Virus record (IMG/VR): IMGVR_UViG_3300035670_001033
Span: 1 to 28,090 of that record
Origin: a virus
Length of the DNA stretch: 28,090 bases
Direction: 5' to 3' (one strand)
Made by a program: the position numbers and the translations under genes. Position 1 is the stretch's first letter. Each line of letters opens with the position of its first letter. The notes beneath the pieces are model-generated. The model did no database searches, had not been told where the DNA came from, and saw nothing but the letters and a program-made list of their open reading frames with translations. This document shows, piece by piece, positions 1 to 28,090 of the stretch.

Positions 1-2
1 AT

Positions 3-1151
3 AAGCTTTTCTATCATAAGATGGAGAAACTAGAATTTGAAGACCGTGATGACTCAAACTACACTAAGTTTAAGTTACTTGAGAAAGCTAATAATCCTGT
101 AGCTAAGATTATGGCAGAAGGTAGTAATCTTAAGTCTACCATCTTTGCTAGAAATATCATGGCTTACTTTGCTTTAAGATCTACTATGATGGAATACATT
201 GATCCTCAAGCTAATGAAGATTTCATGAATGCTATGAATGGAGGAGGTGATTCTGATGCAGCAGATAAAGCTATGGATAAGATGTTTAATGATAGAGCAT
301 CTAAAAACATGTTTGACCAAGCTATTAAAGATGCCACTGATACATGTAAAGACATGGATCAAGCCATTGATAAAGACACTCAAGAAAAAATGTTTGAGAA
401 CGTCAATAAAGATGGTGGTAAGCAAGCTGGTAACCTTAGTCCTGATTATATCAGAAAGGTTGTACAAGAACTATCTAAACTTAATCTTTCTATGGGAAGC
501 CTTAAAGATAAGATTAAGAAGCTTATGGATAAGTCTGTATCTTACTTTAGTGCTAAGAAAGAAACTATCTATGAAGACTTGTTTAACTCTGATAATCTTG
601 CAGGCTTAAGTGACTACATAGAACTACATCCTAAGTTACGTAAGATCTTTGTAGAAGACGTTCTTGTAAAAGATGAGAAGTCTATTGGTAAAATAGATAT
701 CTATATAGATATTTCAGGATCAATGTCTGACGACTGTGGCGTAAAAGACGCCAACGGTGGTAGAATTAATAAGCTAGATTTCTGTAAAGCATTTACAGTA
801 AAGCTTGGTGAGATGGGATTACTTAACGATGTTTACTTGTTCAACAATCATGTAAGTAAATTTAAGAATGATCCTATTTCTTTAGCTATGCTAGATACAT
901 CAGGAGGTACTACAACAGATAATGCTGTACGTAGTATAGATAGAGTTGGTGCTAATGCCTTAGTTATTACAGATGCTGAAGATCGTTGCAGTATTTACTC
1001 AGATAAAGCTTTCTTTATAGGAGTAAAAGGAGCAAACTTTAGACATTTTAATAATGAAGTGATTAGACAATACTCAGAGAATGGTCAAGTAGTAGTATTT
1101 GACGGTTCAAGAATATACAATGTAAGTGAAAAAGGTGATATGATAGTCTAA
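3..1151 (+). CDS. VWA-domain (CobT-like) protein, probably 5'-partial
   Basis: This is a von Willebrand factor A domain protein in its C-terminal half. Counting from the ATG at 21, a MIDAS metal site DISGSMS lies near residue 230, followed by the threonine motif SGGTTTD and a late VITDAED strand. The first half is helical and charged, without a recognised domain. The frame is open to the left edge, so the start may lie outside the window; ATG 21 is the first start inside it, but its leader is not the A/C-rich type seen elsewhere here. VWA proteins of this class normally work with a MoxR/CobS AAA+ ATPase in metal insertion or complex remodelling, and such pairs occur in marine phages. A partner gene just upstream is therefore expected, but that is inference. 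The stop overlaps the stop of the convergent gene. Confidence 0.75.
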   Translation, partial: KLFYHKMEKLEFEDRDDSNYTKFKLLEKANNPVAKIMAEGSNLKSTIFARNIMAYFALRSTMMEYIDPQANEDFMNAMNGGGDSDAADKAMDKMFNDRASKNMFDQAIKDATDTCKDMDQAIDKDTQEKMFENVNKDGGKQAGNLSPDYIRKVVQELSKLNLSMGSLKDKIKKLMDKSVSYFSAKKETIYEDLFNSDNLAGLSDYIELHPKLRKIFVEDVLVKDEKSIGKIDIYIDISGSMSDDCGVKDANGGRINKLDFCKAFTVKLGEMGLLNDVYLFNNHVSKFKNDPISLAMLDTSGGTTTDNAVRSIDRVGANALVITDAEDRCSIYSDKAFFIGVKGANFRHFNNEVIRQYSENGQVVVFDGSRIYNVSEKGDMIV

Positions 1152-2497
1152 AGATTTATCTTAGAACCTACAACACCAAAGAATAACATAGGGACATCAG
1201 GATTAGAACTAATACTAGTCTTGATCCCTATGTTTAATTTAAATCTTTTTGTAAAAGAATAGTCTACACCCATACCGGTAAGGATACCTATATCTGTAGA
1301 CTCAGTGAAAGTACCATCTTTAGTTAGATAAACTAAAGGACTACCAGAAAAATATATATCTGGTGATAAAGTAATTCTACGACTAAGTGTAAAAGGCTTA
1401 GTGTAGAAAAGTAATAAAGAACTAGTAACACTCATTTGTTTTTGAGGATCACTAGAAGGAGTAGGTACATAATCTGCCCCAGCAAAAGAAACTGTCAGGT
1501 TAGCTCCTGATACACCCCACTTACCCATAGGATAAATATATGCGTAAGTACCAAAACCAAACACTGTACCAAAAGCATAAGCTGCAGTAGCACCAAAGTT
1601 AGATATACCCTGAAGTTTACCTTCATTAAAGTGCATTAACGTATATCTACTACTAAGAGCAAACTGTTGAAAGTTGCTCCACAACATGCCGGTTACTCCC
1701 CAGGAAGATTGCCCAGTCATAGAAGACTGAGATATTCCACCGGTCATAATAATACTGAAACTATTATCTAGACTTTGCCCACCAGTAAAGTCAGAATTAA
1801 ATAATATAGGATTTACTCTAGCAGGACCTTTAGCTCCTCCTTTAGATTTAGATTTAGCACTTGATTTAGATTCTGATTTAGATTCAGACTTTGACTCTGA
1901 ACTAGACTCAGAAGAAGATTCAGAACTAGATGATTCTGAACTTGAAGAACTTTCCCCACTGCTAGAGCTGCTGCTACTAGATTCTGAGCTCGATCCTTGA
2001 GAATTGCTTGAACTACTAGCAGAGCTGCTAGCTGAGGAAGAAGCTGAACTTGCAGCAGAAGAACTTGCAGATGAAGCTGCACTACTAGAAGCTGAAGAAG
2101 CCGCTGAACTAGCGGCTGATGATGCTGCACTAGCTGCAGCAGATGAAGCGGCAGTAGACGCAGCTGCAGAGGCAGCAGCACTTACAGCAGCAGAAACAGC
2201 ACCGGCTGTAATTTGAGTGCTAGTAGCTGAAGCTTGAGCAACAGAACATGGAGATAGCTTTCTATAGTCTTCATATACTTGATTGAGCCAATTATTAAAA
2301 GCACCACTCCTAACATCAGCTGCAGTAAACACACGAGACTTGTTATAAAAAACAATAACAGTGCTACCGTTGATAGGAATAACAAACGTAGAAACCACTT
2401 TCGTACATGGATCAATAAACGTTTGTACAAGAGTTTGTGAATACCCATAAAATGGTAGTATTACTACTATTAATAAGGATAATATAAACTGTTTCAT
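1148..2497 (-). CDS. Exported outer-membrane-like protein with long Ala/Ser-rich linker
   Basis: About 449 aa. A signal peptide (MKQFILSLLIVV...GYSQ) is followed by a folded domain of about 75 residues containing two cysteines (DPCTK and SPCSV). Next comes a linker of about 130 residues that changes from Ala/Ser to pure Ser, then Ser/Glu, then Ser/Lys. The last ~210 residues alternate polar and aromatic strands (SWGVTGMLW, FGFGTYAYIYP, YSFTKRFKLNIGI) and look like a small outer-membrane beta-barrel. The ATG at 2497 overlaps the stop of the CsgG-like gene as TGATG; a GTG at 2500 is the other possible start. It is the last gene of the leftward block. The function is unknown. The order of domains suggests a barrel that displays or tethers an N-terminal domain, possibly together with the CsgG-like protein (inference). 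Confidence 0.7.
   Translation of the reverse strand: MKQFILSLLIVVILPFYGYSQTLVQTFIDPCTKVVSTFVIPINGSTVIVFYNKSRVFTAADVRSGAFNNWLNQVYEDYRKLSPCSVAQASATSTQITAGAVSAAVSAAASAAASTAASSAAASAASSAASSAASSASSSAASSASSSAASSASSSASSSASSSSNSQGSSSESSSSSSSSGESSSSSESSSSESSSESSSESKSESKSESKSSAKSKSKGGAKGPARVNPILFNSDFTGGQSLDNSFSIIMTGGISQSSMTGQSSWGVTGMLWSNFQQFALSSRYTLMHFNEGKLQGISNFGATAAYAFGTVFGFGTYAYIYPMGKWGVSGANLTVSFAGADYVPTPSSDPQKQMSVTSSLLLFYTKPFTLSRRITLSPDIYFSGSPLVYLTKDGTFTESTDIGILTGMGVDYSFTKRFKLNIGIKTSISSNPDVPMLFFGVVGSKINL
1820..2212 (-). repeat. Low-complexity Ala/Ser -> Ser -> Ser/Glu -> Ser/Lys coding tract
   Basis: Within the exported protein gene, short GCW/AGY codon units repeat imperfectly for about 390 bp. 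Encoded composition shifts in blocks along the tract: SAAASAA, then SSAASSASSS, then SSSESSSSES, then SESKSESKS. The repeat also creates long spurious open frames on both strands. Confidence 0.85.
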
Positions 2498-3228
2498 CAC
2501 TTGTCAAAGATTCCTTTTTTAACCATACGGTCAAGGATTCTTGCACAAGCAATATCTAAAGCTTTTTTAGTAGCAATAGAAATAGAAGATTGATTAAACT
2601 TAACAGGATCTAAACTAGCATCTGATAACCCAGATGTTTCTTTAGTAGTTTTAGCTTCACCTAAACCAGAACCAGAAATAACGGTTCCTGTTTCAGCATT
2701 TGTGAATCTCACTTGAAGACCAATACGAGTTACTAATAGTTGTTTAGTATCACCCTTAATATAAACAGATTCATCTTCTGAAATAGAGTAATCATAACAT
2801 TCTATGGTAACAAAGTATTCAGCTAGGTTAATTTTACCCCTTCCATCTAATTTATTTTCTGATATACCTGCTTGAGAAGCTTGAAACTGTTTTACCATAC
2901 GGTTTTTAATTTCAGTTTTATCTTCTGTAAACTTAAATCTGTTTAGATTTTCTAGGTATTCCATAGATATGTTAGCTACGCCTAGTCCTACACGCTTTTC
3001 TTTTAGCTCAGGAAACATCTCATACATTTCTTCAGATATTCCAGCTTTTAGAATCTGAATAGGGATTTGTTTACCTTCATAGTCAAGAAACTGACTAATG
3101 TCAATAGACTTCTCAAAACTAGCTTTATAGTTTTCAGTAGTAGTTTTAGCTATCTGACAAAAACCAGCATGCCCCAATAAGAGCATGCTGGATAAAAACA
3201 CAAACCAAACAAAATATTTCTTTTTCAT
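2497..3228 (-). CDS. CsgG-like curli secretion/assembly protein
   Basis: 243 aa with a signal peptide (MKKKYFVWFVFLSSMLLLG) ending near a Cys-Gln that could be a signal peptidase site or a poor lipobox. The mature part follows the CsgG plan. It has a strand like KRVGLGVANI and a helix in which NRFKF replaces the family's 'gR.f.vvdR' segment. After this come AEYFVTIECYDYS, the paired strands LLVTRIGLQVRFTNAETGTV, and a C-terminal helix ending in ACARILDRMV. Bacterial CsgG is an outer-membrane nonameric pore that exports curli subunits; CsgG-like genes are known in T4-like cyanophages and pelagiphages. ATGA overlaps link it to the gene upstream, and TGATG links it to the exported protein downstream, so the two are probably co-translated. 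No curlin repeats were seen in this window. The assignment rests on pattern, not on a search. Confidence 0.6.
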   Translation of the reverse strand: MKKKYFVWFVFLSSMLLLGHAGFCQIAKTTTENYKASFEKSIDISQFLDYEGKQIPIQILKAGISEEMYEMFPELKEKRVGLGVANISMEYLENLNRFKFTEDKTEIKNRMVKQFQASQAGISENKLDGRGKINLAEYFVTIECYDYSISEDESVYIKGDTKQLLVTRIGLQVRFTNAETGTVISGSGLGEAKTTKETSGLSDASLDPVKFNQSSISIATKKALDIACARILDRMVKKGIFDK

Positions 3229-3446
3229 ACTTTTAGTTTATTGGAATATTTGGAAAGCACCCAGTACAATAGCCAAAATACCCCGGACAAGCAATAGAAT
3301 ATGATATCGGTAGCCCAAAAGCTCCCAGTAATGTTTAAGAGCGTCTTGAATAAAAGATCGTAGCCCAATGGAAGGAAGAACATTGCTAGCATTAAACTGA
3401 TATCTTTTAGAGAGTTCACTCTCTTTAGTCTGTTTCTTTTGTTCAT
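3225..3446 (-). CDS. Small two-helix membrane protein
   Basis: 73 aa. A basic N-terminus (MNKRNRLKRV) precedes two hydrophobic segments: LMLAMFFLPLGYDLLF at about residues 18-33, and WATDIIFYCLSGVFWLLYW at about 44-62. It ends in a basic tail. Both ends positive with two helices suggests N-in/C-in topology. The last codons overlap the CsgG-like start by 4 nt. The function is not recognised. An overlapping frame at 3238-3456 was judged a shadow because this frame reads as a clean membrane protein. Confidence 0.6.
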   Translation of the reverse strand: MNKRNRLKRVNSLKDISLMLAMFFLPLGYDLLFKTLLNITGSFWATDIIFYCLSGVFWLLYWVLSKYSNKLKV

Positions 3447-3470
3447 CAGAATCCATGGGAGTTAATTAAG

Positions 3471-4103
3471 TTAAACAATATCTTTTATCTTTCCACACTT
3501 AAGACATTCTTCATCACCGTCTCCATCAGCGTCACCCCAAACGTGCTCACACTGACGGTGTGCAAAGTACTCATCAATTTTACCATCACCATCAAAGTCA
3601 AGACCGTCCATAACACCGTCTCCGTCTTCATCAATTTCTGTACCTTTTTTAACTGGTGCAGCTACCGGTTCTACCACTGCTTTAACTTCTTCTTTAACCT
3701 CTTCTTTAGAAGCTTGTGATTGTGCGTTAGCTCTATCAGCAGCAGCTAAGAATGCCGGATCTACTAAAGGTGTAGTGTCTTTAGGAGACTCTTTCATATC
3801 ATTAGTATGTGATAATGAAACTCCGTCTTCCTCATCCATCTTCTGTACTAACATCTTGTCTTTGTCAGTATCAGAGAACCAGTAATCAATAATTTTACCA
3901 TAAGAGCCAATAAACGCTCCTAGTAAAAGTAACAATAACTCTTTCCATTCACCCTGGATAGCAGTGCCGTATGTAATAGCAGTAAAGATACCTGCTATAA
4001 TAAGCATAAATGAACCTAATACTAACGCTGTAATAAACCAGCGTCTCATCATCATTGATCCTAGTAGTTCTTTAAAACCACCTGATTGTGTGTTGTTTTC
4101 CAT
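3471..4103 (-). CDS. Membrane protein with acidic DxDGDG loops and Cys/His tail (holin-like N-terminus)
   Basis: 210 aa. Two transmembrane helices, at about residues 22-46 and 53-76, are followed by IGSYGKIIDYWFSD. This resembles the end of the last helix in 3TM-type phage holins, where a GSxG...YWF(G)S pattern is typical. A flexible Ser/Glu/Val/Pro segment follows. The C-terminus then carries repeated acidic loops (DEDGDGVMDG, DFDGDGKIDE, DADGDGDEE) like the calcium-binding loops of EF-hand, dockerin or thrombospondin type 3 repeats. These sit between a CEH and a CLKCGK motif that could bind zinc. The segment pattern is visible in the sequence; metal binding is inferred from the motifs. It lies among other small membrane proteins downstream of the endolysin gene, so a role in membrane permeabilisation or envelope sensing is possible. 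Confidence 0.65.
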   Translation of the reverse strand: MENNTQSGGFKELLGSMMMRRWFITALVLGSFMLIIAGIFTAITYGTAIQGEWKELLLLLLGAFIGSYGKIIDYWFSDTDKDKMLVQKMDEEDGVSLSHTNDMKESPKDTTPLVDPAFLAAADRANAQSQASKEEVKEEVKAVVEPVAAPVKKGTEIDEDGDGVMDGLDFDGDGKIDEYFAHRQCEHVWGDADGDGDEECLKCGKIKDIV

Positions 4104-4121
4104 ATAACTATTTATAATTTA

Positions 4122-4442
4122 TTACCACTTTGGAGTTTCTTCTTTAAACTCATCACCTTCTTTTTTCTTAGGCTTAGGTTGATCAGCAGGTTTTGGAGCT
4201 ACTTCTTTCTCTTTAATAATAACTGTTTTACCACCACCTCCACCAGAAGCTTGTTGAGCTTGTTGGTTAGAGTTTGTAATATTAATAACTGGTGCTGCAG
4301 CAGGAGCTGGAGTAGCGTCTCCACCGCCTAATAGTGATGTAGCCCATGTACCTGCAGCAACAACTGCTGTAGATAATACACCGATCACAGTCTTTTTAAG
4401 ACTTGACCATGTTCCTTCTTGTTCTTGTGTTTCTTCTGACAT
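4122..4442 (-). CDS. Single-pass membrane protein with Pro/Gln/Gly/Lys-rich tail
   Basis: 106 aa. An acidic N-terminus (MSEETQEQEG) is followed by a single hydrophobic helix, TVIGVLSTAVVAAGTWATSL, at about residues 18-37. The tail is low-complexity: an Ala/Pro stretch, a Gln-rich stretch, five glycines, then a Lys/Pro-rich charged segment ending in PKW. No enzyme motif is present. The tail composition suggests a flexible periplasmic or cytoplasmic spacer. It sits 18 nt after the 210-aa gene's start in map order and 6 nt from the lipoprotein gene, within the same leftward transcript. Confidence 0.65.
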   Translation of the reverse strand: MSEETQEQEGTWSSLKKTVIGVLSTAVVAAGTWATSLLGGGDATPAPAAAPVINITNSNQQAQQASGGGGGKTVIIKEKEVAPKPADQPKPKKKEGDEFKEETPKW

Positions 4443-4448
4443 AGTATT

Positions 4449-4826
4449 CTATTTTATAATAATTGGATGTTTAACTTCTTTACCTTTTACATCTATAAAG
4501 ATAAGATCATAATCTTGTTTAGACAAACCAGATAAATCATATACTTTTTTAGTTACTGACTCAGTAGCAGTAAAACCTTCTTTCTTTACAGGTTCATCTT
4601 TACCGAATGGTACTACTTGTACAGAATATTTAGCTCCCACTGTAGTCTCAAATTCAGCAGTAACCGAGTTACCAGTTTGAGTAATTGACTTAATAGCAGT
4701 AGCTTCTGACTTTACACCTAGATTAATAGGCTCTGGGTTTGGAATATCTACTTTAGTGCAGGCATACACAACAAGTGAACCTACAATAATAAGATATACA
4801 GCTAATAGTTTAGTTGTTTCTTTCAT
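4449..4826 (-). CDS. Putative lipoprotein, Ig-like beta fold
   Basis: 125 aa. A basic start and a hydrophobic segment (LLAVYLIIVGSLVVYAC) end in a cysteine at residue 23, giving an approximate lipobox VYAC, followed by TKVDIPNP. This fits a lipoprotein anchored after signal peptidase II processing. The mature part consists of alternating strands (NSVTAEFETTVGAKYSVQVV, TKKVYDLSG, YDLIFIDVKGKEV), which suggests one Ig-like or fibronectin-like domain. The lipobox is not perfect. It lies 1 nt downstream of the 708-aa secreted protein gene, so the two are probably co-expressed and may act together at the envelope. Confidence 0.65.
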   Translation of the reverse strand: MKETTKLLAVYLIIVGSLVVYACTKVDIPNPEPINLGVKSEATAIKSITQTGNSVTAEFETTVGAKYSVQVVPFGKDEPVKKEGFTATESVTKKVYDLSGLSKQDYDLIFIDVKGKEVKHPIIIK

Positions 4827-4827
4827 T

Positions 4828-6954
4828 TTAAAAGTTATTATAACCGGTTAACTTAATTTGTGTAGAGTTAAGATAGATTCCTAACTGATTTCCTTTCTGA
4901 TCTGCAGCATCCATAAGTGGAGATACTTTTACAGATGTAATAATATTTACACCTTCACCAATTGTGCTAAACTTAAGTTTAAAAGGTGTAGATGTTCCTT
5001 TGATAACTTCAGAGTTATTCTTATCTAAACCTCCAAACTTTACACGTCCATCTTTAGAGTTAGCAAATACATACCAAGTGTTTGGTACAGTGCTTAATAG
5101 TTCTTCAAACTTAATCTTAGTTGGATCAAATGTAAATTCAAACTGAAGACCACTAACACTTGCACCTTTAGAATCAATATTTACTGGTATCTCAATTGTA
5201 TTAGATGTAACTGTTAAGTTATTTAGATTGACATCTATAGTACTGACATCAGTAGTTAAGTTCATAGATGTTCCAGTAGACTGAGATTGCATAGCCATAG
5301 ATCTAAATGCAGAGTTAGTAGCTAAACTATTAACAGCATTAGACTGTACAATAGATGTTCCTGCAGTGCTTGTAACAACTTGAGAAGAATGTGATCTATT
5401 TACATCACCCCATAGTAAGTACTTAAGATCTAAAATAGCATTAGTACCAGCTGTAGCAGTTTTAAAATATGTCTTAGGATATGTAATATTCTTCCAGTTA
5501 GCTGCAGTGATAGATCCCCAAGAACTATTTACAGATGTGTTAAACTCAAATTCAGCTTTTAAAGCATAATCTACATTCTGATTATTAATATTACGTATAG
5601 AAGATATATATGTTGATGTACCGTCTTTTGCTTTAATTAAAGTAGAAGGAACAGTATATTGAGCCCAGTTAGCGTCTTCAGAAACATATTCAACAGGTCC
5701 CGTATAAATATCAAAAAGCTGTACACTTTTAATAGTACTTGCTACTGTACCACTAGGAAACTCTCTCATGTCTATACGAAGAGTACTAGAAGACGTTCCT
5801 GGAGTAACATATGCCCATTCAGTTTGACCAGCTAATGTAGTAGCGTCAGATGCTCTCCATGTAGGAAGAGACATATAACCTCCACTTCCTGATACATAAG
5901 TAGTAGGAAGCATGATTAATGTATCTATACCTGCAACTTGTGCAAGCAATTGAGGAAGATCACCACCATCTATAGATTTATTTTTATTAATATCTGCAGC
6001 ATATAATGACTGTCCAGTTTTAATACTTTGTCCATTAGATCCATCTAATCCCATAGATGTAAACTCACCCTGAGCTGTAGTAAAATCTGAAATAGTAATA
6101 GCATTATTATAAATAGCATATAGCTGTTCCATATCATGCATTACTGAAACCTCATATACTTTATTATCTGCTAATGAAGCTTGATTAATGTCAACTTCTC
6201 CTGTAGATGTAACAGGGAATAAAACTCCTGTATTAGTAAGAGTATCTCTAAATGATACTTTAAGAGCAGATAGGTTGTATAAATTAGAATTTAAATCTAC
6301 TTTAGCTGTTACATATTTACCAAAGTTCTGATTCATAGTTACAGTTGTAGATAATGGAGCTTCCATTATTGTAGGTTCTAAAATACCAGACCCATTCCAA
6401 GCAGCAACAAAGTTTAACTTAATTGGATTAAATGTATAAGCTGTAGATGCAGCTTTTAATCTAAATGTATATCTAACAAAATCACCGTATCCTTGATATG
6501 GCATTCCATTTGGAGTAGACCAAGATACTGTAGTTCTTAAAATAGCATTTCCACCATTTGCATTATAAGCATATTGAGCATACTGGTAGTTAGTAGTACC
6601 ATTTGTAGTAGTATTAGCACTACTACCTGATGTCACACTAGTAAATGAATATCCCGGATAGTTATACCAAGATGTATTAACTGTTGATCCATAAGGTACC
6701 ATTCCACCGTTACCACCAGTCCCTGTCATATAAACAGATACTAACTCAAAGTTAGTCTGGTCATATTGCATATCAATTAATGTTTGACGTGCTGTAGTAT
6801 TATTATTACCATCAATATAGACAGTGTACACAAAAGTACCACCTCTATTAAGAGTGGCACCACCAATTGCAGTAGAAGCTTTAAACTTCAGTTGAGCAAA
6901 AGACTGTAGAGAAAAAGCCAATAAGATTGTAACAAGAAATAATACTTTCTTCAT
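4828..6954 (-). CDS. Secreted cohesin/dockerin-like multidomain protein
   Basis: 708 aa, the largest protein in the window. A clear signal peptide (MKKVLFLVTILLAFSLQSFA, cut before Q21) leads into a beta-rich N-terminal domain with Thr/Asn/Gly-rich loops (about 21-205). Next is a second beta domain (about 210-300), then a dockerin-like calcium loop ADINKNKSIDGGDLPQLL (about 315-335). A partial second loop, WGDVNRSHSS, lies near the middle of the C-terminal half. The last ~110 residues resemble a cohesin: VSGLQFEFTFDPTKIKFEEL, then PFKLKFSTIGEG and a terminal strand. Cohesin-dockerin pairs mediate protein-protein assembly on cell surfaces. The signal peptide and Asn/Thr-rich surface argue for export from the infected cell rather than a normal virion part, but a virion fibre cannot be excluded. 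Its start overlaps the upstream gene's stop as TAATG. Confidence 0.6.
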   Translation of the reverse strand: MKKVLFLVTILLAFSLQSFAQLKFKASTAIGGATLNRGGTFVYTVYIDGNNNTTARQTLIDMQYDQTNFELVSVYMTGTGGNGGMVPYGSTVNTSWYNYPGYSFTSVTSGSSANTTTNGTTNYQYAQYAYNANGGNAILRTTVSWSTPNGMPYQGYGDFVRYTFRLKAASTAYTFNPIKLNFVAAWNGSGILEPTIMEAPLSTTVTMNQNFGKYVTAKVDLNSNLYNLSALKVSFRDTLTNTGVLFPVTSTGEVDINQASLADNKVYEVSVMHDMEQLYAIYNNAITISDFTTAQGEFTSMGLDGSNGQSIKTGQSLYAADINKNKSIDGGDLPQLLAQVAGIDTLIMLPTTYVSGSGGYMSLPTWRASDATTLAGQTEWAYVTPGTSSSTLRIDMREFPSGTVASTIKSVQLFDIYTGPVEYVSEDANWAQYTVPSTLIKAKDGTSTYISSIRNINNQNVDYALKAEFEFNTSVNSSWGSITAANWKNITYPKTYFKTATAGTNAILDLKYLLWGDVNRSHSSQVVTSTAGTSIVQSNAVNSLATNSAFRSMAMQSQSTGTSMNLTTDVSTIDVNLNNLTVTSNTIEIPVNIDSKGASVSGLQFEFTFDPTKIKFEELLSTVPNTWYVFANSKDGRVKFGGLDKNNSEVIKGTSTPFKLKFSTIGEGVNIITSVKVSPLMDAADQKGNQLGIYLNSTQIKLTGYNNF

Positions 6955-7598
6955 TATAATAGTTTATTTACCAATGAGTTAGAAGCTTTCTTTAAAGCAG
7001 AACTTAAATTTTGTTGGTTAAACTTACCCCCTTCATCTATAAGAATAGCTGACATAGATACTTCATCTGCAGATTCTTCTACAATGATTTTCTTATCCAG
7101 CTTACCGTCTTTGTACAAAAGACCACGTAGACGGATGACTACAGATTCTTTGTTATTATGTAATACAGAAAAACTAGATTGTGTTTTTAATACATCTAGA
7201 TATATGATTTCTACAGAAAGCTTTAAGTTAGCTGTCTTATCTAGTTCATATTCTTTTTCTTGAATAGCTTCTTCTAGAATATTCTTAACACCAAATTCTA
7301 AATTGCGGTTACCGGCAAGAGATCCTACTACTACTTTATTAGTAACAGAAGATATATCTATTTTCTTAGGTTCTTCATACCAGATATTACCAGGATGATT
7401 TCTAAAGTTACCATCAAAAGTCCAAGTAAACCAGTTAGTAATAGCTCTTGTAGTTTCTTCTTTACCTGCAAAGTGTAAATAGATCATGTATCCTTGAAAC
7501 AAGAATGCAAAAATGATCCATACAAATGCTAATCGTATAAAGATTCTACCTATAAGATCAATTAGTTTTTGACTATAGGTAATTACATATGCTTTCAT
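6954..7598 (-). CDS. Membrane-anchored periplasmic alpha/beta protein
   Basis: 214 aa. One strong hydrophobic helix (about residues 23-42, AFVWIIFAFLFQGYMIYLHF) anchors a soluble region. From about residue 78 a compact alpha/beta domain begins with TNKVVVGSLAGNRNLEFGV, a helix ILEEAIQEKEYEL, strands ANLKLSVEIIYLDV and KESVVIRLRGLLY, and a final helix SSALKKASNSLVNKLL. This layout recalls CsgG/TolB-N or YajG-like periplasmic domains, but no signature residue settles it. Being directly upstream of the secreted cohesin-like gene and in one operon with the CsgG-like gene, it may belong to the same export or envelope module. Confidence 0.6.
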   Translation of the reverse strand: MKAYVITYSQKLIDLIGRIFIRLAFVWIIFAFLFQGYMIYLHFAGKEETTRAITNWFTWTFDGNFRNHPGNIWYEEPKKIDISSVTNKVVVGSLAGNRNLEFGVKNILEEAIQEKEYELDKTANLKLSVEIIYLDVLKTQSSFSVLHNNKESVVIRLRGLLYKDGKLDKKIIVEESADEVSMSAILIDEGGKFNQQNLSSALKKASNSLVNKLL

Positions 7599-7604
7599 AG
7601 TATA

Positions 7605-7730
7605 TTATTTACCTTGACCTCTATACTTCTTGACATGCTTGTCTTTAGGTCCATTGCTTTTACGTAAACGTCCTGTCTTTCTTTTACCAAAGGTGATCTT
7701 CTTAGATTCACCTCCTTTAGCTTTAGCCAT
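7605..7730 (-). CDS. 41-aa strongly basic peptide
   Basis: A short frame from ATG 7730 to TAA 7605, starting MAKAKGGESKKITFGKRKTG and ending KYRGQGK. About one third of the residues are Lys or Arg, and there are very few acidic or hydrophobic residues, so it is probably disordered and nucleic-acid or membrane-surface binding. It sits 12 nt downstream of the endolysin gene and 6 nt before the next gene, in a slot sized exactly for it, which supports it being real. Similar tiny basic proteins with GKRKxG and K.Y.GQG motifs are, to my knowledge, common in Bacteroidetes phages, without assigned function. Confidence 0.65.
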   Translation of the reverse strand: MAKAKGGESKKITFGKRKTGRLRKSNGPKDKHVKKYRGQGK

Positions 7731-7742
7731 AGTGTGTTAGTT

Positions 7743-8342
7743 TTATGCAAGTAATGCGTGATATTCTTTAAAATGCTTAATACGATCTGGTAAACCAATT
7801 GTACCTCCGTTAACACGTTTAGTAATTTTAGTTACTACTTCAGCACTAGATCCAGTATCAGCAATTAAATTAAGACCATTCTTTTTCCAGAACCAAGCAG
7901 CAGAAGCTAACGCATGCTTAGAAGACACTAAGTCAGGATTAGCAAGGATATCATCTTCTACAGCTAGATCAAATGCAGCATAGTTACTTTTACCAGTTAA
8001 CTGAATGTAACCACGACCACGGAATTTAAATCCTTCACCAGTAGCTTCAGCTCCGTTACCCATACGATTTCCGTATACACGGTTAGCAATCTTTTCTGGT
8101 TTACGAGCATATGCATCAGCTAATGCTTGTGTAGGAAAGTATTTCTTAAAAATACCCATAAGTCCCTTAGCTGAATAGTTAAGGTTCTCTTGAGTTAATC
8201 TAAATCCGCCAGACTCATGACCACACTGAGCTAAGAAGTGAGCTAATCGTAATGGTGTATTAACACCAAAGTTTTGCATTACGTTAGGGATTTGTGCAAT
8301 TACAGTATCCGGAACGTGTCCTTTTAGTTTGTCTAAGTTCAT
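7743..8342 (-). CDS. Endolysin, GH19 chitinase-like lysozyme
   Basis: 199 aa, the full length of a single GH19 catalytic domain. GH19 phage lysins hydrolyse peptidoglycan glycan strands. The N-terminal helix holds the catalytic acid motif AQCGHESGGFRLTQENLNYS (residues about 38-57). The second conserved block GEGFKFRGRGYIQLTGKSNY carries the family signature F-[KR]-x-R-G-[RF]-G-x-[IM]-Q-L-T-G, with an upstream Glu (GAEATGEG) placed to act as the second acid. ASAAWFWKKNGLN and TKITKRVNGG near the C-terminus are also typical. No signal peptide is seen, so release to the periplasm should depend on a holin, for which neighbours at 9105-9347 and 9351-9632 are candidates. Confidence 0.92.
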   Translation of the reverse strand: MNLDKLKGHVPDTVIAQIPNVMQNFGVNTPLRLAHFLAQCGHESGGFRLTQENLNYSAKGLMGIFKKYFPTQALADAYARKPEKIANRVYGNRMGNGAEATGEGFKFRGRGYIQLTGKSNYAAFDLAVEDDILANPDLVSSKHALASAAWFWKKNGLNLIADTGSSAEVVTKITKRVNGGTIGLPDRIKHFKEYHALLA

Positions 8343-8355
8343 ATATGTTAATGTT

Positions 8356-8484
8356 TTACTTCTTCTTCTTAGTAGCAGTTTTAGCTACTTTCTTAACTTC
8401 TTTTTTGATCTCTGCAGCAGCTACAACTTTCTGCACTTTGTTACCAAATAAGAACTTCTTAACTAATTCAATAATTTTCTTCAT
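8356..8484 (-). CDS. 42-aa cationic amphipathic peptide (disruptin-like candidate)
   Basis: A short frame from ATG 8484 to TAA 8356: MKKIIELVKKFLFGNKVQKV followed by a second Lys/Ala/Val helix and a KKKK end. Hydrophobic residues (I4, I5, L7, V8, F11, L12, V17, V20, V21) and lysines fall on opposite faces of a helix, giving net charge far above +10. It lies 13 nt from the endolysin start and 1 nt from the spanin-like gene, so it is inside the lysis cassette. Disruptins, such as gp28 of phage phiKT, are small cationic amphipathic peptides that break the outer membrane in place of spanins; this is a possible parallel, by inference only. Confidence 0.65.
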   Translation of the reverse strand: MKKIIELVKKFLFGNKVQKVVAAAEIKKEVKKVAKTATKKKK

Positions 8485-8485
8485 A

Positions 8486-9112
8486 CTATTTATTTTTTTT
8501 ACCAATCTTCCAGTAAGTCTGGAAGCCATAAGAAATATTTCCGTTTATATCTGATCCAGCTTTAAGTCCGTAGATCTTATCACCTTTAGTCTTTAGGATA
8601 AGTCCTGCTTCAGCAGAATGTAATCCTAATGTTTGTGTAGTATTTACACCACCACCAACATATAACTGAGTTTTAGATGGAGCCTGATTAGTAATTGTTA
8701 CTGTCTTAGTAACAAATGGTACCTTGTAGTTATACTTCCACGCTCTACCTATAAGTTTATTCTCTCGTACAGAATCTGTAACAGAGACATAACCAAGAGT
8801 ATCTAGTTTCACACTGTCTACATATATTGCTAAAGCAGTGTACATCTTAACTAAATTGTCAAACTGTATCTTTAGAGCAGCATAATTAGTATCAGCTAGA
8901 TACTCAGTCTTACCTGCAATAAATAAACTATCATGAATAATCTTAGCCGGCAAAGGCTTAGAGTAAATTAAACTATCGTGAACTGACCACGTAGTATCGT
9001 GTACTACTAGTGTATCAGAAGTAGAATGACTACCTCCACCTACACAACCCTTGTTCTGTAAAAGAACAAAGACTACTAATACACCTATAATAAAGAGATA
9101 TACTTTATTCAT
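8486..9112 (-). CDS. Membrane-anchored envelope-spanning protein (spanin-like candidate)
   Basis: 208 aa from ATG 9112, which overlaps the upstream stop by 8 nt; an in-frame start further upstream would need a longer overlap and lacks support. An N-terminal hydrophobic segment (VYLFIIGVLVVFVLLQ, about residues 3-18) is followed by a Cys-Gly-rich junction and strings of DTLVVHDTTW-type repeats, usual in Bacteroidetes phage proteins near lysis genes. A central helix (about 73-92) comes next. The C-terminal 60 residues form at least four alternating strands (TQLYVGGGVNTTQTLG, SAEAGLILKT, KIYGLKAGSD, ISYGFQTYWKIG), as in a small outer-membrane-associated beta sheet. An inner-membrane anchor joined to an outer-membrane beta end is the plan of a unimolecular spanin. 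This is inferred from layout and location, not from recognised homology. Confidence 0.55.
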   Translation of the reverse strand: MNKVYLFIIGVLVVFVLLQNKGCVGGGSHSTSDTLVVHDTTWSVHDSLIYSKPLPAKIIHDSLFIAGKTEYLADTNYAALKIQFDNLVKMYTALAIYVDSVKLDTLGYVSVTDSVRENKLIGRAWKYNYKVPFVTKTVTITNQAPSKTQLYVGGGVNTTQTLGLHSAEAGLILKTKGDKIYGLKAGSDINGNISYGFQTYWKIGKKNK

Positions 9113-9347
9113 CGGTTTTCTTTTTAAATGAGAACTTATCCCCTGTATCCCCAAGCATAGCTGCAATGGTCATATACATAACACCTTCTACTAAAGCGTC
9201 TGAAGGTTTGATGTCACCATGACTAAATGAGTTAGCCGTAAGAGTAATACATAAGAAAAGAGCACCCATGAAAGCTATCACAGGTTTGATAGAGATGGAC
9301 TTACGTTCATCTTTAAATAAATCAATGACCCATTCTTTAAATGTCAT
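9105..9347 (-). CDS. Holin-like small membrane protein (two helices)
   Basis: 80 aa. A charged N-terminus (MTFKEWVIDLFKDERKS) precedes two hydrophobic helices: KPVIAFMGALFLCITLTANS at about 21-40 and VEGVMYMTIAAMLGDTGDKF at about 53-72. A Lys-rich tail (KKKTDE) closes the protein. Size, two helices, basic C-terminus and position three genes ahead of the endolysin fit a phage holin or a holin-associated protein. It overlaps the next gene by 8 nt, which suggests translational coupling. Confidence 0.6.
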   Translation of the reverse strand: MTFKEWVIDLFKDERKSISIKPVIAFMGALFLCITLTANSFSHGDIKPSDALVEGVMYMTIAAMLGDTGDKFSFKKKTDE

Positions 9348-9350
9348 ATG

Positions 9351-9632
9351 TTAATATTTTACAGCTACTAATTTATTATCTGGTAAAACAGCTACAAGTT
9401 GTTGATAATCAACAGGTTCTCTTGTTGGAGCTATAGGGGCGTCAGCTGTTTTATACAACTGACGCTCTATGTTATCTATACGAGTTTTATCTATATTAGA
9501 CTGAGCCATTAGTAACTTAACATCAGCTTTTATCTCATTGACATCATTCCATATCAAAAGACTAACAAGTGATACTAAAGATGGAAATATCCACACCTTA
9601 AAAGCAGCTACAGAAGGATTTTCTCTAGTCAT
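9351..9632 (-). CDS. Membrane-anchored coiled-coil protein (XhlA-like or second holin candidate)
   Basis: 93 aa. A hydrophobic helix near the N-terminus (FKVWIFPSLVSLVSLLIW, about residues 11-28) leads into a charged heptad-like helix with Ile/Leu spacing (VNEIKADVKLLMAQ and KTRIDNIERQLYK), then a Pro-rich stretch and a short terminal strand. One membrane segment plus a coiled coil resembles XhlA/haemolysin-type lysis helpers, though in those the coiled coil comes first. It could equally be a scaffold for the spanin-like protein. It starts 20 nt after the 271-aa gene. Confidence 0.5.
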   Translation of the reverse strand: MTRENPSVAAFKVWIFPSLVSLVSLLIWNDVNEIKADVKLLMAQSNIDKTRIDNIERQLYKTADAPIAPTREPVDYQQLVAVLPDNKLVAVKY

Positions 9633-9652
9633 TTATGAAGGATGTTATAAGG

Positions 9653-10468
9653 TTAAACAAACACAGCGTTACAAGTATCATAAGCTACTGGTAAAACTCC
9701 AATATTCATATTTGATACACTGCCTGTAGCTGTAATGTACATAGCACGTGATCCTGACCAATCTGGTAAAGTTTCATAGTATTTGCCAATAGTAAGAGGT
9801 AATGGAGACGCAACACCTATATTAGTTATAGTTGAAGGATTACCACAGTCACCACTAGCAAACTCATCACCTATATAGTAATAAGAATAACAAGGAACTA
9901 CAGAAGTTGCTTGCATCATACCGTTAATACCGGTTGCTGTACCTGCAGCAGACATAACAAATAATCTGCTTTCCCAGTATCCTAAAGTCTCGTTATACAT
10001 AACAACTACCACATCACTGCCTGGGTTAGGCATGCCGTTGTTATTTATTGGAGGTACAAAACCAAAACCTAGACCTTCAAAATCACCGGTAATAGATGTA
10101 GCTGTTCCTAACGTATTACCACCAACTAATGTAACATTAATATTAAGATCTGTCATAGCACATGACGGTGTACCCATCATTCCGCCTGGACCAATCTTAG
10201 CGTTAAATGTAGGAGCTAGAGTTTGTTGTAAACTTACGATACCAGTTTCAGTGTTAGGACCATAATGTACAAACAAACTGTTAGCTAAAATTTCACCTTT
10301 TTCATCCAAACGAACATAATACTTTAAACCACTTGGATGAGCTGGTAGTGTCATTTCTTTTGTAATTTCAATAATGTTACTTTGAGCAGGAACTTTATCT
10401 GCTGACATCATAACACCTGCTATAGGAAAGCCTAAAGCATCTTTTTGGGCGTAAAATTTCTTAGCCAT
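9653..10468 (-). CDS. Putative phage structural/decoration protein, first gene of leftward block
   Basis: 271 aa with no signal peptide or membrane segment. It starts MAKKFYAQKDALGFPIAGVM and is rich in Gly, Asn, Thr and Val with short strands, the composition of a beta-rich virion protein. Five cysteines are scattered through the middle and end (PSCAM, VVPCYSYYY, GDCGNP, DTCNAVFV). No family signature was recognised. Being first downstream of the divergent control gap it may be strongly expressed, and a head decoration or tail-associated role is plausible. The evidence for structural function is compositional only. Confidence 0.5.
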   Translation of the reverse strand: MAKKFYAQKDALGFPIAGVMMSADKVPAQSNIIEITKEMTLPAHPSGLKYYVRLDEKGEILANSLFVHYGPNTETGIVSLQQTLAPTFNAKIGPGGMMGTPSCAMTDLNINVTLVGGNTLGTATSITGDFEGLGFGFVPPINNNGMPNPGSDVVVVMYNETLGYWESRLFVMSAAGTATGINGMMQATSVVPCYSYYYIGDEFASGDCGNPSTITNIGVASPLPLTIGKYYETLPDWSGSRAMYITATGSVSNMNIGVLPVAYDTCNAVFV

Positions 10469-10587
10469 GATATATAATATTTTTTAGAATAAACTTGTAA
10501 GGTGTAAGGTTTCCATAAACCCTACATTATAATATACTAAATATTCAGGAATTAACCTAGATTTGTTAACTAAACCAATAAACCGAT
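10469..10587. promoter_or_regulatory. Divergent control region between lysis/envelope and replication blocks
   Basis: A 119-bp non-coding gap between genes read in opposite directions, and the only divergent gap in the window. It is very AT-rich. It holds a tandem TAAGG-TG-TAAGG (10498-10509) running into a perfect 5-bp inverted repeat GGTTT-CCAT-AAACC (10508-10521), which could be an operator. A -7-like box for the rightward genes lies at 10558-10565. No full TTTG...TAnnTTTG match was found for the leftward direction, so late transcription may need a phage factor. Confidence 0.5.
10558..10565 (+). promoter_or_regulatory. Possible -7 box TAGATTTG for the replication operon
   Basis: TAGATTTG matches the Bacteroidetes -7 consensus TAnnTTTG and lies 22 nt upstream of ATG 10588. 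No TTTG is found at the expected -33 spacing, so it is at best a partial promoter. Confidence 0.3.
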
Positions 10588-11094
10588 ATGGAAACATCTA
10601 GCTATGAAGCCAGACTTGAAACAAAGCTAATTACAGAGTTTAAAGACTTATTTTATGAGAAATTGGGCTATTACCCAATTGTTTTAGCTAAAAACAGAGT
10701 ACAAGAAAATGGAACTATACCTGTAATGAGCCTGGAAGGGCTAAAGAAAATGTTTGATCCTTTCTTACCATTTAAGTTTGATGGAGCTATTCCATTAGAA
10801 TCTAAGATAAGAGAAAGAGATATAGTAGAGTTAAGAATAATCTACTGCTTTTTAGCTAGAGCAATGAAGTATAATCTAAAAGCTATTGGTAGAATATTAG
10901 GAAACAGAGATCATACTACTGTTATTTACAACGTAACTATGTTTAATAACCTAATAGAAACCAACGAAAACTTTCGTGAAAAGTATTTTACCATCCTAAA
11001 TTACATAAAAACACAACATGAGCCACCAACTATGGACCACCCTGATCAAGTACAATACCAGCCCCAATCAGATTTACTTCCTGGATTGCTGTAG
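10588..11094 (+). CDS. DnaA domain IV-like DNA-binding protein
   Basis: 168 aa. Residues about 78-123 match the helix-turn-helix domain IV of bacterial initiator DnaA. IIYCFLARAMKYNLKAIGRI is followed by LGNRDHTTVIYNV, against the family's IGxxFGGRDHTTVxHA. The RDHTTV residues contact the DnaA box in DnaA, and all are present. Domains I-III, including the AAA+ ATPase, are absent; residues 1-75 are a different charged region, so it is a stand-alone DNA-binding module and not an initiator by itself. As first gene of the rightward block it could bind origin or promoter DnaA-type boxes, recruit helicase, or compete with host DnaA. The C-terminus (QSDLLPGLL) overlaps the next gene by 77 nt in another frame. 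Confidence 0.75.
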   Translation: METSSYEARLETKLITEFKDLFYEKLGYYPIVLAKNRVQENGTIPVMSLEGLKKMFDPFLPFKFDGAIPLESKIRERDIVELRIIYCFLARAMKYNLKAIGRILGNRDHTTVIYNVTMFNNLIETNENFREKYFTILNYIKTQHEPPTMDHPDQVQYQPQSDLLPGLL

Positions 11095-11644
11095 AAGTAG
11101 AATAAAGCCCACTGGAATTATTAATCCAGAAGCTGAAGCTAACATCTGTAGAGCTAAGGGATATATAAATGATCAAGGTCAGCTGACACAAAAAGCATTA
11201 ATTATTCTAGATGAGTTTGAAACCTTCCTCATCAAAGCTAAAAAGAAGGTAGCCACAGAAGTACTAGGAGATAAATTTCTAGAGAAAATATCTTACTATA
11301 GAGAACTTTTCCCAGCTAAGTCATTACCATCAGGTTCTATGGCTAGACAATCAGTAGAAGAACTAAAGAAGAAATTTATTATATTCTTTAAGACTTATCC
11401 CCAGTTTAACTGGACATTAGTTCATCTAGCAACTGACTACTATATCTTTGAGAAAGAAAAGAAAGGGTATCAGTTCATGATGAACAGCAGTTATTTTATA
11501 CAAAAGACAGACAATGTAAGTAAGACCACTAAGTCAGAGCTTGCAGACCACTGTCAGTTTTTATTAGATAACCCAGATATTTTAAAACCTGCGTTAGCAG
11601 ATTATAAAAAGCAAAATGCAGACTGGTTTGAAGATAAAGTCTAA
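11018..11644 (+). CDS. Hypothetical protein, possible winged-helix N-terminus
   Basis: 208 aa. The start at 11018 lies inside the DnaA-like gene. It is supported by the leader ACACAACATG, the same ten bases that precede the SSB-like gene, and by an in-frame stop just upstream (11006). Residues about 15-65 (SPNQIYFLDCCRSRIKP, ICRAKGYINDQGQLTQKALIIL) follow the order helix, helix, 'GxI...G.LT.kg', typical of winged-helix domains. The rest is helical and charged, with no enzyme motif. Position directly after the DnaA-like gene suggests a role in replication initiation or regulation, by inference. Confidence 0.6.
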   Translation: MSHQLWTTLIKYNTSPNQIYFLDCCRSRIKPTGIINPEAEANICRAKGYINDQGQLTQKALIILDEFETFLIKAKKKVATEVLGDKFLEKISYYRELFPAKSLPSGSMARQSVEELKKKFIIFFKTYPQFNWTLVHLATDYYIFEKEKKGYQFMMNSSYFIQKTDNVSKTTKSELADHCQFLLDNPDILKPALADYKKQNADWFEDKV

Positions 11645-11651
11645 GAAAAAT

Positions 11652-11682
11652 TTTGTTTTTTACAGAACTTATCCTATATTTG
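11652..11682 (+). promoter_or_regulatory. Bacteroidetes-type promoter TTTG-N19-TATATTTG
   Basis: TTTG (11652-11655) and TATATTTG (11675-11682) are separated by 19 bp, an exact match to the Bacteroidetes vegetative consensus TTTG-N19-21-TAnnTTTG. It lies in the gap after the stop at 11644 and 21 nt before ATG 11704, with expected transcript start near 11689. It should drive the 74-aa gene and the helicase onwards. Confidence 0.65.
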
Positions 11683-11703
11683 AACTACATAAAACAATCC
11701 AAC

Positions 11704-11928
11704 ATGAGTAACAAACCCCACAACCCAAAAGTTATTAAAGAGATATTTGATTCTCTTCCTACACTAGATCCTTCAAGACCTGATCTACGTATTATAAACT
11801 ATGATTTACTAGAAACTATTGTAGCCAAAGCTGAGCATGTAGCTTCCTTACAAGGATCGTTGCAAGCGTATGGTGAAGCTAATACAATTGTAAAAGATGT
11901 TCTAAGTAAATCATTTCCTAGTTTATAA
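11704..11928 (+). CDS. 74-aa hypothetical protein
   Basis: The start at ATG 11704 (MSNKPHNPKVIKEIF) is chosen over the in-frame codon at 11653, because the longer form would translate through the promoter and begin with a non-homologous hydrophobic stretch; the leader CAATCCAACATG is also of the local A/C-rich type. The protein is mostly helical and acidic-neutral, with no recognised domain. It sits between a consensus promoter and the helicase gene, 12 nt upstream of the latter, so it may be a small helicase-associated or early regulatory protein, by position only. Confidence 0.6.
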   Translation: MSNKPHNPKVIKEIFDSLPTLDPSRPDLRIINYDLLETIVAKAEHVASLQGSLQAYGEANTIVKDVLSKSFPSL

Positions 11929-11940
11929 TATCAACTCCTT

Positions 11941-12996
11941 ATGGATCAGAATACAGAAAGACCCTTTGGTGCTATTACGCACGCTGAAGGATTACGCAAA
12001 GGTCTAAAATACATTAATGATAGACGTAAAGGACGTATCAAGTCCTTAAGAACACCTTGGGATGCTATTAACAATGCAACTATTGGTGGTATAGAGTGGG
12101 GAAGCCTAGTTACAATAGGTGCTCGTCCCGCTGCAGGTAAGACTATGTTCATTAGTCATATCCTTAGAGAGTCTAAAAGACTTAATCCTGACCAAGACTT
12201 TTCTATCTTGGAGTTTCAATTTGAGATGGGTGATGAATCTTATGCAGCTAGAGAATATGCTGCACAAGTTGCTATGGATTATAACGTAGTGTTATCTTCT
12301 AAAAGACAGCTTGATGATTTTGCCTATGAGCAAATGGAAAACTATCTAAAAGAAGCAGAAGAGTTAGAGAAACAAGGTATTCAAAGGATACGTATTAAGA
12401 AGCCTCTTACTTCTGCAGATATGAAGAAAGCTATCCATCATTATTTTAATGAATTAGGTGGTAAACCTATGATTGTAACTATTGACCATAGCTGGCTTGT
12501 TAAAAAAGCTGCAGATGAGAGAGAGAAGTTACAGACTTTATACAATATAGCAGATATGCTTATAGATGTAAAGCGTGATCTACCTGTTATTGTAATTATT
12601 CTTACACAACTTAACCGTACTATGGAAGATGTATCACGCAGAACTCCAGGTACTATTGCTAACTATCCTAGTTCATCAGATATATTTGGTGGTGACGCTC
12701 TTATGCAAGGCTCAGACTTAGTCTTTGCTATTAGTAGACCGTTTACTCTAAACATAGAAGATTATGGACCAGAACATTATAGAGCAGATAAAGAAAACGT
12801 ATTCTTACATTTGTTAAAGCTACGTAACGGTGCAACAGATGAGAATATTATATTCTTACAGACTGACTTTAAAAGACAACGTATGATTGAGTCAGGTCCT
12901 CCAGCAATCATACAACAACAGCCTCAGACATGGGCACCAAGAGGACCTAGAAATAACAGACAAGCACCTTCGGCTGATGTTGGCCAAGAATTATAA
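11941..12996 (+). CDS. DnaB-type replicative helicase (RecA-like domain)
   Basis: 351 aa, corresponding to the RecA-like C-terminal domain of DnaB with a short N-terminus and no full DnaB primase-interaction domain. Walker A is GARPAAGKT (residues 60-68), Walker B lies in PMIVTIDHSWL, the sensor-like motif is VIILTQLNR, and the terminal LRNGATDENIIFLQTDFKR block matches the DnaB arginine-finger region (usually KxRxGxxG). The family unwinds DNA 5'-3' as a hexamer at the fork. It is read with the Sak4-like, SSB and primase genes downstream. The last ~35 residues are Pro/Gln-rich and probably disordered, as in phage helicases that bind partners through the tail. Confidence 0.88.
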   Translation: MDQNTERPFGAITHAEGLRKGLKYINDRRKGRIKSLRTPWDAINNATIGGIEWGSLVTIGARPAAGKTMFISHILRESKRLNPDQDFSILEFQFEMGDESYAAREYAAQVAMDYNVVLSSKRQLDDFAYEQMENYLKEAEELEKQGIQRIRIKKPLTSADMKKAIHHYFNELGGKPMIVTIDHSWLVKKAADEREKLQTLYNIADMLIDVKRDLPVIVIILTQLNRTMEDVSRRTPGTIANYPSSSDIFGGDALMQGSDLVFAISRPFTLNIEDYGPEHYRADKENVFLHLLKLRNGATDENIIFLQTDFKRQRMIESGPPAIIQQQPQTWAPRGPRNNRQAPSADVGQEL

Positions 12997-13011
12997 ACAA
13001 AAACACACAGT

Positions 13012-13590
13012 ATGTCAAGTAACACACCACAAGTAACAGACGTCAAAGAGCTTAAGAAGCTTAAGCTTGAGACAATCAGAGATTTTCATCAGGATCTGAT
13101 TGATGATTTAGGTATCTCACGCACAGATTTCAACATGAAGATGCCGTTCTATGACAAGCATGGTAGAATGGTAGTAGGTATTTTCTCTTCAGAGTTTAGA
13201 AAAGAAAAAGGTTTCTTCTTTGAGTTAATTACTAGAGACTTAAGTCCTGCAGATGCAGAACGTAAAGTTTATAGAGTACCGTTTAGCTCAGCTTTTGAAG
13301 AAGAGTATGAGCTTAATGAGAAAGGATCATACTTAGTCCCTTTAGAAGAGCTAAGAATTGTTAATCCTACATCAGTAGCTATTAAGAAAAGTGCAAACTT
13401 TGGTATGGAAGAAGAACAACCATTACCGTCTTCTTTACCTAAGCCTCCAATGCAAGCTTATAAAGCTCCTGCTACAATGGAAGATGCACCTTATAGTGAA
13501 ATGACTATTAGAGATTACTATGCTATCCAAACAGGTAAGCCAGTAAGTTCTAAGACATGGCTAAATGAATTAATCAAATCTACAAAATAA
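13012..13590 (+). CDS. Hypothetical replication-operon protein, 192 aa
   Basis: No domain was recognised. The first ~125 residues look folded, with mixed helix and strand (RMVVGIFSSEFRKEKGFFFE, VYRVPFSSAFEEEYEL). The middle is Pro-rich (LPSSLPKPPMQAYKAP) and the end is a short helix, MTIRDYYAIQTG, and a basic tail. It lies 15 nt after the helicase and 3 nt before the Sak4-like gene, so co-translation with the recombination proteins is likely. A role as helicase loader or accessory factor is possible but not shown. Confidence 0.65.
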   Translation: MSSNTPQVTDVKELKKLKLETIRDFHQDLIDDLGISRTDFNMKMPFYDKHGRMVVGIFSSEFRKEKGFFFELITRDLSPADAERKVYRVPFSSAFEEEYELNEKGSYLVPLEELRIVNPTSVAIKKSANFGMEEEQPLPSSLPKPPMQAYKAPATMEDAPYSEMTIRDYYAIQTGKPVSSKTWLNELIKSTK

Positions 13591-13593
13591 CAC

Positions 13594-14277
13594 ATGGCAC
13601 AAGGAGTATTAATTATTGCAGAGTCTGGTTCTGGTAAATCAACATCTATTGAAAGTCTAGATCCAGCAGAAACGTTTATCATTAACGTTGCTAACAAAGC
13701 TCTACCGTTTAAAGGTTGGAGAAAGAAGTATGTTCTATGGAGTAAAGATAACCCTACAGGTAATCTATATTCTGCTAGCTCATCACAACAAATAGAAGCA
13801 TGCATTAAGTATGTTTCAGAGAAACGTAAAGACATCAAGAACTTAGTTATTGATGACTTCCAGTACATGAGCTCATTTGAGTTCTTTGAAAGAGTAGACG
13901 AGAAGGGTTACGAAAAGTTTACCCAGATCGGTGCCAACCTAGCACGTATTGCACGTATGCCTAAAGATTTGAGAGATGATCTATTAGTTTTTATCTTGAC
14001 CCATGCTGAAGAATCTACAGATATGGAAGGTAAAAAGAAATTTAAAGCTAAGACTATTGGTAAAATGGTTGATGAAAAGCTTACCTTAGAAGGATTATTT
14101 TCTATAGTTTTGTTTGGTAAAGTTAAGAAAGACAAAGACGGAGTCATCAGATATGTGTTTGAAACATCTAACAATGGTGAGAACACATGTAAAGCACCAA
14201 GAGGTATGTTTGATGATTTTGAAATAGCTAACGACTTAGCTTTAGTAAGACAGAGTATTATAGATTACGAAAACTAG
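13594..14277 (+). CDS. Sak4-like recombination ATPase (AAA_24 family)
   Basis: 227 aa, the size of phage Sak4-type RecA-core ATPases. Walker A is AESGSGKST (residues 9-17, first Gly replaced by Ala), Walker B is NLVIDDFQYM (about 83-92), and LLVFILTHAEE is the sensor strand. The C-terminal third (TCKAPRGMFDDFEIAND) matches the family's substrate end. Sak4 proteins support phage single-strand annealing or strand exchange and depend on a partner SSB. Here the next gene is an SSB-like protein and an exonuclease follows at 16715, which supports the assignment. A general phage nucleotide-binding protein is the alternative name. Confidence 0.8.
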   Translation: MAQGVLIIAESGSGKSTSIESLDPAETFIINVANKALPFKGWRKKYVLWSKDNPTGNLYSASSSQQIEACIKYVSEKRKDIKNLVIDDFQYMSSFEFFERVDEKGYEKFTQIGANLARIARMPKDLRDDLLVFILTHAEESTDMEGKKKFKAKTIGKMVDEKLTLEGLFSIVLFGKVKKDKDGVIRYVFETSNNGENTCKAPRGMFDDFEIANDLALVRQSIIDYEN

Positions 14278-14290
14278 TATTTTAATTTTT

Positions 14291-14299
14291 TTATTCACA
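14291..14299 (+). promoter_or_regulatory. DnaA-box-like TTATTCACA
   Basis: One exact match to TTATNCACA in the AT-rich gap before the SSB-like gene. Roughly two such matches are expected by chance in this window, so the site is noted only because of its non-coding position and the phage's DnaA domain IV protein. Confidence 0.25.
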
Positions 14300-14320
14300 T
14301 AAGTTTAAATTTAACACAAC

Positions 14321-14932
14321 ATGTTTAGTACAAAAGGACAAGAAGTAAAAACAGGTGGAGGTACAGCTAAATCTCTACAAGCAGGAGTAGTTTATGCACA
14401 CATTTACAGTGGGCAAGTAAGAACATCTAACAAAGGTGACAAGAAAACCTTAGAGTTAGTATTAGAAGGCCCAGCATCTGAGGGCTTTGAAGGTTGGGCT
14501 ATTGATAAGAATAACCCAGATGGACCAAAGTATACAGGACAATCTAGTCGTGTATCTGGAACTATCTGGACTGATCAGTTCAACGACAGTAATGTAACTA
14601 AGAATGAGATCATGTTTAAGCTAGCAGTTATTGCATCAGAGCTTGGATTACGTGATCAAGTAGATAATATTTCTGCATCTAGTATTGAAGACTGGGTTGA
14701 GAAAGCAATCTACATCTTAAAAGGACACAATCTTTATTGGTTCTTAAAGGGTACAGAAGAGGAATATAATGGTAAGACTATCATTAAGTTATCTTTACCT
14801 AAGTACAAGTTTGTTTCTACAGAAGAAGCTAAGCTTGACAAATTTGACAAGAATAACCAGTATCACTACAAGGCTTTACAAAATAAACCAGTAACTAGCT
14901 TTGAGCCAGTTAACAGTGATTTTGATATGTAA
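14321..14932 (+). CDS. Single-stranded DNA-binding protein (SSB-like)
   Basis: 203 aa. The N-terminal ~150 residues are strand-rich (VVYAHIYSGQVRT, KKTLELVLEG, SSRVSGTIWTDQF, KAIYILKGHNLYWFLKG), consistent with an OB fold. The protein ends in an acidic tip (NSDFDM), as SSBs do to contact partner proteins. It follows the Sak4-like gene, the usual SSB position in such phages. The leader is ACACAACATG. A weak promoter (TTTA-N21-TAAATTTA) lies upstream and a strong terminator immediately downstream, so it may be made in excess of its neighbours. OB-fold assignment rests on pattern and context. Confidence 0.65.
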   Translation: MFSTKGQEVKTGGGTAKSLQAGVVYAHIYSGQVRTSNKGDKKTLELVLEGPASEGFEGWAIDKNNPDGPKYTGQSSRVSGTIWTDQFNDSNVTKNEIMFKLAVIASELGLRDQVDNISASSIEDWVEKAIYILKGHNLYWFLKGTEEEYNGKTIIKLSLPKYKFVSTEEAKLDKFDKNNQYHYKALQNKPVTSFEPVNSDFDM

Positions 14933-14943
14933 TTAGCTGCCCA

Positions 14944-14983
14944 GAAGAGTGGGGGAGAGGTATTGCTCCCCCTTCTTCATTTT
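14944..14983 (+). terminator. Intrinsic terminator after SSB-like gene
   Basis: GGGGGAG (14951-14957) pairs perfectly with CTCCCCC (14966-14972) over an 8-nt loop. The stem extends outward with GAAGAG/TTCTTC around one bulged T, giving about 13 pairs, then ATTTTAAAT. The T tract is short, so it may act as a partial terminator that lowers primase expression. Confidence 0.75.
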
Positions 14984-14994
14984 AAATCTACATC

Positions 14995-15999
14995 ATGTTT
15001 AAGATAAAGAATATGGTGCATGACATCAAGGATGTCCCAGCATCATGGATATTTGAACATTTCTGCAAGCTTAGAGAGAAGCTTAATGGGCATGATATAA
15101 AGATTAAAAGTCTTTTTAATTCTAAAGAACGCACACCTAGTATGTGCATCTATTACGATCCTACAAAAGACACATATAAGTATAAAGACTTTTCTTCCGG
15201 CAACGGTGGGTCAGCCATAGATCTAGTTAAAGAAATAACAGGATTGTCTTATCACAAAGCATGTACTCTTGTAGTAGAGAATTATAATGATTTTGTACTC
15301 CACAATAATGGTGGGTACGATGTACAGAAATTTAAACAGGCGTCTAAGTATAAAGTTAGTCAGTTTGTTTTCAGATCTTGGACTACTCAGGACCAATACT
15401 TTTGGACACAGTTTAATATTGGCTCACGTCTTTTAGATGAGTATAACGTAAGACCTCTTAGCAGTTATACTATGCATAAAGATACTGATGATGGACCCAT
15501 TGATCTAACCATTACCGGTAACTATTTATATGGTTACTTTAAAAATGATGGTACTCTGTACAAAATCTATCAGCCTAAAACACTAGATAAAAAGTTTATT
15601 AAAGTTCAAGACTATATCCAAGGTGTTGAGCAAGTAAAGAGTGCACCTTATCTAGTTATAACGTCTTCACTAAAAGACGTAATGTCTTTAAAGAGTCTTA
15701 AGATTTCTACCTTGGATATCATTGCACCAGACTCTGAGAATACAATTATCCGTAAAGAACTTATGGATCAATACATCAAGAAGTATAAGAAAGTGATTAT
15801 ACTATTTGACTATGATGAGCCCGGCATCAAAGCTATGGAAAGATATAAAGAACTATATCCAGAAGTAGAATATGCTGCTCTACCAATGAGTAAAGATCCA
15901 TCTGATTCTATTAAGGACTACGGTCCTAAAGAAGTGTATGTACGTTTAGTACCTATACTTAACAAAAGAATATTAAATGATCAAGAAGAAAACAACTAG
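14995..15999 (+). CDS. DnaG-like primase without zinc ligands
   Basis: 334 aa. The N-terminus keeps the shape of the DnaG zinc-binding domain: SLFNSKERTPSMCIYYDP corresponds to 'CPFHxEKTPSFxV', and YKYKDFSSGNGGSAIDLV to 'YxCFGCGxGGDxxxFV'. All four metal ligands are replaced. The TOPRIM domain has LFDYDEPGIKAM (about residues 261-272, DxDxxG) and SKDPSD, but the first motif reads ITSSLKDVMSL, with Ser where DnaG has the catalytic Glu. The family makes RNA primers for lagging-strand synthesis next to the DnaB helicase. It starts 12 nt after a terminator, so expression may depend on read-through. It overlaps the HNH gene by 23 nt. Confidence 0.8.
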   Translation: MFKIKNMVHDIKDVPASWIFEHFCKLREKLNGHDIKIKSLFNSKERTPSMCIYYDPTKDTYKYKDFSSGNGGSAIDLVKEITGLSYHKACTLVVENYNDFVLHNNGGYDVQKFKQASKYKVSQFVFRSWTTQDQYFWTQFNIGSRLLDEYNVRPLSSYTMHKDTDDGPIDLTITGNYLYGYFKNDGTLYKIYQPKTLDKKFIKVQDYIQGVEQVKSAPYLVITSSLKDVMSLKSLKISTLDIIAPDSENTIIRKELMDQYIKKYKKVIILFDYDEPGIKAMERYKELYPEVEYAALPMSKDPSDSIKDYGPKEVYVRLVPILNKRILNDQEENN

Positions 16000-16366
16000 A
16001 CGTACTGCATCTCCTAAGACTAGGAATGCAGGTACAATGACTGAATCCGCATTTTGGAGTTTCATTAGAAGTACGTTACGTCAAAAATCAAGATGGTGGA
16101 AACCAATTACACAGTGTAAAATGGAATCTCGTAGACCATATAAAGGTCCGTTGAAGAGACAGAAGTTTGAATACCAGTGTAACTCTTGTAAAAAATGGTT
16201 TCCTGAAAAGAAAATTAATGTAGACCATATAGTTGGTGCAGGTAGTTTAAACTGTGCAGCAGATCTTCCTGGATTTGTAGAGAGATTATTCTGTGAACAA
16301 GATAATCTACAGGTACTCTGTGAGGTGTGCCATAATGAAAAAACACAACTTGAAAAAAAAAAGTAA
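15977..16366 (+). CDS. HNH endonuclease
   Basis: 129 aa. A basic N-terminus (IKKKTTRRTASPK) precedes the zinc pair CNSCKKWF, the catalytic VDHIVGAG, then DNLQVLCEVCHNEKT with the final Asn/His and the second CxxC. This is the treble-clef HNH fold with two CxxC zinc pairs. Lying inside the replication operon and overlapping the primase by 23 nt, it is more likely a resident recombination or replication nuclease, perhaps a junction or packaging nuclease, than a homing invader; the substrate cannot be told from sequence. Confidence 0.8.
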   Translation: MIKKKTTRRTASPKTRNAGTMTESAFWSFIRSTLRQKSRWWKPITQCKMESRRPYKGPLKRQKFEYQCNSCKKWFPEKKINVDHIVGAGSLNCAADLPGFVERLFCEQDNLQVLCEVCHNEKTQLEKKK

Positions 16367-16367
16367 G

Positions 16368-16523
16368 ATGGAAGATCCTATTGTTGAAGCTGTTATAGAA
16401 CAGATGAGAAAAGACTTTGAGATGGATGATGTAACAGCTATTTATGAACTGTTAGAACATCTACCAAAGAAAAACCTATTAGGCTATTTACCAGAAGAAA
16501 TAGCAGAACAATTAGAAAAATAA
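16368..16523 (+). CDS. 51-aa acidic hypothetical protein
   Basis: ATG 16368 lies 1 nt after the HNH stop and begins MEDPIVEAVIEQMRKDFEMD. An earlier in-frame ATG would overlap the HNH gene for 70 nt and adds only shadow sequence. The product is acidic and helical with a conserved-looking helical pattern (AIYELLEHLPKKNLLGYLPE). Small proteins of this kind are common between phage replication genes, and the function is unknown. Confidence 0.6.
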   Translation: MEDPIVEAVIEQMRKDFEMDDVTAIYELLEHLPKKNLLGYLPEEIAEQLEK

Positions 16524-16528
16524 TAACT

Positions 16529-16696
16529 ATGGACCCAGTAAAAGCGGCATGTCCTACCAGTAATGCAGATTTACAAGGTAAGTATGATGAACTAGTTAAG
16601 TTTCTTGAGTATGAAGAAGCTATGACAGTAGATCCTACTACACAAAGACGCATTAGAACTAAGCTTGTAGAGCTTGGTGAATGGGAAGACAATTAG
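16529..16696 (+). CDS. 55-aa hypothetical protein
   Basis: A short frame from ATG 16529 to TAG 16694-16696, starting MDPVKAACPTSNADLQGKYD, filling the gap between two genes with 5-nt and 18-nt spacers. It is helical and charged (DELVKFLEYEEAM, RRIRTKLVELGEWED), with a Cys-Pro near the start. The frame is better than the long opposite-strand frame across it, because it fits the operon direction and spacing. The function is unknown. Confidence 0.55.
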   Translation: MDPVKAACPTSNADLQGKYDELVKFLEYEEAMTVDPTTQRRIRTKLVELGEWEDN

Positions 16697-16714
16697 TATT
16701 AAAACAATTTAAGT

Positions 16715-17743
16715 ATGGAATTAGAAGAAATCATGCAGGAGTCTGCAGATATGTTAGAGAAAAGCTTTTATGAGAAGAAATTCTATTTTAGCTATAGTAG
16801 TTTAAACAAACTTATGTGGAACCCAGCTGTGTTTTATCAGTTGTATGTTCTAGGTATGAAAGAAGAGCGTACTGATGCTCATTTAGTACAAGGTAAAATT
16901 GTACACGCACTTCTTTTAGAAGAAGATAAGTTCAATGATATGTTTATTATTAGTCCTGCCAAGCTTCCAGGAGATTCAGTTAAAGTAGTTATTGATAGAG
17001 TGTATGCTCACCATGCAGAAATATCTAAGAACGGTGACACAAGAGAAAGATTAGAAGACTTTGATCAAGCTATTCTAGACGTAATGGTAGACATGAACTA
17101 TCATCAGTCACTAAAGACAGATCAACAACGCTTGGATAAGATCTTAACTCCAGACTCTATTACATACTGGGATTTCTTAAAGACTAAGGGTGATAAGATT
17201 CTTATTGATCAGCAGACATATGATTTCTGTAAAGGAGCAGTAGATTTAATCAAGACTAATAGTTCTTTATGTGAGCTAATTGGCTGTAACGTAACTGAAT
17301 TTGACAATAAAGAAGTTTATAACGAGCTTGCTTTATCTGTAGAATACAGTAATGCACCATTTGGTTTAAAAGGAATTATTGATAATCTTGTGATAGATCA
17401 TGATAAAAAGATTATCTTTATAAATGATATCAAGACTACAAGTAAAGACTTAAAAGACTTTAAGGAAACTATTGAGTTTTACTCTTACTGGCTTCAAGCG
17501 GTAATATACTGCACTATGGTAGCTATTAAGTATCAACAACTTATGGAATCTGGATATGAACTTAAGTTTCATTTTGTAGTTATTGATAGAGCATTCCAAA
17601 CCTATCCGTTTTATGTAACCGAACCAACATTAAAAGACTGGTTAAACAGAATGGATAAAGTTTTAGCTGCAGCTAACTGGCATTATGTTAATAAAAGGTA
17701 CGACCTACCTCATGATTTTGCAGTAGGTAACGTAGTTTTGTAA
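16715..17743 (+). CDS. PD-(D/E)XK exonuclease (RecE/Cas4-like)
   Basis: 342 aa. It has the ordered motifs of phage recombination exonucleases: YSSLNKLMWNP near the N-terminus, QGKIVHALLLE (GxxxH), GLKGIIDNLVID (Asp), IFINDIKTTS (the D-x-K core, about residues 230-240) and YWLQAVIYC (QxxxY). These nucleases chew duplex ends to expose single strands for annealing. With Sak4-like and SSB-like proteins in the same operon it completes a recombination set for repair, recombination-dependent replication or genome mosaicism. A weak spot is the unassigned ~100-residue insert between GxxxH and the Asp motif. Confidence 0.85.
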   Translation: MELEEIMQESADMLEKSFYEKKFYFSYSSLNKLMWNPAVFYQLYVLGMKEERTDAHLVQGKIVHALLLEEDKFNDMFIISPAKLPGDSVKVVIDRVYAHHAEISKNGDTRERLEDFDQAILDVMVDMNYHQSLKTDQQRLDKILTPDSITYWDFLKTKGDKILIDQQTYDFCKGAVDLIKTNSSLCELIGCNVTEFDNKEVYNELALSVEYSNAPFGLKGIIDNLVIDHDKKIIFINDIKTTSKDLKDFKETIEFYSYWLQAVIYCTMVAIKYQQLMESGYELKFHFVVIDRAFQTYPFYVTEPTLKDWLNRMDKVLAAANWHYVNKRYDLPHDFAVGNVVL

Positions 17744-17755
17744 TCAAATTATAAA

Positions 17756-18316
17756 ATGATAGACAGCTTATACACGAAATATTTTCAGAAATCAAGATCA
17801 TTTTTGTTTCCTGCTTTGGGTATAAAGCGTACTAGTAATTTTACTCCCTCTGGTACTTACCTTTCCGTAGATGGATTGGTAAAGCCAGAGGATGTAAAGT
17901 TAGTCTGTAGCTTTCCAGATGACGAGTCTGAAGGTTTCAAAGCGTTTGAACAACAAATGCTTTTAAGTAATCCTTTATTCTTAGAAATGGTTTCTATACA
18001 GGGTTATAAGCTATATGTCTTTGATTTTCATATATATGAGAAGGATTGGTTCAATTTTATATTAGGTAAGTATTCTAAACTATCTAATGTCTTAAAACGA
18101 GCAATCAAAAACTACTATGGTGACAAGTCAACTGAGTATAAGTACATAGAAACATTTTTATATCCTGAGAAATACTTTAGCATTTACGCTAAACTTTTAG
18201 ATGTTGAAGTTAGTCTACTAGAAAATACCGGTGAGCTATGTGATCCATGTGATATGGAAAAAGAAAACTTAAAAATTCCTGTTGAAGATTTGGAAATATT
18301 AAAAAAAGGTACTTAA
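17756..18316 (+). CDS. Hypothetical protein, 186 aa
   Basis: No domain was recognised. It contains aromatic-rich strands (YKLYVFDFHIYEKDWFNFIL) and a helical C-terminal half with an acidic CDPCDMEKENL segment containing two cysteines. It starts 12 nt after the exonuclease gene, and the promoter for the next gene lies in its last codons and stop. It could be an exonuclease accessory protein; only position suggests this. Confidence 0.6.
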   Translation: MIDSLYTKYFQKSRSFLFPALGIKRTSNFTPSGTYLSVDGLVKPEDVKLVCSFPDDESEGFKAFEQQMLLSNPLFLEMVSIQGYKLYVFDFHIYEKDWFNFILGKYSKLSNVLKRAIKNYYGDKSTEYKYIETFLYPEKYFSIYAKLLDVEVSLLENTGELCDPCDMEKENLKIPVEDLEILKKGT

Positions 18317-18321
18317 TTTTG
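18289..18321 (+). promoter_or_regulatory. Bacteroidetes-type promoter TTTG-N21-TAATTTTG
   Basis: TTTG (18289-18292) and TAATTTTG (18314-18321) with a 21-bp spacer match the Bacteroidetes consensus exactly. Transcription should start near 18328, about 13 nt before ATG 18341. It overlaps the end of the upstream gene and, with the terminator at 18775, delimits a single-gene unit. Confidence 0.65.
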
Positions 18322-18340
18322 TATAAATAATAAAAAAACC

Positions 18341-18748
18341 ATGAAAAATTCAATGATGTTAGTTACCAGTAGCTGGGGTAATGATAAAACATTTAAGCTG
18401 TTACCTATTACGCCAGAGTGCCCGTATAACGAGTGCATCTTTGATGTTAGCACAAAAGTGTTAGCTATCATTGGCAAAGAAAAGAAAGAGTCATTCCATA
18501 TGTTACCAAAGTTATCTGATGAAGGTGATGTTCAGTACATGAAGATTGGTAAAAGAAACAATGGAAAAGACTATAAGGAAGAGAGAAAGATGTTAGAGAC
18601 GTTCTATGAATACTACATTGAACATCCACAAGAGATTATTGACTTCTTAAACATGTTTGCTGTAAACGCAGACTCATTTGACTACACACAATACTTAGAA
18701 AAGAAAGTAGAGCAGCCAAAGCAATCTAATATTTTGACTGGTATTTAA
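18341..18748 (+). CDS. 135-aa hypothetical protein with its own promoter and terminator
   Basis: It starts MKNSMMLVTSSWGNDKTFKL. The first half is strand-rich (CIFDVSTKVLAIIGKEK) and contains two cysteines four residues apart (CPYNEC). The second half is helical (RKMLETFYEYYIEHPQEIIDFL), and the end is a flexible tail. No known domain is seen. A consensus promoter ends 19 nt upstream and a strong hairpin-T7 terminator follows 26 nt downstream, so it can be expressed on its own at a level different from the replication genes. Position before the polymerase suggests an accessory replication protein or early effector (inference). Confidence 0.65.
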   Translation: MKNSMMLVTSSWGNDKTFKLLPITPECPYNECIFDVSTKVLAIIGKEKKESFHMLPKLSDEGDVQYMKIGKRNNGKDYKEERKMLETFYEYYIEHPQEIIDFLNMFAVNADSFDYTQYLEKKVEQPKQSNILTGI

Positions 18749-18774
18749 TTTTAATCTTGTCCATTTTACAAATT

Positions 18775-18798
18775 AAGGCAGAAGTTCTGCCTTTTTTT
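18775..18798 (+). terminator. Strong intrinsic terminator before DNA polymerase gene
   Basis: AAGGCAGA (18775-18782) and TCTGCCTT (18786-18793) form a perfect 8-bp stem over a 3-nt loop, followed by a run of seven T. It lies 42 nt upstream of the polymerase ATG, and no promoter consensus is seen in the G/A-rich stretch between, so polymerase transcription may rely on read-through or antitermination. Confidence 0.88.
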
Positions 18799-18839
18799 GG
18801 CGGCAAAAAGGGGGAAACAGCTTAACTGAATAAAGAATT

Positions 18840-20780
18840 ATGGAAGAAAAGAAACCTACCCACTGGGTAATGGACTATGAGACGTTAGTTAATTGTTTTA
18901 TAGGTGTGTTCCAACATTACAAAGATGAGAATATCAGAAAGACCTTTGTAATATATAATGATCGTAATGATCTACCACAATTCATAGACTTTCTAAATGA
19001 GTGTAAAGATAAAAACCAATGGCATATTAGTTATAATGGTTTAGCTTTTGATGCTCAGATTAGTCAGCATATTCTAGATAAGCAACGTCAGTTACTAAAT
19101 CTTAGTACAGAAGATGTTATCAAAGACATCTATGCTTTTGCACAGAAGACCATATCTCTTAAAGATCAAAACAGTTTTCTTGAGTACTCTCCCGCTAAGA
19201 TTAAGATTAGACAGATAGATCTATTTAAGATGAATCACTGGGACAACCGTGCTAAGATGAGTAGTCTTAAGTGGATACAGTATTCTATGGACTGGAAGAA
19301 TGTAGAAGAGATGCCTCACCATCATGCTGCTCCTGTAGAAACAGATGAGCAACTTAAGATGATTACTGAGTATTGTGTCAATGACGTACTTAGCACAAAG
19401 AAAGTGTTAGAGCATTCCAAAGAACAGATTGTCTTAAGACAAACTCTTACTAAGGAGTATGGTATTGATCTCTATTCTGCATCAGAGCCAAGAATATCTA
19501 AAGAACTATTCTTACACTTCTTGTCACAGAAGTTAGGTTGGGATAAGGGATATATTAAAACACTTAGAACTCATCATAGAGAAATCTATTTGGGTCAGTG
19601 CATTTTACCTTATGTCAGCTTTAAGACTGAAGCATTCCAAAGAATGTATGACTATCTACGTACTCAGGTAATTATATCCACTAAGAACGGATTTAAGTAC
19701 ACTGTAGATCATAAAGGTATGAAAACTGATTACGGGCTCGGTGGTATCCACGGGGCTAGAGATGCAGGTGTTTATGAAGCTAAGCCGGGTTATACTATTA
19801 TGACTTCAGACGTAACTTCATTCTATCCTAATCTAGCTATTAGAAATGGATTTCACCCTAGTCATCTACCTAAAGAAGAATTCTGTGAACTGTATGAATG
19901 GTTCTTTGAAGAGCGTAAAAAGATTCCTAAGTCTGACCCAAAGAATTATGTGTACAAGATCATTCTGAACTCTACATATGGTTTAACAGGTGATGAGAAT
20001 AGTTTCCTGTATGATCCTCGTATGACTATGCAGATTACTATCAACGGACAGTTGTTACTATCTATGCTATATGAGATGATATCTTTGGCTATCCCAGAGT
20101 CTATACCTCTTATGCAAAACACAGATGGTCTTGAGACTTTGATTCCTACACAATATGTAGAAACCTATCATCAAGTATGCCAAGAGTGGTGCAAACTAAC
20201 TATGCTAGAACTAGAACATGATGAGTATTCTAAGATGATCATCAGAGATGTAAACAATTACATTGCGGTATCTAAGTCTGGTAAAGTAAAATGCAAAGGT
20301 GCGTTTGAGTGGGAGGATCTGGACAAAAAGAAAGTAGCTGTATTTCATAAGAACAAAAGCTTCTTAATTATCCCTAAAGCCATCTATGCTTACTTTACAA
20401 AAGGTGTTAAACCAGAAGATTTCCTAGCAGCCAATCAAAGTATATTTGATTACTGTGCCGGTATAAAGTCTAAAGGCGGATGGTACTTTGAGCTTAGAGA
20501 TCTTAAGGAAGGTCAGCTAGTAACAACAAGACTACAAAAAATCGTTAGGTATTATGTTTCTAATAGAGGAGGTAAGCTAGTCAAGTGTCATGCAGATGGC
20601 AGACTAATCCAGGTAGAATCTGGACAGTGGCTACAAACTACTCTAAACGAAATAAACGAAACAAGACCTTTTGAGTCTTATGATATTAACACAAGCTACT
20701 ATCTAGAACAGATCTATAAGGAGATACATCAGATAGAAAAAGAAAAGAGTTTATCATTTACACAATTATCATTATTTTAA
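18840..20780 (+). CDS. Family B DNA polymerase with 3'-5' exonuclease domain
   Basis: 646 aa, compact for PolB. Exonuclease motifs are VMDYET (Exo I), SYNGLAFD (Exo II) and YCVNDVLSTKK (Exo III). Polymerase motif A is SDVTSFYPN (about residue 323), motif B is KIILNSTYG (about 370-378) and motif C is NTDGLE (about 427), where most PolBs have DTDS. Only about 50 residues separate motifs A and B, so the fingers are unusually short. The protein ends in QLSLF, the consensus bacterial beta-clamp-binding pentapeptide, suggesting use of the host DnaN as processivity factor; no phage clamp gene is seen here. A strong terminator precedes the gene. Family assignment is firm, and the clamp link is inferred from the motif. 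Confidence 0.93.
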   Translation: MEEKKPTHWVMDYETLVNCFIGVFQHYKDENIRKTFVIYNDRNDLPQFIDFLNECKDKNQWHISYNGLAFDAQISQHILDKQRQLLNLSTEDVIKDIYAFAQKTISLKDQNSFLEYSPAKIKIRQIDLFKMNHWDNRAKMSSLKWIQYSMDWKNVEEMPHHHAAPVETDEQLKMITEYCVNDVLSTKKVLEHSKEQIVLRQTLTKEYGIDLYSASEPRISKELFLHFLSQKLGWDKGYIKTLRTHHREIYLGQCILPYVSFKTEAFQRMYDYLRTQVIISTKNGFKYTVDHKGMKTDYGLGGIHGARDAGVYEAKPGYTIMTSDVTSFYPNLAIRNGFHPSHLPKEEFCELYEWFFEERKKIPKSDPKNYVYKIILNSTYGLTGDENSFLYDPRMTMQITINGQLLLSMLYEMISLAIPESIPLMQNTDGLETLIPTQYVETYHQVCQEWCKLTMLELEHDEYSKMIIRDVNNYIAVSKSGKVKCKGAFEWEDLDKKKVAVFHKNKSFLIIPKAIYAYFTKGVKPEDFLAANQSIFDYCAGIKSKGGWYFELRDLKEGQLVTTRLQKIVRYYVSNRGGKLVKCHADGRLIQVESGQWLQTTLNEINETRPFESYDINTSYYLEQIYKEIHQIEKEKSLSFTQLSLF

Positions 20781-20791
20781 TTAACACAATT

Positions 20792-21604
20792 ATGCCAGTT
20801 AAAACAATATTTGCGTCTGAAGATTATTTAAGAGGATGTAGACTACCTAACCACGGTAAGTCTTACACAGTTATCTCACACGGAACAGTTATAGATGAAG
20901 CTAGAGCTAGATTATCATCAGCCGGTTTCACAATTACAAATGAATTATATAAAACTACAATCTCTGGAGATGTAGCACAAGGAATTTACCACCTAAGATC
21001 AGGAAGTGATCCTGACATGGGACTTATGTTTGTATGGTCAAACAGTTACAATAAAACCATGGCTTTTAAATGTGCAATTGGTGCACAAGTATTCATCTGT
21101 ATGAATGGTGTAGTATCAGGAAACCTAGGTTCTTATAGAAGAAGACACAGTGGCTCAGCTCTATCTGATCTAACTACTTCTATGCAAGAACAGATAGCTA
21201 ATGCTTCTACATACTATGATGATCTTATCAAAGACAAAGAGATGCTTAAAGATATTACTCTTACTACAAGACAGAAAGGTAGTATTTTAGGTAGACTATT
21301 TGCTGAAGATGAGATCTTGACACTTACTCAAGTAGGTATAGTAAAACGTGAGATTGACAAACCAAGTTTTTCTTATAGCAGTAATCCAGACAGTGCTTGG
21401 GATATGTACAATCATATCACACTAGCACTTAAAGATTCTCACCCAATGAGTTATTTGTCTGACCATCAAAGAGTACACAGCTTCTTTGTTAACGAGTTTG
21501 GCAATATTGTAAATAGTCAATCTGTACCAGTAACATTAGAACCTGAAGAAGTTACTGAACAGTATGAAGAAGTAATGTCTGATTTTGGAGTAAACTTTAT
21601 TTAA
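20792..21604 (+). CDS. DUF932-like phage/plasmid protein
   Basis: 270 aa. The central part (MFVWSNSYNKTMAFKCAIGA, then VFICMNGVVSGN and a basic RRRHSG) resembles the DUF932 core, where 'SNSyDGs.a...g' and 'vC.NGlv' recur. DUF932 proteins are common in phages and plasmids near replication genes; no activity is established. The C-terminal half is helical and ends in an acidic tail. It starts 11 nt after the polymerase with leader TTAACACAATTATG, so it shares the polymerase transcript. Confidence 0.5.
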   Translation: MPVKTIFASEDYLRGCRLPNHGKSYTVISHGTVIDEARARLSSAGFTITNELYKTTISGDVAQGIYHLRSGSDPDMGLMFVWSNSYNKTMAFKCAIGAQVFICMNGVVSGNLGSYRRRHSGSALSDLTTSMQEQIANASTYYDDLIKDKEMLKDITLTTRQKGSILGRLFAEDEILTLTQVGIVKREIDKPSFSYSSNPDSAWDMYNHITLALKDSHPMSYLSDHQRVHSFFVNEFGNIVNSQSVPVTLEPEEVTEQYEEVMSDFGVNFI

Positions 21605-21605
21605 T

Positions 21606-21947
21606 ATGAAATGGTATAAATTAAACGAAGACCATAGTGTAGAAGTTCTACCTGATGGTGAGTATCCTAAGATAGAAGATTTAAATGGGCCTAGTAAACA
21701 TGTAGGTAATACATTCATTGGTGACCAAAGAATCTCTACAGTGTTCTTACACTTTGATCATGGCTTAAACTTTGGTACAACAGATAAACCTTCTGATCCT
21801 GTACTGTTTGAGTCTATGATATTTGGTGGGCCGCATGATGAGTATCAACGTAGATACTGTACATACAATGAGGCTTTAGAAGGACACAATTACTTAATTA
21901 AAGCTCTGGAAGAAGAAAGACACCCAGACTTTTATTTTAACGATTAA
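21606..21947 (+). CDS. 113-aa hypothetical protein
   Basis: It starts MKWYKLNEDHSVEVLPDGEY, which lies 1 nt after the DUF932-like stop. Short strands with His/Asp/Gly turns (TVFLHFDHGLNFG, LFESMIFGGPHDEYQRRYCT) precede a final helix (YNEALEGHNYLIKALEEER). No domain was recognised, but the close coupling and smooth composition support a real phage gene. It is the last gene before the kinase relic and homing endonuclease insert. Confidence 0.6.
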   Translation: MKWYKLNEDHSVEVLPDGEYPKIEDLNGPSKHVGNTFIGDQRISTVFLHFDHGLNFGTTDKPSDPVLFESMIFGGPHDEYQRRYCTYNEALEGHNYLIKALEEERHPDFYFND

Positions 21948-21957
21948 ATAAATCTAT

Positions 21958-22008
21958 ATGATTATAGGAATTAATGGATATGCCGGCAGTGGATTTTGTA
22001 AATTCTAA
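21958..22008 (+). pseudogene. Relic of the 5' end of a P-loop (dNMP kinase-like) gene
   Basis: A 17-codon frame begins ATG 21958 and reads MIIGINGYAGSG before turning into FCKF-stop. Its first 12 residues parallel the start of the intact kinase at 22616 (AIIGLSGYSHSGKDT), matching at 8 of 12 positions and stopping exactly where the Walker A lysine should follow. At the DNA level the two copies differ at many third positions, so this is not a recent duplication. The GIY-YIG endonuclease gene begins 20 nt later. It is best read as the original kinase start cut off by arrival of the homing element. Confidence 0.65.
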
Positions 22009-22024
22009 AATATTTAGTATATTG
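21995..22024 (+). promoter_or_regulatory. Possible weak promoter of the homing endonuclease
   Basis: TTTG (21995-21998), then 19 bp, then TATATTG (22018-22024), which misses the -7 consensus TAnnTTTG by one or two bases. The transcript would start at or near ATG 22029, so it may be almost leaderless. Confidence 0.25.
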
Positions 22025-22028
22025 TAGT

Positions 22029-22610
22029 ATGAACTATACAAACATATACATACTAATAGATCCTACAAATAATGAAATTAAATATGTAGGTAAAGCTAAT
22101 AATATTAAAGAGCGTTTTAAAAATCATAAAAACCGATGTAGAGATACAAATACTTATAAAAGGCATTGGATAAATAAACTTAGATTAAAGGGACTATATC
22201 CAGAACTTGAAGTTATAGATATAGTCCCAGTATCTGAGTGGCATTATTGGGAAAAGTTTTGGATAAGTTACTACAAATCAATTGGTTGTAACTTAACTAA
22301 CACAACATCTGGTGGTGATGGGTTAAGTTGCGGCAATAAAACATCTTTTAAACGTGGTCAAATACCATGGAATAAAGGTAAAAGTCCTAGTAAAGAAACT
22401 AAACTTAAAATAAGTAATACACTTAAAGGTAATATTCCTTACAATAGAAAACCAGTCATACAGTATGATCTTTTAGGTAATAAAATACAAGAATATTTAA
22501 GTTGTCATCATGCAGCTAAAGTTCTTAATACGTCAGCTATAAGAATATCTGACGTATGTAATGGAAATCGTAAAACACATAAAAAGTATATTTTTAAATT
22601 CAAAAACTAA
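22029..22610 (+). CDS. GIY-YIG homing endonuclease with NUMOD domains
   Basis: 193 aa. The GIY-YIG nuclease domain spans about residues 1-95: NIYILID (GIY strand), IKYVGKANNIKERFKNH (YIG strand and the catalytic Arg helix), WEKFWISYYK (catalytic Glu) and CNLTNTTSGGDG. Residues about 108-140 form NUMOD3-type repeats (SKETKLKISNTLKGN). The end (KPVIQYDLLGNKIQEYLSC, AAKVLNTSAIRISDVCNG) is a NUMOD1/IENR1-type helix-turn-helix that reads DNA. Such enzymes cut a conserved site in a rival genome and spread by repair. No group I intron core or intein was seen. It sits between a kinase-gene relic and an intact kinase gene, so the kinase P-loop region is the likely target. Lys/Asn-rich, AT-heavy codons differ from its neighbours. 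Confidence 0.92.
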   Translation: MNYTNIYILIDPTNNEIKYVGKANNIKERFKNHKNRCRDTNTYKRHWINKLRLKGLYPELEVIDIVPVSEWHYWEKFWISYYKSIGCNLTNTTSGGDGLSCGNKTSFKRGQIPWNKGKSPSKETKLKISNTLKGNIPYNRKPVIQYDLLGNKIQEYLSCHHAAKVLNTSAIRISDVCNGNRKTHKKYIFKFKN

Positions 22611-22615
22611 ACAAT

Positions 22616-23329
22616 ATGGCAATAATTGGATTATCAGGGTATAGTCATTCTGGAAAAGACACTGTCGGCACTATCATACAATATTTAGTTGCTAGTCCTA
22701 CTAAAGATACTGTCACTCTACAAGATGTGATGGACTTTCCAACTATGCATGAATGGTGGTTAGATGAACAATCAGGTTGGGAAATAAAGAAATGGGCAGG
22801 TAAACTTAAAGTTGTAGCATCTTTACTTACAGGTATACCTAAGCATAAGTTTGAAGACCAAGAATTTAAGAAAACTAATTTAGGTTCTGAGTGGGATGTT
22901 TTAGAAAGCACACCACGTTATACAGAAAAGGGTTCTTATTACACACAAAAGAGTATACCCATGACAGTAAGAGATTTCTTACAGAAATTAGGCACAGATG
23001 GTCTTAGAGATAACCTACATGAAAATGTATGGGTGAATGCTCTTATGGCTGACTATGAAGGTATGTATGATATAGACACAGATAGAACTACATACCCTAA
23101 TTGGATTATTACTGATACACGTTTTCCTAATGAAGCACAAGCTATTCAGCAAGCTAATGGTATTATAATCCGTGTAGAACGTCCTGGTGTAAAACCAATC
23201 AATAATCATCCATCTGAAGTTAGCTTAGACAACTGGAACTTTGACCATACTATTATAAATGATAGTTCTGTTGAAGCTTTAGCTAAAAAGGTTAAACAAA
23301 TACTTCAGTTTCATAAAATTATTTCATGA
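22616..23329 (+). CDS. Deoxynucleoside monophosphate kinase
   Basis: 237 aa. The P-loop is GYSHSGKDT (residues 8-16), with Asp in place of the usual Ser/Thr after Lys, as in T4 gp1-type dNMP kinases. Other family blocks are VRDFLQKLGTDGLRDNLHEN (base and phosphate binding, about 122-141), WIITDTRFPNEA (about 161-172), IIRVERPG, then HPSEVSL and the closing FDHTIINDSSVEAL. The enzyme phosphorylates dNMPs to dNDPs for phage DNA synthesis and would work beside the ribonucleotide reductase at 26933. The gene is complete even though a homing endonuclease and a remnant kinase start lie immediately upstream. Its stop overlaps the next start (ATGA). Confidence 0.85.
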   Translation: MAIIGLSGYSHSGKDTVGTIIQYLVASPTKDTVTLQDVMDFPTMHEWWLDEQSGWEIKKWAGKLKVVASLLTGIPKHKFEDQEFKKTNLGSEWDVLESTPRYTEKGSYYTQKSIPMTVRDFLQKLGTDGLRDNLHENVWVNALMADYEGMYDIDTDRTTYPNWIITDTRFPNEAQAIQQANGIIIRVERPGVKPINNHPSEVSLDNWNFDHTIINDSSVEALAKKVKQILQFHKIIS

Positions 23330-24180
23330 AAATAATCCATCAGCGTACTAAAACCCTAATAACCCGTGATAATGGAAGGAGTTCGGATGCAGTTAGTCCG
23401 AACTTCATCTACGGGTGCTTAGGCGGTTGTATGAGCTCATACTGTTATGTAGGCAGATACAATCATGATAAAGTATATATAAATGAAAACACTGGTGATA
23501 TTCTAAAATCCATGGACGGATGGTTAAGTAAACAGTCTTGGCCTAAGACACCTAACCAGTGTGATGAAAAGTATTACACAATAGATATAGGATGCAGCAC
23601 AGACGTAGCTCTAATGACTAAGCATTATGATTGGCAGGAAGTATTCTACTGGTTTAATAACCATCATATGGCTAAGTCTACTTTTGCTACTAAGTATCCT
23701 ACCATGTTTCAACCTCAGTGGAAATATATCTTAAATAAAGATAGACATCGTATCCGAGTAAGCTTAATGCCTCAGATATACTCTGATGTACTAGAACCAA
23801 ATACAGACACTATAGAAGAACGTATCTGGAGCATACCTAGGTTACAGGAGCATATGGAAGTACATATTAACTTTAGTCCTATTATATATACGGACGGTTG
23901 GATAGAAGAGTACCGTAAGCTATTTCAACAACTTAAAGCTGCTAATATAGATGTTAAGTGTGAATGTATATTCCTTACACATAATATACATCAGCATGAA
24001 CGTAATGAGCAACCAGTGCGTGATCTATTATGGCGTCCGGATATACAAGAAGCCAAAGACTCTCAGTATGCTGCAGATAATATTAGGTATCAGTGGCAAC
24101 TTAAAAAACAAATGGTTGGTGAGTTTACAGCTCTATATGCAGAGTTTTTTGATCCAACTAACATTAGATATATATTTTAA
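23326..24180 (+). CDS. Radical SAM protein, spore photoproduct lyase-like
   Basis: 284 aa. Near the N-terminus SPNFIYGCLGGCMSSYCYVG has three cysteines (C31, C35, C40) placed as the radical SAM iron-sulphur cluster site, but spaced CX3CX4C instead of CX3CX2C. YTIDIGCSTDVALM and STFATKYPTMF, then RIRVSLMPQ and EVHINFSPIIY, follow the strand order of SplB-type (spore photoproduct lyase) TIM barrels. SplB repairs a thymine dimer photoproduct; a phage protein could repair UV damage or modify nucleic acid. Overlap with dNMP kinase (4 nt) and closeness to nucleotide enzymes fit DNA metabolism. The family is likely, but the substrate is unknown. Confidence 0.65.
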   Translation: MKIIHQRTKTLITRDNGRSSDAVSPNFIYGCLGGCMSSYCYVGRYNHDKVYINENTGDILKSMDGWLSKQSWPKTPNQCDEKYYTIDIGCSTDVALMTKHYDWQEVFYWFNNHHMAKSTFATKYPTMFQPQWKYILNKDRHRIRVSLMPQIYSDVLEPNTDTIEERIWSIPRLQEHMEVHINFSPIIYTDGWIEEYRKLFQQLKAANIDVKCECIFLTHNIHQHERNEQPVRDLLWRPDIQEAKDSQYAADNIRYQWQLKKQMVGEFTALYAEFFDPTNIRYIF

Positions 24181-24182
24181 CT

Positions 24183-24449
24183 ATGACACCACAGGAGTTT
24201 AAAGAAAGATATACAAAGCATCATTATCTAACAGTAGGTAAACTAAAAGAATACTTAGCTGATTATCCAGATGATGCTTTAGTAGTAGCACAAAGAGTAG
24301 AAGATGTATATTATGAAAAACATGGATGGCAAACACTAAAGAAACCAGACCCTATGTTTAAAGATCATGAGATTGAATACTCACCCGTATGGAGTCCTGT
24401 TTTATACAGGAATGATAAAGAATGTTTTTATTTAGACTTACACTATTAA
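24183..24449 (+). CDS. 88-aa hypothetical protein with phage 'TVGxLKxxLxxYPDDA' motif
   Basis: Residues about 16-34 (LTVGKLKEYLADYPDDALVV) are the recurring signature of a family of small phage proteins of unknown function. The rest is strand-rich with several Trp/Tyr residues. It starts 2 nt after the radical SAM gene and ends 2 nt before the phosphoesterase start. The motif often ends with a strand and a short acidic loop, as here, suggesting a small alpha/beta fold. Confidence 0.65.
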   Translation: MTPQEFKERYTKHHYLTVGKLKEYLADYPDDALVVAQRVEDVYYEKHGWQTLKKPDPMFKDHEIEYSPVWSPVLYRNDKECFYLDLHY

Positions 24450-24451
24450 TT

Positions 24452-25144
24452 ATGAAAATACTACACATTTCAGACACCCATGGATTCCATAATCAATTCC
24501 CAGATACAACCTGGGAAGGGATTGATATAGTAGTCCATAGCGGTGATTGTTCTAACTACTATGATGTATTTAGAAACGAGCAGGAAGTAACAAACTTCCT
24601 CAATTGGTATGAGCGTGTACCCGTTAACTATAAAATATACGTAGCGGGTAACCATGACACCTCTATAGAAAGGAAACGTATTACTAAGAAAGACTTTGAA
24701 GACCGTGGTATCATATACCTAGAGAATTCAGAGACTGTTATAAAAGGAGTCAAGTTCTATGGATCTCCCCTTACACCAACATTTGGTCAATGGGCTTTTA
24801 TGAAAGCTCGTGATAAAATGCATGATGTGTGGCAGGCTGTTCCAGATGATACTGATGTTCTAATTGTACATGGCCCACCTAAAGGAGTACGAGACTTATC
24901 GTTTGACAGACATGGTCAACTAGAGTTCTGTGGTGATCAAGCACTTCTTAAACGTTGTCTTGCTTTAAGTAGCACACTTAAGCTTATGTGCTTTGGTCAT
25001 ATCCATAATATGGATGGTGTATATAACCAAGGAGTAGCCACTTTTGGTCATACTTCCACTGTATTTTCTAATGCTGCTTGTGTTAGAGATGGAAGGTTTG
25101 ATCTAGGCTTAACTTCTTTTGGAAATGTACTAGAAGTTCAATAA
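24452..25144 (+). CDS. Calcineurin-like metallophosphoesterase
   Basis: 230 aa from ATG 24452 (MKILHISDTHGFH). A start 30 nt upstream would only add hydrophobic shadow sequence from the overlapping gene. All metal-site motifs are present in order: DTH (D8-x-H10), SGDCSN, AGNHDTS, VHGPPKG and FGHIHN. These bind two metals and hydrolyse phosphomono- or diesters. The spacing and GPP motif resemble the MPPED/UPF0046-like group. In a phage it might act on nucleotides, cyclic nucleotides or nucleic acid ends; the sequence does not decide. Confidence 0.88.
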   Translation: MKILHISDTHGFHNQFPDTTWEGIDIVVHSGDCSNYYDVFRNEQEVTNFLNWYERVPVNYKIYVAGNHDTSIERKRITKKDFEDRGIIYLENSETVIKGVKFYGSPLTPTFGQWAFMKARDKMHDVWQAVPDDTDVLIVHGPPKGVRDLSFDRHGQLEFCGDQALLKRCLALSSTLKLMCFGHIHNMDGVYNQGVATFGHTSTVFSNAACVRDGRFDLGLTSFGNVLEVQ

Positions 25145-25149
25145 TTTTA
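25118..25149 (+). promoter_or_regulatory. Promoter-like TTTG-N20-TAATTTTA
   Basis: TTTG (25118-25121) and TAATTTTA (25142-25149) are 20 bp apart, differing from the Bacteroidetes consensus only in the last base of the -7 box. It precedes the 43-nt gap before ATG 25188 and may drive the small-gene cluster and possibly nrdB. Confidence 0.4.
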
Positions 25150-25187
25150 AGTATATTATATAACCGACACTCCTTAAAAAATAGCCT

Positions 25188-25418
25188 ATGAAAATAGGAA
25201 AACACTGTACAGACTGTGCACGTTGGTATCCCCTATTCATGTTTAAGACTGACACTAGAAAGTTTCAGTTAAAAATAGCACTAGGTAAGGTACGAGTGTG
25301 TAGAATTTGTACTTTTGTAAAGTCTGGAAAAGGATCTGTTACAAGATGGAATGGTAAAGATTTTCATAACGTAACTCTCACTTTTAAAGAACGTATTAAA
25401 GAATTTTTTACTAAATAA
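25188..25418 (+). CDS. Small zinc-ribbon protein (76 aa)
   Basis: Two CxxC pairs, CTDC (residues 7-10) and CRIC (about 38-41), are spaced as in a four-cysteine zinc ribbon. The region between is basic and aromatic, and the tail (LTFKERIKEFFTK) is basic. Likely a zinc-stabilised nucleic-acid or protein adaptor; no closer identity is recognised. It begins the cluster of small genes after a promoter-like site. Confidence 0.65.
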   Translation: MKIGKHCTDCARWYPLFMFKTDTRKFQLKIALGKVRVCRICTFVKSGKGSVTRWNGKDFHNVTLTFKERIKEFFTK

Positions 25419-25426
25419 AACCAATT

Positions 25427-25654
25427 ATGAAAGATGTTTGTGTATCCTGCGGTGTAGAAACTCCATACGATGTATACACTCATGTAGACATGAGAAATGG
25501 ATACGTAGAAGGTTTAGGTCAATTATGTGCAAATTGTTATACAAACGGTACTAACCGTAATAACATCCTTGTACCAGAAGCCACTATTATAAACACACCT
25601 AACGATAATGAGTTAGGAAGTAGAGTAAGACAGATATACTATGACTCGAAATGA
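25427..25654 (+). CDS. Small zinc-ribbon protein (75 aa)
   Basis: CVSC near the N-terminus and CANC in the middle form a second four-cysteine zinc site, separated by a beta-hairpin-like segment (DVYTHVDMRNGYVEGLG). The C-terminal third is polar. It follows the other zinc-ribbon gene by 8 nt, but the two do not align outside the cysteines, so a recent duplication is unlikely. It overlaps the next gene by 14 nt. Confidence 0.65.
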   Translation: MKDVCVSCGVETPYDVYTHVDMRNGYVEGLGQLCANCYTNGTNRNNILVPEATIINTPNDNELGSRVRQIYYDSK

Positions 25655-25892
25655 GATTATAGCAAGAGATATCATTAACCAAATGTTCATCATAGCCGGC
25701 CATCAAGTCAGCTATGATGACATTATTGGTAGAAAAGATGCCTGGTATACTCAATGGACTATGACTGAAGCTCAAAGACAAGAATGGATACAGTGGGGCA
25801 TCAAGTATCTAAAGAAGAAAAGCTATTATAAAAAGATAGCAGAAAGAGAAATGGCTATGATTGATCTATATTGTGGATTAAAAACTATTTAA
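25641..25892 (+). CDS. 83-aa hypothetical protein
   Basis: It begins MTRNEIIARDIINQMFIIAG inside the end of the zinc-ribbon gene. It is helical with many Trp/Tyr residues (AWYTQWTMTEAQRQEWIQWG) and a Lys-rich segment. Motifs of the 'TxxQxxxWxxWG' kind recur in small phage proteins. The function is unknown. It is followed after 1 nt by a membrane protein gene. Confidence 0.6.
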   Translation: MTRNEIIARDIINQMFIIAGHQVSYDDIIGRKDAWYTQWTMTEAQRQEWIQWGIKYLKKKSYYKKIAEREMAMIDLYCGLKTI

Positions 25893-25893
25893 A

Positions 25894-26163
25894 ATGAAAA
25901 AGTATATTGGTGCTGTACTTAGTATTGCAACTATTGGTCTACTGTTCTATACACTGTTTGATCTGAAAGAACAGGTTAAGCAAATAGGAATATTACAAAA
26001 ACAGTTAGACAGCACCATTACAGTTAAAGACAGTCTTATTAATGAAGTATTTATCCGTGAGATAGAAAACGGTAGATATCAAACTACATTATACTACTTA
26101 GAAGAGGCTAATCCTAAAGTAGCATCAGAGTTTAAAAAATACATGGAAAACCAAACAGAATAA
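25894..26163 (+). CDS. Single-pass membrane protein with coiled coil (89 aa)
   Basis: An N-terminal anchor (YIGAVLSIATIGLLFYTLF, about residues 4-22) is followed by a heptad-patterned helix (LKEQVKQIGILQKQLDSTI) and a second charged helix. Topology is likely N-in with the coiled coil in the periplasm. This resembles Rz-like inner-membrane spanin components in size and plan, but it is far from the lysis cassette and read with nucleotide genes, so an early membrane role such as superinfection exclusion is as likely. Confidence 0.55.
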   Translation: MKKYIGAVLSIATIGLLFYTLFDLKEQVKQIGILQKQLDSTITVKDSLINEVFIREIENGRYQTTLYYLEEANPKVASEFKKYMENQTE

Positions 26164-26166
26164 AAT

Positions 26167-26643
26167 ATGAAAGTAAGCTTTGATTTTGACGGTACACTAG
26201 AGCGTGAAGACGTTCAGGAGTATGCCAAAACACTTATAAAATTAGGTGTAGAAGTATGGGTAGTAACTACTCGTTACGATTCTAATCACCAACACAAATA
26301 CTTTAGAGTTTTTCCTGAAGAACAATGGGCTAAAGTATGCTCACATACTAATGGTGATCCTAACTTTGGTTTATGGGGAGTGATAGAGAAACTTGGTATA
26401 CCTAGACATCATGTACGTTTTACTTGTATGGAGTACAAGTATAAATATCTAGATGGCACTAAGTTCATATGGCATCTGGATGATAATCCAGAAGAGTTTT
26501 CTCAAGCTAAAGCTAACCATTTAAAAGTTCCTATGATACAAGTAGAAGCTAATGGTTGGAAGGAAAAATGTGAAAGATTTATCAACTTAAAAATTAGTGA
26601 GATAGAAGCTAATAAGACAGAAGAAAATAAAGATTTACTATGA
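26167..26643 (+). CDS. HAD-superfamily phosphatase
   Basis: 158 aa. Motif I is FDFDGTLE (D6 nucleophile, D8 acid), motif II is VVTTRYD, and motif IV is WHLDDNPEEF, with the acidic pair near residue 105. A Lys-rich patch between II and IV could hold motif III. The cap domain is small. The group often acts on nucleotides or phosphorylated nucleic-acid ends; close neighbours in nucleotide metabolism favour a nucleotidase role, but the substrate is not visible. Stop and next start overlap by 4 nt. Confidence 0.75.
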   Translation: MKVSFDFDGTLEREDVQEYAKTLIKLGVEVWVVTTRYDSNHQHKYFRVFPEEQWAKVCSHTNGDPNFGLWGVIEKLGIPRHHVRFTCMEYKYKYLDGTKFIWHLDDNPEEFSQAKANHLKVPMIQVEANGWKEKCERFINLKISEIEANKTEENKDLL

Positions 26644-26894
26644 GATGGAAAATTAATAAAGATCCAGATGTAGGAGATAAAAGGGAGTATATGCGTTTTG
26701 CTTGGCTTCCAACTTCAGTTACAAATGTAGATGAAAATAATCAAGAGTATATAATTTGGTTATCTATCTATACCTGTAAACAAGAGTATATGAAATGGAC
26801 TGCTTGTGCACCAGGTTACCGAAACGGTATGAGAGTAATTGGATGGCGTACAGTTGATCGTGTTATTCATAATAACATAAGAAAGAAGTGGTAA
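26640..26894 (+). CDS. 84-aa hypothetical protein
   Basis: It begins MRWKINKDPDVGDKREYMRF and overlaps the HAD gene by 4 nt. It is basic and rich in Trp/Tyr (FAWLPTSV, YIIWLSIYTCKQEYMKW, VIGWRTVDRVI), probably a compact beta-rich domain. The opening 'W.i..dP..GD.R...rFawlP' is a pattern seen in small phage proteins of unknown function. It lies 38 nt before nrdB. Confidence 0.6.
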   Translation: MRWKINKDPDVGDKREYMRFAWLPTSVTNVDENNQEYIIWLSIYTCKQEYMKWTACAPGYRNGMRVIGWRTVDRVIHNNIRKKW

Positions 26895-26932
26895 TAGACT
26901 CATAATAACAATATAGAAAACACTAATAAAAA

Positions 26933-27913
26933 ATGAAAAGAAACATCTTTGAGGCCAGAGTAAACATTCTTCCGTATGAGTATCCACAGTTGTTAGCATA
27001 TAAAGATGCTATCCGTCACTCTTATTGGATTGATACTGAGTACAACTTTACTACAGACATTGACGACTTTAGAGTTAAAGTGACTGATGAGGAAAGAGAA
27101 GTGATTAAAAGAACAATGTTAGCCATTGCTCAGATAGAAGTAAACGTTAAGACCTTCTGGGCTGACTTATATAAAAGGATGCCAATCACTGAGATAGGTG
27201 ATGTAGGCATGACCTTTGCAGAGTCTGAGGTGAGGCACAAAGATGCTTATGCTAGACTACTTAGAATTCTTGGTCTAGAAGAAGAGTTTAGAACAGTTAT
27301 TGAAATTCCAGCTATTGAAGGTAGAATCAAGTATCTAAAGAAATACTTAGATGGATCTCGTAGTAAAGACAATAAGATGTATACTAAGAGTGTTCTTTTA
27401 TTCTCTCTATTTATTGAGCACGTAAGCTTGTTCAGCCAGTTCTTGATTATGATGTCTTTTAACAAAGAGAAAAACTTGTTTAAAGGAATCTCTAATGTTG
27501 TAGAAGCTACTTCTAAAGAAGAAGATATCCATGGTAACTTTGGAGCTGAACTAATTAACATTATTCAAGCAGAAAATCCAGAATGGTTTGACCAGGAGTT
27601 TAAAGATCTTATTTACTCAGCATGTCAAAAAGCATTTGCTGCAGAGTGTGATATTCTAGATTGGATCTTTGAGAAAGGTGAGCTTGAGTTTCTTCCTAAA
27701 GAAAACATTAAAGCTTTCATCATGAACAGATTTAATAACTCTTTAGCTAAGATTGGTATGGACCCTATCTTTTTTATTGACTCAAGTCTATTAGAACAGA
27801 CACACTGGTTTGATGTAGAGATTACTGCTACTAAAGAGGGAGACTTCTTTTACAAAAAACAAATTGATTATAATAAAAAATCTAAAGCAATCACAGAAGA
27901 TGACCTATTCTAA
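26933..27913 (+). CDS. nrdB: Ribonucleotide reductase class I beta subunit
   Basis: 326 aa. NrdB houses the di-iron centre and tyrosyl radical that start reduction of ribonucleotides. Ligands can be placed: E69, E99 and H102 (EVRH), the radical tyrosine Y106 (HKDAY), E162 (LFIEHVSLF), E197 and H200 (EDIH). All are intact, so the enzyme should be a functional class Ia-type protein, with Glu where E. coli has Asp84. The C-terminal EDDLF tail is the kind that docks on NrdA. The start of nrdA overlaps this gene by 14 nt, giving coupled B-then-A order. Works with the dNMP kinase at 22616 to feed phage DNA synthesis. Confidence 0.93.
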   Translation: MKRNIFEARVNILPYEYPQLLAYKDAIRHSYWIDTEYNFTTDIDDFRVKVTDEEREVIKRTMLAIAQIEVNVKTFWADLYKRMPITEIGDVGMTFAESEVRHKDAYARLLRILGLEEEFRTVIEIPAIEGRIKYLKKYLDGSRSKDNKMYTKSVLLFSLFIEHVSLFSQFLIMMSFNKEKNLFKGISNVVEATSKEEDIHGNFGAELINIIQAENPEWFDQEFKDLIYSACQKAFAAECDILDWIFEKGELEFLPKENIKAFIMNRFNNSLAKIGMDPIFFIDSSLLEQTHWFDVEITATKEGDFFYKKQIDYNKKSKAITEDDLF

Positions 27914-28090
27914 CTATTATTGGCTTAATGATGAAAGCCGCAAGTTCCTTTCTAGAGGATATATTACAGAATCTCCTGAACAAAGGATTAAAGACATAGC
28001 TAGAATAGCTGAGAAGTATCTCAATGTTCCGGGCTTTGCACAGAAGTTTGAAGACTATATGAGCCGTGGGTTCTATAGTTTATCTACTCC
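27900..28090 (+). CDS. nrdA: Ribonucleotide reductase class I alpha subunit, 5' part only
   Basis: The frame from ATG 27900 runs open to the window end (63 codons). It reads MTYSNYYWLNDESRKFLSRG, then QRIKDIARIAEKYL and EDYMSRGFYSLSTP, the N-terminal region of class I alpha subunits, where 'FLsRGYl' and 'FyxyMsxGwfslstPv' are conserved. The rest, including catalytic cysteines, lies outside. The 14-nt overlap with nrdB suggests translational coupling that keeps subunits balanced. Confidence 0.8.
   Translation, partial: MTYSNYYWLNDESRKFLSRGYITESPEQRIKDIARIAEKYLNVPGFAQKFEDYMSRGFYSLST

Follow-up and report, generated by a model that had tools for sequence, protein, structure and literature searches.

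The window analysed here, a stretch of 28,090 nucleotides (positions 1-28,090 of IMG/VR record IMGVR_UViG_3300035670_001033), carries a short gene remnant, a homing endonuclease gene and a complete kinase gene in a row, all on the plus strand. Coordinates are those of the window unless another locus is named, and in comparisons its locus is denoted WIN or L081. The upstream neighbour gene (21606-21947, 113 aa) forms the left flank, and no Pfam or PHROG match was found for it. It is followed by a short frame (21958-22008) that reads MIIGINGYAGSGFCKF and stops; codons 1-12 of this frame (21958-21993, MIIGINGYAGSG) are those of an original kinase gene and finish at the P-loop Gly codon GGA. The endonuclease ORF (22029-22610) begins 20 nt after the stop of that frame, has its own start and stop codons and encodes a GIY-YIG homing endonuclease of 193 aa, whose domain matches in Pfam are GIY-YIG (PF01541, 3.7e-07), NUMOD1 (6.4e-07) and NUMOD3 (3.6e-05). 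Residues Y7, Y19, R29, H33, E75 and N91, which we take to be the catalytic residues of the GIY-YIG domain, are invariant in six aligned sequences, and the dN/dS of the gene against its homologue in L077 is approximately 0.14. The intact deoxynucleotide monophosphate (dNMP) kinase gene (22616-23329; Pfam DNMK, PF21448, 2.2e-19) starts MAIIGLSGYSHSGKDT 5 nt after the endonuclease. The ORF is complete, reading from Met on through the P-loop, and L002-L004 align to residues 3 or 1 to 236. Its first 13 codons (22616-22654, MAIIGLSGYSHSG) are, by the nucleotide comparison of starts given below, a replacement 5' end, and the kinase body runs from the P-loop Lys onward (22655-23329).

The first-pass annotation of this DNA had described a kinase relic up to the P-loop glycine (21993), a 20-nt gap, the endonuclease (22029) and an intact kinase start (22616), and each of these elements was confirmed. 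Of the 17-codon frame, codons 1-12 alone are kinase sequence; the tail FCKF-stop is part of the inserted unit. Relic codons 2-12 are identical at 32 of 33 nt to the endonuclease-free kinase genes of L007 and L016, and the same relic peptide is found in contigs L077 and L078 ahead of a 90% identical endonuclease. When upstream frames were scored against downstream gene starts, the window scored 39, a value reached by only 2 of 560 mismatched pairs, both of them kinase against kinase. On these comparisons the window relic is a genuine kinase remnant and not a chance match. The downstream N-terminus is differently coded, as had been claimed, with 17 of 33 nt shared between the replacement start and its own relic.

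We then compared the locus to kinase relatives from IMG/VR (the best 80 of 307, and 65 loci fetched separately). L002 is the closest endonuclease-free relative among the best 80 of 307. Its left flank is 92.7% identical to window positions 18841-21993 over 3,154 nt, a block that includes the upstream neighbour gene and ends exactly at the last codon of the relic (21993), and, in a 672-nt alignment that starts at nt 36 of the gene, its kinase is 91.2% identical in nucleotides to that of the window. The kinase start of L002 itself, MIIAISGYSGCGKDL, differs from both the window relic and the replacement. Direct read-through in endonuclease-free relatives had been set as a test beforehand, and it was observed: GGATATGCCGGCAGTGGA continues into AAAGACACTGTCGG in L007, L009 and L016, and with one base different in L010. 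In L007 the left block ends at 4033, corresponding to 21993, and the right block begins at 4030, corresponding to 22651; the net insert is therefore 661 nt (21994-22654), with TGGA (4 nt) at both edges. This mobile unit consists of a 35-nt leader (21994-22028), the first 15 nt of which end the relic frame, the GIY-YIG endonuclease and the 13 replacement codons. The left alignment with the window ends at 21993 for L002, L007 and L016 and at 21992 for L010.

In order to count such empty sites for other units, left blocks of at least 60 nt ending no more than 6 nt from the junction were accepted, with all subjects having any left match as the denominator. Such blocks were found in 4 of 90 subjects for the window (L002, L010, L016 and L007), 2 of 68 for L141 (L151, 90.7% over 1,174 nt, and L147, 88.7%), 1 of 27 for L165 (L149, 81.7% over 224 nt), 5 of 16 for L365 (72-76% over 86-91 nt) and 2 of 57 for L051. 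The left blocks of L151 and L147 stop 2 nt past the GGN codon of L141, and their right blocks begin in the P-loop. No junction-ending block was found for L077 (of 1 subject), L084 (90), L177 (84), L195 (2), L086 (30), L290 (19) or L287 (40). Empty sites thus exist for the window, L141, L165 and L365, and none was found for these seven other units.

The origin of the starts was examined in the last 33 nt up to and including the P-loop glycine codon in two groups of units, family A (WIN, L077 and L084) and family B (L141, L177 and L195). The replacement starts of family B share 32, 30 and 29 of 33 nt pairwise, whereas the relics of the same three loci share 18, 20 and 21, and each start shares 19-25 of 33 nt with its own relic. 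In family A, WIN and L084 agree at 29 of 33 nt in the start and at 21 in the relic. The relics of WIN and L077 are more alike (29/33) than their starts (27/33), so this pair alone is uninformative on the question. Among 120 starts treated as endonuclease-free, the best agreement with the window start is 28 of 33 nt; one of the 120 (L136) in fact sits behind an HNH gene. Taken together, the replacement start is element-specific and goes with the endonuclease, and the relic is specific to the host gene, as judged from these alignments.

The proteins show a similar separation. Endonucleases 89-97% identical stand ahead of kinase bodies only 47-67% identical in 5 of the 10 pairs compared, the GIY-YIG endonucleases alone being 90-97% identical in four of them. 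The amino acid identities of endonuclease and kinase body, respectively, are 90.2 and 66.5% for WIN-L077, 94.8 and 64.1% for L141-L177, 96.9 and 47.2% for L141-L195, 95.2 and 50.0% for L177-L195, and 89.3 and 66.7% for the HNH pair L165-L275. Values for WIN-L084 (76.7 and 56.8%) and L077-L084 (75.1 and 59.7%) are lower for the endonuclease. There is no clear contrast in 3 of the 10 pairs: L177-L196 (100 and 97.5%), which are close relatives, WIN-L086 (47.1 and 52.0%) and L086-L141 (58.6 and 56.6%). The dN/dS of the endonuclease is 0.09-0.17 in the five contrasting pairs. We read these near-identical endonucleases ahead of divergent kinases as a unit that moves between kinase genes, and the ratios as purifying selection on the endonuclease. 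The proposal of the first-pass annotation that the mobile unit is the endonuclease together with a replacement 5' end is thereby borne out by the empty sites, by starts that track the endonuclease and by relics that track the host gene.

Relics at other kinase loci were searched for by motif. Within 2,500 nt upstream, 4 of 80 kinase loci had one (L001, L077 and L078 with an endonuclease, L051 without), in addition to the window; within 2,000 nt, 6 of 64 did (L130, L141, L154, L155, L165 and L177), a set in which some loci hold little upstream DNA and 11 lack any motif match. Searching by endonuclease added L084, L085/L086, L195, L196, L198, L201 and L384; the contig of L198 stops inside the endonuclease, and some loci are one contig fetched twice (e.g., L130 and L085). 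Among 150 kinase loci, an endonuclease homologue lies in the 1,500 nt upstream only at unit-carrying loci, at L136 (which is the contig of L275) and at the split kinase of L184. No relic was found by eye or in the scan at L127, L128 and L129, relatives that carry an endonuclease. The relics stop at the P-loop GGN codon or inside the next codon, and they do so before different endonuclease families. An unrelated NUMOD4-HNH endonuclease occupies the same slot in L165, with both relic and replacement start. At L275 (2900-3540) the same kinase start has an HNH endonuclease that shares 89% identity with its L165 counterpart, and no relic is detectable upstream. In L141, L177 and L085/L086 the final codons of the endonuclease and the new start codon overlap.

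The leaders of family B, L154, L201 and L165 begin AAGTTTG. The codon after the P-loop GGN is AAA in 107 and AAG in 13 of 120 starts, so the AAG of these leaders likely belongs to the unit. Since the leader of L165 begins like that of family B, its HNH endonuclease may have taken over an existing slot. The Bacteroidota promoter consensus is given in the cited part of PMC7366714 as TTTG and TAnnTTTG. A strict form of this motif is present in 8 of 12 kinase-unit leaders (L086, L141, L177, L154, L165, L196, L198 and L201), several of which are close relatives, compared to a background of 52 matches in 1,031,458 nt and 21 in 6,000 shuffled leaders. The strict motif was not found in the leaders of the window, L077, L084 and L195, and we claim no promoter in the leader of the window.

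Some loci depart from the common arrangement. At L051 (3904-4003) the relic MIIGINGYAGS is followed by a 64-nt spacer and then by a complete, different kinase start, with no intact endonuclease. A relic and an intact start without an endonuclease is the pattern that the first-pass annotation had named as counting against its model, and L051 is the one locus where it was seen; the resemblance of its spacer to a collapsed GIY-YIG gene is weak (equalled by 8 of 500 shuffles) and only suggestive of a collapsed cassette. The replacement starts of L154 and L155 (approximately 2945-3020) and L201 (approximately 3600-3660) derive from a kinase whose N-terminus is extended (MKKENKKHP...LIGINGRIGSG in L154/L155). 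All three have an interrupted P-loop frame at this start, so the kinase is not visibly restored in these units, and since the same interruption precedes different kinase bodies it travels with the unit. Finally, the kinases of L184 (1882-3429) and L188 (1071-3252), two further loci flagged in the relic search, are each divided in the middle of the gene by another GIY-YIG endonuclease; the C-terminal part begins anew as a separate ORF, with no replacement start. L185 (3001-4305) has an interrupted kinase whose match lies in two pieces approximately 400 nt apart.

The identity between relic and start ranges from 17 to 25 of 33 nt across the units, around the median of 21 of 33 for random endonuclease-free pairs (85 distinct starts). 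Selected recoding as the cause of the difference is therefore unsupported; a divergence that is ordinary for two kinase starts is explained equally well by capture of the start of another kinase. It is nevertheless plausible that a start coded in this way would shield the donor site from cutting.

Three other explanations of the locus have to be weighed. The first-pass annotation had offered as its alternative a former tandem pair of kinases, the first copy of which was destroyed by insertion of the endonuclease. Such a pair would account for two kinase starts in a row at the window locus, and for L051 with its two starts, its short spacer and its lack of an intact endonuclease. However, a survey of 150 kinase loci found no locus with two complete kinases, and the 4 that have a second, separated match are the split genes of L184 and L188, the interrupted one of L185 and a 35-residue fragment in L132. 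The common stopping point of the relics before different endonuclease families, and starts that track the endonuclease rather than the phage, also argue against it, and we consider this disfavoured origin very unlikely. Alternatively, the endonuclease alone would be mobile, inserting as an ordinary free-standing gene with an in-place duplication of the 5' end that later drifted. In favour of this, the divergence of kinase relics and starts is within the range observed among ordinary kinase starts, and L205, where relic and new start are identical over their shared stretch, is what a recent event of this kind would look like. Local duplicates are expected to resemble their own relics, however, and the starts of family B agree with each other (29-32 of 33 nt) more than with those relics (19-25 of 33), which counts against it and leaves it very improbable.

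Intron-borne endonucleases of the GIY-YIG family exist, and the relic codons continue in the endonuclease-free L007 into a normal P-loop kinase, so the relic and the kinase might be thought to be joined at the RNA level around a group I intron or its remnant. Against this reading, the window region 21500-23500 gave only three snoRNA/miRNA models at E<=10, far below gathering scores, and no Rfam model reached its gathering score at any of 14 loci; on these searches a group I intron was rejected as a candidate, as was any other structured RNA. Just 35 nt precede and 5 nt follow the endonuclease ORF, and the downstream start is a complete kinase start. We regard an intron as extremely unlikely.

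We consider it very probable that the locus holds a mobile cassette in which a free-standing homing endonuclease is transferred along with a substitute 5' end for the gene it targets. The endonuclease would cut an endonuclease-free kinase gene in or close to the P-loop codons (GGN followed by AAR GAY). The break would then be repaired by copying from the donor, cassette included, through homology to the old 5' end (now the relic) on the left and to the kinase body on the right. This would sever the old start, leaving a stub of 12-13 codons, and the cassette-borne start, 3' of the endonuclease, would rebuild a complete kinase reading frame, presumably of an active kinase. As the cassette carries a substitute start, the kinase stays whole while the stub of the old start remains. 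Cutting at the junction is not a given, since the free-standing endonucleases of T4-like phages are described in the cited part of PMC2988022 as cutting hundreds or thousands of bp from their own genes.

We also compared frames upstream of endonucleases to the start of the downstream gene in 94 distinct loci and then in 53 from the last search. The latter include repeats (L369 = L084, L375 = L196, L377 = L195, L378 = L141, L382 = L085 and L405 = L205), and duplicates, loci with little upstream DNA and loci with no gene directly downstream (7 in the 53-locus search) were left out of the stub-start comparison. In the 94-locus comparison L177, L077, L274, L205, L141, L195, L086 and L057 scored at least 43, a value reached by 0 of 560 mismatched pairs, the maximum of which was 42 and the top two of which were kinase against kinase. 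Lower scores were obtained for L084 (36, reached by 5 of 560 mismatched pairs), L101 (34, 5), L108 (32, 10) and L126 (31, 17). In the 53-locus comparison L379 scored 69 and L375 scored 50 (each reached by 0 of 412 mismatched pairs), L405 scored 46 (3) and L384 scored 45 (5), with kinase-against-kinase comparisons again at the top of the mismatched pairs listed. L391 (12/412), L383 (63/412) and L387 (78/412) are not significant by score and were considered because their stub stops next to the P-loop GKD codons. In most loci of both comparisons no stub-start match was seen.

Outside the kinases, one such target is an Mre11/gp47-like gene. Among 80 loci, 5 have a stub and a replacement start, 51 the start only and 24 no motif match. 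The five stub loci amount to three distinct sequences, namely L290 = L291 (with L293 one base different), L365 and L287. L290 and L365 have an identical leader, and their stub stops at the Asp codon of the D-T-H motif; uninterrupted relatives, e.g., L298 and L309, read through the junction. The endonucleases of this pair are 81.6% and the gp47 proteins 81.1% identical; being no more alike than the gp47 proteins, the endonucleases do not point to recent transfer there. L101 was counted as a gp47 case, though scoring the same as L268 (see below), because of its position and its uninterrupted relatives. In L126, a 642-kb phage record, the endonuclease lies ahead of a guanylate-kinase-like gene. 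At L205 (2780-3760) relic and new start, identical over the shared stretch AGAATAATATATAGAATAAGTGA, flank a GIY-YIG gene at a gene that by eye is glycosyltransferase-like; this suggests a young insertion of duplication type, with local duplication at that locus. From these alignments, the design is shared by units with an unrelated HNH endonuclease and by units before an Mre11/gp47-like gene and, less firmly, by units ahead of further genes.

We think it somewhat probable that these loci belong to a general class of start-swapping phage cassettes, each made of a leader (often promoter-like), an endonuclease from one of at least two unrelated families (GIY-YIG and HNH) and a replacement start, that target codons of conserved catalytic motifs near the starts of core genes. 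The targets would range from dNMP kinases and other P-loop kinases to Mre11/gp47-like nucleases and others; phages of hundreds of kb would be included (L379, 362 kb; L126, 642 kb, with a weak score), and the 5' ends of core genes would steadily be swapped for foreign ones.

The closest known parallel is found in the mORFs of fungal mitochondria, which, in the cited parts of PMC3630166 and PMC4019555, bring a foreign C-terminal end to their target gene while the native end persists as a relic; the gene hybrids described are atp6 in Allomyces macrogynus and atp6, atp9, cox2 and nad3 in Glomus sp. Both systems combine a free-standing endonuclease, a foreign, DNA-divergent replacement gene end and a native relic that resembles endonuclease-free relatives, and the window unit has both the travelling replacement end and such a relic. 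In the mORF hybrids, however, the replacement is 3' (C-terminal), the relic lies downstream and the setting is mitochondrial, whereas the window unit is neither C-terminal nor mitochondrial: it replaces a 5' end downstream of the endonuclease, resides in a phage and leaves upstream a relic that breaks off at a catalytic-motif codon. The T4-like seg (GIY-YIG) and mob (HNH) genes share with it the endonuclease families, the phage setting, the absence of an intron and presumably the co-conversion of flanks, and the window likewise has a nuclease domain and no surrounding intron or intein; their cut sites are distant, and a replacement gene start is absent from their description in the cited part of PMC2988022. 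That part also gives genes-in-pieces cases (mobE in Aeh1 nrdA, mobA in T4 gene 60, and seg43 with gene 43), which resemble the window unit in that the endonuclease lies within or next to a region critical to the function of a metabolic or replication gene. There the target forms two parts that reassemble; in the window it is not split into two needed parts, the downstream kinase ORF being complete and the upstream piece a stub. An intron core flanking the ORF, as in a mobile group I intron, is absent at the window. The ShiLan-type element, an out-of-frame HNH endonuclease within a phage methylase gene, is similarly an in-gene insertion in a phage with no detectable intron or intein parts and a host gene that is still readable, as the cited part of PMC11855218 has it; its host frame is read through the insert, whereas that of the window restarts after the endonuclease. 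A replacement start is also absent from the cited parts of PMC10448857, PMC12724721 and PMC11855218, and a phage or 5' version of a replacement-end endonuclease was not found in titles and abstract openings of the open-access literature.

For an insertion at the best conserved codons of a necessary gene to be harmless, an intron, an intein or a split protein is normally required. The window unit would be a further answer to this problem, a selfish gene that brings its own patch in the form of the missing gene start, an answer otherwise described, in the sources cited above, only for gene ends in fungal mitochondria. Start-swapping would offer a testable account of free-standing endonucleases that occupy catalytic-motif sites. 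It predicts that foreign 5' ends are spreading through phage kinase and recombination genes, and the stubs left behind would be markers of past events.

Two minor observations concern other endonuclease genes. In L268, L208, L426 and L443 an endonuclease lies upstream of a FAD-dependent-looking gene, and a short WSDG-coding stub ahead of the endonuclease matches a motif further into that gene; we judged these loci weak, as mismatched pairs score as high in 5 of 560 cases for L268, 17 of 560 for L208 and 23 of 412 for L426 and L443. The window itself has a second endonuclease-like gene, of HNH type, at 15977-16366 (PHROG 1985, 1.1e-24), directly 3' of the primase.
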